Source: Lysobacter terrestris
GTDB lineage: Bacteria > Pseudomonadota > Gammaproteobacteria > Xanthomonadales > Xanthomonadaceae
Length of the DNA stretch: 64,000 nt
Direction of reading: 5' to 3'
NCBI RefSeq assembly: GCF_014489475.1
Contig: NZ_CP060820.1
Location: 558,001 to 622,000 of the forward strand
Every line of letters starts with the position of its first letter. The first letter of the stretch is position 1. Below, in pieces: positions 1 through 64,000 of this stretch. A model generated the notes under the pieces. The model was given only the letters and a program-made list of their open reading frames with translations, made no database searches and was not told the DNA's origin. The position numbers were made by a program, and so were the translations under genes.

Positions 1-780
1 CTCGCCTCGCATTCGCGCCACCTGGTCGAACTGCGCGGCGATGCCGAGCTCACGCTGGTCGAGCACCATCTCGCCAGCGACGCCAACGCGCATTTCGTCA
101 ACAGCCTCGTCCACGTGCACCTGGCCGCGCGCGCACGCCTCACCCACGTGCGTACGCAGGAAGAAGCCGCGACCGCATCGCTGGTCACGCGCACCGACGC
201 CGTGCTCGCCCGCAGCGCCACCTACCTGCGCCTGGACCTCGAACTCGGCGGTGCGCTGACGCGCCACGAACTCAACGTCGCCCTGCAGGGCGAAGGCGCG
301 CAGGTGATCGCCAACGGCGTGCTGCTCGCCGACGGCAAGCGCCACCTCGACACCCGCCTGGGCATCGACCACGCCGCACGCGACACGCGTTGCGAACTGT
401 TGTGGCGCGGACTCGGCGCGGGCCGCGCGAAGGCCGCGTTCCACGGCGGCATCACCATCCGCGAAGGCGCCGATGGCAGTGTCGCCGAACTCTCGAACAA
501 GAATCTGCTGCTCTCGGCCGGTGCCGAAATCGACACCCAGCCCGTGCTCGAAATCCACGCCGACGAAGTGCAGGCCGCGCACGGTGCGGCGGTCGGCCAG
601 CTCGACGCAACCTCGATGTTCTACCTGCGCAGCCGCGGCATTCCCGAGCAGCAGGCCCGCGCCCTGCTCACCGCCGCGTTCTGCCGCGAGACGCTGGCCG
701 TGATCGAAGACGCTGTGCTGCGCGAGTCCGTGGCGGCCAAGCTCGATGCCGCACTGTCGCGACTGGAATCGGCCGCATGA
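1..780 (+). CDS. sufD: SufD, Fe-S cluster assembly scaffold subunit (5' end outside window)
   Basis: The frame is open from base 1, so only the C-terminal 259 residues are present. They match the SufB/SufD beta-helix core: a run of HVHLAARARLTH, the GxxxxxHLDTRLGIDH stretch and the C-terminal helical segment with MFYLRSRGIPEQQARALLTAAF typical of SufD. SufD acts with SufB and SufC as the SufBC2D scaffold on which cytosolic Fe-S clusters are built. The stop overlaps the sufS start (ATGA at 777-780), so the two are translationally coupled. Identification as SufD rather than SufB rests on position directly before sufS and on the C-terminal motif. Confidence 0.93.
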   Translation, partial: LASHSRHLVELRGDAELTLVEHHLASDANAHFVNSLVHVHLAARARLTHVRTQEEAATASLVTRTDAVLARSATYLRLDLELGGALTRHELNVALQGEGAQVIANGVLLADGKRHLDTRLGIDHAARDTRCELLWRGLGAGRAKAAFHGGITIREGADGSVAELSNKNLLLSAGAEIDTQPVLEIHADEVQAAHGAAVGQLDATSMFYLRSRGIPEQQARALLTAAFCRETLAVIEDAVLRESVAAKLDAALSRLESAA

Positions 781-2012
781 ACGCCTCGCCCGCCACCGCC
801 ACCGACTGGGCCCGCATCCGCGCCGACTTCCCGCTGCTCGCGCGCGAGGTCCACGGCAAGCCGCTGATCTACCTGGATTCGGCCAACACCGCACAGAAGC
901 CGGCGAGCGTGATCGCGTCCGTCGACGACTTCTACCGCTGGCACAACGCCAACGTCAGCCGCGCCGTGCACACGCTGGGCACGGAGGCGACCGACGCCTA
1001 CGAAGGCGCGCGCCGCAAGCTGGCGGCGTTCTTCAACGTGCGCGCCGACGAACTCGTGCTGTGCAGCGGCACCACCTTCGCGCTCAACCTCGTCGCCTAC
1101 TCGTGGGCGCTGCCGCGCCTGCAGCCGGGCGACGCGATCGTGCTGACGCGCATGGAGCACCACGCCAACATCGTGCCGTGGCAGCTCGTGGCCGAACGCA
1201 CCGGCGCGACGATCAAGGTCGCCGACATCAACGCGGCCGGCGAGCTCGACCTCGACGCGCTGTACGCGCTGCTCACCCCGGACGTGAAGCTGCTGTCGCT
1301 GACGCACGTCTCCAACGTGCTCGGCACGGTCAACCCGGTGCGTGAGATCTGCCGCGAAGCGCGCAAGCGCGGCATCGTCACCGCGATCGACGGCTCCCAG
1401 GCCGCGCCGCACCGCCCGGTCGACATCGCCGCGATCGGCTGCGACTTCTACGCCTTCACCGGCCACAAGATGTGCGGCCCGACCGGCACCGGCGCGCTGT
1501 GGGCGCGCCGCGAACACCTGGCCGCGATGCCGCCCTTCATCGGCGGCGGCGAGATGATCAAGGAAGTGCGCTTCGAGGGCACCGTCTTCAACGATCCGCC
1601 GCACAAGTTCGAAGCCGGCACGCCGAACATCGCCGGCTTCGTCGGCCTCGGTGCCGCCGTCGATTACCTCTCGAGCCTGGGCATGCACAACGCAGAGGCG
1701 CGCGAGCAGGAACTGCTGCGCCACGCGACCGAAGAGCTGGACAAGGTCGAGGGCCTGCGCATCTTCGGCCGCGCCGCCGAGAAGGCCGCGGTGATCAGCT
1801 TCCTGGTCGAGGGCGCGCACGCGCACGACCTCGCCACCCTGCTCGACCTGGAAGGCGTGGCGATCCGTTCCGGCCACCATTGCGCGCACCCGCTGATGCA
1901 CCACTTCGGCGTCCCGGCCACCTGCCGCGCCTCGTTCGCGTTCTACAACACGCACGAGGAAGTGGAGGCGTTCGTGGCGGCGCTGCGCAAGGTACGCCGG
2001 CTGCTGGCATAG
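777..2012 (+). CDS. sufS: SufS, group II cysteine desulfurase
   Basis: A 411-residue PLP enzyme that takes sulfur from cysteine for the SUF scaffold. Visible landmarks are the N-terminal FPLLAREVHGKPLIYLDSAN segment, the PLP-binding lysine K231 in TGHKMCGPTG, and the persulfide-forming cysteine C369 in RSGHHCAHPLM. That last motif is the group II (SufS) form, not the IscS form. The start was chosen at the ATGA overlap with sufD. Length matches the family (about 405-415). No sufE is visible in this window. Confidence 0.96.
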   Translation: MNASPATATDWARIRADFPLLAREVHGKPLIYLDSANTAQKPASVIASVDDFYRWHNANVSRAVHTLGTEATDAYEGARRKLAAFFNVRADELVLCSGTTFALNLVAYSWALPRLQPGDAIVLTRMEHHANIVPWQLVAERTGATIKVADINAAGELDLDALYALLTPDVKLLSLTHVSNVLGTVNPVREICREARKRGIVTAIDGSQAAPHRPVDIAAIGCDFYAFTGHKMCGPTGTGALWARREHLAAMPPFIGGGEMIKEVRFEGTVFNDPPHKFEAGTPNIAGFVGLGAAVDYLSSLGMHNAEAREQELLRHATEELDKVEGLRIFGRAAEKAAVISFLVEGAHAHDLATLLDLEGVAIRSGHHCAHPLMHHFGVPATCRASFAFYNTHEEVEAFVAALRKVRRLLA

Positions 2013-2059
2013 GCGCTGCCCAACCATGCCGCCAGCCTCGGCCGGGCGGCAACCGTTGT

Positions 2060-2083
2060 GGCGGGCCGGGGCCCGCCCTACGC
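2060..2083. repeat. GC palindromic repeat, family D copy 1
   Basis: A near-palindrome built of GGCGGGCC, GG and GGCCCGCC followed by CTACGC, in the gap after sufS. The same 24 bases occur exactly, as the reverse complement, at 59361-59384, so this is a dispersed REP-like element and not a private hairpin. It lacks a T-run, so rho-independent termination is not supported, although the stem would form in RNA. Confidence 0.75.
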
Positions 2084-2111
2084 TTAGGCGGTCCTCCCAG
2101 CCTCTAGTGCC

Positions 2112-2369
2112 ATGGCCGACGCCTCCGAAACGACCGCGCTGCTGCGCGAGATCCGCGACAACCAGCGCGAAGCATTGGCGCTGCAGCGCGAATACATGAC
2201 GATGTACCAGCAACAGCTCGGCCGCATCGAACGCATCAACGACCGCGCCGAAGTGCTGCAGGGCCGCGCCGGCAAGGCGATCCGGATCATCCTGATGATC
2301 GCGATCCCGCTGGTCTGCCTGCTGCTGGTGATGATGCTGCTCCCCTACTTCCTCCGACTGATCGCATGA
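2112..2369 (+). CDS. Small membrane protein with coiled-coil head
   Basis: An 85-residue protein not assigned to a named family. Residues about 8-50 are strongly charged and heptad-like (LLREIRDNQREALALQREY), suggesting a coiled coil. Residues about 57-80 form one hydrophobic helix, leaving a very short tail. It is therefore probably an inner-membrane protein with a cytosolic oligomerising head. The stop overlaps the following acetyltransferase start (ATGA at 2366-2369), placing it in the same transcript as the genes after sufS. No function can be assigned from sequence. Confidence 0.72.
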   Translation: MADASETTALLREIRDNQREALALQREYMTMYQQQLGRIERINDRAEVLQGRAGKAIRIILMIAIPLVCLLLVMMLLPYFLRLIA

Positions 2370-2911
2370 CCCATTCCGCCTTGAGCTTCCGCAACGCCAC
2401 GCTCGCCGACACCGATGCCCTGGTCGCCCTGGTCGAATCCGCCTACCGCGGCGACGCCAGCAAGCAGGGCTGGACGACCGAGGCCGACATGCTCGACGGC
2501 CGCCGCACTGGCGCCGACGACATCCAGGCCTGCATCACGCGCGCGGACAGCCGCATCCTGATCGCCGAGCGCGCCACCCGGGACGGCGCGCCCGAACTGC
2601 TGGCCTGCGCGCATATCGCCATCGAGAACGGTGCCGGCTACTTCGGCATGTTCTCGGTGCAGCCGAACCTGCAGGGCGGCGGCATCGGCAAGGCCGTGAT
2701 CACCGAAGCCGAACGCATCGCGCGCGAAGAATGGCGACTGCCGGCCATGCGCATGACCGTGATCGACATCCGCGACGAACTCATCGCGTTCTACGAGCGC
2801 CGCGGCTACCGTCGCACCGGCATCAAGAAGGCGTTTCCCTACGGTGACGAGCGTTTCGGCATCCCCAAGCGCGACGACCTGCGCTTCGAAGTCCTGGAAA
2901 AGGCGCTCTGA
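2366..2911 (+). CDS. GNAT family N-acetyltransferase
   Basis: 181 residues with the GNAT fold order. The N-terminal strand is LSFRNATLADTDALVAL. The acetyl-CoA pyrophosphate loop (Q/R-x-x-G-x-G/A) appears as LQGGGIGKAVI at about residues 109-119, and a C-terminal strand/helix follows as AFYERRGYRRTGIKKAFPYGD. The substrate is unknown. It lies between a small membrane protein (4-base overlap) and a Rieske protein (1-base gap), so it is read as part of the SUF-linked transcript. Nothing in the sequence ties it chemically to Fe-S assembly. Confidence 0.85.
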   Translation: MTHSALSFRNATLADTDALVALVESAYRGDASKQGWTTEADMLDGRRTGADDIQACITRADSRILIAERATRDGAPELLACAHIAIENGAGYFGMFSVQPNLQGGGIGKAVITEAERIAREEWRLPAMRMTVIDIRDELIAFYERRGYRRTGIKKAFPYGDERFGIPKRDDLRFEVLEKAL

Positions 2912-2912
2912 C

Positions 2913-3236
2913 ATGGGTGACTGGGTGTTCGTCTGCGCGACCTCGCAACTGCTGCCCGGGGAAACCACCGTGGCCTGGGACGGCGACGTCCCCATCCTCG
3001 TCGTGAACTACGACGGCGATTACTACGCGATGGAAGACAAGTGCTCGCACGAGGACTTCGAACTGTCCGCGGGCCACTTCGACGGCGACGAGGCCACGAT
3101 CGAGTGCGCCCTGCACGGCGCGAAGTTCGACGTGCGCGACGGCCGGCCGTTGTGCGCGCCGGCCTACGAGCCGGTGGTGAAGTTCCCGGTCAAGGTCGAC
3201 GAGATCGGCGTGTGGACCCGCGACGACCGCGGCTGA
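2913..3236 (+). CDS. Rieske-type [2Fe-2S] non-heme ferredoxin
   Basis: A 107-residue soluble protein consisting of one Rieske domain. The two ligand motifs are complete: C-S-H in MEDKCSHEDFEL and C-A-L-H in IECALHGAKFD. These are the CxH and CxxH motifs with the usual spacing, and they bind a cluster through two Cys and two His. Size and isolated domain resemble the small ferredoxin subunits of dioxygenases, but no oxygenase gene is adjacent. Following the SUF genes, an electron-transfer role in Fe-S assembly or repair is plausible but inferred. The ATG starts one base after the GNAT stop. Confidence 0.9.
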   Translation: MGDWVFVCATSQLLPGETTVAWDGDVPILVVNYDGDYYAMEDKCSHEDFELSAGHFDGDEATIECALHGAKFDVRDGRPLCAPAYEPVVKFPVKVDEIGVWTRDDRG

Positions 3237-3254
3237 GTCGAATCAGGAAAACGC

Positions 3255-3283
3255 GAATCGTTTGCATTTGAGAACGATTCTCA
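3255..3283. promoter_or_regulatory. Overlapping Fur-type operator sites
   Basis: Bases 3269-3283 form the inverted repeat TGAGAA-CGA-TTCTCA, a good match to the 7-1-7 Fur core (TGATAAT-n-ATTATCA). A second inverted repeat overlaps it: GAATCGTT (3255-3262) pairs with AACGATTC (3273-3280). The site lies 48-77 bases before the start of a TonB-dependent siderophore receptor, the expected place for iron repression. Fur itself is not in the window. Confidence 0.72.
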
Positions 3284-3331
3284 CTAGGATGGCGGCCGCC
3301 GCGGCGCTGCCGCACTCATCCTTCTGAAACC

Positions 3332-5473
3332 ATGTCCATCAAGCAGATTCCGGCAGCCGCGCCCCTGGCCGTCGCTCTTTCGCTCGCGCTCTCGTCCCCG
3401 GTCTACGCCGAGACCGCCGCTGCCACCGACGCCGCCACCGATGGCGACGCGCGCGCCACCGAACTCGACACCGTGCAGGTGTACGGCAAGGTGGACTATG
3501 GCTACGTGCAGAAGCGCAGCACCAGCGCGACCAAGACCGACACCGAACTGCAGGACGTCCCGCAGTCGATCACGGTGGTGACCCAGGACCTGATCCGCGA
3601 CCAGGCCATGCAGAACCTCGGCGACGTCGTCCGCTACGTCCCCGGCGTGACCATGGCGCAGGGCGAAGGCAACCGCGACACCCCGGTGATGCGCGGCAAC
3701 AGCACCACCGGCGACATGTTCGTCGACGGCATGCGCGACGACACCCAGTACTTCCGCGACCTGTACAACATCGAGCGCGTCGAGGCGCTGAAGGGCCCCA
3801 ACGCGATGATCTTCGGCCGCGGTGGCAGCGGCGGCGTGATCAACCGCGTCACCAAGCAGGCCGACTGGGAGACCGTGCGCGACCTCAGCCTGCAGGTCGG
3901 CTCCTGGAACAAGCGCCGCCTCGCCGGCGACTTCGGCCAGGCCATCAACGACACCGCGGCATTCCGCGTCACCGGCATGGTCGAGGACTCGGAAAGCTAC
4001 CGCGACGGCTACGAAGCCAAGCGCTGGGGCATCAACCCGACCTTCGCCTTCACCGCCGGCGACAACACCACGATCACCCTGGGCTACGAGCACTTCAAGG
4101 ACGAGCGCGTCGCCGACCGCGGCATCCCCTCCTCGATCACGCCGTTCAATGGCCGCCGCCTGCCGGTGGAAACCGACCCGTCCACGTTCTTTGGCGACCC
4201 GGACCGCAGCCCGACCTGGGCCGACGTCGACGCACTCAGCGCGCTGGTCGACCATGACTTCGGCAATGGCCTGACCCTGCGCAACCGTACCCGTATCGCC
4301 GACTACGACAAGTTCTACCAGAACGTCTACGCGGGCGGCCCGGTCAATGCGGCCGGCACGCTCGCCGAAATCCGCGCGTACAGCAACGCCACCCAGCGCA
4401 AGAACTTCTTCAACCAGACCGATTTCGTCTGGGCGCTCGATGGCCGCATCAAGCAGACGCTGCTGTTCGGTGCCGAACTGGGCCGCCAGGAGACCGACAA
4501 CTTCCGCCAGACCGGCTACTTCGGCGCGCCGGGCTCGACCGTCACCTCGGTCTTCGTGCCCTTCGACAATCCGCGCTACACCGGGCCGATGGAGTTCCGC
4601 CAGAGCGCGACCGACGCGGACAACCACAGCGTCGCCAAGGTGGCCGCGCTGTACGCCCAGGACCAGATCGAGTTCTCGCCGCAGTGGCAGGCGATCGTCG
4701 GCCTGCGCTACGACCGCTTCGACGTCGACTTCCGCAACAACCGCAACGGCCAGGCCATCAGCTCCACCGACAACCTGCTGTCGCCGCGCGTAGGCCTGGT
4801 TTACAAGCCGCTCGATCCGCTCTCGCTGTATGCGAGCTACAGCATCGCCTACGTGCCGCGCGCCGGCGACCAGCTGTCGTCGCTGACCCCGACCAACAAG
4901 GCGTTCGATCCCGAGGAATTCCGCAACTACGAGATCGGCGCCAAGTGGGAAGTCGTGCGTGGCCTGGCGCTGACCGCCGCGGCCTACCGTCTGGAGCGCA
5001 CCAACGTGATCGCGCCGGATCCGTCGGATCCCACGCAGTCGATCCTGATCGACGGCCAGCGCGTGAAGGGTTTCGAACTGGGCCTGGCCGGCAACATCAC
5101 CGAAGCCTGGAGCGTGATGGGCGCCTACGCCTGGCAGGAAGGCGATATCCCCGACAGCCTCACCAAGCCCGCGCAGTTGCCCGAGCAGACGGCTTCGTTG
5201 TGGAACCGCTTCGACTTCAGCAACCGCTGGGGCGTCGGCCTGGGCGCGATCTATCGCGGCGAGTTCTTCGCCTCCACCAGCAACCAGGTGGTGATCAAGA
5301 GTTACACGCGCTACGACGCTGCGGTGTTCTTCGATGTCAACGACAACCTCGGCCTGCAGCTGAACCTCGAGAACATCTTCGACAAGCAGTACTTCGTCTC
5401 GGCGAACAACGACAACAACATCACCCCGGGTTCGCCGCGCGCGGCCTACCTGAGCGTGAACCTCAAGTTCTGA
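3332..5473 (+). CDS. TonB-dependent siderophore receptor, Fiu-like
   Basis: A 713-residue outer-membrane receptor. Residues 1-26 are a signal peptide ending SSPVYA, and a TonB-box-like ELDTVQVYG follows near residue 44. The plug domain has the family signature LQDVPQSITVVTQDLIRDQ, then VRGN-type and IERVEALKGPNAMIFGRGGSGGVINRV. A 22-strand barrel follows and ends in the aromatic terminus YLSVNLKF expected for BAM insertion. The plug most resembles catecholate siderophore receptors of the Fiu/FhuE kind; the exact ligand is not readable. Fur-type sites lie just upstream, and a PepSY membrane gene follows a terminator. Confidence 0.92.
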   Translation: MSIKQIPAAAPLAVALSLALSSPVYAETAAATDAATDGDARATELDTVQVYGKVDYGYVQKRSTSATKTDTELQDVPQSITVVTQDLIRDQAMQNLGDVVRYVPGVTMAQGEGNRDTPVMRGNSTTGDMFVDGMRDDTQYFRDLYNIERVEALKGPNAMIFGRGGSGGVINRVTKQADWETVRDLSLQVGSWNKRRLAGDFGQAINDTAAFRVTGMVEDSESYRDGYEAKRWGINPTFAFTAGDNTTITLGYEHFKDERVADRGIPSSITPFNGRRLPVETDPSTFFGDPDRSPTWADVDALSALVDHDFGNGLTLRNRTRIADYDKFYQNVYAGGPVNAAGTLAEIRAYSNATQRKNFFNQTDFVWALDGRIKQTLLFGAELGRQETDNFRQTGYFGAPGSTVTSVFVPFDNPRYTGPMEFRQSATDADNHSVAKVAALYAQDQIEFSPQWQAIVGLRYDRFDVDFRNNRNGQAISSTDNLLSPRVGLVYKPLDPLSLYASYSIAYVPRAGDQLSSLTPTNKAFDPEEFRNYEIGAKWEVVRGLALTAAAYRLERTNVIAPDPSDPTQSILIDGQRVKGFELGLAGNITEAWSVMGAYAWQEGDIPDSLTKPAQLPEQTASLWNRFDFSNRWGVGLGAIYRGEFFASTSNQVVIKSYTRYDAAVFFDVNDNLGLQLNLENIFDKQYFVSANNDNNITPGSPRAAYLSVNLKF

Positions 5474-5497
5474 CCTGTTCGATCCTCTGCAGCATCG

Positions 5498-5534
5498 GCC
5501 GGGAGTCCGCGTACGCGCGGGCTCCCGGCTTTTT
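5498..5534 (+). terminator. Rho-independent terminator of the siderophore receptor gene
   Basis: GCCGGGAG (5498-5505) pairs with CTCCCGGC (5522-5529), and five T follow. The loop is 16 bases and can pair further internally. It lies 25 bases after the receptor stop and before the PepSY gene, so it may attenuate rather than block readthrough. Confidence 0.85.
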
Positions 5535-5561
5535 GCAACGGAGCCCAACGGAAGCCTTCGC

Positions 5562-6227
5562 ATGAATGCCACCACGACCACGGCCGATCCCGCCCGTCGC
5601 CGCAGCAATGCCACCTATCGCTGGATCCGCCAGCTGCACCTGTGGATCGGTGCCTGGGGCGCGCTCGCCGCGATCATCTACGGCTTCTCCGGCCTGGTGA
5701 TGAACAACCGCTTCGGCGACAGCGCGTGGCCGCAGGGCGACAGCGCCGAGACCGGCCGGATCGAGCTGCAGATCCCTGCGGAGGCGCGCACGTCGCCGGA
5801 AGAACTGTCGCTGTGGCTGCGCGAAACCCAGAACCTCGATGCACAGGTGATCCGCAAGGGTGCGCCGGGCGGCAAGGAGGGGAAGGAAGGCAAGGCGAGG
5901 GACGCCAAGCAGGCACCGAAGTGGAGCCTCAGCGGTGGCACCGCGAGCGCGTCGTGGTCGCTGGAATACAGCCCCGGCAAGGACACCGCCGAACTCAAGC
6001 GCAGCTCGCACACCCTGCTCGCGGCCATCAATCGCCTGCACAAGGGCGTCGGTGGTGGCTGGGCCTGGACCCTGCTCGCCGACAGCTTCGCCATCGGCAT
6101 GCTGCTGCTTGGCCTGTCGGGCATCTGGATGTGGGCGCGCGGCCGCACGCCGCGCGAGATGGTGCTGAGCGTGTTCGGCCTGTCGCTGGCGATCCTGGCC
6201 GCCGTGGTCGTCCCCGCGCTGCTCTGA
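5562..6227 (+). CDS. PepSY-associated transmembrane protein
   Basis: 221 residues. An N-terminal RWIRQLHLWIGAWGALAAIIYGFSGLVMN helix has the PepSY_TM signature. A periplasmic PepSY-like region follows, and a second HTLLAAINRLHKG-type helix pair runs to the C terminus (membrane segments about 24-45, 165-185 and 196-218). A Lys/Gly-rich low-complexity stretch interrupts the periplasmic part at about residues 104-120. Proteins of this type are often encoded beside TonB receptors and are linked to reduction or release of iron from siderophores. That role here is inferred from context. Confidence 0.82.
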   Translation: MNATTTTADPARRRSNATYRWIRQLHLWIGAWGALAAIIYGFSGLVMNNRFGDSAWPQGDSAETGRIELQIPAEARTSPEELSLWLRETQNLDAQVIRKGAPGGKEGKEGKARDAKQAPKWSLSGGTASASWSLEYSPGKDTAELKRSSHTLLAAINRLHKGVGGGWAWTLLADSFAIGMLLLGLSGIWMWARGRTPREMVLSVFGLSLAILAAVVVPALL

Positions 6228-6245
6228 GCGCGGCGCCCGCGGCCG

Positions 6246-6857
6246 TCAGGCCTGCGGTTCGAGCGGATTCACCCGCACCAGCAGCAGTTCGCCGCCGCCT
6301 TCGATGACATGGCGCAGGCGCTCGGCGCCGGCCTGCAGGATCGCGGTATCGCCGCGTTCCAGCGCCGGCAGGCCCGAGTCGTCGGCAAAACGCGCCCGGC
6401 CGGCGAGCAGGTGCACCGCCCAGGTCGCGCCCGCTTCGGCAAAGATCACCATCGGCCCCACCAGCGGCCGGTGGAACAGCTCCGCCTGCACGCGGTCGCG
6501 GCGCCACATCAGGTTGAAATCGTGCGTCGGCCCGTCGACCAGTTCGCCGGTGACGCCGCGTTCGCCGGCGAAGCGCAGCTTGCCGTGGGGCGGGTGCAGC
6601 TCGTGGACCTCGCCGTCGTCGAAACGCAGGCGCATGCCATTGCCGGCGAGCAACACCAGTTCGCGGTCGATGCCGGGGAATGAGGAAAAGACGGAATCGC
6701 GCTCGATCTCCGCGATCGACAGCCGCCAGTCCCAGTCGCCCTCGTCGGGCGACTTGTAGATCTCGCGCGTCCAGCCCATCTGGTTGCGCCAGCGTTCGCG
6801 ACGGTACTCGTTGGCGGGGATGACCCAGGAGCGTGCGGGCAGTGCGGATTCGGCCAT
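6246..6857 (-). CDS. HutD/Ves family cupin-like protein
   Basis: 203 residues starting MAESALPARSWVIPANEYRRERWRNQMGWTREI. The segment WRLSIAEIERDSVFSSFPGIDRELVLLAGNGMRL is the HutD/Ves signature. The family has a double cupin fold; members are linked to histidine-utilisation control (HutD) or cold-stress expression (Ves), but the chemistry is not established. The ATG at 6857 was chosen over an in-frame extension to 6986, because family alignment begins there and the extension is basic low-information sequence. It is convergent with the PepSY gene. Confidence 0.85.
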   Translation of the reverse strand: MAESALPARSWVIPANEYRRERWRNQMGWTREIYKSPDEGDWDWRLSIAEIERDSVFSSFPGIDRELVLLAGNGMRLRFDDGEVHELHPPHGKLRFAGERGVTGELVDGPTHDFNLMWRRDRVQAELFHRPLVGPMVIFAEAGATWAVHLLAGRARFADDSGLPALERGDTAILQAGAERLRHVIEGGGELLLVRVNPLEPQA

Positions 6858-7049
6858 GCCCCAGTTTAACGGGCGGGCTCCGGCCTGTCGGCCAATACGT
6901 CGCGCCGCCACGCTCCATCGAAACAGGCGCTGGGGAAAACCGGGCCCGGCCATGCATCCCTGCGCGGCCGGGCGCCACACTTCCATGTCCAGGCCGTGGC
7001 CTGAGTTCCTTGGGGCGTCCTGCCCCGGTGAGCTGCCCGATGCCGGGCT

Positions 7050-7382
7050 TCAGCGCTTGGCGGTGGCCGGGCGCGCCGGCGCAGCCGGCTTGCGCGCCGG
7101 AGCCGGTGCACCGCCGGCCACGACGATGCGGTCGCGGTTCTTCTCGACCGTCTTCAGGCCGATGCCCTTCACCAGCGTCAGCTGTTCGGCGCTGCGGAAC
7201 GCGCCGTTGGCCTTGCGGTAGGCGACGATGGCATCGGCCTTGCTCTTGCCGATGTTGATCAGCACGCGATCGATGGTCGCCGCATCGGCGGTGTTGATGT
7301 TGACCTTCTCGGCGGCGAACGCACTGCCGGCGAACAGCAGCGAAAGAGCGACGGTGTGCAGCAGGGCGGTGAACTTGCGCAT
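7050..7382 (-). CDS. ComEA-like secreted helix-hairpin-helix protein
   Basis: 110 residues. A signal peptide runs to about residue 23 (LLFAGSAFAA). One HhH DNA-binding module then follows: VNINTADAATIDRVL ... IGKSKADAIVAYRKANG, then LTLVKGIGLKTVEKNRDRI. The C terminus is an Ala/Pro/Lys-rich basic tail. The arrangement is that of single-domain ComEA relatives that bind incoming DNA in the periplasm during natural transformation. No comEC is nearby. A strong AGGAGAG ribosome site sits just before the ATG. Confidence 0.88.
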   Translation of the reverse strand: MRKFTALLHTVALSLLFAGSAFAAEKVNINTADAATIDRVLINIGKSKADAIVAYRKANGAFRSAEQLTLVKGIGLKTVEKNRDRIVVAGGAPAPARKPAAPARPATAKR

Positions 7383-7587
7383 GTGGAACTCTCCTTGTGG
7401 TTGGTTTCGGTCCGTGCCTGGCGGCTGGGTGTCTGGCGACCCGCTCCCGCGGGCCCCGGGCGCAGCGGCCCGGTGAGGACAGTCTCCACGGCCGCCCGGG
7501 GCGTTCCCATCGGCAAAGGCGGGCCAATCGGGCGGGAAACGGCCCGTTTCCGGGGTAGGAAAAATCCGGCGTGCGTTAAACTGCCCT

Positions 7588-7596
7588 CCCCCCCCC
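7588..7596. repeat. Nine-base C homopolymer upstream of the M20 peptidase gene
   Basis: An uninterrupted run of nine C on the + strand, 53 bases before the peptidase start, just after an AT-rich GCGTTAAACTG segment that could hold a promoter -10. The 267-base gap between the HhH gene and the peptidase gene otherwise shows no gene or strong hairpin. Confidence 0.8.
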
Positions 7597-7649
7597 AAAT
7601 TCCACCCCGGGCTTTTCCCGCGAAAGGTCCGCAAGCCGGGAAAGACCAG

Positions 7650-9140
7650 ATGGATAGCCGCAAGATCGAGCAGTTCGTGTCCGCCAAGTGGGACGAGGAA
7701 ATCGTTCCGCAACTCGTCGAATACATCCGCATTCCCAACAAGTCGCCGATGTTCGACGCCGACTGGGTCAAGAACGGCTACATGGACGCCGCGGTCGCGC
7801 TGATGGAGAAGTGGGCGCGCGCGCAGACCGTCCCCGGCATGCAGCTGGAAGTCGTGCGCCTGGAAGGCCGCACGCCGCTGATCTTCATCGACATCCCCGC
7901 GTCCAACGGCGGTAGCAACGAGGATTGCGTGATCCTCTACGGCCACCTCGACAAGCAGCCCGAGATGACCGGCTGGGACGACGACCTCGGCCCGTGGAAG
8001 CCGGTGATCAAGGGCGACCGCCTGTACGGCCGCGGCGGCGCCGACGACGGCTACGCGATCTTCGGCTCGCTCACCGCGATCATGGCGCTGCAGCAGCAGG
8101 GCGTGGCGCATTCGCGTTGCGTGGTGCTGATCGAGGCCTGCGAGGAATCGGGCAGCTACGACCTGCCCGCCTACGTCGACCACCTCGCCGATCGCATCGG
8201 CAAGCCGTCGCTGGTCGTCTGCCTCGACTCGGGTTGCGGCAACTACGAACAGCTGTGGTGCACCACGTCGCTGCGCGGCCTGGCCGGCGGCAACTTCAGC
8301 GTGAAGGTGCTGGAGGAAGGCGTGCATTCGGGCGACGCCTCCGGCATCGTGCCGTCGAGCTTCCGCCTGATCCGCCAGCTGCTCTCGCGCATCGAGGACG
8401 AGCAGACCGGCCGCATCATCGTCGACGGCCTGCACGTCGAGATCCCGGAAGAACGCCAGGCGCAGGCGCAGGAAGCCGCGCGCGTACTGGATACCGCGAT
8501 CTTCGACAAGTTCCCGCTGGTGGCCGGCCTCAAGCCGATGGCCGACGAACTCAACGAACTGGTGCTCAACCGCACCTGGCGCCCCGCGCTGTCGGTCACC
8601 GGCGTCGACGGCATGCCGCCGCTGTCGTCTGCGGGCAACGTGCTGCGTCCCTTCACCTCGGTGAAGCTGTCGCTGCGCCTGCCGCCGACGCTGGACGGCA
8701 AGAAGGCCGGCGACCTGCTCAAGCAGACGCTCGAAGCCAACCCGCCGAACAACGCGGAGGTCACGCTGGAACTGGAAAAGGCCAGCACCGGTTGGAACGC
8801 GCCGGCGATGTCGTCGTGGCTGTCCAACGCGATCGACACCGCGAGCCAGGAGTTCTTCGGCCAGCCGGCGATGTACATGGGCGAAGGCGGCACGATCCCG
8901 TTCATGGGCATGCTCGGCGAGAAGTTCCCGGGCGCGCAGTTCATGATCACCGGCGTGCTCGGTCCGCACAGCAACGCGCACGGCCCGAACGAGTTCCTGC
9001 ACATCCCGATGGGCAAGCGCGTGACCGCGTCGGTCTCGCGCGTGATCGCCGAACACCACCTGGCGAGCCAGCGCGGCGAAACCCGCGGCGTGGCCGCAGT
9101 GGCCGGCGGCGAGCACCACGGCGACCACGGCTGCTGCTGA
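7650..9140 (+). CDS. M20 family metallopeptidase (dipeptidase-like)
   Basis: A 496-residue cytosolic di-zinc peptidase. Metal-ligand motifs are visible: YGHLDKQPE (His), GRGGADDGYA (bridging Asp), EACEESGSYD (catalytic Glu pair), CLDSGCGN (Asp) and a late His in GPHSNAHGPNEFLHI. Length fits the M20 dipeptidase/carnosinase group. The substrate is not determinable. The protein ends in a His/Cys-rich tail, GGEHHGDHGCC, beyond the usual fold end. A terminator-like hairpin follows. The ATG start is supported by alignment at MDSRKIEQFVSAKWDEEI. Confidence 0.9.
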   Translation: MDSRKIEQFVSAKWDEEIVPQLVEYIRIPNKSPMFDADWVKNGYMDAAVALMEKWARAQTVPGMQLEVVRLEGRTPLIFIDIPASNGGSNEDCVILYGHLDKQPEMTGWDDDLGPWKPVIKGDRLYGRGGADDGYAIFGSLTAIMALQQQGVAHSRCVVLIEACEESGSYDLPAYVDHLADRIGKPSLVVCLDSGCGNYEQLWCTTSLRGLAGGNFSVKVLEEGVHSGDASGIVPSSFRLIRQLLSRIEDEQTGRIIVDGLHVEIPEERQAQAQEAARVLDTAIFDKFPLVAGLKPMADELNELVLNRTWRPALSVTGVDGMPPLSSAGNVLRPFTSVKLSLRLPPTLDGKKAGDLLKQTLEANPPNNAEVTLELEKASTGWNAPAMSSWLSNAIDTASQEFFGQPAMYMGEGGTIPFMGMLGEKFPGAQFMITGVLGPHSNAHGPNEFLHIPMGKRVTASVSRVIAEHHLASQRGETRGVAAVAGGEHHGDHGCC

Positions 9141-9157
9141 TTGCCCGCGCTGTACTG

Positions 9158-9186
9158 AAAAAGCCCGGCCAACGCCGAGCTTTTTT
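9158..9186 (+). terminator. Terminator-like hairpin after the M20 peptidase gene
   Basis: AAAAAGC plus CCGGC pairs imperfectly with GCCG plus GCTTTTTT around a short loop, ending in six T. It lies about 18 bases after the peptidase stop. Confidence 0.65.
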
Positions 9187-9299
9187 CTTGCCCGGCCCGG
9201 GCGCCGCGCGTCCACGCTGCACCGCAGCGTGCCGGGCCGGGGCATGCCTGTAGGATGGCCCCGCCCCACACCAACCAGCGATTCAACAGGAGTACCTCC

Positions 9300-9560
9300 A
9301 TGTTCGAAGGCGTCATTGGTTACATCATCGGCGGTGCGGTCATCGGCATCCTGGCCCGCTTCTTCAAGCCCGGCGCCGACCCGATGGGCTGGATCCTCAC
9401 CATCCTGCTCGGCATCGCCGGCGCCCTGGTCGGCAGCCGGCTCGCGGCCATGCTCAACCTGACCGGCACGGTCATGGTCTGGGCCTGCGCAATTGTTGCG
9501 GCGATCGTCCTGCTGTTCCTGTACGAGACGATCCGCAAGAAGACCGCGAAAGCCGCCTGA
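9300..9560 (+). CDS. GlsB/YeaQ/YmgE family membrane protein
   Basis: 86 residues forming three predicted membrane helices. The family pattern IIGGAVIGILARFF lies in helix 1, a glycine-rich GWILTILLGIAGALVGSRLA in helix 2, and the third helix ends in a basic tail (RKKTAKAA). Members are stress-induced inner-membrane (transglycosylase-associated-like) proteins of unknown mechanism. The start ATG follows an AACAGGAGTA ribosome site. It is tail-to-tail with cysNC across a shared palindromic terminator. Confidence 0.88.
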   Translation: MFEGVIGYIIGGAVIGILARFFKPGADPMGWILTILLGIAGALVGSRLAAMLNLTGTVMVWACAIVAAIVLLFLYETIRKKTAKAA

Positions 9561-9575
9561 GGCCAGCACGGACGC

Positions 9576-9609
9576 AAACAAAACCCCGGCGGATGCCGGG
9601 GTTTTGTTT
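9576..9609. terminator. Bidirectional terminator between the GlsB-type gene and cysNC
   Basis: A perfect 15-base inverted repeat: AAACAAAACCCCGGC (9576-9590), loop GGAT... to GCCGGGGTTTTGTTT (9595-9609). It has A-runs on the left and T-runs on the right, so it can terminate transcription from both convergent genes. Confidence 0.92.
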
Positions 9610-9634
9610 TGGTGCCTGCCGCTGCGCCGACCGG

Positions 9635-11521
9635 TCAGTCGAGCAGGCGCGCGATCACCTGCTGCGCCAGTGCTTCCGGCGTTTCCTGCACGGTGTCGAG
9701 TACGAGTTCCGCGCGCTCGGGCGCTTCGTACGGCGAATCGATGCCGGTGAAGTTCGGAATCCGGCCCGCACGCGCCTTCGCATACAGGCCCTTCACGTCG
9801 CGCCGCTCGGCGACTTCCAGCGGGGTGTCGACGAACACTTCGACGAACTCACCCGGCTCGAACAGTTCACGCGCCATGCGCCGCTCCGCGCGGAACGGCG
9901 AGATGAAGCTCACCAGCACGATCAGGCCCGCATCGACCATCAGCCTGGCGACTTCGGCGACGCGGCGGATGTTCTCCACGCGGTCCTCGTCGGTGAAGCC
10001 CAGGTCCTTGTTGAGGCCGTGGCGCACGTTGTCGCCATCGAGGATGTAGCAGTGGTGGCCCATCGCGTGCAGGCGCTTCTCCACCAGGTTCGCGATCGTC
10101 GATTTGCCCGAGCCCGACAGGCCGGTGAACCACACGCAGCGCGGCGCCTGCGCCTTGCTGCGCGCGCGCGCGGCCTTGTCGACATCGACGTGCTGCCAGT
10201 GGATGTTGCCGGCGCGGCGCAGGGCGAAGTCGATCGTGCCGGCCGCCACGGTGGCGTTGGTCTGGCGGTCGATGAGGATGAAGCCGCCCAGCTCGCGGTT
10301 GTCGGCGTAGGCCTCGAAGGCGATGGCGTGGTCGAGGTACAGGTTGCAGTAGCCGACCTCGTTGAGCTCCAGGTGCTTGGCGGCCAGCTGTTCCTGCGTG
10401 TTGACGTCGACCTTGTGCTTGATCTCGGTGACGCTGGCGCTGACGGTACGCGTGCCGATCTTGAGCCAGTACGGACGGCCCGGCAGCAGGCGCTGCTCGC
10501 CCATCCACAGCACGTGCGCGGCGAACTGGTCGGCGACCTGCGGCGGTTGCTGCGCGGCGGCGATCACGTCGCCGCGGCTGATGTCGAGTTCGTCGGCCAG
10601 GGTCAGCGTGATCGCCTGCCCGGCGACACCTGTTTCCTGGTCGCCCTGCGCGCCGATCACGCGCACGACTTTCGAGCGCCGCCCCGACGGCAGCGCGACG
10701 ATCTCGTCGCCCGGCTTCACCGCGCCGGCGGCTATGCTGCCGGCAAAACCGCGAAAGTCCTGGTTGGGCCGGTTCACCCACTGGATCGGCAGGCGGAAGC
10801 CGAGCGCCGCGCCGCGCGCACCGGGTTCGACGCTCTCAAGGTAGCCCAGCAGGCTCGTGCCCTGGTACCAGGGCGTATTCGGCGAACGCTGCAGCAGGTT
10901 GTCGCCCTTCAGCGCTGACAACGGGATGGCGGTGACGTGGTCGATGCCGAGTTGCTCGGCCAGTTCGCGATAGCCCGCGACGATCGCGTCGAACACCGCC
11001 TGGTCGTAGCCGACCAGGTCCATCTTGTTCACCGCCAGCACCACGTGGCGGATGCCCAGCAGCGAGACGATGTAGCTGTGCCGGCGCGTCTGCGTCAGCA
11101 GGCCCTTGCGCGCATCGACCAGCACCACGGCGACGTCGGCGGTCGACGCACCCGTGGCCATGTTGCGCGTGTACTGCTCGTGCCCGGGGCAGTCGGCGAC
11201 GATGAACTTGCGCTTGTCGGTGCTGAAGAAACGGTAGGCGACGTCGATGGTGATGCCCTGCTCTCGCTCCGCGGCGAGGCCGTCGAGCAGCAGCGCGTAA
11301 TCGATGTCGTCGCCCTGCGTGCCGTGGCGGCGGCTGTCCTTGTCGAGCGCGGCGAGCTGGTCTTCGAACAGGCCCTTGCTCTCGTACAGCAGGCGGCCGA
11401 TCAGCGTGCTCTTGCCGTCGTCGACGCTGCCGCAGGTGATGAAGCGCAGCAGGCCCTTGGTCTCGTGCTGGTGCAGGTAGGCAGCGACGGCGGCCGCGGC
11501 GCTGGCGTTTTCCGCGCTCAT
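9635..11521 (-). CDS. cysNC: Fused sulfate adenylyltransferase large subunit / APS kinase (CysNC)
   Basis: 628 residues joining two activities. Residues about 25-450 are the CysN GTPase: P-loop GSVDDGKST at 31-39, switch [13 protein letters not shown] near 110, and NKMD for guanine. It drives ATP sulfurylase together with CysD. From about residue 460 comes APS kinase (CysC): Walker [20 protein letters not shown], and the active-site serine in [11 protein letters not shown]. It converts sulfate to APS and then PAPS. Translation is coupled to cysD (TGATG overlap at 11519-11523). Confidence 0.96.
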
Positions 11522-12483
11522 CAGAAATAGCCCTCCTGCTTCTTCTTCTCCATCGACGCGGAGGGATCGTGGTCGATCACCCGGCCCTGGCGTTCGGACG
11601 TCGTGGCGACGAGCATCTCGGCGATGATCTTCTCCAGCGTGTCGGCATCGGACTCGATCGCGCCGGTGAGCGGATAGCAGCCCAGCGTGCGGAAGCGCAC
11701 CTGCCTGTGTTCGGGCCTTTCACCCGCGCGCAGCGGCAGGCGCTCGTCGTCGACCATGAGCAAGGCACCGTCGCGTTCGACCACCGGGCGCTGCGCCGCG
11801 AAGTACAGCGACGGCACCGGGATCTTCTCGCGGTAGATGTACAGCCACACGTCCAGCTCGGTCCAATTGGAGATCGGGAACACGCGCACCGATTCGCCCT
11901 TGTGGATGCGGGTGTTGTAGAGACTCCACAGCTCCGGGCGCTGGTTCTTCGGGTCCCAGCGGTGCTGTTCGTTGCGGAAGGAGAAGATGCGCTCCTTCGC
12001 CCGCGACTTCTCCTCGTCGCGACGCGCACCGCCGATCGCGGCGTCGAAACCGAATTGGTCCAGCGCCTGCTTCAGCGCCTGCGTCTTCATCACGTCGGTG
12101 TGCACGGTCGCGCCGTGGCTGATCGGGCCGATGCCCTGCGCCACGCCGTCGGGGTTGGTGTGCACGTGCAGGGTGACGCCGGTTTCGGCGGCGCGGCGGT
12201 CGCGGAAGGCGATCATCTCGCGGAACTTCCAGCCGGTATCGACGTGCAGCAGCGGGATCGGCGGCTTGCCCGGCGCGAAGGCCTTGCCCAGCAGGTGCAG
12301 CAGCACCGAGCTGTCCTTGCCGACCGAATACAGCATCACCGGGTTGCGGAAGCCGGCGGCGACTTCGCGCAGGATGTGGATGCTCTCCGCCTCGAGGCGG
12401 TCGAGGTGGCTGAGGGCCTGCGGGCCCAGGGCAGTCGGGGCACTCGGATTCGGGGGCAACGGGTTCAAGAGCGGCAGTGACAT
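11521..12483 (-). CDS. cysD: Sulfate adenylyltransferase small subunit CysD
   Basis: A 320-residue PP-loop ATP pyrophosphatase. The P-loop [18 protein letters not shown] lies at about residues 52-69, and [13 protein letters not shown] follows. [19 protein letters not shown] and [18 protein letters not shown] are CysD signatures. It adenylates sulfate with the CysN half of CysNC. A 20-residue Pro/Leu-rich N-terminal extension precedes the conserved [18 protein letters not shown]. First gene of a cysD-cysNC operon divergent from cysJIH. Confidence 0.96.
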
Positions 12484-12673
12484 CGGCTGGAGGGGCGCGC
12501 AACTGGCGCCATCGTACGCAAATCGGGGCGGGATGCCCGACCGGGGACGCAGTATGGCCAGAAGCGGGCGAGCGGTAGATGCAGGCTCGGCATAAGCGCA
12601 TAGCGCGAAGTCCTTTCTCGCCGCGCGCAGGCCTAACTAGCCTCGCAGCATCGATCCACTCCCGAGCTGCACG
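12484..12673. promoter_or_regulatory. Divergent cysD / cysJ promoter region
   Basis: A 190-base gap between two divergent sulfate-assimilation operons. It must hold both promoters and, by analogy with other proteobacteria, CysB-type activator sites. The most AT-rich piece is around 12590-12603 (GGCATAAGCGCATAGCG), with a weak internal repeat of GCATA. I cannot define an operator exactly. Confidence 0.45.
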
Positions 12674-14554
12674 ATGTCCGCTTCGCCCGCCCCCGCCCCC
12701 GCTTCGACCGGCACGCTCGGCCTGGTCGCGCCGCCGTCCCTGCTTTCGCAGGAGCAGGCGGCGCTGCTCGAGCAGTTGACCGGCGGCCTCGACGGCGCCG
12801 GCCTGTGGTGGGTGTCGGGCTATGCCGCGGGCCTGGCGCGTTCGCAGTCATTGCCCGCATCGCGACCTGCGGCCGTGCCGGCGATGGAGGCGCAGGCCGC
12901 GGCGCGCCTGACCATCGTCTACGGCAGCCAGACCGGCAACGCCAGGCGCCTTGCCGAACAGCTCGCGCAGCAGGTCGAAGCCGCCGGCCTGGGCGCGCGC
13001 CTGGTCCGCGCCGACGCCTACGCCACGCGCGAGCTCAAGAACGAACGCCACCTCGCCATCGTCATCAGCACCCAGGGCGACGGCGATCCGCCGGACGACG
13101 CACGCGGCTTCGTCGAGTTCATCGCCGGCAAGCGCGCGCCCCAGCTGCCGGACCTGCGCTATGCCGTGCTGGCGCTGGGCGATTCCAGCTACCCGCAGTT
13201 CTGCGCGATCGGCCGGCGCCTGGACGAACGCCTGGCCGAACTCGGCGCGCAGCGCTGGTTCGCGCGCGGCGAAGCCGATCTCGACATCGACACGGTCGCC
13301 ACGCCGTGGCTGGCCAGCGCGCTCGCCGCGGCGAAGGAAGCACTGAAGCCGCAGGCACCGCTGGCGACGGTCACCCCGCTGCGCCCGCTGGCGAGCGCGG
13401 TGAGCCTGTACACGCGCGACAACCCGTTCCACGCCGAGCTGCTGGTCAACCAGCGCATCACCGGCCGCGGCAGCGAGAAAGTGGCTTCAAATAAGGACAT
13501 CCGTCACTTCGAGCTGTCGCTGGCAGGTTCGGGCCTGCACTACGAACCCGGCGACGCGCTGGGCGTGTGGCCGGTGAATCCGCCGCGCCTGGTCGAGGCC
13601 GTGCTGGCGACGCTGGAACTCGACGGCGCGCAGGCGGTGACCCACGGCGCACAGACGCTGCCGTTGCGCGAATGGCTGTCGCACCGGCGCGAACTCACGC
13701 GCCTGTCGCGGCCGTTCGTGGCGACGCACGCGGCGCACGCGCAGAGCGCGGTGCTCAACGCCCTGCTGGCGCCCGATCGTGCGGCCGATTTCACAAAGTT
13801 GCTGGCCGAGAACCAGGTGATCGACCTGCTCCTGGCGCACCCGGCGGCCTGGAGCGGCGAGGAACTGGTGGCTGCGTTGCGTCCGCTCGCGCCGCGGCTG
13901 TATTCGATCGCCTCCAGCACGCGTGCCGTCGGCGCGGAGGAAGTCCACCTCACCGTGGCACACATCGAATACGAAGCCGCCGGCGGCCACACCGACGAGC
14001 GCCTACGTTGGGGCGCGGCCTCCAGCTTCCTGGCGCGCACGGCCGAGGGCGGCAAGGTGCCGGTCTTCATCGAGCCCAACGAGCGCTTCCGCGTGCCGAA
14101 GGACGGGACGCGCGACGTCATCCTGGTCGGTCCGGGCACTGGCGTCGCGCCGTTCCGCGGCTTCGTGCAGGAGCGTGCCGCCACCGGCGCCAGCGGCCGC
14201 AACTGGCTGTTCTTCGGCAACCCGCACGCACGCAGCGATTTCCTCTACCAGCTCGAATGGCAGGACGCGCTCAAGCGTGGCGAACTGCACCGTCTCGACC
14301 TCGCCTTCTCGCGCGACCAGGCGCACAAGGTGTACGTGCAGGATCGCCTGCGCGAACACGGCGCCGAGGTATTCGCCTGGCTGGAAGGCGGCGCCCACGT
14401 CTACGTCTGCGGCGACGCGACGCGCATGGCCAAGGACGTGCACGCGGCGTTGTTGCAGATCATCGCCACGCACGGCGGCAGGTCGGCCGATGACGCCAAC
14501 GATTACCTCAACGACCTGCAGGCGCAGGGCCGCTATTCGCGGGATGTGTACTGA
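12674..14554 (+). CDS. cysJ: Sulfite reductase flavoprotein alpha subunit CysJ
   Basis: 626 residues. The flavodoxin FMN domain has [18 protein letters not shown] at about residues 79-96, then [16 protein letters not shown]. The FAD/NADPH reductase domain has RLYSIASST (FAD binding), [17 protein letters not shown] (NADPH pyrophosphate) and a C-terminal [16 protein letters not shown] ending in the stacking Tyr. It passes electrons from NADPH to CysI. It is followed by cysI across an 80-base nested palindrome, so the two genes are not overlapped as in many cys operons. Confidence 0.95.
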
Positions 14555-14571
14555 TGAATTTCTCAACCACA

Positions 14572-14651
14572 GTAGCCCGGGTAAGCGAAGCGCACCCGGG
14601 ACCGACCGTCCAAGAGTCCCCGGGTGCGGCGTCCGGCCTTACCCGGGCTAC
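14572..14651. repeat. Nested palindromic REP/BIME-like element in the cysJ-cysI gap (family A)
   Basis: The outer arms are perfect: GTAGCCCGGGTAAG (14572-14585) pairs with CTTACCCGGGCTAC (14638-14651). The inner arms are also perfect: CGCACCCGGG (14591-14600) pairs with CCCGGGTGCG (14619-14628). It fills nearly all of the gap and ends one base before the cysI ribosome site GGAGG (14652-14656). A related half copy is at 21113-21145. Confidence 0.88.
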
Positions 14652-14656
14652 GGAGG
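14652..14656 (+). promoter_or_regulatory. cysI ribosome binding site abutting the palindrome
   Basis: GGAGG, seven bases before the GTG start at 14664. It supports the GTG start and directly follows the 3' arm of the family A palindrome. Confidence 0.8.
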
Positions 14657-14663
14657 TGCGGCC

Positions 14664-16382
14664 GTGAGCGCGCATTCCGTCGAAGACATCAAGAAATCCA
14701 GCGCCCGCCTGCGCGGCACGCTGCTGGAATCACTCGCCAATCCGGTCACCGGCGCGCTGGCCGACGACGACCAGACCCTGATCAAGTACCACGGCAGCTA
14801 CCAGCAGGACGACCGCGACCTGCGCGAGGAACGCCGCCAGCAGAAGCTGGAGCCGGCCTGGCAGTTCATGATCCGCACGCGCACGCCGGGCGGCGTGGTG
14901 TCGCCGGAGCAATGGCTCAAGCTGGATCGCATCGCCACCACCTACGCCGAGCGCGGCCTGCGCATCACCACGCGCCAGGCGTTCCAGTTCCATGGCGTGA
15001 TCAAGCGCGAGCTGAAGGCGACGATGGCCGCGATCAACGCCGCGCTGATCGACACGCTCGCCGCGTGCGGCGACGTCAACCGTAACGTCGCGGTTTCAGC
15101 CAACCCGCACGAATCGGCAGCGCATGCATTCGTGCATGCGCAGGCCGCGGCGTTGTCGAACCATCTGCTGCCCAACACCCGCGCCTACTACGAGATCTGG
15201 CTCGACGAGGAGCGCGTCGCCGGCAGCGGCGAGGAAGAAGACCGCATCTACGGCGACGCCTACCTGCCGCGCAAGTTCAAGATCGGCTTCGCGATCCCGC
15301 CGTACAACGACGTCGATGTGTTCGCGCAGGACTTGGGGTTCATCGCCATCATCGAAGCCGGCAAAGTCGTCGGCTACAACGTCAGCGTCGGCGGCGGCAT
15401 GGGCGCGACCCATGGCGACGCGGAAACCTACCCCCGACTCGCCGACGTGATCGGCTTCATCACCCCGGACCAGCTCGGCGCCGTCGCCGAAGCCGTGGTC
15501 ACCACCCAGCGCGACTGGGGCAACCGCGTGGTGCGCAAGCGCGCGCGGCTGAAGTACACCATCGACGACCGCGGTCTCGACGCCTTCAAGGCCGAAGTCG
15601 AACGCCGCGCCGGCTTCTCCCTGCCCGCGGCACGCCGCTTCGATTTCGTCCACAACGGCGACCGCTTCGGCTGGACCCGGACTGACAACGGCGCGGGCGA
15701 CAACGGACTGTGGCACCTGACGCTGCGCATCGTTGCCGGCCGCATCCAGGATCGCGAACAGCCGCACCTGACCGGCCTGCGCGAAATCGCCAAGGCGCTG
15801 CTGCCCTTCGATGGCGGCGCCAGCGCACCGGAATTCCGCATGACCGCGAACCAGAACCTGGTCATCGCCAACATTCCCGCCGAACAACGTGCGCACATTG
15901 ATTCGCTCGTCGCCTCGCATGGCCTCGGCGAGCACGTGCAGGCCTCGCCGGTGCGCCGCAATGCCATCGCCTGCGTGGCGTTGCCGACCTGCGGCCTGGC
16001 GATGGCGGAGGCCGAGCGCTACCTGCCCGACTTCCTCACCCGCATCGAAGAGCTGCTCGACACGCACGCACTGCGCGACCAACCGATCAACATCCGCCTC
16101 AGCGGTTGCCCCAACGGCTGCTCGCGGCCGTACCTCGGCGAGATCGCGCTCGTGGGCAAGGCGCCGGGGCGCTACAACCTGATGCTCGGCGCCTCGCACA
16201 AAGGCACCCGCCTCAACACCCTGTATCGCGAAAACATCGATGAAGCAGCGATCATCAAAGCGCTCGATCCGTTGTTCGCGCAATACGCCTCCGGCCGCGA
16301 AGCCGGCGAACACTTCGGCGACTTCCTCGTGCGTACGGGCGTGGTCGTGAGCAAGTCACTGCAACTGGAACTGGTCGCATGA
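14664..16382 (+). CDS. cysI: Sulfite reductase hemoprotein beta subunit CysI
   Basis: 572 residues, GTG start. The siroheme/[4Fe-4S] cysteines are complete: C437 and C443 in ACVALPTCG, then C482 and C486 in [12 protein letters not shown]. The N-terminal parachute motif [10 protein letters not shown] and the repeat [14 protein letters not shown] are also present. It catalyses six-electron reduction of sulfite to sulfide with CysJ. The start is set by GGAGG at 14652 and by family alignment at [16 protein letters not shown]. The stop overlaps cysH (ATGA at 16379-16382). Confidence 0.96.
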
Positions 16383-17119
16383 GCCCGCCCGATCCCATCA
16401 CCGCCGCCGAGTCGCCGCGCTCGCTGGACGAACTCAACCAATGGCTGGCGACGCGTTCCGCCGAGGAACGCGTGGCCTGGGGCCTGGCGAACCTCGCCGG
16501 CGGGCACGCGCTGTCGTCGAGCTTCGGCGCGCAGGCGGCGGTGTCGCTGCATCTGGTCACGCGGCAGAAGGCGGACATCCCGGTGGTCCTGGTCGACACC
16601 GGCTACCTGTTTCCGGAGACGTACCGCTTCGTCGACGAGCTCACCGAACGGCTGGCGCTGAACCTCAAGGTCTATCGCCCGCAGATCGGCATCGCCTGGA
16701 TGGAGGCGCGCTTCGGCAAGCTGTGGGAACAGGGCGTGGATGGCATCGAGCGCTACAACCGCCTGCGCAAGGTCGAGCCGATGCAGCGCGCGCTGCGCGA
16801 ACTCGGCGCGCGCACGTGGATCTCCGGCATCCGCCGTTCGCAGTCGCGCAGCCGTGCGCAGACGCCGTTCCTGCAGCTGCACGACGGCCGCTGGAAACTG
16901 CACCCGCTCGCAGACTGGAGCGACCGCGACGTGTGGACCTATCTGCAGAAGCACGACCTGCCCTACCACCCGCTCTGGCACGACGGCTACGTCTCGATCG
17001 GCGACGTGCACACCACGCGCCGGCTGGAAGCGGGCATGAGCGAGGAGGACACGCGCTACTTCGGGCTGAAGCGCGAGTGCGGGTTGCACGAGGAGTGGGA
17101 CAACCATCGCGCCGCGTGA
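16379..17119 (+). CDS. cysH: PAPS reductase CysH
   Basis: 246 residues. It reduces PAPS to sulfite with thioredoxin. Motifs are [15 protein letters not shown] (PP-loop-like), [30 protein letters not shown] and the C-terminal catalytic ECGLH (Cys234). The extra CC pairs that would bind the 4Fe-4S cluster of APS reductases are absent, so PAPS (made by CysNC) is the expected substrate. Last gene of cysJIH; convergent with the CysB-type regulator across a palindrome-rich gap. Confidence 0.95.
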
Positions 17120-17148
17120 GGCACCTCACTCTTGGCCGACGGACCTAT

Positions 17149-17174
17149 CCCTCTCCCCGCTTGCGGGGAGAGGG
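17149..17174. repeat. Family B palindromic repeat, copy 1
   Basis: CCCTCTCCCCGC (17149-17160) pairs perfectly with GCGGGGAGAGGG (17163-17174) around TT. It is followed by the family tail TGGCGAAGCCGGGTGAGGGGG. An inverted, diverged copy is at about 17299-17368 in the same gap. Confidence 0.8.
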
Positions 17175-17228
17175 TGGCGAAGCCGGGTGAGGGGGAGGCC
17201 GGAGCCGAGCGATTTCGGTGGTTGTGAC

Positions 17229-17264
17229 GTGTCGAGTGCGGGCACCTTCCCTGGCACTCGACAC
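17229..17264. repeat. Perfect inverted repeat in the centre of the cysH-cysB gap
   Basis: GTGTCGAGTGC (17229-17239) pairs perfectly with GCACTCGACAC (17254-17264) across 14 bases. It lies midway between the two family B copies. No T-run follows, so it is read as a structural repeat or site, not a clear terminator. Confidence 0.75.
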
Positions 17265-17298
17265 TTGGCTACCACGTCTGGATCGCGGCGCCGTTGGC

Positions 17299-17368
17299 CC
17301 CTCATCCGCCCTTCCCTCAGCGGCCTGCCGGCCGCTTCGACCTTCTCCCCGCTGAAGCGGGGAGAAGG
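17299..17368. repeat. Family B palindromic repeat, copy 2 (inverted, diverged)
   Basis: CCTTCTCCCCGC (17341-17352) pairs with GCGGGGAGAAGG (17357-17368). The preceding CCCCTCATCCG ... GCTTCGACC (from about 17299) is the reverse complement of the copy 1 tail with an internal GC-rich insertion. The two copies therefore face each other. The hairpin stands 20 bases beyond the regulator stop and may serve as its terminator. Confidence 0.7.
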
Positions 17369-17388
17369 AACAAATCACGCCGTCTGGC

Positions 17389-18381
17389 TCACGCCGCCTG
17401 GCTGAGCGCCTCGCTCAACTCGGACCAGCTCGGCGGTTGCGGCCAGTCGGGCTCCTGGTTGCCGGCGAGTACGCGCTGCAGGTCGCGCTGGTCGATCTGC
17501 GGCGCCAGCGCGTGCAGCAGTTCGATGGTGTAGTCGCGCAGCACGCGTTCGCGCGGCAGCACGGCCCAGGCGATGCACTCGGGAATCGCGGCCGGCGCGG
17601 GTAGCGCGACGAGGTCGGTGTCTTCGCGCGCGTTCACCGCCATCTCCGCGAGCAGGCCGACGCCGAGGCCGGAACGCACGTAGGTCTTGATCAGGTCCGC
17701 GTCGCGCGCGGTCATCGACAGCTGCGGCTCCAGGCCGGCGGTCGCGAAGGCGCGGCGCAATGACGACTCCGGACGCGTCGAGGATTCGTAGCTGACCAGC
17801 GGCTGCGTGGCGAGCTGCGCCAGGGTCGGTGCGGCGCCATTGCGCGCCAGCGCATGCGCGCGCGGCACCAGCACCACGCGCTTCCAGCGGAACAACGGCA
17901 CGGCGATGCCGCCGGCCGGCGCTTCGCCCGCAGTGCTGATCAGGGCGAAATCGGATTCGCCGCGGGCCAGCAGGTCGAGCACGTCGCCCTCGGAACTAGG
18001 TAGCAGGTGCACGCTCACGCGCGGATAGGTCTGGCGCAGCTGGGCGATCGCCGGCGGCAGGACGAAACGGGCCTGCGTATGGGTGGTGGCGAGCACCAGG
18101 CGACCGTGGCCATCGCGGCGCTGGTTGGCGGCGTAGGAACGGATGTTGGCGGCTTCGGCGAGCAGGCGACGCGCATGCGCGAGGACCTGGGTACCGCCGG
18201 GGGTGATGCTTTCGAGACTGCGGCCCTTGCGTGCGAACAGCAGGAAACCGAGTTCTTCCTCGAGCTGCTTGAGCTGCTTGGACAGGCCGGGCTGGGTGGC
18301 GTGGACGCGCTCGGCAGCGAGGGTGATGTTGAGGCCGGAATCGGCGATGGCGGCGAAATAGCGGAGCTGCGTCAGGGTCAT
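17389..18381 (-). CDS. cysB: CysB-type LysR family transcriptional regulator
   Basis: 330 residues. The start MTLTQLRYFAAIADSGLNITLAAERVHATQPGLSKQLKQLEEELGFLLFARKGRSLESITPGG is the CysB/Cbl winged-helix signature. A periplasmic-binding-like effector domain follows (LVLATTHTQARFVLPPAIAQLRQTYP, DADLIKTYVRSGLGVGLL). CysB proteins respond to N-acetylserine or APS-type signals and activate sulfate-assimilation genes. Placement between cysJIH and cysG-cysK supports that role. The ATG at 18381 was chosen over a longer frame because the family begins MTLTQLRYF. CysB versus Cbl cannot be settled here. Confidence 0.9.
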   Translation of the reverse strand: MTLTQLRYFAAIADSGLNITLAAERVHATQPGLSKQLKQLEEELGFLLFARKGRSLESITPGGTQVLAHARRLLAEAANIRSYAANQRRDGHGRLVLATTHTQARFVLPPAIAQLRQTYPRVSVHLLPSSEGDVLDLLARGESDFALISTAGEAPAGGIAVPLFRWKRVVLVPRAHALARNGAAPTLAQLATQPLVSYESSTRPESSLRRAFATAGLEPQLSMTARDADLIKTYVRSGLGVGLLAEMAVNAREDTDLVALPAPAAIPECIAWAVLPRERVLRDYTIELLHALAPQIDQRDLQRVLAGNQEPDWPQPPSWSELSEALSQAA

Positions 18382-18465
18382 GGCGGCGTCTGGGGTCGGT
18401 CGGGTTGCGGGGCGGGGGCGGCGGCCGTGGCTACGGTGGAAATGAGCGAGTGACACCAGGTAAAC

Positions 18466-18567
18466 ATCGTGGATTTCATTTTAGTTATCTCTTTATGCGG
18501 ATGAACGGATAAACCATAACGGTAGAAGCGGGGGCGTGTCCAGCGCTGGTCATGCCCTGGGGGCATG
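18466..18567. promoter_or_regulatory. AT-rich divergent promoter region of cysB and cysG
   Basis: Bases 18466-18522 are strikingly AT-rich for this window and contain GTTATC and GATAAACCATAAC in opposed orientation. TAAAAT on the minus strand could be the regulator -10. Further toward cysG lies a perfect 7-base inverted repeat, CATGCCC-TGG-GGGCATG (18551-18567), a possible operator. The assignment to CysB binding is conjecture. Confidence 0.4.
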
Positions 18568-18645
18568 AAGCCACAGCCGGCGGTCATTTCCGCCGCTCCG
18601 GCCACAACGCTAGGTTGCGCAAACGCCCCCAGTCCAGTGTCCGCC

Positions 18646-20094
18646 ATGTCCGCGCCTCCCCTCTTCCCGCTGTTCACCCAGCTCGCCGGCCGCGCCGTGC
18701 TGGTGGTCGGCGGTGGCGCCGTGGCCCGACGCAAGGTGCTGGCGCTGCTGCCCACGCAGGCACGGATCCGGCTCGGCGCCACCGAGGTCGAACCTGAACT
18801 GGCCGAACTCGCCCGCGCCGGCCGCATCGAGCTGATCCGTGGCGCCTTCACCCCAGCATGGCTGGACGGCGCCTGGCTGGTCATCGCCGCCACCGACGAT
18901 CCGCAGGTCAACCGCGCCGTGGCCGCCGCGGCCGAGGCGCGGCGGGTCTGGGCGAACGTCGTCGACGACGCGGAGCTGTCCAGCGTCCACCTGCCCGCGC
19001 GGGTCGAGCGCGGCCCGGTGCAGATCGCGATTTCCAGCGGCGGCGGCGCGCCGATGCTGGCCCGCCACCTGCGCGAGCAGCTGGAATCCCGCTTCGACGA
19101 ATCGCTCGGCGCGCTGGCCGACCTGCTCAGCCAGGCCCGCGAGCGCATCCGCACGCGCCTGCCCGAATTGGCCGCACGCCGGCGCTTCTTCGACCGCGTG
19201 CTGCAGGGGCCGATCCCCGCGCTGCTGCGGCAGGGCGACACCGCGAAGGCGCGGCGCGAGTTCATCGCCGCCCTGGAGCAGCCCCAGCTGCCGCCGTCGG
19301 GCAGCGTCGCGCTGGTCGGCGCCGGCCCCGGCGATCCGGGCCTGCTGACCCTGCGGGCGCTGCGCGTGCTCAACGAAGCCGACGTGGTCCTGCACGACCG
19401 CCTGGTCAGCGCCGAGGTGCTCGCATTGGCGCGGCGCGACGCGGAGTTCATCGAAGTCGGCAAGCAGGTCGGCGGCGACCACCACGCCACCCAGGAACGC
19501 ATCCACCGCCTGCTGGTCGAACACGCCCGCCTCGGCAAGCGCGTGGTGCGGCTCAAGGGCGGCGATCCGTTCGTGTTCGGCCGCGGCGGCGAGGAACTGG
19601 AGGCGCTGCGCGCGCATAGCATCGATTTCGAAGTCGTGCCCGGCATCACCGCGGCGATCGCCTGCGGCGCGTATGCCGGCATCCCGCTGACCCACCGCGA
19701 CCACGCGCAGTCGGTGCGCTTCATCACCGCGCACACGCGCGACGACGACGCCTGCGACTGGGCCGCGCTGGCGCAGGAGAAGCAGACGCTCGCGTTCTAC
19801 ATGGGCGTGGCGGGCCTGGAGCGCATCCGCGATCGCCTGCTGGCCCACGGCCGCGCCGCGAGCACGCCGTTCGCGCTGATCGAGAACGGCACGCGACCTG
19901 AACAGCGGGTGGTGCTGGGCACCTTGGCCGATCTGCCCGAAACAGCACGTTTTTACTGCGTGGGCGCGCCGGCCTTGCTGGTCATCGGCGAGGTCGCCGC
20001 GCTCGCGGCGAGCCTGCACTGGTTCGGTAGCGAACCCTTAACGGCAGCGGGCGCAGGATGCAGTCCGCTCGCGAATCTTGCGCAGGCCGCCTGA
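18646..20094 (+). CDS. cysG: Siroheme synthase CysG (multifunctional)
   Basis: 482 residues with the full three-activity layout. The NAD-dependent precorrin-2 dehydrogenase/ferrochelatase half begins [24 protein letters not shown] (NAD loop about 20-30) and carries [15 protein letters not shown] around residue 128. The uroporphyrinogen-III methyltransferase half starts near residue 219 with [18 protein letters not shown], followed by [14 protein letters not shown] and VVPGITAA. It makes siroheme for CysI, which explains its place in the cluster. The ATG at 18646 was chosen by alignment. Confidence 0.95.
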
Positions 20095-20121
20095 TTCCCC
20101 CACTCCGAGTACAGATCCCCA

Positions 20122-21099
20122 ATGACCATCTACAACAGCATCCTCGACACCATCGGCTCCACGCCCATCGTGAAGCTGCATCGCATCGCGCCCGCGCACG
20201 TCACCCTGTACGCGAAGAACGAGGCCTTCAATCCCGGCGGCTCGGTCAAGGACCGCCTCGCCCTGGCCATCGTCCTCGACGCCGAACAGAAGGGCCTGCT
20301 CAAGCCGGGCCAGACGATCATCGAGGCGACTTCAGGCAACACCGGCATCGCGCTGGCGATGGTGGCCGCCGCGCGCGGTTATCCGTTCGTGGCGGTGATG
20401 TCGGATTCCTTCTCCATCGAACGCCGCAAGCTGATGCGCGCCTTCGGCGCGAAGGTGATCCTCACCCCCGCCGCCGAACGCGGCAGCGGCATGGTGCGCC
20501 GGGCGAACGAATTGGCGCAGAAGCACGGCTGGTTCCTCGCGCGCCAGTTCGAGAACGAAGCCAACCCGGCCTACCACCGCAGCACCACCGGCCCGGAAAT
20601 CCTGCGCGACTTCGCCGGCCAGCGCCTGGACTATTTCGTCAGCGGCTGGGGCACCGGCGGCACGATCACTGGAGCCGGCGAAGTGCTCAAGCTCGCGCGT
20701 CCGGGCATCAAGGTGATCGCCAGCGAACCGGCCGGCGCCGCGCTGCTGTCCGGCCAGGAATGGAAACCGCACAAGATCCAGGGCTGGACCCCGGACTTCC
20801 TGCCCGCGGTGCTCAGCCGCACGATCGCCGACGAGATCCTGCCGATCGACGAAGTGGTGGCCCGCGACACCGCGCGCCGCCTCGCCGCCGAGGAAGGCGT
20901 GTTCGTGGGCATTTCCGCCGGCGCCACCGTCGCGGCGGCCCTGCAGGTGGCCGAGCGCGCACCGGAAGGCTCGGTGCTGCTGGCGATGCTGCCGGATACC
21001 GGCGAACGCTATCTGTCGACCTTCCTGTTCGAAGGCGTGAGCGAAGGCTCCGACGACGAATGGCTGGCGTCGCTGGAGGCGCAAGCCGCCGCGGCCTGA
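20122..21099 (+). CDS. cysK: Cysteine synthase A CysK
   Basis: 325-residue O-acetylserine sulfhydrylase, the last step from sulfide to cysteine. The PLP lysine is K43 in NPGGSVKDR; the substrate/phosphate loop SGNTG lies at 71-75. GWGTGGTITGAGEV and VGISAGATVAAALQVA are also conserved. 27 bases separate it from cysG, so cotranscription is likely. The C-terminal STFLFEGVSEGS is a CysK rather than CysM feature. Confidence 0.95.
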   Translation: MTIYNSILDTIGSTPIVKLHRIAPAHVTLYAKNEAFNPGGSVKDRLALAIVLDAEQKGLLKPGQTIIEATSGNTGIALAMVAAARGYPFVAVMSDSFSIERRKLMRAFGAKVILTPAAERGSGMVRRANELAQKHGWFLARQFENEANPAYHRSTTGPEILRDFAGQRLDYFVSGWGTGGTITGAGEVLKLARPGIKVIASEPAGAALLSGQEWKPHKIQGWTPDFLPAVLSRTIADEILPIDEVVARDTARRLAAEEGVFVGISAGATVAAALQVAERAPEGSVLLAMLPDTGERYLSTFLFEGVSEGSDDEWLASLEAQAAAA

Positions 21100-21112
21100 G
21101 CGTTCGGCTGGT

Positions 21113-21145
21113 GTAGCCCGGGTAAGCGCAAGCGCACACGGGCTC
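21113..21145. repeat. Family A repeat, half copy after cysK
   Basis: GTAGCCCGGGTAAGCG at 21113-21128 repeats the left arm of the 14572-14651 element. It is followed by CGCACACGGGCT, so AGCCCG can pair with CGGGCT in one simple hairpin. It starts 13 bases after the cysK stop. Confidence 0.75.
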
Positions 21146-21262
21146 CACCGACATGAGCCCGCTATCAGGCGGTAGTGCGCCGGGGCCGGGACACGCACCA
21201 ACGTCGCAGCGATCACTCGGCCGTGCGGTTACTCTTCGCGTCCATCTCCACGCGACGCCCGC

Positions 21263-22267
21263 ATGACCGCTTCCGACTCCATCGACCGCGAAACCGCCCG
21301 CACCGCCTGGACGCGCGCCGCCACCGGCGATGCCGGCCTGCAGCTGCAGCGCGCGTCCGTCGACGCCGGCTTCCGCAGCTACTGGCGCGCGCAGACCGAT
21401 GCCGGCAGTCGCATCGTGATGGATTCGCCGCCGGAGCTGGAGGACGTGCGGCCGTGGCTGCGCATCCGCGACCTGCTCGAAGCCGGCGGCGTGCGCGTGC
21501 CGCAGGTGCTGGTGCAGGACGTCGACGCCGGCTTCCTGCTGCTGGAAGACCTCGGCGGCCCGACGCTCGCGCAGGTGATCGACGCGGACAACGCCGACGC
21601 GCACTTCGATGCGGCGATCACGCAGTTGCTGAAACTGCAGCAGATCGCACCGCCGCAGGACATGGCCGTATTCGGCGAGGCGCTGCTGCAACGCGACGCC
21701 GGCCTGTTCGAGGAATGGTTCCTGCGCCGCCACCTCGGCCTCGAACTCGATTGCGGCGAAGCCGAGCAGTTGCAGCTGGTGCAACGCCGGCTGATGGACA
21801 ACGCGCTGGCGCAGCCGCGCGTGCTGACCCATCGCGACTTCATGCCGCGCAACCTGATGCCGGTGGCCGACGGCCCGGCGGTACTGGATTTCCAGGACTG
21901 CGTGGCCGGCCCGATCGCCTACGACCCGGTGAGCCTGTTCAAGGACGCTTTCCTCAGCTGGCCGCTGGCGCGCGTCGACGGCTGGCTCGCGCGCTACCAC
22001 GCGCGCGCGCTCGAGGCCGGCTTGCCGGTGCCGCCGCGGGAACAGTTCCTGCGCGACGCCGACTTCATCGGCGTGCAGCGCCACCTCAAGGTGCTCGGCA
22101 TCTTCGCGCGCCTGCATTACCGCGACGGCAAGCCGAAGTACCTGCTGGATGCACCGCGCTTCATCGCCTACCTCGATGAAGTCCTGCCGCGCCATCCGCA
22201 GCTGGCGCCGCTGCGCGAACTGCTCGATGCACGCATCCGCCCGGCGCTGCAGCGGAGCGCCGCATGA
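21263..22267 (+). CDS. amgK: AmgK, anomeric MurNAc/GlcNAc kinase
   Basis: 334-residue aminoglycoside-phosphotransferase-fold sugar kinase. Visible are FRSYWRAQTDAGSRIVMDSPPELE, the catalytic Brenner-type loop LTHRDFMPRNLMP and the metal-binding VLDFQDCVAGPIAYDPVSLFKD. In peptidoglycan recycling AmgK phosphorylates MurNAc at C1, feeding MurU, which follows with a 4-base overlap. This salvage route bypasses de novo UDP-MurNAc synthesis and hence the MurA target of fosfomycin. Confidence 0.92.
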   Translation: MTASDSIDRETARTAWTRAATGDAGLQLQRASVDAGFRSYWRAQTDAGSRIVMDSPPELEDVRPWLRIRDLLEAGGVRVPQVLVQDVDAGFLLLEDLGGPTLAQVIDADNADAHFDAAITQLLKLQQIAPPQDMAVFGEALLQRDAGLFEEWFLRRHLGLELDCGEAEQLQLVQRRLMDNALAQPRVLTHRDFMPRNLMPVADGPAVLDFQDCVAGPIAYDPVSLFKDAFLSWPLARVDGWLARYHARALEAGLPVPPREQFLRDADFIGVQRHLKVLGIFARLHYRDGKPKYLLDAPRFIAYLDEVLPRHPQLAPLRELLDARIRPALQRSAA

Positions 22268-22971
22268 AGGCCCTGATCTTCGCAGCCGGCCTGGGCGAAC
22301 GCATGCGCCCGCTGACCGACCACACGCCCAAGCCGTTGCTGTCCGTCGGCGGCAAGCGCTTGATCGCCTGGCACCTAGAGAAGCTCGCCGCGATCGGCGT
22401 GCGCGAGGTGGTGGTCAACACCAGCTGGCTGGCGCCGCAGTTCCCGGCGACGCTCGGCGACGGCAGCGACTGGGGCCTGCGCCTGCACTATTCCTTTGAG
22501 GGCCCGCGTCCGCTGGAAACCGGCGGCGGCATGCTGCATGCGCTGCCGCTGCTCGGCGATGCGCCGTTCCTGCTGGTCAACGGCGACGTCTGGACCGACT
22601 ACGACTTCGCCCGCCTGCCGCGCGAGCCCGCCGGCCTGGCGCACCTGGTGATGGTCGATCGTCCCGTGCAGGCGACGCAGGGCGACTTCGCCCTCGCTGC
22701 CGATGGCCTGGTGCGCAGCGACGGCGAGCATCGGCTGACCTACGCCGGCATCGGCATGTACCGCCCGCAACTGCTCGATGGCTGGCGTGCGCGTACGCAC
22801 GACGACGGTGCCGGCGAAACACCGCCGCGCTTCCGCCTCGCCCCGATCCTGCGCGCGTTCATGGGCGAGGGCCGGATCACCGGCGAGCACCACCGCGGCC
22901 GCTGGACCGATGTCGGCACGCCGCAGCGACTAGCGCAGCTGGATGCGGAGCTTGTGCAAGCGGATCGCTAG
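22264..22971 (+). CDS. murU: MurU, MurNAc-1-phosphate uridylyltransferase
   Basis: 235-residue nucleotidyltransferase. The N-terminal MKALIFAAGLGERMRPLTDHTPKPLL is the GxGxRxxPLT...PK signature. LETGGGMLHALPLLGDAPFLLVNGDVWTDYDF carries the metal-binding Asp, and the C-terminal WTDVGTPQRLAQLD is conserved. It converts MurNAc-1-P and UTP to UDP-MurNAc, completing the recycling step begun by AmgK. Translationally coupled to amgK and convergent with hda 17 bases away. Confidence 0.93.
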   Translation: MKALIFAAGLGERMRPLTDHTPKPLLSVGGKRLIAWHLEKLAAIGVREVVVNTSWLAPQFPATLGDGSDWGLRLHYSFEGPRPLETGGGMLHALPLLGDAPFLLVNGDVWTDYDFARLPREPAGLAHLVMVDRPVQATQGDFALAADGLVRSDGEHRLTYAGIGMYRPQLLDGWRARTHDDGAGETPPRFRLAPILRAFMGEGRITGEHHRGRWTDVGTPQRLAQLDAELVQADR

Positions 22972-22988
22972 GCGATCCCGGAAACGCC

Positions 22989-23696
22989 CTACAGATCCAG
23001 CGTCTGCCGCAGGAACGGCACGGTAAGACGGCGCTGCGCCGCCAGCGAAGCGCGGTCGAGCTGGTCGAGCAGCGCCGTGAGTCCGCCGAGGTCGCGTCCG
23101 ACCCGCTTGAGCAACCAGTCCAGCGCGGCGTCCTCGACGATCAGGCCGCGACGCTGCGCGCGCTGCTGCAACACTTCGCGCCGGCCGTCGTCGTCCAGCG
23201 CCGCCAGGGTGATACGCGTGCACTGGCCCAGGCGCGAACACAGGTCCGGCAGGCTCAAACCGATCGCATCGGGAATGTCGCGCGCCGCATACAGCAACGC
23301 GACGCCGGCGGCACGCGCGCGGTTGTGCGCGTCGAACAGGGCGATCTCGTCGTCGCGCTGGCCGGCGATCGCGTCCAGTCCGTCCAGCGCGATCAGGTCG
23401 TTGCCTTCCAGCGCCTGCAGCGCGTCGCGCACACGCCCCGCCGCCGCTACCAGCGGCAGGTAGGCGGCGCGGCGGCCCATGTTTTCGGCGGCGGCGCAGC
23501 TCGCCAGCAGCAGGTGGGTCTTGCCGACGCCGGACGGCCCGGCCAGGTAGAGCGCATCACGCGTCGTGGACTTGGTGGCTGCGGCGGCGGCCGCACGCAG
23601 TTGTTCGAGCGCGCCCTCGGGGGCGCGGACGAACGTCTCCATGCGCTGGTCCGGCGGATAGCGCAACGCCAGCGGCAGTTGCGGCACCCCATGCAC
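22989..23696 (-). CDS. hda: DnaA regulatory inactivator Hda
   Basis: 235-residue AAA+ protein with Walker A GPSGVGKTHLLLA, Walker B LIALDGLDAI and a C-terminal ALLDQLDRASLAAQRRLTVPFLRQTL helix. The N-terminal VPQLPLALRYPPDQRMETFV carries the beta-clamp-binding QLPL-type motif of Hda, which with loaded clamp promotes DnaA-ATP hydrolysis. No ATG fits. I chose the GTG at 23696, preceded at 11 bases by GGAG; a second in-frame GTG is at 23687. Nine bases from the permease stop, so operonic. Confidence 0.9.
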   Translation of the reverse strand: MHGVPQLPLALRYPPDQRMETFVRAPEGALEQLRAAAAAATKSTTRDALYLAGPSGVGKTHLLLASCAAAENMGRRAAYLPLVAAAGRVRDALQALEGNDLIALDGLDAIAGQRDDEIALFDAHNRARAAGVALLYAARDIPDAIGLSLPDLCSRLGQCTRITLAALDDDGRREVLQQRAQRRGLIVEDAALDWLLKRVGRDLGGLTALLDQLDRASLAAQRRLTVPFLRQTLDL

Positions 23697-23704
23697 GCTG
23701 CGGC

Positions 23705-24889
23705 TCACTCCGGCTGGCGCTCCACCGCCCCGGTGGCCGCGGGTGCGGGCGCGGGTGCCGCAGCAGCAGCCACGGCTTCCACCGGCACGGCTTCCACCGG
23801 CGGCTCGCCTGCGTACAGGCGGCTGTGCGTGTAGCGCTGCTCGGCGTAACGCAGCAGCACGTTGGCGACCGCGGCCACCGGCAACGCCAGCAGCATGCCG
23901 AGGAAGCCGAACAGCTGCCCGCCAGCGAGCACGGCGAAGATCACCGCGGCCGGGTGCAGGCCGATGCGGTCGCCGACCAGCTTCGGCGTCAGCCAGTAGC
24001 TTTCGATCACCTGTCCGATGCCGAACACGATGAGCACACCGGCGACGTGTTCCCAGTCGCCGTACTGCACCAGCGCGGCGATGCAGCCCAGGATGATGCC
24101 GCTGGCCGGGCCGAGGTACGGCACGAACGTCAGCAGGCCGGCGATGATGCCGATCAGGATGCCCAGGTCGAGGCCGACGCCCCACAGGCCCAGGCCGTAC
24201 ATCACCCCGAGCACCACCATCACCAGGAACTGCCCGCGCAGGAACGCGCCGAGGACGTCGCTGGATTCGCGCGCGAGCCGCGACGCCGTGCCCAGGTAGG
24301 CGCGCGGGATCAGCGCGGCCACGCGCGCCACCAGCACGTCCCAGTCGCGCAGGAAGAAGAACGTCAGCACCGGCAGCAGCGCGATGTTGGCGACCAGCGC
24401 CAGGATGGCGAAGCCGGAACGCGACAGGTACCCCAGCAGCGTCGTCGCGATGCCGCCGGCGCGTTCCCAGTTGCTGCGGATGAGTTCGACCAGGTGGTTG
24501 AAATCGAGCCAGCCCGAAATCTCCATCCGCGTCTTGGCCTCGACCCACGGGATCGCGATCTGCAGCAACCAGTCACGGTAGCTCGGCAGCGACGCGATCA
24601 GCGTGGCGATCTGGCGCTCGATCAATGGCACCAGGAGCACCAGCACCAGGATCACCACCAGGGTCATCGCCGAGAACACCAGCGTGACCGCGGTATTGCG
24701 CGAACGGCCGGTGCGCTGCAGCCGGTCCACCAGCGGATCGCCGAGCCAACCCAGCATCGCCGCGACCACGAACGGGGTCAGCACCGGCGCCAGCAGCCAC
24801 AGCAGCCACATCGCGCCCAGGCCGAGCGCGGTCCATTGCAGCCGGCGCAGGAAGCGCGCGATTTCGTCCAGGGACGTGTGCGATTCCAT
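23705..24889 (-). CDS. AI-2E/PerM family transmembrane permease
   Basis: 394 residues with about eight membrane helices and the family core IALLPVLTFFFLRDWDVL, LGAFLRGQFLVMVVLGVMYGLGLWGVGL, LTFVPYLGPASGIILG and a late ESYWLTPKLVGDRIGLHP. Members have been linked to autoinducer-2 export or Na+/Li+(H+) antiport, but the transported substrate here is unknown. The Ala/Pro/Val-rich C terminus is cytosolic and low-complexity. The start MESHTSLDEIARFL was chosen over a 16-residue extension. It lies between hda and the DUF2066 gene in one transcript. Confidence 0.87.
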   Translation of the reverse strand: MESHTSLDEIARFLRRLQWTALGLGAMWLLWLLAPVLTPFVVAAMLGWLGDPLVDRLQRTGRSRNTAVTLVFSAMTLVVILVLVLLVPLIERQIATLIASLPSYRDWLLQIAIPWVEAKTRMEISGWLDFNHLVELIRSNWERAGGIATTLLGYLSRSGFAILALVANIALLPVLTFFFLRDWDVLVARVAALIPRAYLGTASRLARESSDVLGAFLRGQFLVMVVLGVMYGLGLWGVGLDLGILIGIIAGLLTFVPYLGPASGIILGCIAALVQYGDWEHVAGVLIVFGIGQVIESYWLTPKLVGDRIGLHPAAVIFAVLAGGQLFGFLGMLLALPVAAVANVLLRYAEQRYTHSRLYAGEPPVEAVPVEAVAAAAAPAPAPAATGAVERQPE

Positions 24890-24902
24890 CAGCACGGCCC
24901 CA

Positions 24903-25967
24903 TCAGCGCAGCCGGTACACGGTGGTGGCGTCGCCATCGTCGGCGACGACCACTCCGTCGCGGTCGGCCATGCGCTTGAAGCCCGACAGTCCCGAGGCGA
25001 GTTCGAGCGAGAAGGTCACGCTGTCGGCGCTGGCGCGCTGCGGGGTGATCCGGCGCACGATGGCCAGCTTGTCGAGGTAGCCGGCCAGGCGCATGTAGTC
25101 GTCGCTGCCGTGGATGCCGGTGAAGGTCACCGCATAGTCGCCCGGCGGGCCCGCCGTGCCGCGCTTGGCGTAGCGCTTGGTCAATGCGTCGGCGGCGCCG
25201 TCGGCGCCGGTGGCGATGATGCGGCGCGCGTCGGTGTCGGTGGTGCTCCAGCTCGACAGCACCTTGCCGTTGTCGACGAAGGTCCAGTCGGCCTTCCAGC
25301 CCGTGCCGCTGCGGTAGACCTTGCCGATCAGCTGCATCGGCGGCGAATAGCGCAGCGAGGCGCGCGCGACCGCGGCGCTGTCGCCGCGCCAGATCGCGCC
25401 GACCGTGGCCTGTTCGGCGGCGTTGCCGGATGGCAGGCCGAGGCCGTAGCCGCGCTCCTTGGCCCGGTTGAGCACCGATCGCGCCGCGTTCGCCTGCGGC
25501 AGGCCGACCAGGCGCGGCCCCTTGCCGTCGTCGATGCCCAGCCACAGCACCGGCTTCGGCCGCGGCAGCGGCCACACGGGCAGGCCAACGGTTGCGATCA
25601 GGTCGTCGACCTGTTCCGGGTCGAAGCGCACGACCAGCGTGGTGCCGAAGGTCGGCGCTCCGGTCGGGCCGACGCCTTCGTCCTGGCGGTAGTCGTAGCC
25701 CTTCACGTACTCCTTGGCCCGGCGCAGTTCCTGGCCGACACCCGGCTGGCCCGCGACGCTGCGCATGCCCGACAGCCGCGCCAGCACCGTCGACAGGCCG
25801 CGCGCGAAGCCGGTGTTGCGCTCGGCCTCGCCCTGTCCGTTGACGCTGACTTCGGCCTCGTAGGGCCCTTGCGCGCCGGCGCGATCGCCTTCCACGCGCT
25901 GCGCGGTGGCGGTGAAGCTCGCCAACAGCAACGCGGCCAGCCAGAACCCTCGAAATGCGCGAACCAT
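24903..25967 (-). CDS. DUF2066 domain periplasmic protein
   Basis: 354 residues. A signal peptide spans about 1-22 (FWLAALLLASFTATAQ). The body matches DUF2066: YEAEVSVNGQGEAERNTGFARGLSTVLARLSG near the N terminus, TLVVRFDPEQVDDLIATVGLPVWPLPRPKPVLWLGIDD in the middle. The function of the domain is not established. It is 13 bases upstream of the permease gene and is the first gene of a DUF2066-permease-hda unit divergent from purM. Confidence 0.85.
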   Translation of the reverse strand: MVRAFRGFWLAALLLASFTATAQRVEGDRAGAQGPYEAEVSVNGQGEAERNTGFARGLSTVLARLSGMRSVAGQPGVGQELRRAKEYVKGYDYRQDEGVGPTGAPTFGTTLVVRFDPEQVDDLIATVGLPVWPLPRPKPVLWLGIDDGKGPRLVGLPQANAARSVLNRAKERGYGLGLPSGNAAEQATVGAIWRGDSAAVARASLRYSPPMQLIGKVYRSGTGWKADWTFVDNGKVLSSWSTTDTDARRIIATGADGAADALTKRYAKRGTAGPPGDYAVTFTGIHGSDDYMRLAGYLDKLAIVRRITPQRASADSVTFSLELASGLSGFKRMADRDGVVVADDGDATTVYRLR

Positions 25968-25993
25968 TGCTGTCCCTGATGGGTAGAACCCGC

Positions 25994-26140
25994 GGAATGG
26001 TGCCGCAGCGGGGGAGATGAGTCCATGACGGTGGGCCGGGAACCCGCGGCTGGAGGCTGGAAAGCAGGGCCCTCGCGTTGCCCGGGATGACGAGCCCCAC
26101 GCGCCCAGCCCCCAGTTTCCAGCCCCTGCCCTGCTAAAAT
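25994..26140. repeat. Family C long inverted intergenic repeat (DUF2066-purM gap)
   Basis: The left part holds CGGCTGGAGGCTGGAAAGCA plus GGG; the right part holds CCCAGCCCCCAGTTTCCAGC followed by CCCTGCCCTGC. They are imperfect inverted arms with about 50 bases between. The same GGGA/GGCTGG style recurs at 35308-35414 and 52501-52603. The gap must also hold the purM promoter; TAAAATTCC at 26134-26142 could be a -10. Confidence 0.55.
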
Positions 26141-26168
26141 TCCGGTTCTTCCGTACTGCACCGATCCC

Positions 26169-27233
26169 GTGACCCCGCCCCCAGTGAACAAGCCCACCCC
26201 GCTCACCTACCGTGACGCCGGCGTCGACATCGACGCGGGCAATGAAGTCGTCGAACGCATCAAGCCGGCGATCAAGCGGACCCTGCGTCCGGAAGTCCTG
26301 GGCGGCGGCATCGGCGGCTTCGGCGGCCTGTTCGACCTCACGGGCAAGTACAAGGAGCCGGTGATGGTGTCCGGCACCGACGGCGTGGGCACCAAGCTGA
26401 TCCTCGCCAAGCAGCTGGGCCGCCACGACACCATCGGCCAGGACCTGGTCGCCATGTGCGTCAACGACGTGCTGGTGCAGGGCGCCGAGCCGCTGTTCTT
26501 CCTCGACTACTTCGCCACCGGCAAGCTCGACGTGGCCACCACGGTCGACGTGGTCGGCGGCATCGCCAAGGGTTGCGAGATCGCCGGCTGCGCGCTGATC
26601 GGCGGCGAGACCGCCGAGATGCCCGACATGTACCCGCCGGGCGAATACGACTTGGCCGGCTTCACCGTCGGCGCGGTCGAGAAGGCCCGCCTGATCGACG
26701 GCAGCAAGGTGCGCGAAGGCGACGTGCTGATCGGCATCGCCTCCAGCGGCCCGCATTCCAACGGCTATTCGCTGATCCGCAAGATCCTCGCCCGCGCCGG
26801 CGCCACGGCCGACAACGGCGGCCTCGACCTCGAGGTCGGCGGCGTGAAGCTGGCCGACGCGCTGATGGAGCCCACCCGCATCTACGTGAAGCCGGTGCTG
26901 GAGCTGCTGGCCAGGCACGACATCCACGCCATGGCCCACGTCACCGGCGGCGCATTGGTGGAGAAGATCATCCGCGTGGTGCCGCAGCCGCTCGGCCTGG
27001 AGATCGACACCGCATCGTGGCCGCTGCCGCCGGTGTTCGAATGGCTGCAGCGCGAAGGCAACGTGCCGCGCGAGGAAATGTGGCGCACCTTCAACTGCGG
27101 CATCGGCTTCGTGCTGATGGTCGCGCCGGGCGACGTCGCCGCGATCGATGCCGACCTCGACCGCCTCGGCCTCGCCCACTGGCAGATCGGCCGGGTCACG
27201 GCCGGCGCCGACGAGCGCCTGCGCATCTACTGA
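26169..27233 (+). CDS. purM: Phosphoribosylformylglycinamidine cyclo-ligase PurM
   Basis: 354 residues. PurM closes the AIR imidazole ring in purine synthesis. Signatures are [76 protein letters not shown] and [11 protein letters not shown]. The GTG at 26169 is used; a second GTG at 26184 ([13 protein letters not shown]) would remove five residues. Family alignment starts near LTYRDAG, so either is possible. Head of a purM-orf-purN transcript. Confidence 0.95.
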
Positions 27234-27298
27234 GCAGCCCGCCTTCCGCCGGCCATGCGGCCGGCGGGACCGTCTTCCCCGGCCCCACGGAACCCGCG

Positions 27299-27733
27299 AT
27301 GGATCCCACCCCCGACGCGACGCAAGCCGCCGCAGCCCAGGACGCCGCCCATCTCGACCTGCTGGGCGTCTTCCACTACGTCGTTGCGGGCGTGAGTGCG
27401 CTGTTCTCGCTGTTCCCGGTGATCCACCTGGTCATCGGCCTGGCGATGGTGACCGGGCACATGGGCGGCATGCACAAGCCGGGCGAACCCGACCCGGCGC
27501 TGTTCGGCTGGTTCTTCGTCGCCATCGCCGTGGTCATCATCCTCTGCGGCCTGACCTTCAGCGCCCTGCTCGCCTATGCCGGGCGCTGCCTGCGCCAGCG
27601 CCGGCGCCACACCTTCTGCGTGGTGATGGCCGCGATCAGCTGCGCCTTCATGCCGTTCGGCACGGTGCTGGGCATCTTCACCCTGATCGTGCTGACCAAG
27701 CCGACGGTCCGCGCGCTGTTCCAGCCGGCGTGA
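27299..27733 (+). CDS. Small multi-pass membrane protein between purM and purN
   Basis: 144 residues with three hydrophobic helices at about 28-52, 70-95 and 106-130. The N terminus is Ala/Asp-rich and acidic, and the protein ends TKPTVRALFQPA. The layout (soluble Asp-rich start, YAGRCLRQRRRHTFCVVMAAISCAFMPFGTVLGIFTLIVL) resembles DUF4870-like small membrane proteins, but I do not recognise it with certainty. The stop overlaps the purN start (TGATG), so it is cotranslated with purine genes without an evident metabolic reason. Confidence 0.75.
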   Translation: MDPTPDATQAAAAQDAAHLDLLGVFHYVVAGVSALFSLFPVIHLVIGLAMVTGHMGGMHKPGEPDPALFGWFFVAIAVVIILCGLTFSALLAYAGRCLRQRRRHTFCVVMAAISCAFMPFGTVLGIFTLIVLTKPTVRALFQPA

Positions 27734-28398
27734 TGCGGCTGGCCGTCCTCGCCTCGGGCCGCGGCAGCAACCTGCTGGCCATCCTGGATGCCATCGCCCA
27801 TGGCGTCCTCGACGCGCAGGTCGTCGGCGCGTTCTCGGACAAGGCCGAAGCGCCCGCCTTGGCGCGCGCGCGCGCGGCCGGCGTGCCCGCGCAGTCCGCG
27901 TCACCGCGCGGATTCGCGTCCCGCGGCGCATTCGATGAACACCTGTTCAGCCTGGTCGACGCAGTTCAGCCCGATCTCATCGTCTGTGCCGGATACATGC
28001 GCCTGATCAGCGACGCCGCCGTCGCTGCACGGACCGGTCGCATGATCAACATCCATCCCTCGCTGCTGCCCGCGTTCAAGGGCCTGCGCACGCACCAGCA
28101 GGCGCTCGACGCCGGCGTGCGCGTGCACGGGGCCAGCGTGCACTTCGTGACCGCGGAACTGGACGGCGGCCCGGTCATCGCCCAGGCGCGCATCCCGGTG
28201 GAAGCCGGCGACGACGCCGCGGCGCTCGCCGAACGCGTCCTCCAGCGCGAACACCCGCTGCTGATCGCAACCCTGCGCGAACTCGCCGCCGGCCGCGTTG
28301 CGCTGGTCGACGCGCGCGTGCACTTCAACGGTCATGCGCTGGCCGCACCCTTGCAACTCGATGCCGGCAACCGGCTGACCCAGGAATCCGCTGCATGA
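27733..28398 (+). CDS. purN: Phosphoribosylglycinamide formyltransferase PurN
   Basis: 221 residues. It uses 10-formyl-THF to formylate GAR. Conserved pieces are LAVLASGRGSNLLAILDAI, CAGYMRLI, the catalytic Asn-His-Asp trio (INIHPSLLPAFKGLRTHQQAL, then HFVTAELDGGPVIAQ), and the C-terminal AERVLQREHPLL. The ATG overlaps the preceding stop, and its own stop overlaps the next start (ATGA at 28395-28398). Confidence 0.95.
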   Translation: MRLAVLASGRGSNLLAILDAIAHGVLDAQVVGAFSDKAEAPALARARAAGVPAQSASPRGFASRGAFDEHLFSLVDAVQPDLIVCAGYMRLISDAAVAARTGRMINIHPSLLPAFKGLRTHQQALDAGVRVHGASVHFVTAELDGGPVIAQARIPVEAGDDAAALAERVLQREHPLLIATLRELAAGRVALVDARVHFNGHALAAPLQLDAGNRLTQESAA

Positions 28399-29147
28399 AA
28401 CTGCTGAACAGCCTGCTGCTTGCCTGCAGCGTCCTTGTCGCCTCCACCGCCATCGCCGCCGCGCCGGCGATGCCGGATGCGGCGACCGGCACACGCGAGC
28501 TGGAGCCGTTCATCGCCCAGTACCACGTGTTCAAGGACGGCAAGGCGCTCGGCGACGCGGTGATGCAGGTGGTGAAGAACGACGGCCGCCGCTGGCGCGT
28601 GGACCTCAACATCCGTGGCACCGAAGGCCTGGTCGGGCTCGCGGGCATCGCCGCCCAGCAGAGCACCGTGTTCGACATCGCCGGCAGCCGCTACCGGCCG
28701 CTGGCGCAGAGCACGGTGCGCAAGACCGTATTCACGAAGAAGCAGACCGTGGGCGTCTACGATTGGCGCTCGCACCAGGCGCGCTGGACCGGCGACGTGA
28801 AGGAAACCCGCCGCGCCCCGGTGGCGCTGCAGGACGGCGACCTGAGCGGCCTGCTGATCAACCTCGCGGTGATCCGCGACGCGCAGCCCGGCAAGTCGAT
28901 GCAGTACCGTTTCGTCGACGACGGCCGCGTTCGCGACCACCGCTACGAAGTGGCCACCCAGCTGGAAGAAGTGAAGGTCGGAGACCTCGACTACAGCGCG
29001 ATGAAGGTGGCGCGCGCCCAGGGCAACAACGAAGAGACCGTGATCTGGGTGGTCGATGGCGTGCCGACGCCGGTACGCATCCTGCAGCGCGAAGATGGCC
29101 AGGACAAATACGACCTGCGCCTCGTGGAATACAAGGGAGCCCAATGA
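28395..29147 (+). CDS. DUF3108 periplasmic protein, paralog 1
   Basis: 250 residues. A signal peptide spans about 1-22 (LLLACSVLVASTAIAA). The DUF3108 beta-rich core follows: EPFIAQYHVFKDGKALGDAVMQV, QQSTVFDIAGSRYRPLAQS, WTGDVKETRRAPVALQDGDLSGLLINLAVIRD, and a C-terminal VDGVPTPVRILQREDGQDKYDLRLVEYKG. The function of DUF3108 is not established; the fold is predicted to be an envelope beta barrel-like sandwich. It overlaps purN and is followed by a paralog with 4-base overlap. Confidence 0.85.
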   Translation: MKLLNSLLLACSVLVASTAIAAAPAMPDAATGTRELEPFIAQYHVFKDGKALGDAVMQVVKNDGRRWRVDLNIRGTEGLVGLAGIAAQQSTVFDIAGSRYRPLAQSTVRKTVFTKKQTVGVYDWRSHQARWTGDVKETRRAPVALQDGDLSGLLINLAVIRDAQPGKSMQYRFVDDGRVRDHRYEVATQLEEVKVGDLDYSAMKVARAQGNNEETVIWVVDGVPTPVRILQREDGQDKYDLRLVEYKGAQ

Positions 29148-29842
29148 TGACGATGTCGAAGAAGGCCGCACCCCTGAAGCACCTGCTGGCCGCCGCACTG
29201 CTTGCGGTGGCCGCGGTCGCGCAGGCCGGCGAAGTGAAGCCCTTCACCGCCGACTACCAGGCGAACTACATGGGCATCCAGGGCATCGGCAAGATGGTGC
29301 TGGCGCAGGCCGGCGGCAACCGCTGGCGCTACAGCCTGGACATCGGCGGCTCGATGGCCAACCTCAACCAGACCACCGTGTTCGAGGACAGCAACGGTGC
29401 GTGGCGCCCGATCTCCAACAGCGACAGCTCCGAACTGCTGATCAGGCGCAAGCAGAAGAAGGCGACCTACGACTGGTCGCGCGGCGAAGCGCGCTGGTCG
29501 GGCGACGTGAAGCCCGAGCGCGCCGGACCGGTGAAGCTGCAGAGCGGCGACCTCGACGCGATGCTGATCAACCTCGCCATCGCCCGCGACGTGGCCGCCG
29601 GCAAGCCGCTGCGCTACCGCATGGTCGACGACGGCCGCGTCAAGCAGCTGAACTACCAGGTCAGCGGCAAGGAGACGATCACCGTCGGCGGCAAGCCCCG
29701 GCAGGCGACCAAGGTGATCCGCGTCGACGGCGACAAGCAGGAAATGCTGTGGGTCGTCGACGGCGTGCCGGTGCCGGCGCGCATCCTGCGCCGCAAGGAC
29801 GGCCAGGACGAGATGGACCTGCGGCTGCAGACCGTGCACTGA
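29144..29842 (+). CDS. DUF3108 periplasmic protein, paralog 2
   Basis: 232 residues. A signal peptide ends AAVAQAGEV near residue 28. The layout is the same as the preceding gene: FTADYQANYMGIQGIGKMV, TVFEDSNGAWRPISNSD, WSGDVKPERAGPVKLQSGDLDAMLINLAIARD, VDGVPVPARILRRKDGQDEMDLRLQ. The shared blocks show a tandem duplication followed by divergence. A strong terminator follows at 29863. Confidence 0.85.
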   Translation: MMTMSKKAAPLKHLLAAALLAVAAVAQAGEVKPFTADYQANYMGIQGIGKMVLAQAGGNRWRYSLDIGGSMANLNQTTVFEDSNGAWRPISNSDSSELLIRRKQKKATYDWSRGEARWSGDVKPERAGPVKLQSGDLDAMLINLAIARDVAAGKPLRYRMVDDGRVKQLNYQVSGKETITVGGKPRQATKVIRVDGDKQEMLWVVDGVPVPARILRRKDGQDEMDLRLQTVH

Positions 29843-29862
29843 CGCGTCGCCGTTGATCGAAC

Positions 29863-29891
29863 AAAAAAGCCCCGCGATGCGGGGCTTTTTT
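29863..29891. terminator. Terminator after the DUF3108 pair
   Basis: AAAAAAGCCCCGC, GAT, GCGGGGCTTTTTT: a perfect stem followed by a T-run, 20 bases after the DUF3108 stop. It is nearly identical to the hairpin at 32622-32650 on the far side of the accessory patch. Confidence 0.93.
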
Positions 29892-29914
29892 TCAAGCGAC
29901 TGGAGACTGCCTGC

Positions 29915-31149
29915 GATGGCGGTTTCAACTGGTCAATGCAACAGCCTGTCGATATCGCTCGATAGGCGTTTCAAAGCCCAGCGTCTTGCGTGGGCGTTCA
30001 TTCAAGCGTCTGGCCACCTCATTCAGCTGGGCCTGCGAGAATCCCGACACGTCGATCCCCTTGGGAAAGTACTGCCGCAGCAAGCCGTTGGTGTTCTCGT
30101 TTGATCCGCGCTGCCAAGGGCTCTGCGGATCGCAGAAGTAGACCTGGATGTCCGTGGCCAAGGTGAAGCGGCGATGGTCGGCCAGCTCCTTGCCGCGATC
30201 CCAGGTCAGCGACTGGTAGAGCTCGTTCGGCAACTGGCGTGCATGCTTGATCAGGGCGTCTACCACCGTCTTCGTGTCCTTACGCTCGACCTTAACCAGC
30301 ATGACGTACCGGGTGCTTCGCTCGACCAGCGTGGCGATCTGGCTATTGCCGCTACCGAACAACAGATCGCCTTCCCAATGGCCAGGAACGGCCCGATCCT
30401 CGACGTCGGCGGGTCGTTCGCGAATAGACACCGTATCGCTGATTCGACCGTGGTCCGCAGTCTTCTGCGTGTGGTGGCGGGAACGACGCATCGCCCGTGT
30501 ACGGCGTAGGTGTTCCAGCAGCTCTTTCTTCAGTGCGCCGCGGGACTGAATGAAGAGCGTGCGGTAGATCGTCTCGTGGGACACCTGGTAGGTCGCATCA
30601 TTTGGGTAGGTGAGCATCAGCCAGCCTGCAATCTGCTGAGGCGACCACTGCTGTTGCAGCTTGTCTGCCACCCTTTTCGCCAGCTTGGGATGCAGTGCCA
30701 GCTTACAAGTCTTTGGTCGCCGTGCCCGTTCCCACGCCGCTTGATCGGCATCACATGCCCGGTACCGCTCGGCGCCGCCATTGCGCTGGATCTCGCGGCT
30801 GATCGTTGATGGCGCCCGGCCCAACGCGGCCGCAATACAGCGAACGGATTGTCCGGAAGCGAGCGCCCTAGAAACCTGCTCCCGCTCGGCCAAGCTCAAA
30901 GCCCGTGCTGATCGGCGCCTAGGCGGCGGTCGGATGCCACCCGTCTCGGCGAGGATGCCGCGAACAGACGAGTGGTGCCGATCAAACAGCCGGGCGATCT
31001 GGTGTAGGGACTCCCCCTTCCGCCAACGGTCCCACATCAGGGCCTTCTGGGCATCGGTGTAGCGGATCCTGGTTCGGCGCTTCAATCGCAACACTCCTGC
31101 TGCTCAAGCAGCTAGCCATGTGTTGCGTCGATCGTATGAAACCGCCATC
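29915..31149. mobile_element. IS30-family insertion sequence, apparently intact
   Basis: A 1235-base element with 29-base imperfect terminal inverted repeats at 29915-29943 and 31121-31149. Both begin GATGGCGGTTTCA and both inner ends are GCAACA; 23 of 29 positions match. It encloses one transposase on the minus strand whose last codons lie in the left repeat. It starts 23 bases after a terminator. I see no convincing target duplication (left flank CTGC, right flank CAAA), which could mean a deletion beside the element or an older insertion. Confidence 0.88.
29925..31094 (-). CDS. IS30 family transposase
   Basis: 389 residues, full length for the family. The N-terminal helix-turn-helix region has YTDAQKALMWDRWRKGESLHQIARLF, and a second has CIAAALGRAPSTISREIQRN. 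The DDE catalytic core has HWEGDLLFG (first Asp), LTWDRGKELADH (second Asp) and PWQRGSNENTNGLLRQYFPKG (Glu). KTLGFETPIERY near the end is the common IS30 C-terminal box. No frameshift or stop interrupts it, so the element is probably active or recently active. Confidence 0.93.
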   Translation of the reverse strand: MLRLKRRTRIRYTDAQKALMWDRWRKGESLHQIARLFDRHHSSVRGILAETGGIRPPPRRRSARALSLAEREQVSRALASGQSVRCIAAALGRAPSTISREIQRNGGAERYRACDADQAAWERARRPKTCKLALHPKLAKRVADKLQQQWSPQQIAGWLMLTYPNDATYQVSHETIYRTLFIQSRGALKKELLEHLRRTRAMRRSRHHTQKTADHGRISDTVSIRERPADVEDRAVPGHWEGDLLFGSGNSQIATLVERSTRYVMLVKVERKDTKTVVDALIKHARQLPNELYQSLTWDRGKELADHRRFTLATDIQVYFCDPQSPWQRGSNENTNGLLRQYFPKGIDVSGFSQAQLNEVARRLNERPRKTLGFETPIERYRQAVALTS

Positions 31150-31275
31150 CAAAGCGGACATTGCGCGCGCTGCAGTAGTGATGCGTGGAAACTTTGGATT
31201 CAAGCCGCAACTCTCACTGGTCGCCACATCTTCACAATCCATCTACGTATTCCAATTTCAGCTGAATGCAGAATC

Positions 31276-31303
31276 ATGACTGCGGCAAAAAGGCCGCTAT
31301 ATT
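31276..31303 (+). promoter_or_regulatory. Candidate promoter of the Lpp-like gene
   Basis: ATGACT (31276-31281) as -35, a 16-base spacer and TATATT (31298-31303) as -10. An AAGGAG ribosome site at 31319-31324 is followed by the ATG at 31331. The 31150-31330 leader is visibly richer in A+T than the rest of the window and contains no convincing gene. Confidence 0.6.
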
Positions 31304-31330
31304 CCGATACCCCACACCAAGGAGATTGGA

Positions 31331-31597
31331 ATGTTTCTGACCCAGCAGCATCTGAAGACGGCACGTACTCTCGGCGTTACGATCATCGCCCTGAGCCTTG
31401 GCGCCTGCGCCACCTATAAAGACGAGTTTGCAACGATCAACTCCCGACTCGATCAACTCGACGCGAAGGTGCAGGGCGCGGCCCAGAGCGCCGAATCCGC
31501 CAATCAGTCCGCGCAGCAGGCCAATCAACGGCTGGATCAAATGGAAAGCCGCGTCCAGCAGCTCGAAACGGCGCCGCGCCGCAAGCCGCGCGGTTAG
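31331..31597 (+). CDS. Braun lipoprotein (Lpp)-like outer-membrane lipoprotein
   Basis: 88 residues with a lipobox LGAC that places the lipidated Cys at residue 26. The mature 63-residue chain is one continuous heptad coil rich in Ala, Gln and Asn (INSRLDQLDAKVQG, then SAQQANQRLDQMESRVQQL). The ANQRLDQM segment corresponds to ANQRLDNM of E. coli Lpp, and the mature size is close to Lpp's 58 residues. Unlike Lpp, it does not end in the crosslinked lysine; it ends APRRKPRG. Good AAGGAG site. Probably a trimeric envelope spacer; peptidoglycan attachment is not proven. Confidence 0.82.
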   Translation: MFLTQQHLKTARTLGVTIIALSLGACATYKDEFATINSRLDQLDAKVQGAAQSAESANQSAQQANQRLDQMESRVQQLETAPRRKPRG

Positions 31598-31637
31598 TCG
31601 ATCTTGCACAATCCGCGACGAGCGGTTTGAACCTGGG

Positions 31638-31674
31638 ACTGGTGGCCTTTGCTGGCCACCGGTCTCTTTTCTTC
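31638..31674 (+). terminator. Terminator-like hairpin after the Lpp-like gene
   Basis: ACTGGTGGCC (31638-31647) pairs with GGCCACCGGT (31654-31663), one wobble pair, loop TTTGCT, followed by CTCTTTTCTTC. It lies about 40 bases after the Lpp-like stop. Confidence 0.7.
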
Positions 31675-31703
31675 ACCCAGTCTTCGTACTAAGGAACCTT
31701 CCC

Positions 31704-32432
31704 ATCCGTACGTGCATACACCCTGCGATTCGATCCGCTTATGGCGCGCTGGCGTTGGCGCTGGCGTTCGCCAGCTTCGGCGTGGCCAGCGCCGAGCATG
31801 CCGCCGCGCAACCGGAGGCCGCCGTCGACCAGCTTCCGCGAGGCCAGGAAGTGTCCGACACGGTGATTGAGCTCGCGGGGTGGGTTGTAGCAGCCAAGGA
31901 CAACCAAGGCTATCCGTTCGCGGTCATGGACAAGGCCGCCGCACAGATCCTGGTGTTCGGCGGCGACGGCCGGCTTCGCGGCGCGGCACCCGGGCTCTTT
32001 GGCTCGGCGATCGGCGATCACACGGCTCCCGGCATCGCCGGTCTCGCGCTTCGCGAGATTCCGGGCCGGGATCGCACGACGCCTGCTGGTCGTTTCGTGG
32101 GCGGTTTCGGTCCGTCAGTCGACGCTGGGCGCGTGCTGTGGGTGGACTACGATTCCGCGGTCTCCATCCACCCTACCGCTACCGGCGTTCCGGCCGAGAA
32201 ACGCGTCGAACGCCTTGCATCGCCTACGCCGGACGACAACCGCGTCACTCATGGCTGCATCAACGTCTCGCCCGAGTTTTACGAGCGGATCATCCTTCCG
32301 ACGTTCGAGCGGGGCGGAGTGTTCTACATCTTGCCGGATGCGGCGCCGATAGCGGAGACCTTCCCGGAGTTCGCGAAAAGTCGCGCGACTACGCAACGCA
32401 ACGATGGAGGGCGCGCACGGCCCGCCCGCTAA
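31704..32432 (+). CDS. L,D-transpeptidase-like (YkuD) exported protein, no canonical start codon
   Basis: 242 residues if started at ATC 31704. The catalytic motif is clear: VSIH (His156) then VTHGCINVS with the nucleophile Cys185, the HxxGCxN-type YkuD signature. YkuD enzymes make 3-3 peptidoglycan crosslinks or attach Lpp. A complete signal peptide (RTCIHPAIR, then a long Ala/Leu core, ending ASA) begins at 31707, and AAGGAA sits 7 bases before the ATC. No in-frame ATG, GTG or TTG precedes it usefully; TTG at 31752 would cut the signal peptide. Paired with an Lpp-like gene just upstream. Confidence 0.72.
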   Translation: MRTCIHPAIRSAYGALALALAFASFGVASAEHAAAQPEAAVDQLPRGQEVSDTVIELAGWVVAAKDNQGYPFAVMDKAAAQILVFGGDGRLRGAAPGLFGSAIGDHTAPGIAGLALREIPGRDRTTPAGRFVGGFGPSVDAGRVLWVDYDSAVSIHPTATGVPAEKRVERLASPTPDDNRVTHGCINVSPEFYERIILPTFERGGVFYILPDAAPIAETFPEFAKSRATTQRNDGGRARPAR

Positions 32433-32482
32433 TGAAAGGCGCCTCGGCGTGCTGTCTTTGGTGCGCGCGGCTCAGTGAACAG

Positions 32483-32537
32483 GTCTGACAATTCATTCAA
32501 GCCGGCTTCGCGGCTCAGCTTGATTCTGGCGCTGGTC
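32483..32537 (+). other. Degenerate integron attC-like recombination site
   Basis: GTCTGAC (32483-32489) followed by AATTCATTCAAGCCG matches the R''/L'' half of chromosomal-integron attC sites. The centre GGCTTCGCGGCTCA and the return arm GCTTGATTCTGGCG complete the fold, since TCAAGC (32497-32502) pairs with GCTTGA (32518-32523). The right core site should read GTTRRRY but reads GCTGGTC, so this is a decayed or partial site. It follows the L,D-transpeptidase-like gene by about 50 bases, where a cassette attC would sit. Confidence 0.6.
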
Positions 32538-32621
32538 CATGTCCGCTTGTGGCCCGCATGCGGACGCTCTTCGCGCGACAACATTCAACCCGTGACTCCT
32601 TTCCACCGGGCAAGGTGAAAG

Positions 32622-32650
32622 AAAAGCCCCGCAATCGCGGGGCTTTTTTT
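32622..32650. terminator. Hairpin beyond murA, bidirectional terminator
   Basis: AAAAGCCCCGC, AATC, GCGGGGCTTTTTTT. On the minus strand it follows the murA stop by about 20 bases and reads into TTTTCTTTC. Its sequence nearly repeats the 29863-29891 terminator. Confidence 0.88.
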
Positions 32651-32672
32651 GGCATGACGACGGTCCGTCGCC

Positions 32673-34182
<1,510 letters not shown>

Positions 34183-34283
34183 TTCGGTGTATTCCGGCAG
34201 TGCGGGGCCACCGGGCGGGCATCGCACGGCGCTTTGCGCATAAAATGAACGGATTAGCCTAACGGAAAGCCCCCCGGCCTTAA

Positions 34284-35306
34284 ATGGCAATGTCCGAAAT
34301 GGCAACTTCGCCCTCCCGTCCCCTGCCCGACTCCGCCACCGCCGGCCTCGCCGACAGCGGTCGCCGCGTCTTTGCCATCGAAGCCCAGGCCCTGGCTGCC
34401 GTCGCTGCGCGCCTGGACGGCGAATTCTCGGCCGCCTGCCGCCTGATGCTGGAAACCCGGGGCCGCGTCGTGTGCACCGGCATGGGCAAGTCCGGCCACA
34501 TCGCGCGCAAGATCGCGGCGACGTTGGCCTCGACCGGCACGCCCGCCTTCTACGTGCACCCCGGCGAAGCCGCGCATGGCGACCTGGGCATGATCACCGA
34601 CGCCGACGTCGTGCTCGCCCTGTCGTATTCGGGCGAGAGCGACGAGATCCTGTTGCTGCTCCCGGTCCTGCGCCGGCAGGGCAACAAATTGATCGCGATG
34701 ACCGGCCGGCCCAGCTCCTCGATGGCGCGCGAAGCCGATGTACACCTGGACGTCAGCGTACCCGCCGAGGCCTGCCCCCTCGACCTCGCCCCGACCTCGA
34801 GCACCACCGCGTCGCTGGCGATGGGCGATGCCCTGGCCGTGGCCCTGCTGGACGCGCGCGGTTTCACCGCCGACGACTTCGCCCGCTCGCACCCGGCCGG
34901 CGCCCTCGGCCGCCGCCTGCTGCTGCACATCTCCGACGTGATGCATGCCGGCGATGACGTGCCGCGCGTGCACGCCGATGCCATGCTCAGCGAAGCGCTG
35001 GTGGAGATGAGCCGCAAGCGCCTGGGCATGACCGCGATCGTCGATGGTGACGGCCGCCTGCTCGGGCTGTTCACCGACGGCGACCTGCGCCGTGCGCTCG
35101 ACGACCGCCAGGTCGACGTGCACGCCACCCGCATCGCCGACGTGATGACGCGCGCGCCGAAGACCATCGGTTCCGACGCACTCGCCGTCGAAGCCGCGCA
35201 GCTGATGGAAACGCACAAGATCGGCGGCCTGCTGGTGATCGATGCCGATCGCCGCGTGGTCGGCGCCTTGAACATTCATGACCTGTTGCGGGCACGGGTG
35301 GTGTAA
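34284..35306 (+). CDS. kdsD: Arabinose-5-phosphate isomerase KdsD
   Basis: 340 residues, first step of Kdo synthesis for LPS. The SIS domain has VVCTGMGKSGHIARKIAATLASTGTPAFYVHPGEAAHGDLGMI and LSYSGESDEILLLLPVLRR, with SSTTASLAMGDALAVALL. Two C-terminal CBS domains begin near ISDVMHAGDDVPRVHADAMLSEAL and IADVMTRAPKTIGSDALAVEAAQLM. Divergent from ibaG-murA across a short gap. Followed by kdsC and lptCAB, so the region is one LPS supply and export unit. Confidence 0.94.
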   Translation: MAMSEMATSPSRPLPDSATAGLADSGRRVFAIEAQALAAVAARLDGEFSAACRLMLETRGRVVCTGMGKSGHIARKIAATLASTGTPAFYVHPGEAAHGDLGMITDADVVLALSYSGESDEILLLLPVLRRQGNKLIAMTGRPSSSMAREADVHLDVSVPAEACPLDLAPTSSTTASLAMGDALAVALLDARGFTADDFARSHPAGALGRRLLLHISDVMHAGDDVPRVHADAMLSEALVEMSRKRLGMTAIVDGDGRLLGLFTDGDLRRALDDRQVDVHATRIADVMTRAPKTIGSDALAVEAAQLMETHKIGGLLVIDADRRVVGALNIHDLLRARVV

Positions 35307-35307
35307 C

Positions 35308-35414
35308 GACGGGGGCCGGGAATTGGCGGCTGGGTTCCAACAGCCACATCTCCACGCACTTGTCCGCCGCCCGAATTACCGCGTTTAGCCCCCAGATCCC
35401 AACCTCCAGCCCCC
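35308..35414. repeat. Family C inverted repeat between kdsD and kdsC
   Basis: Left arm GGGGGCCGGGAATTGGCGGC followed by TGGGTTCC; right arm CCCCCAGATCCCAACCTCCA then GCCCCC, running straight into the kdsC ATG. The arms are imperfect and about 60 bases apart. No ribosome site is visible between the right arm and the ATG. Confidence 0.55.
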
Positions 35415-35993
35415 ATGCCCTACAGCCATCTCAACGACTACCCCGCCGACATCCGCAACCGCGCCGCGCGCGTGCGGCTGGCGTGCTTCGACGTCGATGG
35501 CACCCTGACCGACGGGCGGCTGTTCTTCGACAGCCAGGGCGTCGAGCTCAAGGCCTTCCACGTGCACGACGGCCAGGGCCTGGTGCTGCTGCGCAAGGCG
35601 GGCATCGCGGTCGCTTTCGTCACCGCGCGGCCCAGCGTCATCGCCGAGCAGCGCGCCGCCGAACTCGAACTGGAAGCCCACACCGGAGTGAAGGACAAGC
35701 TCGCCTGCGTGCAGGCCATCGCCACGCGCCTGGGCATCGGCCTCGACGAAGTCGCCTTCATGGGCGACGACCTACCCGACCTGCGCGTGATGTCGCAGGT
35801 GGGTCTCGCCGTCGCGCCCTGCAACGCCCACCCCTGGGTGCGCGAACGCGTGCAGTGGCGCACCAGCGCGCGCGCCGGCCACGGCGCCGCGCGCGAGTTC
35901 TGCGACCTGCTGCTGGCGGCGCAGGGCAAGGCCGAGGCGCTGCTGGCCGAAGTCACGCGCCTGGAAGGCGCGCGCATCGAGGGCAAGGCATGA
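35415..35993 (+). CDS. kdsC: Kdo-8-phosphate phosphatase KdsC
   Basis: 192-residue HAD-superfamily tetrameric phosphatase. The nucleophile motif is LACFDVDGTLTDG (Asp26, Asp28), with FVTARPSVIAEQRAAEL and FMGDDLPDLRVMSQVGLAVAP as motifs II and IV. It removes phosphate from Kdo-8-P. The ATG lies directly after the right arm of a family C repeat and has no clear Shine-Dalgarno. The stop overlaps lptC (ATGA at 35990-35993). Confidence 0.94.
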   Translation: MPYSHLNDYPADIRNRAARVRLACFDVDGTLTDGRLFFDSQGVELKAFHVHDGQGLVLLRKAGIAVAFVTARPSVIAEQRAAELELEAHTGVKDKLACVQAIATRLGIGLDEVAFMGDDLPDLRVMSQVGLAVAPCNAHPWVRERVQWRTSARAGHGAAREFCDLLLAAQGKAEALLAEVTRLEGARIEGKA

Positions 35994-36559
35994 GCTGGCG
36001 TTCGATCATCACCCTCGTGCTGCTGGCCGGCGCGCTCATCAGCGGCTGGTCGGTGTGGAACCAGCGCAAGAAGGACGTCGTCCCCACCGGGGCGATCGCG
36101 CGCTCGGACTACGTGCTGATCGACTTCGAGCTGACCGCCTTGAATCCGCAGGGCAAGGAATCCTTCACCCTGCGCGCCCCGCGCCTGGCGCGCGACCCGC
36201 AGCAGCGGACGATGGACATCGCCACGCCGCTGTTCCTGATTCCGCCCGGCGCAGGCGCCGGCAGCGACGCCTGGGAAGTCCGCGCGACCAACGGCTGGGT
36301 CAGCCCCGAAGGCGATGAGCTGAAGCTGCGCGGCAATGTCCGCGGCGTCAGCAGTGGGCTCACCGGACCGGCCACCACGCTGACCTCGCGCGAACTGAAC
36401 GTGTACCCGGACGCGCGCCGCGCCAGCTCGCCCGGCCGGGTCGAGGTCACCCGCCCGGGCTCTATACTCAGCGGTCGCGGCCTGCAGCTCGACCTGGCCA
36501 CCAAGCGTTACTCGTTCGACTCCGAGGTTCACCACCGTTATGTCCCGACTGCCCGTTAA
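35990..36559 (+). CDS. lptC: LptC, LPS transport periplasmic/inner-membrane protein
   Basis: 189 residues. One N-terminal membrane anchor (ITLVLLAGALISGWSVWNQ, about 6-24) precedes an OstA-type jelly-roll: DYVLIDFELTALNPQGKESFTLRAPRLARDP and the late [25 protein letters not shown]. It bridges the LptB2FG transporter and LptA. The last 20 bases overlap lptA. Confidence 0.9.
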   Translation: MSWRSIITLVLLAGALISGWSVWNQRKKDVVPTGAIARSDYVLIDFELTALNPQGKESFTLRAPRLARDPQQRTMDIATPLFLIPPGAGAGSDAWEVRATNGWVSPEGDELKLRGNVRGVSSGLTGPATTLTSRELNVYPDARRASSPGRVEVTRPGSILSGRGLQLDLATKRYSFDSEVHHRYVPTAR

Positions 36560-37102
36560 GTCCCTCGCCGCCCTGCTGGCCGGCACGAGCGTCCTGCTCC
36601 TGGCGTCGTCCGGGGCGTGGGCGAAATCGTCGGACCGCGGCCAGGCGATGGACATCGAAGCCGGCGCGACCAGCGGCTCGCTCGACGACCGCCAGCCGAC
36701 CGTGCTCTCCAACGGCGTCACCATCAGCCAGGGCTCGCTGCAGATCGAGGCCAACACCGCGACGATCACCACGCGCGGCGGCGAGCCGGTGCGCGCGATC
36801 CTCACCGGCGGCCCGGTCAAGCTCAAGCAGCAACTCGACGACGGCACGCCGATGAACGCCACCGCGGGCAAGGTCGACTACGACCTCACCACCGAAGTCG
36901 TGATCTTCACCGACAAGGTCAACATCCAGCAGCCGCGCGGCAGCCTGTCCGGCCCGCGCGTGGTCTACAACATGAAGACCGGCATGGTGAACAGCAGCGC
37001 CGACAGCAGCGGCCGGGTCAAGATGACCATCCAGCCCAAGCAGGGCCAGGCGGCGCCCGCGCCCGCACCGGCCAAGCCCGCCCCGAAGAAGGGGACGAAC
37101 TG

Positions 37103-37103
<1 letters not shown>
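36540..37103 (+). CDS. lptA: LptA, periplasmic LPS bridge protein
   Basis: 187 residues. The signal peptide ends SSGAWAKS near residue 28. The OstA fold begins [42 protein letters not shown] and continues [39 protein letters not shown]. The C-terminal tail is Ala/Pro/Lys-rich. It forms the periplasmic LPS bridge between LptC and the outer-membrane LptD. It starts within lptC, and its stop overlaps lptB (TGATG). Confidence 0.92.
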
Positions 37104-37822
<719 letters not shown>

Positions 37823-37854
37823 CCACTGTTCACGTGATGTCCCCGTGTGATGCC

Positions 37855-37880
37855 GGTTCCGGAACATCCGTTCCGGAACC
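37855..37880. repeat. Perfect hairpin between lptB and rpoN
   Basis: GGTTCCGGAAC (37855-37865), ATCC, GTTCCGGAACC (37870-37880): an 11-base perfect stem. No T-run follows. It could slow transcription between lptB and rpoN or be a protein site. The rest of the 166-base gap shows nothing clear. Confidence 0.6.
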
Positions 37881-37988
37881 GCGCTACTGAACGGGCGGCA
37901 TCGACGCCCCGGGCGTCGGCGTGCATCATGGCGTTGCTTCTCCTGACGGACCGGCCGTCGGTCCCGCCAGATCCCGTTCGAATTCCTT

Positions 37989-39425
37989 ATGAAGCCCCGC
38001 CTCCAGGCCACGCTCGGACAGCAATTGGTGATGACGCCGCAATTGCGGCAGGCCATCCGCTTGCTGCAGCTGTCTGCCGCCGAACTGGAAATCGAAATCG
38101 CCGAGGCCGTCGAAAGCAATCCATTGCTCGACTGGAGCGAGGCAAGCATCCCCAGCAATGGCGACGGCAGCCACGCCGATGGCGGCCACGACGGCGCCAA
38201 GAACGAAGACGGCTACGTCACCGAAACCCTGGCGCCGGCGGAAGCCGACTGGGGCCCCAACGATGGCGAGACCTGGTACGAGCGCACCGGCCCGGCCGAT
38301 GCCGACGACGAAATTCCCGGTGCCGAGCAGGTGGCCGAAGGCGAGACCCTGCAGGACCACCTGCTGTGGCAGCTGCACCTGAGCCATCTGTCGCCGCGCG
38401 ACCGCATCATCGCCGTCGCCCTGATCGAAGCGATCGAAGACGACGGTTACCTGCGTGAAGCGCTGGAAGCCATCGCCGAAACCCTCGGCGCCGAACTCCA
38501 GGCCGGCCAGGACGAGATCCTCACCGCGCTGCACCAGGTGCAGCGCTTCGATCCGGTCGGCGTCGGCGCGCGCACGCTCGGCGAATGCCTGCGCCTGCAG
38601 CTGTCCACGCTGCCCGACGACACCCCGGGCCGGTCGCTGGCCCACACCCTCGCCAACGGCCCGCTAGAGCGGCTGCCCAAGGTGGGCGCCGCGGGCATCG
38701 CGGCCGAGCTCAAGCTCGATCCGGTCGAGGTCGACACCGCGGTGCAACTGCTGCGCTCGCTCGACCCCAAACCCGGCCTGCAGATCGGCGGCATCAGCAA
38801 CGACACCTACGTCGCGCCCGACGTGGTGATCTGGCGCCAGCACGGCCTGTGGCGCGTGTCGCTCGCCGACAGCATGCGTCCGCGCATCGGCATCCACCGT
38901 GGCTACGAAGGCATGATCCGCCATGCCAGCAGTGCGGACGCGCATTACCTGCGCGGCCACCTGCAGGAAGCGCGCTGGCTGCTCAAGAGCCTGGAAGCGC
39001 GCGGCGAAACACTGCTCAAGGTGATGCGTTGCCTGTTGCACCAGCAGGCGGGGTTCCTCGAGTTCGGCGACAGCGCACTGCGCCCGCTGACCCTGCGCGA
39101 AGTCGCCGCCGAAATCGGCCTGCACGAATCCACGGTGTCGCGTGCCGTCGCACGCAAGTACGCACGCACGCCGCGCGGGACGATTCCGCTGCGCTCGTTC
39201 TTCGCCTCGGGCATCGAGACCGGTGCCGGCGGCGAAGCCTCCAGCACGGCGATCCAGGCCATGATCCGCCAGCTGATCGACGCCGAGAACCCGCGCAAGC
39301 CGCTGTCGGACGCGCGCCTGGCCGAAACGCTCAAGGCGACCGGAGTACCGGTCGCCCGACGAACGGTCGCCAAGTACCGCGAGGCCATGAGCATCCCCTC
39401 CTCGCAGGATCGCGTCCGCATCTAG
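37989..39425 (+). CDS. rpoN: RNA polymerase sigma-54 factor RpoN
   Basis: 478 residues. Region I is Gln/Leu-rich (LQATLGQQLVMTPQLRQAIRLLQLSAAELEIEI). The core-binding region and HTH follow (LTLREVAAEIGLHESTVSRAVARKYARTPRGTIPLRSFF). The RpoN box is exact, ARRTVAKYRE, at 456-465, for -24 recognition. An acidic linker fills about 50-110. The lptB-rpoN-hpf order is conserved in proteobacteria. Confidence 0.96.
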   Translation: MKPRLQATLGQQLVMTPQLRQAIRLLQLSAAELEIEIAEAVESNPLLDWSEASIPSNGDGSHADGGHDGAKNEDGYVTETLAPAEADWGPNDGETWYERTGPADADDEIPGAEQVAEGETLQDHLLWQLHLSHLSPRDRIIAVALIEAIEDDGYLREALEAIAETLGAELQAGQDEILTALHQVQRFDPVGVGARTLGECLRLQLSTLPDDTPGRSLAHTLANGPLERLPKVGAAGIAAELKLDPVEVDTAVQLLRSLDPKPGLQIGGISNDTYVAPDVVIWRQHGLWRVSLADSMRPRIGIHRGYEGMIRHASSADAHYLRGHLQEARWLLKSLEARGETLLKVMRCLLHQQAGFLEFGDSALRPLTLREVAAEIGLHESTVSRAVARKYARTPRGTIPLRSFFASGIETGAGGEASSTAIQAMIRQLIDAENPRKPLSDARLAETLKATGVPVARRTVAKYREAMSIPSSQDRVRI

Positions 39426-39620
39426 GCCGCGTCCACGGCCGCAACGGCCGCCCGTCGGGCCCGCCCGCAACATGCTTGAACCGCTGCCGCGGCGTGCTTA
39501 TGTTGGCGGGATAACGAAATCCTTCTACCTTCTTTTTCCGCCACTTACGTTGCATTGCCATTCGCGCGAAACAGGCGTTGAATGGGGTCACCCGTAGCCA
39601 GTGACGTAAGGAGGTCAAGC

Positions 39621-39947
39621 ATGCGCATCGAAACCTATGGCCAGCAGATCGAGGTCACCACTGCGCTTCGGGACTACGTCGAAACCAAGCTCGCGCGATT
39701 GAGGCGCCACTTCGACCAACCCTTCGATATCCGCACGCAGTTGAGCTTGGACAAGCCCGATCACAAGGCCGAGGCGACCATCACCATCTCTGGCCGCGTG
39801 CTGCACGCAGACGCCGCCGCCATCGACATGTACGCCGCGATCGACCTGCTCGCGGACAAGCTCGACCGCCTGCTGATGAAGCACAAGGAAAAGGTCGTCG
39901 ACCATCACCGCGGCGAGAGCCTCGCCCGGAGTGGCGACTTCGCGTAA
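39621..39947 (+). CDS. hpf: Ribosome hibernation promoting factor HPF
   Basis: 108-residue short-form HPF. The S30AE fold reads MRIETYGQQIEVTTALRDYVETKLARLRRHFDQPFDIRTQLSLDKPDHKAEATITISG, with a His/Lys-rich tail KHKEKVVDHHRG. It binds the 30S decoding centre and promotes 100S dimers in stationary phase. An ideal AAGGAGG lies 6-7 bases before the ATG. Its 195-base upstream gap suggests its own promoter in addition to readthrough from rpoN. Confidence 0.94.
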   Translation: MRIETYGQQIEVTTALRDYVETKLARLRRHFDQPFDIRTQLSLDKPDHKAEATITISGRVLHADAAAIDMYAAIDLLADKLDRLLMKHKEKVVDHHRGESLARSGDFA

Positions 39948-39954
39948 CCGCTCC

Positions 39955-40047
39955 GGCGAAACGTCCGTCATGGACGCGCCGATCGCGCTTGCCGGGCGTT
40001 TCGCCTGAATCGAACACGGGGACGGATCCGCAGGGATCCGTCCCCGT
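39955..40047. terminator. Two consecutive hairpins between hpf and hprK
   Basis: First hairpin: GGCGAAACG (39955-39963) pairs with CGTTTCGCC (39997-40005). Second hairpin: ACGGGGACGGATCC (40016-40029) pairs perfectly with GGATCCGTCCCCGT (40034-40047) around GCAG, followed by CTGCTTTCC. The second is a strong, terminator-like stem with a poor T-run. They probably reduce readthrough from hpf into hprK. Confidence 0.65.
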
Positions 40048-40116
40048 CTGCTTTCCGGCCTCCGCATCCATCGCCCCGTCCAGTTACCATTGCCCGGGGA
40101 AACGCGGAGCGGCGGC

Positions 40117-41067
40117 ATGAACCTCAGCATCAGCGCAACGCAGCTATTCGAACAGCAACGCGACAAGCTCGGCCTGCGCTGGCTGGCCGGCGAACGCGTG
40201 GGCGGCCAGCGCGTGCTCGAAGCCGTCGACACCGTGGCGCGGCGGCCTTCGCTCGCCGGCTACCTCAACATCATCTATCCCAACAAGGTGCAGATCCTCG
40301 GCAGCGAGGAACTGGCCTGGCTCGACGCACTCGATTCGCGCCTGCGCTGGGACACCATCGTCAAGCTGATCGACTTCAAGCCGCTGGCGCTGGTGATCAG
40401 CAAGAACCAGCCCTGCCCGGAAGACCTGCGCCGGCTCGCCGAGGAAAGCGATACGCCGCTGTGGTCGTCGCCGCGGCGTGGGCATGAACTCTTCAACCAC
40501 CTGCAGTACCACCTCGCGCGCAAGCTCGCGCCGCGGGTGACCCTGCACGGCGTGTTCATGGAGATCTATTCGATCGGCGTGCTGATCACCGGCGAGTCCG
40601 GTGCCGGCAAGAGCGAGCTCGCGCTGGAACTGGTCACGCGCGGCCACCGCCTGGTCGCCGACGATGCGCCCGAGTTCACCCAGATCGCACCCGACGTGCT
40701 CGACGGCGCCTGCCCCGATCTGTTGCAGGACCTGCTGGAAGTGCGCGGCCTGGGCGTGCTCAACGTGCGGCAGATGTTCGGCGACACCTCGGTGAAGAAG
40801 AACAAGTACCTGCGCCTGATCGTGCACCTCACCAAGCCGGCGCTGGAGCCGCAGCCCGGTGGGATGGAACGCCTGATCGGCGATCTGAGCGCGCGCCGCG
40901 TGCTCGACCTCGACGTGCCGATGATCACCCTGCCGGTCATGCCCGGCCGCAACCTCGCGGTGCTGACCGAGGCCGCCACGCGCACGCACATCCTGCGCGC
41001 CAAGGGCGTCGACCCGGCGGCCGCGTTCATGGCCCGCCACAGCCACTTCCTCGAACGCGCCGAGTAG
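40117..41067 (+). CDS. hprK: HPr kinase/phosphorylase HprK
   Basis: 316 residues. Walker [15 protein letters not shown] at 159-172, preceded by the HprK N-terminal domain ([19 protein letters not shown], then SRR-type [25 protein letters not shown]). The family box [22 protein letters not shown] contains the HprK signature, and a C-terminal [17 protein letters not shown] follows. It phosphorylates Ser46 of HPr with ATP or PPi and reverses it with Pi. The HPr two genes on carries the matching serine. Confidence 0.95.
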
Positions 41068-41101
41068 GCGCGCACTCCTCCGCCGCCGCAGCGACGCCCA
41101 C

Positions 41102-41977
41102 GTGACCGACGCCACCGCCCCCACTCTCATCATCGTCAGCGGCATGTCCGGTTCGGGCAAGTCGGTGGCGCTCAACACCTTCGAAGACCTGGACTTCTAC
41201 TGCGTCGACAACCTGCCGGCGGAACTGCTACCGCAGTTCGTGCAGAGCGTGACCGGGCAGCCCAACGCGCCGGAGAAGCTCGCGGTCGGCATCGACGTGC
41301 GCAACCGCCGCGACCTGGCCAACCTGCCCGAATGGCTGTCGGCGGTCGGCGGCCTCGGGCTGGACCCGCAGCTGGTGTTCTTCGACGCGAGCGATGGCGT
41401 GCTGCTCAAGCGCTATGCCGACACGCGCCGCCGCCACCCGCTGAGTACGCTGGGCCTGCCGCTGGTGGACGCGATCGCGCTGGAACGCCAGGTGCTGCGG
41501 CCGCTGAGGCAGATCGCCGACGCGATCGTCGACACCAGCGACATGAACGTGCACAAGCTGCGCCGCCACGTCATCACCGAATTCGCCATTGGCGGCGACG
41601 CGACGGTCTCGCTGCTGTTCGAATCCTTCGCCTACCGCCGCGGCGTGCCCAGCGACGCGGACTTCGTCCTCGACGCGCGCGCCCTGCCCAACCCGCACTG
41701 GGACCCGACCCTGCGCCCGCTGTCGGGGCGCGATGCCGGCGTCCGCGAATACCTGGACGCCGACCCCGACGTGGCCCTGTTCGTGAAGCAGGTCGCCGGG
41801 TTCCTGGACATGTGGTTGCCCAAGCTCAAGTCGGAAGGTTCGCGCAGCTACGTGACCATCGCCTTCGGCTGCACCGGGGGGCGGCACCGCTCGGTGTACC
41901 TGGCCGAGCGCCTGGCCGAGCACGCCCGGCAGCAGGGTTGGGAGGAAGTCGCGGTGCACCATCGCGAGCTCGATTGA
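41102..41977 (+). CDS. rapZ: RapZ, RNase adapter protein
   Basis: 291 residues, GTG start. Walker [29 protein letters not shown] (P-loop about 14-21), [22 protein letters not shown], and the C-terminal RNA-binding signature [23 protein letters not shown] are intact. In enterobacteria RapZ targets the GlmZ sRNA for RNase E cleavage and so sets glucosamine-6-P supply. Whether it has that partner RNA here is unknown. Follows hprK by 34 bases. Confidence 0.94.
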
Positions 41978-42057
41978 CCGGCCGGCTCCATCGCCGCGAC
42001 ACAGCCGCCCATCCGGATGCTTCCGGAGCGTAACCCGGCTCTGCTAAGTTGCAGGGC

Positions 42058-42450
42058 ATGTCCGTAGGCGTCCTGCTCATCACCCACGAAGGCATCGGCT
42101 CGGCCATCCTGGCCGTGGCCATCCGCCTGCTGCGCACGCTGCCCCTGCGCACGGAAGTGCTGGAGGTGCCCTTCGACGGCGATCCGGACGACCTGCTGCC
42201 GCTCGCCAGCGCCGCCCTGCGACGGGTCGATGGCGGGCACGGCGTGCTGATCCTGACCGACCTGTACGGCGCGACGCCCAGCAACCTCGCCGCCAAGGTC
42301 GCCCGGCTGGGCACGCCCGCCCACCGCGTCTCGGCGCTGAGCCTGCCGATGCTGCTGCGGGTGATGAACTACGCGGAGCAGGAACTGGACGAATTGCCAG
42401 CCGTGGCCGCCGCCGGCGCGCGCAACGGCGTGATCATCGACGAGGCGTGA
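42058..42450 (+). CDS. Mannose-type PTS EIIA component
   Basis: 130 residues. SVGVLLITHEGIGSAIL has the phosphorylatable His10. VEVPFDGDPDDLL and GVLILTDLYGATPSNLAAKVA match the EIIA-Man fold. No EIIB, EIIC or EIID gene is near, so it is probably a regulatory terminal acceptor in this PTS, not a sugar transporter subunit. It sits between rapZ and HPr. Confidence 0.92.
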   Translation: MSVGVLLITHEGIGSAILAVAIRLLRTLPLRTEVLEVPFDGDPDDLLPLASAALRRVDGGHGVLILTDLYGATPSNLAAKVARLGTPAHRVSALSLPMLLRVMNYAEQELDELPAVAAAGARNGVIIDEA

Positions 42451-42518
42451 GGAAGGACCGGCAGAAGGACGACAACGAACCTGGATGAAACAAGAAGCAC
42501 TGGATGAGGCCTGAGACG

Positions 42519-42788
42519 ATGATCGAGCGCGAACTCACCGTCAGCAATCGCCTGGGCCTGCACGCACGCGCCACCGCCAAGCTCGTGCAACTGTTGTCGG
42601 CCTACCGCAGCACCACCACGCTCACGGCCAAGGGCCGCGAGGTCAACGCGAAGAGCATCATGGGCGTCATGCTGCTCGCCGCCGGGCAAGGCACGCAGGT
42701 CAAGCTGCGCTGCGAAGGCGAGGACGAAGCCGCCACCGTGGAAGCGGTGTGCGCGCTGTTCGAACGCCGCTTCGACGAAGATTCCTGA
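42519..42788 (+). CDS. ptsH: Phosphocarrier protein HPr
   Basis: 89 residues. The PEP-dependent phosphorylation site is His15 in NRLGLHARATAKL, and the HprK target Ser46 is in REVNAKSIMGVMLLAAG, both at canonical positions when the ATG at 42519 is used. GAGG 8 bases upstream supports this start over the ATG at 42504. It relays phosphate from EI to the EIIA, and HprK can block this by Ser46 phosphorylation. Confidence 0.94.
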   Translation: MIERELTVSNRLGLHARATAKLVQLLSAYRSTTTLTAKGREVNAKSIMGVMLLAAGQGTQVKLRCEGEDEAATVEAVCALFERRFDEDS

Positions 42789-42791
42789 CGC

Positions 42792-44516
42792 ATGCGGCAG
42801 GAATTCAAGGGACTGGGCGCGTCGCGCGGAAGCGCGCTGGGGCGCGCCCGCGTCCGCCTGCCGCACGCGCTCGAAGTCGCCGAGGAACACATCCCCGAAT
42901 CGCAGGTCGAGGCCGAGCGCGCCCGCCTGCAGCGCGCGATCGACACGGTGCGCACGGAAATGCACGCGTTGCGCCAGCGCCTGCACGGCGCGCTGGCGCA
43001 CGAGATCGGCGAATTCCTCGACCTGCACGCCCTGCTGCTCGACGATCCCGAACTGCTGCAAGGCCTGGACACGCTGATCCGCACCGGCCGCTACACCGCC
43101 GACTACGCCCTGCGCCTGCAACGCGACCGCATCGCCGCCGTGTTCGCGGGCATGGACGACCCCTACCTGCGCAGCCGCATCGACGACATCGACCAGGTGG
43201 TCGGGCGCATCCACGCCGCGCTGCACAGCCGCGAGAACGGCGCCAGCGGCGTCGCCGGCGAGATCCTGATCACCGACAACGTGGCCCCGGCCGAACTCGC
43301 GCAGCTGCAGGCGCAGGGCGTGGTCGCCATCGTCACCGCCGCCGGCAGCACCCTTTCGCACAGCGCCATCCTGGCGCGCAGCCTGCACCTGCCGCTGGTC
43401 GTGGGCATGCCCGGCGTGCTGCTGCGGGTCAACGACGGCGATGCCCTCGTCGTCGACGGCGGCAGCGGCCTGGTCGTGGTCGAACCCGGCCCGCAGGACC
43501 TGCGCGCGCACCGCGGCCGCGAGCGCGAATACATCCGCGAGCGCAAGGAACTGCACCGCCTGCGCCGCGAACCCACGCGCACGGTCGACGGCATCGACAT
43601 CAACCTGTACGCGAACGCCGAGTCGCGCGAGGACGTCGCCGAAGCCCACGCCTTGGGCGCCACCGGCATCGGCCTGTACCGCACCGAATTCCTGTTTCTG
43701 CAACGCGCAGAGCTGCCCGACGAGGAAGAACAGTTCCGCGCCTACCGCGACGTCGTCCTGGGCATGAGCGGGCGGCCGGTCACCATCCGCACCCTCGACC
43801 TCGGCGCCGACAAGGCCGACCGCACCGGCCTGGTCCTGCGCGACGAGCCCAACCCCGCGCTCGGCCTGCGCGGCGTGCGCCTATCGCTGGCGCGTTCGGC
43901 ACTGCTGGAAACGCAGTTGCGTGCGCTGTTGCGCGCGTCCGGTTACGGCCCGCTGCGCATCCTCGTGCCGATGGTGACCTCGCGCGAGGAGATCCGCGAA
44001 GTGCGTTCGCAGATGAAGCGCATCGCCCGCGAGCTGCGCACGCAGGGCCACGAGATCGCCGACCACGTGCCGCTGGGCGCGATGATCGAAGTGCCGGCCG
44101 CCGCGATCGCCCTGCCCGGCTTCATCGGCAGCATCGACTTCCTGTCGATCGGCACCAACGACCTGGTGCAGTACCTGCTGGCCGCCGACCGCAACAACGA
44201 GGCGCTGTCCGACCTGTACACGCCGCTGCATCCGGCCGTGCTGCGCCTGCTGCGCGACGTGATCCGCCTCGCCCACGCGCGCAGGAAGCCCGTCGCGATG
44301 TGCGGCGAAATGGCCGGGGATGCCCTCTACGCGCCGCTGCTGCTGGCGCTGGGCCTCACCGAATTCAGCCTGCATCCGGGCACGCTGCTGGAACTGCGCC
44401 GCGTGATCCGCGAATGCGACCTGACCGCGCTGCGCGGTCGCCTGCCGCTGCTGATGCGGGCGCGCGACCGCGCGGGCATAGAAGCCTGGATCGAATCGCA
44501 CCGCCCGAACGCATGA
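42792..44516 (+). CDS. ptsI: PTS Enzyme I
   Basis: 574 residues. Active His190 lies in AAGSTLSHSAILARSLHLPLVVGMPG. The PEP-binding barrel has TGIGLYRTEFLFLQRAELPDEEEQF, ITIRTLDLGADK-type TIRTLDLGADKADR, GAMIEVPAAAI and SIGTNDLVQYLLAADRNNE. The active-site Cys in VAMCGEMAGDALYAPLLLALGL is also present. Standard EI length, without an N-terminal GAF domain, so it is a PtsI rather than PtsP type. Three bases after HPr. Confidence 0.95.
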   Translation: MRQEFKGLGASRGSALGRARVRLPHALEVAEEHIPESQVEAERARLQRAIDTVRTEMHALRQRLHGALAHEIGEFLDLHALLLDDPELLQGLDTLIRTGRYTADYALRLQRDRIAAVFAGMDDPYLRSRIDDIDQVVGRIHAALHSRENGASGVAGEILITDNVAPAELAQLQAQGVVAIVTAAGSTLSHSAILARSLHLPLVVGMPGVLLRVNDGDALVVDGGSGLVVVEPGPQDLRAHRGREREYIRERKELHRLRREPTRTVDGIDINLYANAESREDVAEAHALGATGIGLYRTEFLFLQRAELPDEEEQFRAYRDVVLGMSGRPVTIRTLDLGADKADRTGLVLRDEPNPALGLRGVRLSLARSALLETQLRALLRASGYGPLRILVPMVTSREEIREVRSQMKRIARELRTQGHEIADHVPLGAMIEVPAAAIALPGFIGSIDFLSIGTNDLVQYLLAADRNNEALSDLYTPLHPAVLRLLRDVIRLAHARRKPVAMCGEMAGDALYAPLLLALGLTEFSLHPGTLLELRRVIRECDLTALRGRLPLLMRARDRAGIEAWIESHRPNA

Positions 44517-44652
44517 GCCGCCGGGCGCTCCACGCCATCGCCGGGGTGGGCAGCATCGTTCCGCGCCGTCATAATGACGGCATGAACGCCCCGCGCTGAT
44601 CAGCACGCCTCGTCGCGCCCTCGTGGCCCGACCTCGCCATCGGAAACACGCA

Positions 44653-46014
44653 ATGGCCGAAGCCGTCCGCCACGACAAGACCGCGCGCCAGCTGCGCCTG
44701 CTGTCGGACGCGCTCGACTCCGGGCGGCTGGGTCCGGTACGCCGGCTGGTCAACACGCTTTCGCCTGCCGAGATCGGCAACCTGCTCGAATCGCTGCCGC
44801 CGGCCAAGCGCACGGTGGTGTGGGGGCTGGTCGATGCCGAGGACGACGGCGAGGTGCTGGTCCACGTCGGCGACGACGTGCGCGAGAGCCTGCTGGCGGA
44901 GATGGACCCCGACGAGATCGTGGCCGCGGTCGAGGACCTCGACATCGACGACCTTGCCGACCTGGTCGAGGACCTGCCGGACACGGTCATCGACGAGGTC
45001 CTCAAGTCGATGGACCGCGAGAACCGCGAGCGCCTCGAACAGGTGCTGTCCTACGACGAGGACACCGCCGGCCGCCTGATGAATCCCGACGTGGTGACGG
45101 TGCGCGCCGACACCACCGTCGACGTCGTGCTGCGCTACCTGCGCCTGCGCGGCGAACTGCCCGAGCACACCGACCACCTGTACGTGGTCAGCCGCCGCCA
45201 CCAGTACCTCGGCCGCATCGCCCTGCAGGCGCTGCTGACGCACGAGGCGAACACGCCGATCAACCAGCTGGTCGACGACGAGCAGCCCGCGATCGGCGTG
45301 GAGGAATCCGCCGACGAAGTCGCGCGCCAGTTCTCCGACCACGACTGGATTTCCGCGCCGGTCGTCGACGACAACAACATCCTGCTCGGCCGCATCACCA
45401 TCGATGACGTGGTCGACATCATCCGCAACCAGGCCGAGCACCAGGCGCTGGGCGCGGCCGGCCTGGACGAGGACGAGGACCTGTTCTCGCCGGTGCCGCG
45501 CGCATGGCGCCGACGCATCGTCTGGCTGGGCATCAACCTGGGCACGGCGTTCCTCGCTTCGAGCGTGGTCGGCCAGTTCCAGGGCACCATCGACCACATC
45601 GTCGCGCTCGCCGTGCTGATGCCGATCGTCGCCGGCATGGGCGGCAACGCCGGCACCCAGGTGCTCGCGCTGATGGTGCGCGGCCTCGCCCTTGGCCAGG
45701 TCGGCGCGTCGAACGTGCAGACCCTGCTGTGGAAGGAGCTGCGCGTGGCCGCCATGAACGGCGTCGCGCTGGGCAGCGTGGTCGGCCTGGCGACGTGGGC
45801 GTGGTTCCGCGACCCGATGCTCGCCCTGGTGATCGGCGCGGCGATGACGCTCAACCTGTTGTTCGCCGCGAGCGCGGGCGTGCTGGTGCCGCTGACGCTC
45901 AAGCGCATGAACCTCGACCCCGCGCTTGCCGGTGGCGTGATCCTCACCACGGTCACCGACGTGATGGGCTTCCTGGCATTCCTGGGACTGGCGACGATCA
46001 TCCTGCTGGGCTGA
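44653..46014 (+). CDS. mgtE: Magnesium transporter MgtE
   Basis: 453 residues. The N-terminal MgtE_N superhelix is rich in acidic residues (EMDPDEIVAAVEDLDIDDLADLVEDLPD). Two CBS domains follow (VRADTTVDVVLRYLRLR and VDDEQPAIGVEESADEVARQFSDHD). Five membrane helices then begin WRRRIVWLGINLGTAFLAS and include the pore motif PIVAGMGGNAGTQ. Mg2+ binding between N domain and CBS closes the channel. The ATG at 44653 was preferred to a GTG at 44623. Confidence 0.94.
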   Translation: MAEAVRHDKTARQLRLLSDALDSGRLGPVRRLVNTLSPAEIGNLLESLPPAKRTVVWGLVDAEDDGEVLVHVGDDVRESLLAEMDPDEIVAAVEDLDIDDLADLVEDLPDTVIDEVLKSMDRENRERLEQVLSYDEDTAGRLMNPDVVTVRADTTVDVVLRYLRLRGELPEHTDHLYVVSRRHQYLGRIALQALLTHEANTPINQLVDDEQPAIGVEESADEVARQFSDHDWISAPVVDDNNILLGRITIDDVVDIIRNQAEHQALGAAGLDEDEDLFSPVPRAWRRRIVWLGINLGTAFLASSVVGQFQGTIDHIVALAVLMPIVAGMGGNAGTQVLALMVRGLALGQVGASNVQTLLWKELRVAAMNGVALGSVVGLATWAWFRDPMLALVIGAAMTLNLLFAASAGVLVPLTLKRMNLDPALAGGVILTTVTDVMGFLAFLGLATIILLG

Positions 46015-46030
46015 CGGAAGGACCGCGTCG

Positions 46031-46636
46031 ATGGAGCGGTTGGGCAAGGTGCTGGAATGGCACGACGACAAGGGTTATGGCTTCATCGCCGCGCTTGATG
46101 CCCCGGGCGCACGCCTGTTCTTCCATATCCGCGATTACCAGCAGGCCGGCCGACGCCCGGAAGTGGGCGAACTCGTGCGTTTCGCGCCAGGCCAAGGCAA
46201 GGATGGCCGACCGAACGCGCGATCCGTGCGCCGCGCGGCACAGCCGCCGCGAGCGGCGCCGAAGCAGCGGGCCAGTGCGCCGCCGCGCGAAATCCCGACC
46301 GCGTTTGCGGTCCTGCTGCTCCTCGCCTTTGCCGGCGCTGTCGCCTGGGCGATCCAGTCGGACCGGCTCCCCGCGTGGGCGGGCCTGGCCATCGCGCTGG
46401 TCAGCGCCGTCGCCTACATGGCCTACGCATTCGACAAGCACGCCGCCGAGCGCGGCCGCTGGCGGATACAGGAAAGCACCCTGCACCTGTTCGAATTGCT
46501 GGGCGGCTGGCCCGGTGCGCTGCTCGCGCAACGCGTGATGCGCCACAAGACGCGCAAGGCGAGCTATCGCGTCGGCTTCTGGATGGCCGTCGCCGCCAAT
46601 TGCGCCGCGTTGGGCTGGTGGGCGTTCCGGCACTGA
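46031..46636 (+). CDS. Cold-shock domain / DUF1294 fusion membrane protein
   Basis: 201 residues joining a cold-shock-like OB domain (GKVLEWHDDKGYGFIAALDAPGARLFFHIRDYQQAGRRPEVGELVRF, about 4-54) to a membrane DUF1294 domain (AYAFDKHAAERGRWRIQESTLHLFELLGGWPGALLAQRVMRHKTRKASYRVGFW). A Pro/Ala/Arg linker separates them. The RNP-like pieces of the OB domain (GYGFI, LFFHI) suggest nucleic-acid binding at the inner membrane. Function unknown; the same fusion is seen in other proteobacteria. Confidence 0.87.
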   Translation: MERLGKVLEWHDDKGYGFIAALDAPGARLFFHIRDYQQAGRRPEVGELVRFAPGQGKDGRPNARSVRRAAQPPRAAPKQRASAPPREIPTAFAVLLLLAFAGAVAWAIQSDRLPAWAGLAIALVSAVAYMAYAFDKHAAERGRWRIQESTLHLFELLGGWPGALLAQRVMRHKTRKASYRVGFWMAVAANCAALGWWAFRH

Positions 46637-46670
46637 GCCGGATGCGCGCGCGACCTCGCGGCGCGCCGCG

Positions 46671-47579
46671 TTAGCGTTGCGCGAGCAACGCTTCCAGCGC
46701 CGCCATCCGCACCGACACTCCGTTCGCCACCTGGCGCAGGATCAACGACTGCGGACCATCGGCGACCTCATCGCTGATCTCGACGCCGCGGTTCATCGGC
46801 CCCGGGTGCATCACCACCGCATCCGGTGCTGCACGGCGCAGGCGCGCAGCGGTCAAGCCGAAATCGCGGTGATAGTCGTCCAGGGACGAAATCAGGCCGT
46901 CCTCCATGCGCTCGCGCTGGATGCGCAGCATCATCACCGCATCGACGCCCTGCAGCGCCGCATCGAAATCCTGCGTCACCGTGCAGCCCTGCAGCGTGCC
47001 GTCGTCCGGCAGCAGCGAGGCCGGTCCACACACGCGGATTTCCCTGGCGCCCAGCGCGCGCAGCGCATGCAGGTCGGAGCGGGCGACGCGCGAATGCTTC
47101 ACGTCGCCGACGATCAACACCTTGAGCCGCGAGAAATCGGTCCCCTTCGCCTGCCGCAGGGTCAGCATGTCGAGCAGGCCCTGGGTCGGATGCGCGCTGC
47201 GACCGTCGCCGGCATTGAGCAGGGCGACGCCCGGCTTCGCCGCGGCCGCCAGCGCGGCGACGGCGCCGTCCACCTTGTGGCGGACGACGAAGCCGCGCAC
47301 GCCCATCGCCTCGATGGTCCTGAACGTATCCAGGTCGGTCTCGCCCTTCGTCGTCGACGAGGTCGAGGCGTCGAAGTTCAGCACGTGCGCGCCCAGGCGC
47401 TGCGCGGCAAGCTGGAAGCTCAGGCGCGTGCGCGTCGACGGTTCGAAGAACAACGTGCACACCGCCACGCCGGACAACGCGGTCGGCGCCTGCGCGCCAT
47501 CGGCGAAGGCCTGGGCGCGGTCCAGCAGGGTTTCGAGTTCGGCGCGCGGCAGGTTGTCCAGCGTGAGCAGATGCTTCAT
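46671..47579 (-). CDS. pyrB: Aspartate carbamoyltransferase catalytic subunit PyrB
   Basis: 302 residues. The carbamoyl-phosphate motif is FFEPSTRTRLSFQLAA. The catalytic-loop region SSTTKGETDLDTFRTIEAM, VRHKVDGAV, LNAGDGRSAHPTQGLLDMLTL and VMHPGPMNRGVEI are typical. It makes carbamoyl-aspartate for pyrimidines. No pyrI or dihydroorotase-like pyrC' is adjacent. It is downstream of ruvX and algH as in related genomes. Confidence 0.95.
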   Translation of the reverse strand: MKHLLTLDNLPRAELETLLDRAQAFADGAQAPTALSGVAVCTLFFEPSTRTRLSFQLAAQRLGAHVLNFDASTSSTTKGETDLDTFRTIEAMGVRGFVVRHKVDGAVAALAAAAKPGVALLNAGDGRSAHPTQGLLDMLTLRQAKGTDFSRLKVLIVGDVKHSRVARSDLHALRALGAREIRVCGPASLLPDDGTLQGCTVTQDFDAALQGVDAVMMLRIQRERMEDGLISSLDDYHRDFGLTAARLRRAAPDAVVMHPGPMNRGVEISDEVADGPQSLILRQVANGVSVRMAALEALLAQR

Positions 47580-47611
47580 TGCGTCGGTTTCGGTAGATGG
47601 AAGACGTGCCG

Positions 47612-48073
47612 TCAGGCGGCGGGAAGTTCGGTGGCGTCCTGCGGTGCGGCGAGCCAGCGTTCGACGATCACCGCGGCGGCGACGGCATCGAGCGCCTCGG
47701 CATCGCGGCGCCGCTTGCGGCCGTCGGCGCGCTCGCCGGCGAAGCGTTGCGCCGCTTCGATCGAACTGGCGCGTTCGTCGACGAGCACCACGGGCAGCTT
47801 GAAGCGCGTCGCCAGTTCGCGGGCGAAGCGATGCGCGCGCACGCGCGCCGGCTGGTCGCCACCCTCAAGCGTCATCGGATCGCCGACGATGAAACCGTCC
47901 GGGCGCCATTCGCGGCACAGGCGTTCGATCGAGGGCCAGTCCGGCCCCTGTGCGTGCACGTCGATCACCGCCAGCGCACGCGCGCCGGAACCGAAGGCGC
48001 TGCCGACGGCGACGCCGATGCGACGTGCACCGACGTCGAAGCCGAGCACGGTGCCGTCGCTGCGGATGGTCAT
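47612..48073 (-). CDS. ruvX: RuvX/YqgF putative Holliday junction resolvase
   Basis: 153 residues with an RNase H-like fold: VLGFDVGARRIGVAVGSAFG supplies the first catalytic Asp, and LVDERASSIEAAQR plus DAVAAAVIVERWL the later acidic residues. YqgF proteins act in pre-16S rRNA 5' processing and resemble Holliday resolvases. It lies 13 bases after algH on the same strand. Confidence 0.93.
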   Translation of the reverse strand: MTIRSDGTVLGFDVGARRIGVAVGSAFGSGARALAVIDVHAQGPDWPSIERLCREWRPDGFIVGDPMTLEGGDQPARVRAHRFARELATRFKLPVVLVDERASSIEAAQRFAGERADGRKRRRDAEALDAVAAAVIVERWLAAPQDATELPAA

Positions 48074-48086
48074 GCGAGCACGATGC

Positions 48087-48653
48087 TCATGCGTGACCGG
48101 CGTAATCGGCCAGGTACGCGAAATCGACGCCGATGCGGCCTGCCGCGGCTTCCCAGCGCGCTTCCAGCGGCATCGCGAACAGCAGCTCCGCGTCGGCGGG
48201 TGCGGTCAGCCAGTCGTTCTCGGTGAGCTCGTGTTCGAGCTGGCCCGAGCCCCACCCCGCGCAACCCAGCGCGACGATGGCGTTGTCCGGGCCTTCACCG
48301 CGCGCCATCGCCTCGAGGATGTCGCGCGAGGTGGTGAGGAACAGCGAATCGGTGATCGCCAGCGTGGAATCCCAGCGCGCGCCGCCGTCGTGCAGGACGA
48401 AGCCGCGCTCGGGGTGCACCGGCCCGCCGGCCAGCACGGGCTGGGCCAGCAGCGCGTCGGCGCCGCCTTCGACGCCCATCTGCCCCAGCACTTCGCCCAG
48501 CGTGTACTCGGAACGGCGGTTGACCACGATCCCCATCGCACCGTCGTCGTCGTGCTGGCAGATCAGCGCGACGCTGCGCGAGAAGTTCGTTTCCGCCAGC
48601 GCCGGCAACGCGATCAGCAGCTGGTTCGTCAGGGGTTCGGGCATCACGGGCAT
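48087..48653 (-). CDS. algH: AlgH/YqgE (UPF0301) family protein
   Basis: 188 residues. [39 protein letters not shown] and the second conserved block [17 protein letters not shown] define UPF0301. Named AlgH from alginate regulation in Pseudomonas, but the biochemical role is unclear. First gene of algH-ruvX-pyrB, an order conserved in gammaproteobacteria. Confidence 0.93.
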
Positions 48654-48747
48654 GGCGGCATTCTAGCGCGCGCACCCCTGCGCGCCAGCTGACGGAAGCG
48701 CGCGTGCAGGGCGTACGATGGCGGCTTTCCGACCCCGGGCCACCGCC

Positions 48748-50475
48748 ATGACCGCATCGCACCTTCGTCCGCTCGTCCTCGGCTGCCTCACTGCACTGGC
48801 TGGCCTTTCGCTGACGTTGGCCGGCTGCAAGCCGCAATCCGCGGAAACGGCCACTCCCGCGACCGCCGCGCCTGCAGCCGGGACCTACGCGCAGGCCCAC
48901 GCCGGCGACTACGCGGTGGTGCCGCTCAAGGCCGACCTCTCGCACCTGGACGAAAACACGCGGCGCATGATCGCCAAGCTCGTGCAGGCCGCCGACATCA
49001 TGAACGCGCTGACCTGGCGGCAGAGCTGGGACGGCGACCGCGCCGCGCTGCTCGCGCAGGCGCCCGACGCGGCCACGCGCGAACTGGTGGACGTCAACTT
49101 CGGCCCCTGGGACCGCCTCAACGAGGACACGCCCTTCATCGACGGCATCAAGCCGCGGCCGCCGGGCGGCGCGTTCTATCCGGTCGACATGAGCAAGGAA
49201 GAATTCGAAGCCGCCGCCCTGCCCGACAAGACCTCCAATTACACCCTGCTGCGCCGCGATGCGGCCGGCAAGCTCATCACCGTGCCCTATCACGTCGAGT
49301 ACAAGGTCGAACTGGAGCGCACCGCGGCGCTGCTGCGTGAAGCCGCCGAACTCAGCGGCGACAAGAGCTTCGCCGACTACCTGCGCATGCGCGCCGACGC
49401 GCTGCTGAGCGACGACTTCCGCCCCAGCGACATGGCGTGGATGGACATGAAGACCAACCCGGTCGACATCGTCATCGGTCCGATCGAGACCTACGAGGAC
49501 CAGCTGTTCGGCTACAAGGCCGCGTACGAAGGGCTGGTGCTGGTGAAGGACGTGGAATGGAGCCAGAAGCTCGCCCGCTACGCCGGCTTCCTGCCCGAGC
49601 TGCAGGCCGGCCTGCCGGTGGACGCGAAGTACAAGGCGGAGAAGCCCGGCGCCAAGGCCGACCTGAATGCGTACGAAGCCGTCTACTACGCCGGCGACGC
49701 CAACGTCGGTGCCAAGACCATCGCCATCAACCTGCCCAACGACGAGGAAGTGCAGCTGGCCAAGGGCACGCGCCGCCTGCAGCTGGAAAACGTGATGAAG
49801 GCGAAGTTCGACGCCATCCTGATGCCGATCGCCAAGCAGCTGATCGCCGAAGACCAGCTCAAGAACGTCACCTTCGACGCGTTCTTCGAGGACACGATGT
49901 TCCATGAGGTCGCGCACGGCCTGGGCATCAAGCACGTGCTTGATAAAAGCGGGCTCGCCGGCAAGGGCACGGTCGACGAAGCATTGAAGGAGTATTCGTC
50001 GAGCTTCGAGGAAGGCAAGGCCGACATCCTCGGCCTGTACATGATCGACGCACTCAGCAACAAGGGCGAAATGGACAAGGCGAAGATCATGGACAGCTAC
50101 GTGACCTTCCTCGCCGGCATCCTGCGATCGGTGCGCTTCGGCGCCGCCGATGCGCACGGCAAGGCCAACATGCTGCGCTTCAACTACTTCGCCGATGCGG
50201 GCGCCTTCAGCCGCGACGCCAACGGCCGCTACCGCGTCGATTTCGACAAGATGCGCGCGGCGATGAACTCGCTCAGCGCCAAGCTGCTCACCGTGCAGGG
50301 CGATGGCGACTATGCCGAGGCCAAGCGCATGACCGACACCCTCGGCGTGATCAAGCCCGAACTCGCGGCCGACCTGGCCAAGCTGAAGAACGCGAAGATC
50401 CCGGTCGACGTGCGTTTCGAGCAGGGCCTGGACGTGCTGGGGCTGTCGCAGTACGCCACGCCTGCCGCGAAGTGA
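48748..50475 (+). CDS. M49-like zinc peptidase lipoprotein (dipeptidyl-peptidase III family)
   Basis: 575 residues. A lipobox TLAGC anchors it at about Cys27 after a short signal peptide. The zinc region is FHEVAHGLGIKH (His386, Glu387, His390), with a downstream acidic ligand motif SSFEEGKADILGLYM (Glu421, Glu422). The order and spacing resemble M49 peptidases, whose first motif is normally HExxGH; here it is a plain HEVAH. FRPSDMAWMDMKTNPVDIVIGPIETYEDQLFGYKAAYE is a typical conserved block. Likely a periplasmic or surface peptidase; substrate unknown. Confidence 0.82.
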   Translation: MTASHLRPLVLGCLTALAGLSLTLAGCKPQSAETATPATAAPAAGTYAQAHAGDYAVVPLKADLSHLDENTRRMIAKLVQAADIMNALTWRQSWDGDRAALLAQAPDAATRELVDVNFGPWDRLNEDTPFIDGIKPRPPGGAFYPVDMSKEEFEAAALPDKTSNYTLLRRDAAGKLITVPYHVEYKVELERTAALLREAAELSGDKSFADYLRMRADALLSDDFRPSDMAWMDMKTNPVDIVIGPIETYEDQLFGYKAAYEGLVLVKDVEWSQKLARYAGFLPELQAGLPVDAKYKAEKPGAKADLNAYEAVYYAGDANVGAKTIAINLPNDEEVQLAKGTRRLQLENVMKAKFDAILMPIAKQLIAEDQLKNVTFDAFFEDTMFHEVAHGLGIKHVLDKSGLAGKGTVDEALKEYSSSFEEGKADILGLYMIDALSNKGEMDKAKIMDSYVTFLAGILRSVRFGAADAHGKANMLRFNYFADAGAFSRDANGRYRVDFDKMRAAMNSLSAKLLTVQGDGDYAEAKRMTDTLGVIKPELAADLAKLKNAKIPVDVRFEQGLDVLGLSQYATPAAK

Positions 50476-50476
50476 C

Positions 50477-51046
50477 ATGTCGGGCTATTGCGACTTTGCC
50501 CGGGGCCATCCGCTGCACGGCCCCTATCACGACAGCGAGTACGGCTTCCCCAGCCGCGACGAGGCCGTGCTGTTCGAACGGCTGATCCTGGAAATCAACC
50601 AGGCCGGCCTGAGCTGGGAAACGATGCTGAAGAAGCGTGACGGCTTCCGTCGCGCGTACAGCGGTTTCGATGTCGACACGGTCGCCGGCTACGGCGAGCG
50701 CGACCGGGAGCGGTTGCTCGCCGACGCCGGCATCATCCGCAACCGCCTGAAAGTCGATGCCGCGATCCACAACGCGCAGGTGATCCAGCGCCTGCGCAGC
50801 TCGCACGGCAGTTTCGCCGTCTGGCTGGATGCGCACGTCAGCGACGGCGACCAGGTGCGCGACAAGGCCGGCTGGGTGAAGCTGTTCAAGAAGACGTTCC
50901 GCTTCACCGGCGGCGAGATCACCAACGAGTTCCTGATGAGCCTGGGCTACCTGCCCGGCACGCACCGCGAGGACTGCCCGGTGTTCGCGCGCATCGCGAC
51001 GCTGGATCCGCCGTGGCGACGGGTGCGCTCAGCGCCGTCGGGATGA
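50477..51046 (+). CDS. tag: DNA-3-methyladenine glycosylase I Tag
   Basis: 189 residues. The zinc ligands of Tag are present: Cys5 and His18 in GYCDFARGHPLHGPYHDSEYG, and His163/Cys167 in LPGTHREDCPVF. EINQAGLSWETMLKKRDGFRRAYSGF holds the alkylated-base pocket. It removes 3-methyladenine from DNA. It starts one base after the peptidase stop. Confidence 0.95.
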   Translation: MSGYCDFARGHPLHGPYHDSEYGFPSRDEAVLFERLILEINQAGLSWETMLKKRDGFRRAYSGFDVDTVAGYGERDRERLLADAGIIRNRLKVDAAIHNAQVIQRLRSSHGSFAVWLDAHVSDGDQVRDKAGWVKLFKKTFRFTGGEITNEFLMSLGYLPGTHREDCPVFARIATLDPPWRRVRSAPSG

Positions 51047-51124
51047 TTGGCGCGCGGTGCCCAACGCGGCGTTGCTGACACCACGGTCACGCGCGATATG
51101 GGTTGCTATCTGGCGGAGGACGCG

Positions 51125-51274
51125 ATGATCCGCAAACTGCCATCGGGTGGTTACCGCCTGTATTCGCGCAAGCAGGATCCGCGTACCGGCAAGCGCCGCA
51201 ACCTGGGCACCTTCCCGACCCGCGCGGCGGCGGAAAAGCACGAGCGCGAAATCCAGTTCTTCAAGCGGCGCTGA
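51125..51274 (+). CDS. Small basic protein resembling an integrase arm-type DNA-binding module
   Basis: 49 residues: MIRKLPSGGYRLYSRKQDP, then RTGKRRNLGTFPTRAAAEKHEREIQFF. Three short strands (the SGGYRLYSR and RRNLGTFPT pattern) and a closing helix resemble the arm-binding domain of tyrosine integrases or an AP2-like fold, without any catalytic part. GGAG at 51115 supports the start; an upstream in-frame ATG at 51098 would add nine residues. A clear terminator follows, which supports expression. Role unknown. Confidence 0.68.
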   Translation: MIRKLPSGGYRLYSRKQDPRTGKRRNLGTFPTRAAAEKHEREIQFFKRR

Positions 51275-51301
51275 GCGTGACACTTGCTGGACGCAAAAAG
51301 G

Positions 51302-51327
51302 AAAAGCCGGGTTTGCCCCGGCTTTTT
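51302..51327. terminator. Terminator between the small basic protein gene and pilU
   Basis: AAAAGCCGGG (51302-51311) pairs with CCCGGCTTTTT (51317-51327) around TTTGC. Located between convergent genes and usable from both sides. Confidence 0.9.
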
Positions 51328-51350
51328 CCCTGTACCGACGGAGGCCTGAG

Positions 51351-52481
51351 TCAGCGCACTTCGGCCACTTCCACGCCGTCCAGGCCCTGCGACAGGGTCT
51401 TGGCGTCGCCGCCCTGGGCCAGCTTGATGCGCAGGCGCACTTCGTTCTGCGAGTCGGCGTAACGCAGTGCGTCCTCGTAGCTGATCTCGCCGGCCTGGTA
51501 CAGCTCGAACAGGCTCTGGTCGAAGGTTTTCATGCCCAGCTGCACGGATTCCTTCATCACTTCCTTCAGCTTGTGGATCTCGCCGTCGCGGATGTAGTCC
51601 TGCACCAGCGGCGTGCCGAGCAGGATTTCCATCGCGACGCGGCGGCCCTTGCCGTCCGGCGTCGGGATCAGCTGCTGCGCGACCACGCCCTTGAGATTGA
51701 GCGAGAGGTCCATCAGCAGCTGGTTGCGGCGGTCTTCCGGGAAGAAGTTGATGATGCGGTCCATCGCCTGGTTGGCATTGTTCGCGTGCAGGGTGCACAG
51801 CACCAGGTGGCCGGTTTCGGCGAAGGCGATCGCGTGGTCCATGCCCTCGCGGGTACGCACCTCGCCGATCATGATCACGTCCGGCGCCTGGCGCAGGGTG
51901 TTCTTCAGCGCGTTGTCCCAGCTGTCGGTATCGATGCCGACCTCGCGCTGGGTGACGATGCAGCCTTCGTGCTTGTGCACGAACTCGATCGGGTCCTCGA
52001 TCGTGATGATGTGGCCGGTCGAATTCATGTTGCGGTAGCCGATCATCGCCGCCAGCGAGGTCGACTTACCGGTACCGGTCGCGCCGACGAAGATGATGAT
52101 GCCTCGCTTGGTCATCGCCAGCGTCTTGATGATCGGCGGCAGGCTCAGCTCTTCCACCGTCGGGATCTTGGTCTCGATGCGGCGCAGGACCATGCCGACC
52201 TGGTTGCGCTGGTAGAAGCACGACACGCGGAAGCGGCCGACGCCGGTCACGCCGATGGCGAAGTTGCACTCGTGGGTCTTCTCGAATTCCTCGCGCTGCG
52301 GCGGCGTCATCACGTTGAGGACGAGGTCGCGGCTCTGCTGCGGCGTGAGCGGGTTCTGCGTGATCGGCGAGATCTTGCCGTGGACCTTCATCGACGGCGG
52401 CATGCCGGCGGTGATGAACAGGTCCGACGCCTTCTGGTGCGCCATCAGCTTGAGGAAGGAGGTGAAGTCGATGCTGCTCAT
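51351..52481 (-). CDS. pilU: PilU, type IV pilus retraction ATPase
   Basis: 376 residues. Walker A FVGATGTGKSTSLAAMIGYRN, Asp box TIEDPIEFVHKH, Walker B RQAPDVIMIGEVRTREGMDHA and His box ETGHLVLCTLHANNANQAMDRIINFFP are intact. The N terminus SSIDFTSFLKLMAHQKASDLFITAGMPPSMKVHG and the extended C-terminal tail (QNEVRLRIKLAQGGDAK) distinguish PilU from PilT. It assists PilT in pilus retraction and twitching motility. AAGGAG lies next to a family C repeat upstream. Confidence 0.95.
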   Translation of the reverse strand: MSSIDFTSFLKLMAHQKASDLFITAGMPPSMKVHGKISPITQNPLTPQQSRDLVLNVMTPPQREEFEKTHECNFAIGVTGVGRFRVSCFYQRNQVGMVLRRIETKIPTVEELSLPPIIKTLAMTKRGIIIFVGATGTGKSTSLAAMIGYRNMNSTGHIITIEDPIEFVHKHEGCIVTQREVGIDTDSWDNALKNTLRQAPDVIMIGEVRTREGMDHAIAFAETGHLVLCTLHANNANQAMDRIINFFPEDRRNQLLMDLSLNLKGVVAQQLIPTPDGKGRRVAMEILLGTPLVQDYIRDGEIHKLKEVMKESVQLGMKTFDQSLFELYQAGEISYEDALRYADSQNEVRLRIKLAQGGDAKTLSQGLDGVEVAEVR

Positions 52482-52500
52482 GGGTGGCTCCTTTGGAGCC

Positions 52501-52603
52501 GGGATTCGGGGCTCGGGGTTCGGGATTCGAAGAAGCGCGGTGGCTTCACGATCCTTTCCCTGCCCAGATCTCGGCTTCTACTAATCCCGAATCTCGAATC
52601 CCG
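52501..52603. repeat. Family C inverted repeat between pilT and pilU
   Basis: GGGATTCG occurs at 52501-52508 and 52522-52529 with degenerate GGGCTCG and GGGTTCG copies between. The opposite arm at 52584-52603 reads AATCCCGAATCTCGAATCCC. The arms are about 55 bases apart. The left block directly adjoins the pilU ribosome site. Confidence 0.75.
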
Positions 52604-52615
52604 CGTCTTTTCGAC

Positions 52616-53653
52616 TCAGTCGAAAAGACGCTTGTCCTTCGCGTACATGCGGGCCTGCGGCTTGAGGATCAGGCCGCGCTTGACCAGGTCCTGCAGGTGC
52701 TGGTCGAGGGTCATCATGCCGTGGGCCTGGCCGGTCTGGATCGCCGAATACATCTGCGCGATCTTGTCCTCGCGGATCAGGTTACGGATGGCCGGGATGC
52801 CGACCATGATTTCCCACGCCGCGGTCCGGCCGCCACCGACCTTCTTCAGCAGCGACTGCGAGATCACCGCGCGCAGCGATTCGGACAGCATCGAGCGGAC
52901 CATCGGCTTCTCGCCGGCGGGGAACACGTCGATGATGCGGTCGATGGTCTTGGCCGCCGAAGAGGTGTGCACGGTCGCGAACACCAGGTGGCCGGTTTCC
53001 GCGGCGGTCAGCGCCAGGCGGATGGTTTCCAGGTCGCGCAACTCGCCGACGAGGATGTAGTCGGGGTCCTCACGCAGGGCCGAGCGCAACGCCTCGTTGA
53101 AACCGTGGGTGTCGCGGTGTACCTCGCGCTGGTTGATCAGGCACTTCTGCGAGGTGTGGACGAATTCGATCGGGTCCTCGACGGAGAGGATGTGCGCGTA
53201 TTCGTTCTTGTTGATGTGGTCGATCATCGCCGCCAGCGTGGTCGACTTGCCCGAGCCGGTCGGGCCGGTCACCAGGATCAGGCCCTGCGGCTGGTCGATG
53301 ATTTCCTTGAAGATGCGCGGGCAGCCCAGGTCGTCGAGGGTCAACACTTCCGACGGAATGGTACGGAACACCGCACCGGCGCCGCGGTTCTGGTTGAACG
53401 CGTTGACGCGGAAGCGCGCCAGGCCGGGGATCTCGAAGGAGAAGTCGACCTCGAGGAACTCTTCGTAGTCGCGCCGCTGCTTGTCCGACATGATGTCGTA
53501 GACCAGCGCGTGGACCTGCTTGTGATCGAGCGCCGGAATGTTGATGCGGCGGACGTCGCCGTCCACTCGGATCATCGGCGGGAGACCGGCCGACAGATGC
53601 AAGTCGGAGGCCTTGTTCTTGACCGAAAACGCCAGAAGTTCGGCGATATCCAT
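52616..53653 (-). CDS. pilT: PilT, type IV pilus retraction ATPase
   Basis: 345 residues. MDIAELLAFSVKNKASDLHLSAGLPPMIRVDGDVRRI at the N terminus, Walker A VTGPTGSGKSTTLAAMIDHIN, SVEDPIEFVH, Walker B REDPDYILVGELRDLETIRLAL and the AIRNLIRE retraction motif (IPAIRNLIREDKIAQM) are present. Main retraction motor for type IV pili. It is transcribed toward pilU with 134 bases between. Confidence 0.96.
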   Translation of the reverse strand: MDIAELLAFSVKNKASDLHLSAGLPPMIRVDGDVRRINIPALDHKQVHALVYDIMSDKQRRDYEEFLEVDFSFEIPGLARFRVNAFNQNRGAGAVFRTIPSEVLTLDDLGCPRIFKEIIDQPQGLILVTGPTGSGKSTTLAAMIDHINKNEYAHILSVEDPIEFVHTSQKCLINQREVHRDTHGFNEALRSALREDPDYILVGELRDLETIRLALTAAETGHLVFATVHTSSAAKTIDRIIDVFPAGEKPMVRSMLSESLRAVISQSLLKKVGGGRTAAWEIMVGIPAIRNLIREDKIAQMYSAIQTGQAHGMMTLDQHLQDLVKRGLILKPQARMYAKDKRLFD

Positions 53654-53799
53654 GCGTGCTCCCCTGCACTGGCAACGGAATGTGGGTTATGCAGCGAACC
53701 GGCAGAATGCTGGAACGGTTATACCCCGCGAGGCAGTATAGCCCTCCCCCCCAGCCTTAAAACCAGTCCCCTTTGTGGGCCCGAGCGAGAACTGCGAAC

Positions 53800-54480
53800 G
53801 TGCTCACGCACGCCCTGCACGACACCCTACACCGGATAGAAAACGCGTCCGACGCCGCAGGACGGCCATCGCCGCGGCTGCTGGCCGTCAGCAAGACCCA
53901 ATGCGCCGAGGCCATCGCCGGCCTGGCCACCCTGGGGCAACACGCCTTCGGCGAGAACTACGTGCAGGAAGCCGCGGCCAAGCAGCCGGCACTGCAGGCG
54001 CTCGGACTGGAGTGGCACCTGATCGGCCACCTGCAATCCAACAAGGCCAAGGAGGCGGCGCAGCGCTTCGATTGGGTGCAGACCGTCGACCGCGACAGCC
54101 TGGCGCTGGCGCTGAACAGGCACCGCCCGCCTGAACGTGAATGCCTGAACGTGCTCATCCAGGTGAACGTCGACGACGAGGCCAGCAAGCACGGCTGCCG
54201 CCCAGACCAGGTCGCGGCGCTCGCCCGCCTCATCGGGGAACAACCCCGGCTGCAGCTGCGCGGGCTGATGGTGATTCCTACCCCTCACGCCGACGTCGAA
54301 GATCGCCGGCCGGCCTTCCGCCAGGCACGGCAACTGTTCGACGCACTGCGCGGTTCGCAGGCATCGGTCGACACCCTGTCGATGGGCATGAGCGACGACC
54401 TCGAGGTGGCCATCGCCGAAGGCGCGACGATGGTGCGTGTCGGCACCGCGTTGTTCGGTGCCCGTCCACGCAAGGCCTGA
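53800..54480 (+). CDS. yggS: YggS/PLPBP family PLP-binding protein
   Basis: 226 residues, GTG start. The PLP lysine is in RLLAVSKTQCAEAI; HAFGENYVQEAAAK, WHLIGHLQSNKAK, LIQVNVDDEASKHG and LSMGMSDDLEVAIAEGATMVRVGTALFG are family signatures. It binds PLP without known catalysis and keeps vitamin B6 and amino-acid pools balanced. Divergent from pilT, as in many gammaproteobacteria. A TTG at 53773 would add nine residues. Confidence 0.93.
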   Translation: MLTHALHDTLHRIENASDAAGRPSPRLLAVSKTQCAEAIAGLATLGQHAFGENYVQEAAAKQPALQALGLEWHLIGHLQSNKAKEAAQRFDWVQTVDRDSLALALNRHRPPERECLNVLIQVNVDDEASKHGCRPDQVAALARLIGEQPRLQLRGLMVIPTPHADVEDRRPAFRQARQLFDALRGSQASVDTLSMGMSDDLEVAIAEGATMVRVGTALFGARPRKA

Positions 54481-54557
54481 CCCGGCGCCGCGGATTCCGC
54501 GGCTCCCGGCGCGCAGGCTACGATGCAGCGGTTTCCCACGAACGGTTCACCCTACCG

Positions 54558-55394
54558 ATGACTTCGCATTCCTTCGCCTCCGGCTCCGTGGCCTTCATCG
54601 GCGGCGGCAACATGGCCCGCAGCCTGATCGGTGGGCTGGTGGCCCGCGGGGTACCGGCGCAGACGATCCGGGTCGCCGAACCCGTCGCCGAACTGCGCGA
54701 CGCGCTCACCCGCGACTTCGGCATCCATGGCTTCAGCGACAACGCGGCCGCGACCGCGCAAGCCACGACCTGGGTGCTGGCGGTGAAGCCGCAGGTGATG
54801 CGCGCGGTGTGCGAGGCCTTGGCCGCGACCGCGCAGGCCACTCGCCCGCTGGTGGTGTCGATCGCCGCGGGCATCACCGCGGCGCAGCTCGAACGCTGGC
54901 TCGGCGGCGACCTCGCGGTGGTGCGCGCGATGCCCAACACACCGTCGCTGCTCGGCGCGGGCGTCACCGGCCTGTTCGCCAATGCGCGCGTCGATGCCGC
55001 GCAGCGCGCACTGGCCGCCGACCTGCTTGAGGCCGCGGGACGCAACGTGTGGATCGGCGAAGAGTCGCTGATGGACGCGGTCACGGCGGTATCCGGCAGC
55101 GGCCCGGCCTACGTGTTCCTGCTCGCCGAAGCGATGCAGGCGGCGGCGGAAGCCGAAGGCCTGCCCAGCGAGGCCGCGCGCACCCTGATCCAGCAGACCC
55201 TGCTGGGCGCGTCGCGCATGCTGATCGAGAACGACGAGATGCCATCGGAACTGCGCCGCCGCGTCACCTCGCCCGGTGGCACCACGCAGGCGGCGATCGA
55301 GACCTTCGAAGCCGGCGGCTTCCGCGACCTCGTCGCCCGCGCCATCCACGCCGCAACCGAACGCGGGCGCCAGCTGTCCGCGGCCAACGACTGA
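54558..55394 (+). CDS. proC: Pyrroline-5-carboxylate reductase ProC
   Basis: 278 residues. NAD(P) loop VAFIGGGNMARSLIGGL near residues 11-27; VLAVKPQVM, VVRAMPNTPSLLGAGVTGLFA and DAVTAVSGSGPAYVFLLAEAMQAAAEAEGLP plus TSPGGTTQAAIETFEAGG complete the family set. Last step of proline synthesis. It follows yggS by 77 bases. Confidence 0.95.
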   Translation: MTSHSFASGSVAFIGGGNMARSLIGGLVARGVPAQTIRVAEPVAELRDALTRDFGIHGFSDNAAATAQATTWVLAVKPQVMRAVCEALAATAQATRPLVVSIAAGITAAQLERWLGGDLAVVRAMPNTPSLLGAGVTGLFANARVDAAQRALAADLLEAAGRNVWIGEESLMDAVTAVSGSGPAYVFLLAEAMQAAAEAEGLPSEAARTLIQQTLLGASRMLIENDEMPSELRRRVTSPGGTTQAAIETFEAGGFRDLVARAIHAATERGRQLSAAND

Positions 55395-55395
55395 G

Positions 55396-55893
55396 GTGGC
55401 CGTGCACCCGTTCCTGACCGCAACGCGCCTGATCGCATCGTGCCTTGCGCTGTGCCTCGCCGCTTGCGGCGGCGGCAACCCGCCGCCCGCGCCGTCCGCC
55501 TCGATGCCGGCCGCGCAGCAGGAAGCAGTCAGCCGGATCGGCGACGTCACCATCCGCGCCACCGCGCTGCAGACTTCCGCGCTCGCGCCGGAAGTCGCGA
55601 GCCGTTACGGCATCGCCCGCGACGACCGCACGATCATGCTGCTGGTCGGCGTGCGCCAGGGGCCGGATGCGGAAGCGGTCGCGCTGCCGGCGACCGTGAC
55701 CGTCACCGCCACGCCGTTGGGCGGGACCACGCAGACGCTGGTGCTGCGCGAACTGCGCAGCGACGGCCTGCTCGATTACGTCGGCACGGTGGAAACCAGC
55801 CTGCCCGACACGCTGCGCTTCGACATCCGGATCGTGCGCGAGGGCGGTGCCAGTTCGACGATGCAGTTCAGCCGCGAGTTCTATCCGCGCTGA
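55396..55893 (+). CDS. DUF4426 lipoprotein
   Basis: 165 residues from GTG 55396; a second GTG at 55402 is equally plausible. The lipobox LAAC in SCLALCLAACGGG makes it a lipoprotein with a Pro/Ala linker. The DUF4426 body reads IGDVTIRATALQTSALAPEVASRYGIARDDRTIMLLVGVRQ and ends STMQFSREFYPR. It follows proC by one base. In other gammaproteobacteria DUF4426 genes occur in the yggS-proC-yggT neighbourhood; here yggT is missing between. Confidence 0.83.
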   Translation: MAVHPFLTATRLIASCLALCLAACGGGNPPPAPSASMPAAQQEAVSRIGDVTIRATALQTSALAPEVASRYGIARDDRTIMLLVGVRQGPDAEAVALPATVTVTATPLGGTTQTLVLRELRSDGLLDYVGTVETSLPDTLRFDIRIVREGGASSTMQFSREFYPR

Positions 55894-55923
55894 CGGCGTC
55901 GCGCGGCGGATCGGCGATCCGGT

Positions 55924-56721
55924 TCAGCGCTTCGCGGCCCAGGCGCGGATGATGCGCGCGATTTCCGCCACGCCTTCGGTCAGCGCCGCGGGGCCCGGCT
56001 GGAGGATGAGCGGCGACTTGATCTCGTGCAGTTCGCCATCGCGCACGGCCGGGATCGCCGCCCAGCCCGGACGCGATGCGACCCTGTCCGGACGGAACTT
56101 CTTCCCGCACCACGAGCCCAGGACGATGTCGGGCGCGCGCCGCACCACTTCGCTGCCGTCTTCGAGGATGCGTTGCTTCGCCAGCGACTCGGCGGCGCGC
56201 TCGGGGAAGATGTCGTCGCCACCGGCGATGCGGACGAGTTCGGCGACCCAGCGGATGCCGGTGATCAGTGGTTCGTCCCACTCTTCGAAATAGACCTTGG
56301 GACGCCGTGGCAGCGTGGCGGCTTCGCGCTCGATCACCGCGAGCCCGCGTTGCAGTTCGTCGGCGTAGGCGTTGGCCTTGTCCGCGGCGCCGACGAGCGC
56401 ACCGAGGCGGCGGATGTAATCCAGGATCTCGTCGACGCTGCGATGGTTGCTGATCCACACCTCCACGCCGTGGCGGATCAGCTCGGCGGCGATGTCGGCC
56501 TGGATGTCGGAAAAGCCGATGACGAAATCGGGCCGCAACTTGAGGATCTCGCCGATCTTGGCCGAGGTGAACGCGCTGACCTTCGGCTTCTCCTTGCGCG
56601 CGATCGCCGGGCGCACGGTGAAGCCGCTGATGCCGACGATGCGGTGCTGTTCGCCGAGGGCGTAGAGGGCCTCGGTGGGTTCCTCGGTGAGGCAGACGAT
56701 GCGTTGCGGCCCGCGTGTCAC
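55924..56721 (-). CDS. BtuF-like periplasmic-binding-fold protein, no signal peptide
   Basis: 265 residues, GTG start overlapping the pdxH stop (GTGA at 56718-56721). [94 protein letters not shown] is the helical-backbone (cobalamin/iron) binding-protein fold, and [22 protein letters not shown] the second lobe. No ATP-binding or permease gene is nearby, and the N terminus lacks an export signal. It may be cytosolic or have another start. Ligand unknown. Confidence 0.82.
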
Positions 56722-57320
56722 GGAAACAGCATCCGCTTGTTCCAGTCGCCCGCGCGGTTGCGTTCGTAGAGCCAGCGTTCGTGCAGGCGGAAGTCGGCGC
56801 CGAACCAGAACTCGATCTTCTCCGGCTTCACCCGCAGGCCGCTCCAGCGCGGCGGACGCGGCACGTCGCGGTCGGCGAATTCCGCTTCGACGTTCGCCAG
56901 GCGCTGTTCGAAGGTATCGCGCGAATCCAGCGTCTCGGACTGCTTCGATGCCCATGCCCCCAGCTGGCTGCCGCGCGGGCGCGAGGCGAAATACGCATCG
57001 GCTTCGGCGTCGCCGACGATCTCCACCGCACCTTCGATGCGCACCTGCACGCCGTTGCGCAGGCGTGGCCAGTGGAACAGCAGCGCCGCGTGCGGATTGG
57101 CCTGCAGCTCGCGGCCCTTGCGGCCGTCCAGGTGGGTGTAGAAGACGAAGCCACGGGCGTCGTGCGCCTTGAGCAACACGATGCGCGCCGACGGCCGGGC
57201 GTCGAGCCCGGCGGTGGCGACGGTCATGGCGGTGCGGTCGGGTTCACCGGCGGCCAGCGCTTCCTCGAAGAGCCGGTCGAAAGTCGCCAGCGCTTCGGCA
57301 TGCAGGGGGGAGGCGTTCAT
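56718..57320 (-). CDS. pdxH: Pyridoxamine 5'-phosphate oxidase PdxH
   Basis: 200 residues. FMN/PLP enzyme: [54 protein letters not shown], then [12 protein letters not shown], and the C-terminal substrate loop [11 protein letters not shown]. Its product PLP is used by several enzymes encoded in this window (SufS, CysK, YggS). The next gene starts inside its stop. Confidence 0.95.
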
Positions 57321-57375
57321 GCCGCAATTGTCGCGGGCACCGCCGGAGCTGTCATCCCCGGCGCGCCGCCCGGGT

Positions 57376-57579
57376 TCACTGCACGACGAAGGTCACCCGC
57401 AGGTTGACCCGCCATTCGGTCACGTTGCCGTTGTCGTCGGTGACGACCTTGATCTCGTTGACCCACGCGCCCTTGATGCCCTTCACCGACTCGGCGCACT
57501 TCTTCAGACCGACCTTGACCGCGTCTTCCATGCTGGTCTTCGAGGCGGCGTTGAGTTCGATGATCTTGGCTACGGACAT
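57376..57579 (-). CDS. Dodecin family flavin-binding protein
   Basis: 67 residues: [64 protein letters not shown] is a complete dodecin, including the conserved tryptophan (GAWVNEIK) that stacks on flavin in bacterial-type dodecins. Twelve copies form a hollow flavin store. GGGAGAG precedes the ATG. Stands alone between pdxH and aroK. Confidence 0.94.
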
Positions 57580-57690
57580 GGCAACTCTCCCTGGATGGCC
57601 GGCACGGGGCCGGAAAGCAATGGCGATTGGGCATGACGAAGGCCCCGACGCTACGCCGCGCTTTGTTAAGCCGGCGGCTAGAATCGCGGC

Positions 57691-58233
57691 ATGAACCCCG
57701 CCAGCAACCTGATCCTCGTGGGCCCGATGGGCGCCGGGAAAACCTCGATCGGCCGGCACCTGGCCGATGCGCTCGGGTTGCGCCCGGTCGATGCCGACCG
57801 CGAGGTCGAACGCGCGGCGGGCATGACCGTGGCGCAGATTTTCGAGCGCGAGGGCGAGGCCGACTTCCGCGCGCGCGAAAGCACGACGCTGGCGATGCTG
57901 CTGCGCGACGAGGGCCTGGTGCTGGCCACGGGCGGCGGCTGCGTGCTCGACGCCGGCAACCGCGCACTGCTGCGCGGACGCGGCTTCGTCGTGCACCTGC
58001 ATGCCGGCGTCGAACGGCAACTGGAGCGGCTGGCCGGCGACACCGCCCGCCCACTGCTGGCCCGACCGGACCGCGAACAGGTGCTGCGCGAACTCGCCGC
58101 GGCCCGCGCGCCGTGGTACGCCGACGTCGCCGACCTGGTGTTCGACACCGACCGGCTCGATACCGAATCCGTCGCCGCCGAACTGGCCACCCTGCTCGCG
58201 CGGCGCTGGCTGCGCACCGGAGCCGCTGCATGA
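57691..58233 (+). CDS. aroK: Shikimate kinase AroK
   Basis: 180 residues. Walker [17 protein letters not shown] at about 10-25, [31 protein letters not shown] (shikimate site), LATGGGCVL, and the lid region [15 protein letters not shown] are intact. The stop overlaps aroB (ATGA at 58230-58233). Confidence 0.95.
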
Positions 58234-59366
58234 GCCTGCATCCTCCCGCGCAGCGCACGGTCGAGGTGGCCGGCGATGCGCCGTACGCCATCAGCATCGG
58301 GCCGGGCCTGCTCGATGCCGCGCGCGCCGACAACGTCCAGCGCCTGGCCCAGGTGCTGCGCGGCCGCCACGCCCTGCTGGTGAGCGACAGCCACGTCGCG
58401 CCGCTGCATGCGCAGCGTGCGATCGCCCTGCTGCACGCGGCCCGGCCGCAGCTGGCGCTGTCGACCTGGGTCATGCCGGCCGGCGAGCAGGAGAAGACCC
58501 TCGCCCGCTTCGGCGAATGCCTCGACGCGCTGGCGGCGCTCGGCGCCACGCGCGATGCCACCGTGGTGGCGCTGGGTGGCGGCGTGGTCGGCGACCTCGC
58601 CGGCTTCGCGGCCGCGTGCTGGATGCGCGGCATCGATTGCGTGCAGCTGCCGACCACCCTGCTGGCGATGGTCGACTCCTCGGTCGGCGGCAAGACCGCC
58701 GTCGACCTGCCGCAGGGCAAGAACCTGGTCGGTGCCTTCCATCCGCCGCGCGCGGTGATCGCCGACACCAGCGTGCTGCGCACCCTGCCCGAGCGGGAAC
58801 TGCGCGCGGGCCTCGCCGAAGTGGTCAAGTACGGCGCCGTGTTCGACGCACAGTTCCTCGCCTGGCTGGACGCCCACGCCGACGCGCTGCTGGCGCGCGA
58901 CGACCACGCGTTGACCGAAGCGATCGCCCGCTCGTGCGAGTTCAAGGCCGACGTGGTCGCCCGCGATCCGTACGAGCGCGGCCATCGCGCGCTGCTCAAC
59001 TTCGGCCACACCTTCGGCCACGCCATCGAGGCCGAACAGGGCTACGCGGGCAGCGGAAGCGACGCGCTCAACCACGGCGAAGCGGTGGCCGTGGGCATGG
59101 TCCTGGCCGCGCGCCTGTCGACCCTGCTCGGGCTGGCGCCGGCCGAGGCCGGCGACCGGCTGCAGGCGCTGCTGCAACGCCTCGGCCTGCCCACCGGCCT
59201 GCCGCCCGGGCTCGATCCGGGCGCCCTGGTCGCGCGCATGCGCCTGGACAAGAAGGCCGATGCCCACGGCCTGCGCTTCGTGCTGTGGGATCGCGCCGGC
59301 AGCGCGCGCGTGGTCGCGGGCGTGGCCGAGGACGCAGTGCGGGCCGTGCTGGAAGCGCGGGCGTAG
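58230..59366 (+). CDS. aroB: 3-dehydroquinate synthase AroB
   Basis: 378 residues. [62 protein letters not shown] holds the NAD and substrate sites; the Zn ligands come from GLAEVVKYG (Glu), [11 protein letters not shown] (His) and [10 protein letters not shown] (His). Coupled to aroK. Its last codon and stop (GCG TAG) lie inside a copy of the dispersed family D palindrome, so the repeat sets the C terminus. Confidence 0.95.
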
Positions 59367-59485
59367 GGCGGGCCCCGGCCCGCCGCTCACGACGCATCGG
59401 GTGGACTCGATGACGGACCAACCCGCCACTCGCGCAACATCCGACCCGCCCGAACCCCGCACGCGATGGCGGGCCTAGCCCGCCC
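59361..59485. repeat. Family D palindromic repeat pair after aroB
   Basis: 59361-59384 is the exact reverse complement of 2060-2083. A related, looser palindrome, TGGCGGGCC-TA-GCCCGCCC type, is at 59467-59485 in opposite orientation. Together they make a BIME-like pair of about 125 bases between aroB and the WGR-like gene. Confidence 0.78.
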
Positions 59486-59506
59486 GACCGGTACAATGCG
59501 CGTCCC

Positions 59507-59761
59507 ATGCGCCTGCTCCTGCAACAACGCCCGCAAGGCCACGAAGCGCCGCGCTTCGTGCAACTGATGCTGCAGCCCGACCTGTTCGGCGGCTGGGAGC
59601 TGTTGCGCGAAACCGGGCAGATCGGCGGCCGCAGCACCGTGCGCCGCGAAGTGTTCCTCGACCAGGCGGCGGCGCTCACCGCGCTCGAACATGCGCGCGA
59701 CCAGCAGCTCAAGCGCGGCTTCCAGCTGATGTTCGCGCAGGGCATGGCGGGGCCTTCGTGA
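59507..59761 (+). CDS. WGR-domain-like small protein
   Basis: 84 residues. FVQLMLQPDLFGGWELLRETGQIGGRSTVRREVFLDQAAALTALEHARDQQLKRGF has the WGR-domain pattern (W-G/E-x-x-x-x-W/G-R-x-G strands then a helix), in which tryptophan and glycine-arginine recur. Single WGR proteins are small, often hypothetical, and some bind DNA ends or nucleic acid. A TACAAT element 17 bases before the ATG could be its -10. The stop codon lies in a perfect hairpin. Confidence 0.7.
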   Translation: MRLLLQQRPQGHEAPRFVQLMLQPDLFGGWELLRETGQIGGRSTVRREVFLDQAAALTALEHARDQQLKRGFQLMFAQGMAGPS

Positions 59762-59814
59762 ACTGCCCTATCGGCAGTTCACGCCGCCATGCGCCCGGCC
59801 AGGGATGGCCGGGC
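59758..59814. promoter_or_regulatory. Two tandem hairpins between the WGR-like gene and hemE
   Basis: Hairpin 1: GTGAACTGCC (59758-59767) pairs perfectly with GGCAGTTCAC (59773-59782) around CTATC and includes the upstream stop codon. Hairpin 2: GCCCGGCC (59793-59800) pairs with GGCCGGGC (59807-59814). Neither has a T-run. They lie in the hemE leader. Confidence 0.6.
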
Positions 59815-59913
59815 AGGACGATCCGAAGCCCGCACGTTGCGCCATGGACGGCAACGGCAAGCTGAGCGATGCGGCGAAACGCTTCCCTTCAAAGATTCCG
59901 AGAGAGCAACACC

Positions 59914-60987
59914 TTGTCCTCCCCCCTCAAGAACGACCGCTTCCTCCGCGCGCTGCGTCGCGAACCCGTCGACTGCACGCCGGTGTGGCTGATGCGACAG
60001 GCCGGTCGCTACCTGCCGGAGTACCGCGCCACGCGCGCGCAGGCCGGCAGCTTCCTGGCGATGGCGAAGAACCCCGAGCTCGCCTGCGAGGTCACCCTGC
60101 AGCCGCTGCGACGTTTCCCGCTCGATGCGGCGATCCTGTTCTCCGACATCCTGACCGTGCCCGATGCGATGGGCCTGGGCCTGTACTTCGCCGACGGCGA
60201 GGGCCCGAAGTTCGAGCGCCCGATCCGATCTGCCGCCGACATCGATCGCCTCGGCGTGCCGGACATGGAAACCGACCTGCGCTACGTGATGGACGCGGTG
60301 CGCACGATCCGCCGCGAGCTCGATGGCTCGGTGCCGCTGATCGGCTTCTCCGGTTCGCCGTGGACGCTGGCCTGCTACATGATCGAAGGCGGCGGCAGCG
60401 ACAACTATTCGAAGGTGAAGTCGCTCGCGCTCAACGATCCGGCGGCGATGCACAAGCTGCTGGACGTCGTTACCGATGCCGTTATCGCCTACCTATCCGC
60501 GCAGCACGCGGCCGGCGCGCAGGCGCTGCAGGTGTTCGACACCTGGGGCGGCGTGCTGTCGCCGTCGATGTACCGCGAATTCTCCCTGCGCTACCTGCAG
60601 CGCATCGCCCGCGAACTGCCGCGCGGCACCGGCGCCGATCGCGCGCCGCTGATCCTGTTCGGCAAGGGCAATGCGCCGTACGTGGCGGAGCTGGCGGACA
60701 GCGGCACCGAAGCCGTCGGCGTCGACTGGACCATCGAGCTGGGCGACGCCGCACGCCGCACGGGCGGCAAGGTCGCGCTGCAGGGCAACCTTGATCCGGT
60801 GACGCTGTATGCGGAACCCGAAGCGATCCGCCGCGAAGTCGGCCGTGCGCTCGACAGCTACCGCGACGGCAACGGCGGTTCGCGCGACGGCCACGTGTTC
60901 AACCTCGGCCATGGCATGTCGCCGGACATGAAGCCGGAGCATGTCGGCGTGCTGGTCGACGCGGTGCACGAGCTCAGCGCGCGCTGA
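59914..60987 (+). CDS. hemE: Uroporphyrinogen decarboxylase HemE
   Basis: 357 residues from a TTG start. [38 protein letters not shown] carries the substrate-binding Arg pair; [12 protein letters not shown] supplies the catalytic Asp; [19 protein letters not shown] and [16 protein letters not shown] are conserved. It decarboxylates uroporphyrinogen III to coproporphyrinogen III, a branch away from the CysG siroheme route that uses the same substrate. The TTG is preceded by GAGAGAG; an ATG-type alternative would add 15 basic residues. Confidence 0.94.
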
Positions 60988-61030
60988 ACCGCGGCACCAG
61001 GGTCAGTTCACCGCGGCCACTCCGCCGCGG

Positions 61031-64000
61031 TCAGAACGCCACGGGCAGGGAGGGATCCACTTCCCGCTCCGCCACCGCGCGCGGCTGCATCGGCACCGCG
61101 CGCTCCAGCAACGCCGCCAGCATCGCCAGCGTCATCGGCTTGCGGATGAAGTGATCGAATCCCGCCTCGAGTGCCTCCGGCTCCGCGCCGGCATCGGCGC
61201 GCGCGGTCACTGCGATTAGCGGCGGCGCGAAGCCCTGGATGCGCAGCTGCCGCGCCAGGGCGAGTCCGTCCATGCCGGGCAGGTCGAGGTCGAGCAGCGC
61301 CGCGTCGAACGGCGTGGTGACGACCGCGGCCAGCGCGGCCAGGCCATGCGCCACGTGCACGACGTGGTGGCCCTGCAGGCGCAGCAGGCCGACCAGCACG
61401 TCGGCGACGGTCGGGTCGTCCTCGACCAGCAGCAGCGACAGGCTCCGGCGCCCGTCCGCCACGGCGGGCATGCCCGCTTCCGGCGCAACGCCGCCTGCGG
61501 CGCTCGTCGCGGCCGCAGCCGCGGCCAATGGCAGGCTGACGCTGAAGCGCGTGCCTTCGCCCGGCGCGCTGTCGATCTCGATCCGGCCCCCCATCGCCGC
61601 GGCGAGCTCCTGGCTGATCGCCAACCCGAGGCCGCTGCCGCCGTAGCGCGCGCTGGTGCGCACGCCTTCGGCCTGTTCGAAGCGGCGGAACAGCCGCGAT
61701 TTCTGCTCGGCATTGAGCCCGGGGCCGGTATCGGCGACTTCGAAACACACGCCCTCTTCCGCGCGCTTCGCCACCGCGAGCGTGACCTTGCCGTGCTCGG
61801 TGAACTTCACCGCGTTGCCAAGCAGGTTGAGCAGGATCTGGCGCACGCGCGCGGCATCGCCGCGCAGGTGGCGCGGCGTGTCCTCGCCGATCGCCATCGC
61901 GAAGGCGAGCCCGCGCTGCCGCGCCAGCGGCCCGACCAGGGCCGCGAGCTCTTCCATCAATGCATGCAGGTCGAAGGGTTCGTCGGCCAGGTCCAGCCGG
62001 TCCGATTCGATGCGCGCCAGGTCGAGCGCGTCGTTGACTAGCCGCAGCAGGTGCTCGCCGGCGCCGCGGATCGCGCCGACGTAGCCGCGCTGCTGCGGGT
62101 TGAGCGGCGTGCTCAGCAGCAGTTCGCTCATGCCCAGCACCCCGGTCATCGGCGTGCGCACCTCGTGGCCGAGCGTGGCGAGGAACCGGGTCTTGGCGTG
62201 CGAGGCCTGCTCGGCTAGGTCGCGCTTCTGCTGCGCCATCTGCCAGGCATGGCGCCGCCGCAGGCGCGTGCGGTAGGCATCGGCCAGCAGTGCGAGCAGT
62301 GCCACGCCCGCGCAGGCGAGCAGCGCCATCGCCCACCACGTGCGCCACCACGGCGGCTGCACCGCGAACGCAACCGTCTGCACCGGCGACCACAGGTTGT
62401 CCGCGGCGCGGCCCTGCACCTGCAGGCGGTAGCGCCCCGGCTTCAGGCGCGAGAACACGCGTTCGCCGGCGCCGCCCGTCTGCACCCAGCTGTTGTCGTA
62501 GCCGTCGAGGCGGAAACGGTAGGCGTGCGAATGCGCGTCGTTGAACGACAGCAACCGCGCGACGAAGCGGATGTCGCGGTCGTCGTGGGCGATGGCGATT
62601 GCGCCGTCGGGCGCGAACGCCACCTTGTCGTCGCCGCGCAACGCGTCGATGGATTCGATCACCAGTCGCGGCGCAGCGCCGCGATCCTTCATCGCGGCCG
62701 GATCGAAGATGACCAGCCCTTCGGCGCTGCCGGCGAGGATGCGGCCATCGCCGGGCCGTACCACCGGCGCGTCGGCGAATTCCTGGCCGGGCAAGCCGTC
62801 GTGCACGCCGAAGATGCGCACCGAACGGTCGGCGGGATCGACGCGGATCAGTCCGCGCACGCTGGTGAGCCAGAGCCGGCCGGTGAGGTCGACGACCAGG
62901 CCGCTGGGCTCGAGCGCGGGAAAGCCGGCGCGCGCATCGATCGCCGCTTCCTCGGCCAGGCGCGCGCCGTCCCAGCGATAACTTTCCACCGCGCCGAAGC
63001 GCGCCAGCCACATGCGCCCGTTCTCGCCGGCGGCGAAACCGAACACGTGCCGCGGCGGCCCGCCCGGCACCGCCTCGAAGCGGCGCGCGCCGGCATTCCA
63101 CATCAGCAAGCCGCCCGAGCCGGCCAGCCACAACGCGCCATCGGGCCCGCGCCCGACCTGCTCGATGAAGAAGTCGTGCGGCAGGCCGCCCTGCCCGGCC
63201 GGGAACGACGCCAGCACGCGACCGTCCTCGTCGCGCTGCTGCACGCCGCGCTCGGTCGCCAGCCACAGGGTGCCGTCGTCGGTCTGGGCGAAGCGTGCCT
63301 CGCCGAACAGGGTGGCGTCTTCCGCCGAATCGCGGACCCAGCGCGTGACGCCCCCGGACGCCGGATCGATGCGCGCCACGCCTTCCTGCCAGCTCACCCA
63401 CGCCTGCCCGCGCCGGTCCTCGAACACGCCGGCGAGCACGTAACCGTCGCCGACGTTGCGCGCCACGTGCGTCGCCACGCCGGATTCGGGGTCGAGGCGA
63501 TCGAGGGTCCCGCCGGTGCCCACCAGCCACATGCTGCCGTTGCCGGCGGGCGCGATGCCGCGCACGTGCGCGTTGGCGGGCGACTCGGGCGCGTCGGGAC
63601 GGCGCGACAGCACCGAGAAGCGCCGCCAGTTCGCCGGCAGGTACCACAGGCCGCTGTTGTAGCTGACAAACCACAGGCCGCCTTCGCGGTCCTCGTGCAC
63701 GCCGATCCACAACGGACGCACCGGGCCGTTGGCGACGCTGCTGTACAGCGGCACCGGCTCGATGCGGCCGTCACCCTCGAAGCCCAGCCCCGCCGGGATG
63801 TCGAACCAGTGCAGGCCGCTGCGGTCGCGCCGCAGCACCTGCAGCACCTTTCCGCCATCGGCCAGCGCGGCCCACGGCGACCTCGAATAGCGGCCATCGG
63901 GGCGCCGCACGCTGACGCCTTCCGGCGTGCCGATCCACACCGTGCCGTCGCGGTCGGCGCTGAGGCCGTTCACCACCGGCGAGTTCAGGGCGTCGGTGGG
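61031..64000 (-). CDS. Hybrid two-component sensor kinase with beta-propeller sensor (N terminus outside window)
   Basis: The frame is open through the right edge, so the true start is missing. Domains in order: Reg_prop beta-propeller repeats (DRDGTVWIGTPEGVSV, DGTLWLATERGV, GRLWLTSVRGLIRVDP); a Y_Y_Y domain near 62500 (YRFRLDGYDNSW); one membrane helix near 62300 (WAMALLACAGVALLALLADAY); HisKA with FLATLGHEVRTPMTGVLGM near 62165; HATPase with LLGNAVKFTEHG and YGGSGLGLAIS; and a receiver domain with ALLDLDLPGMDG near 61285. Related propeller hybrids sense glycans in Bacteroidetes, but the ligand here is unknown. No output regulator is adjacent. Confidence 0.93.
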   Translation of the reverse strand, partial: PTDALNSPVVNGLSADRDGTVWIGTPEGVSVRRPDGRYSRSPWAALADGGKVLQVLRRDRSGLHWFDIPAGLGFEGDGRIEPVPLYSSVANGPVRPLWIGVHEDREGGLWFVSYNSGLWYLPANWRRFSVLSRRPDAPESPANAHVRGIAPAGNGSMWLVGTGGTLDRLDPESGVATHVARNVGDGYVLAGVFEDRRGQAWVSWQEGVARIDPASGGVTRWVRDSAEDATLFGEARFAQTDDGTLWLATERGVQQRDEDGRVLASFPAGQGGLPHDFFIEQVGRGPDGALWLAGSGGLLMWNAGARRFEAVPGGPPRHVFGFAAGENGRMWLARFGAVESYRWDGARLAEEAAIDARAGFPALEPSGLVVDLTGRLWLTSVRGLIRVDPADRSVRIFGVHDGLPGQEFADAPVVRPGDGRILAGSAEGLVIFDPAAMKDRGAAPRLVIESIDALRGDDKVAFAPDGAIAIAHDDRDIRFVARLLSFNDAHSHAYRFRLDGYDNSWVQTGGAGERVFSRLKPGRYRLQVQGRAADNLWSPVQTVAFAVQPPWWRTWWAMALLACAGVALLALLADAYRTRLRRRHAWQMAQQKRDLAEQASHAKTRFLATLGHEVRTPMTGVLGMSELLLSTPLNPQQRGYVGAIRGAGEHLLRLVNDALDLARIESDRLDLADEPFDLHALMEELAALVGPLARQRGLAFAMAIGEDTPRHLRGDAARVRQILLNLLGNAVKFTEHGKVTLAVAKRAEEGVCFEVADTGPGLNAEQKSRLFRRFEQAEGVRTSARYGGSGLGLAISQELAAAMGGRIEIDSAPGEGTRFSVSLPLAAAAAATSAAGGVAPEAGMPAVADGRRSLSLLLVEDDPTVADVLVGLLRLQGHHVVHVAHGLAALAAVVTTPFDAALLDLDLPGMDGLALARQLRIQGFAPPLIAVTARADAGAEPEALEAGFDHFIRKPMTLAMLAALLERAVPMQPRAVAEREVDPSLPVAF

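Follow-up and report, generated by a model that had tools for sequence, protein, structure and literature searches.

A decayed attC site in Lysobacter terrestris that probably forms the tail of a mobile lpp-ldt gene unit

How does a lone attC-like site come to lie behind an L,D-transpeptidase-like gene, in a stretch of chromosome that contains no integrase gene? This question is raised by positions 32483-32537 of the window, by which we mean the whole stretch of 64,000 nucleotides that was analysed (558001-622000 of the contig). Orphan attC sites are usually ascribed to integron decay or to IntI insertion at genomic sites. The attC found here closes a gene unit that occurs at many chromosomal places in one family, yet the findings speak against precise IntI insertion. 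The site is probably a fossil, the tail of a mobile lpp-ldt unit that has spread through the family outside integrons.

The attC site and the integron of the same genome

The first-pass annotation had proposed an attC-like site at this position and a covariance-model search to verify it. A covariance model was compared with the genome, built in this analysis from 39 distinct aligned attC sites of the genome's own array and of relatives, with the orphan site excluded. It matched 32483-32537 on the forward strand over all 60 model positions with 37.3 bits (E 8.8e-6 per genome), while sites of the array reached up to 94.3 bits in the same search. The left portion of the site, GTCTGACAATTCATTCAAGC (32483-32502), occurs once in the window, where shuffled sequences are expected to contain none, and by BLAST it was about 83% identical to dozens of attC sites of the same genome, nearly all located at 2.537-2.580 Mb. 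The right core had been read as decayed from GTTRRRY, and indeed the conserved crossover triplet GTT is replaced by GCT, where relatives keep GTTGGTC; the apical stem is also short by 5 bp. Judged from its R'' core, the site would be inactive now. Neither single-strand folding of the DNA (z +1.15) nor folding of the bottom strand as RNA (z -0.5) set the site apart, and thus the case for an attC is made by homology and the covariance model. An Rfam search of the window gave no match. The site is a real attC and, as the only attC match in the 64-kb window with no integrase near it, by definition a SALIN (PMC9229058, PMC12690207).

The annotation remarked on the absence of an integrase, which is true of the window and not of the genome as a whole. 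A complete chromosomal integron, comprising a single intI and about 100 attC sites, is located on the same contig about 1.95 Mb from the window site. The intI gene (2580010-2580948) stands at the head of the attC array and is the only gene that exceeded the integron-integrase cut-off (TIGR02249, 479 bits). In the array, 97 attC motif matches were found by script at 2.537-2.580 Mb, with a typical spacing of 260-900 bp. The ldt gene is single-copy in this genome and is not in the array, and the attC variant of the window is common to unit copies of other genera, not to the array of its own genome.

Stray attC sites were also matched by the genome covariance search at 1365259 (52.8 bits), 2724767 (38.1 bits), 2864169 (27.3 bits), 2864630 (24.2 bits) and 1763457 (25.1 bits), with weaker stray matches besides. 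These attC-like sites off the main array lie in G000:C1:1364968-1365317, 1763457-1763525 and 2864169-2864681. The one at G000:C1:2724767-2725307 (L207:4768-5308) is a stray cassette consisting of an attC, a glyoxalase-like gene and a second weak attC, with a GNAT acetyltransferase gene upstream.

The locus, the unit and its two genes

The features of the locus are collected in Table 1. The gene order is two tandem genes, the first of which encodes a DUF3108 protein, followed by terminator T1, an IS30 element, lpp, a hairpin, ldt, attC, palindrome H1, terminator T2, and murA on the other strand. Both the IS30 element beside the site and the flanking terminators had been annotated from the window, and they were confirmed here, the former by its terminal repeats (29915-29927 and 31137-31149). 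In six relatives (G001, G002, G004, G005, G007 and G008), the DUF3108 gene and murA are adjacent without lpp, ldt or attC between them, the gap in the alignments being mostly 0-150 bp and G008 having a longer unrelated spacer. A covariance search of this empty locus in the six relatives found no attC; the comparison with sister species suggested in the annotation thus showed the attC sequence to be missing where the preceding gene is missing. These facts indicate that the unit is an insertion in this genome. In four of the six relatives (G001, G002, G005 and G007) the lpp-ldt pair is present at another place. IS30 covers the left end of the unit in this genome, which leaves the exact empty-site junction unreadable.

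IS30 was considered as the general mover of the unit and rejected, since it is intact at the window copy only and present as a fragment at one other. This fragment, 155 bp at 1716-1870 of L064 (G007:C51), is 94% identical to the window IS30 and lies just after another unit copy, on the opposite side of the unit from the IS30 of the window.

Table 1 Features of the locus, in window coordinates
Feature	Position	Strand	Evidence or remark
Terminator T1, after the DUF3108 gene	29859..29891	+	Folding; single terminator here in relatives
Insertion sequence of the IS30 family, directly beside the left end of the unit	29915..31149	-	13-bp terminal inverted repeats; HTH_38 and rve domains in the transposase
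Half of palindrome H2 (AAAGCGGACATTGCGCGC), the unit's conserved left portion	31150..31168	+	Exact or near match in better preserved copies
lpp, Lpp/OprI-like alanine-zipper lipoprotein gene	31331..31597	+	Sub-cut-off profile matches
Terminator-like hairpin (intrinsic) between lpp and ldt	31635..31668	+	-27.5 kcal/mol, z -6.2, then a T-rich run
ldt, L,D-transpeptidase-like gene	31701..32432	+	243 aa, signal peptide, HX25THGCIN motif, ATC start
attC left core R'	32483-32489	+	GTCTGAC
attC right core R''	32531-32537	+	GCTGGTC
Conserved stretch past attC with palindrome H1 (TGTCCGCTTGTGGCC...GCGGAC), probable right end of the unit	32538..32566	+	Identity and palindrome match
Terminator T2, after murA, near-copy of T1	32618..32653		Folding and comparison with relatives

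The unit reads, from left to right, palindrome H2, lpp, terminator, ldt, attC and palindrome H1. In better preserved copies a left-end palindrome, AGCGGACATTGCGCGC, resembles H1. Mean identity among the attC-bearing copies was 74% before the attC and 78% within it; over the 28 bp that follow it was 62%, and farther out 37%. Homology therefore runs about 28 bp past R'', and the identity of the attC is near that of the tail, which argues that the attC is carried along within a longer unit and gives no indication of additional constraint. The attC lies directly 3' of the open reading frame in cassette orientation in 13 copies. The G/TT boundary of R'' expected on both sides of a cassette was not seen, in view of the homology past R'' and of the left side, where no exact junction of GTTRRRY type was found. 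The candidate GTTAGTC at 31593-31599 was dismissed as a left cassette junction, as it overlaps the stop codon of lpp, i.e., a coding end, and is present in G015 too. The H palindrome could also be ruled out as a common dispersed repeat of these genomes: perfect copies numbered at most one per strand per genome, and matches were found in only 4 of 61 genomes.

The product of ldt scored 17.3 bits against PF03734 (YkuD), under the cut-off of 23.4. It shares the catalytic THGCIN motif with YkuD L,D-transpeptidases and differs from them in this low score and in a spacing from H to THGC that is longer than usual. The catalytic residues H157, H184, G185, C186 and N188 are invariant in 42 copies, and the top fold matches of a low-confidence predicted model (pLDDT 61.5) were all L,D-transpeptidases (E about 1e-3), so that membership of this family is indicated by motif and fold, with the score below the Pfam cut-off. 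A sequence search of solved structures returned nothing meaningful. The reading frame is full length in 93 of 96 copies with a median dN/dS of 0.25; on this sequence measure, ldt is under purifying selection. The lpp product scored 25.3 bits against NF040598 (cut-off 43) and 20.9 bits against PF04728 (LPP; cut-off 29.1). It resembles Lpp/OprI in its alanine zipper, but it remains below the cut-offs and ends in PRG in most copies, whereas Braun lipoprotein ends in a C-terminal lysine.

An unusual start had been pointed out for the gene before the attC, and this proved to be general. Among 93 alignable copies the start codon of ldt (31701-31703 in the window) is ATC in 78, ATT in 12 and ATA in one, never ATG, which makes 90 of 93 with ATC or ATT. 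The start was judged by its distance from the Shine-Dalgarno sequence (8 nt in 75 copies) and by the signal peptide that follows. In 28 copies no canonical start exists between the upstream in-frame stop and this codon; possible starts at a distance of a few codons do occur in some copies. Weak initiation downstream of a terminator would yield little transpeptidase relative to lipoprotein. The two genes probably act together at the envelope, where the transpeptidase, being weakly translated, would modify peptidoglycan or attach the abundant lipoprotein. The conserved ATC start, which appears to be new, is a separate oddity of translation control that is easily testable.

Copies of the unit across the family

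Relatives of ldt at E <= 1e-30 were found in 140 of 299 family genomes, nearly always as one copy, a minority of them being distant (about 40% identity). The comparison covered 96 close unit copies, the window counted as one, and these loci are a sample of the family. By our own count, based on tblastx of the 2-kb flanks only, the 96 copies lie in roughly 72-87 genomic contexts, i.e., 87 when a shared context requires both flanks to match, and about 72 when a match of one same-side flank is enough. Both flanks are common within eight groups comprising 17 loci. The control for gene-order conservation was one neighbouring pair, DUF3108-murA. On the ldt tree, genus labels change 51 times, against a minimum of 20 and a shuffled mean of 74. 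This tree is poorly resolved, with 17 of 92 inner branches well supported, and the argument for horizontal spread therefore rests mainly on context and on a modestly lower synonymous divergence of ldt than of murA (0.21-0.38 against 0.45-0.49 from the window copy, in four relatives), which is in line with transfer, not proof of it.

The covariance model detected an attC in the same orientation, 52-255 bp past the ldt stop, in 13 of the 96 copies (L101, L065, L096, L103, L154, the window, L111, L089, L104, L108, L071, L075 and L158), and L090 is likely a further one; in most of the 96 it recognised none. The best attC after ldt, in L101, scored 63.5 bits and keeps GTTGGTC. These sites share a private consensus, GTCTGAC...TTCTGGCGTTGGTC, that differs from the array of the L. 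terrestris genome, and the GTCTGAC and TTCTGGCG features, present in most attC-bearing copies, are absent from that array. In G018 the attC after ldt is followed by two weak attC matches 0.6-0.8 kb apart, and in G074 a unit copy lies between two attC sites. Among the unit copies, none was seen to form a clean cassette within an active array.

In 10 of the 96 copies the upstream flank shares direct repeats with the downstream one. Among pairs of mismatched loci this was so for 0.1%, which puts the rate about 100-fold above background; the same flank comparison of the 96 copies gave no inverted repeats. The repeats include 195 bp of the end of an ispH-like gene in G051 (gene identity by eye from the translation), 312 bp in L157 and about 280 bp in G002. 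T1 and T2, near-copies of the single terminator of relatives, may be a short example of such a repeat, although they are weak evidence for it, since terminators can also arise twice. Long direct repeats of neighbouring genes surround the unit in L068 (G051), L066 (G002), L109, L110, L157 and others.

Origin and movement of the unit

Since classical IntI insertion would give neither such repeats nor conserved sequence past R'', the long direct repeats at 10 of 96 copies suggest that the mover is probably something else. Repeats of this kind would be expected from template switching, or from the integration of DNA-uptake fragments that join by homology on one side and illegitimately on the other. 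An IntI-based alternative is that IntI cut a cassette out of the integron of this genome and placed it here, at a non-classical genomic site (attG). The complete integron and the other stray attC sites in the genome, the empty DUF3108/murA locus of relatives and the attG insertions on record (Loot et al. 2024, as cited in PMC12444791 and PMC12901181) are all compatible with it. However, ldt is single-copy and missing from the array, its attC variant belongs with copies of other genera, and homology continues past the crossover point where attG insertion should join the target right after the G of R''; we consider this origin unlikely. The annotation had also offered a remnant of a Xanthomonad sedentary integron formerly at this locus; the term Xanthomonad fits the type of attC and the genes present. 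An attC is present here, and cassettes away from the main platform occur in about half of Xanthomonas genomes (PMC12444791), but this reading is contradicted by the single attC, by the six relatives without one and by the intact integron elsewhere, and is very improbable.

Since attC sites are stem-loops and the hairpin directly follows ldt in 13 copies, it might be maintained for a different function, for instance to protect the 3' end of the ldt mRNA or to terminate its transcription. Its conservation does not exceed that of the neighbouring tail, its predicted structure is weak and it is unrecognisable in most copies, which makes such a role decidedly unlikely. Chance resemblance or convergence could be read from a score far under that of intact sites (37 against 94 bits), but it is barely credible given the genome-wide E value and the 12 other copies in which a homologous site follows the same gene.

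The fossil tail of a mobile lpp-ldt unit thus accounts best for the site. The unit probably descends from a two-gene integron cassette ending in a normally oriented attC; alternatively, its ancestor may have gained the attC by neighbouring one. The unit would then have spread across the family outside integrons, moving in the form of DNA fragments through homologous or illegitimate recombination and not through IntI. In this genome it would have entered the convergent DUF3108/murA intergenic region, and IS30 would have landed later at its left end. The attC itself is a passenger, as indicated by the homology past the crossover point, the many copies without a recognisable attC and the change from GTT to GCT here. 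The other proposal of the annotation, that a former gene cassette entered between terminators and left its tail here, is largely right: a conserved unit tail does lie between near-copy terminators at a locus empty in six relatives, but the cassette origin is one that we infer from the attC-bearing minority of copies.

A single attC without integrase is a known class, and the wandering unit carrying this one appears to be new. It has been reported that 115 SALINs are scattered in Shewanella genomes (PMC9229058; the term is also used in PMC12690207). The window site resembles them in having one attC, an integrase elsewhere in the genome and not nearby, and a gene directly upstream in cassette orientation; it differs in belonging to a unit at many family loci, in the homology past the crossover point and in the broken GTT core. 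The Xanthomonas CALINs off the main integron (PMC12444791) are likewise cassette material apart from intI within one family, but contain two or more attC sites and occupy fairly conserved positions, whereas the unit has one attC and hardly any common positions. Cassettes inserted at attG (Loot et al. 2024) also place a cassette-like gene at a non-integron chromosomal site, but no R'' junctions were seen here, and the long direct repeats at some copies are unexpected from the attG reaction as outlined in the papers citing it. The unit would lend itself to testing how cassette genes can leave integrons permanently and still keep moving.

A more specific and tentative possibility is that H2 and H1 delimit a wandering element, non-autonomous and as a rule present once per genome, which inserts at new chromosomal sites and leaves direct repeats of tens to about 300 bp of target DNA, with the attC as a fossil of a cassette past. 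Separately, arrays of paired 26-bp palindromes (TGTCCGCTT...AGCGGACA), often 59 bp apart and separating stretches of about 300-1900 bp, were observed in L201/L202 (G260:C1, about 3.111-3.119 Mb) and also in L203, L205 and L108. No paper was found on the MSAFDPKRT string that these arrays encode. The lpp-ldt unit lies inside one such array, and another array member is preceded by an apparent decayed attC half, as read by eye.
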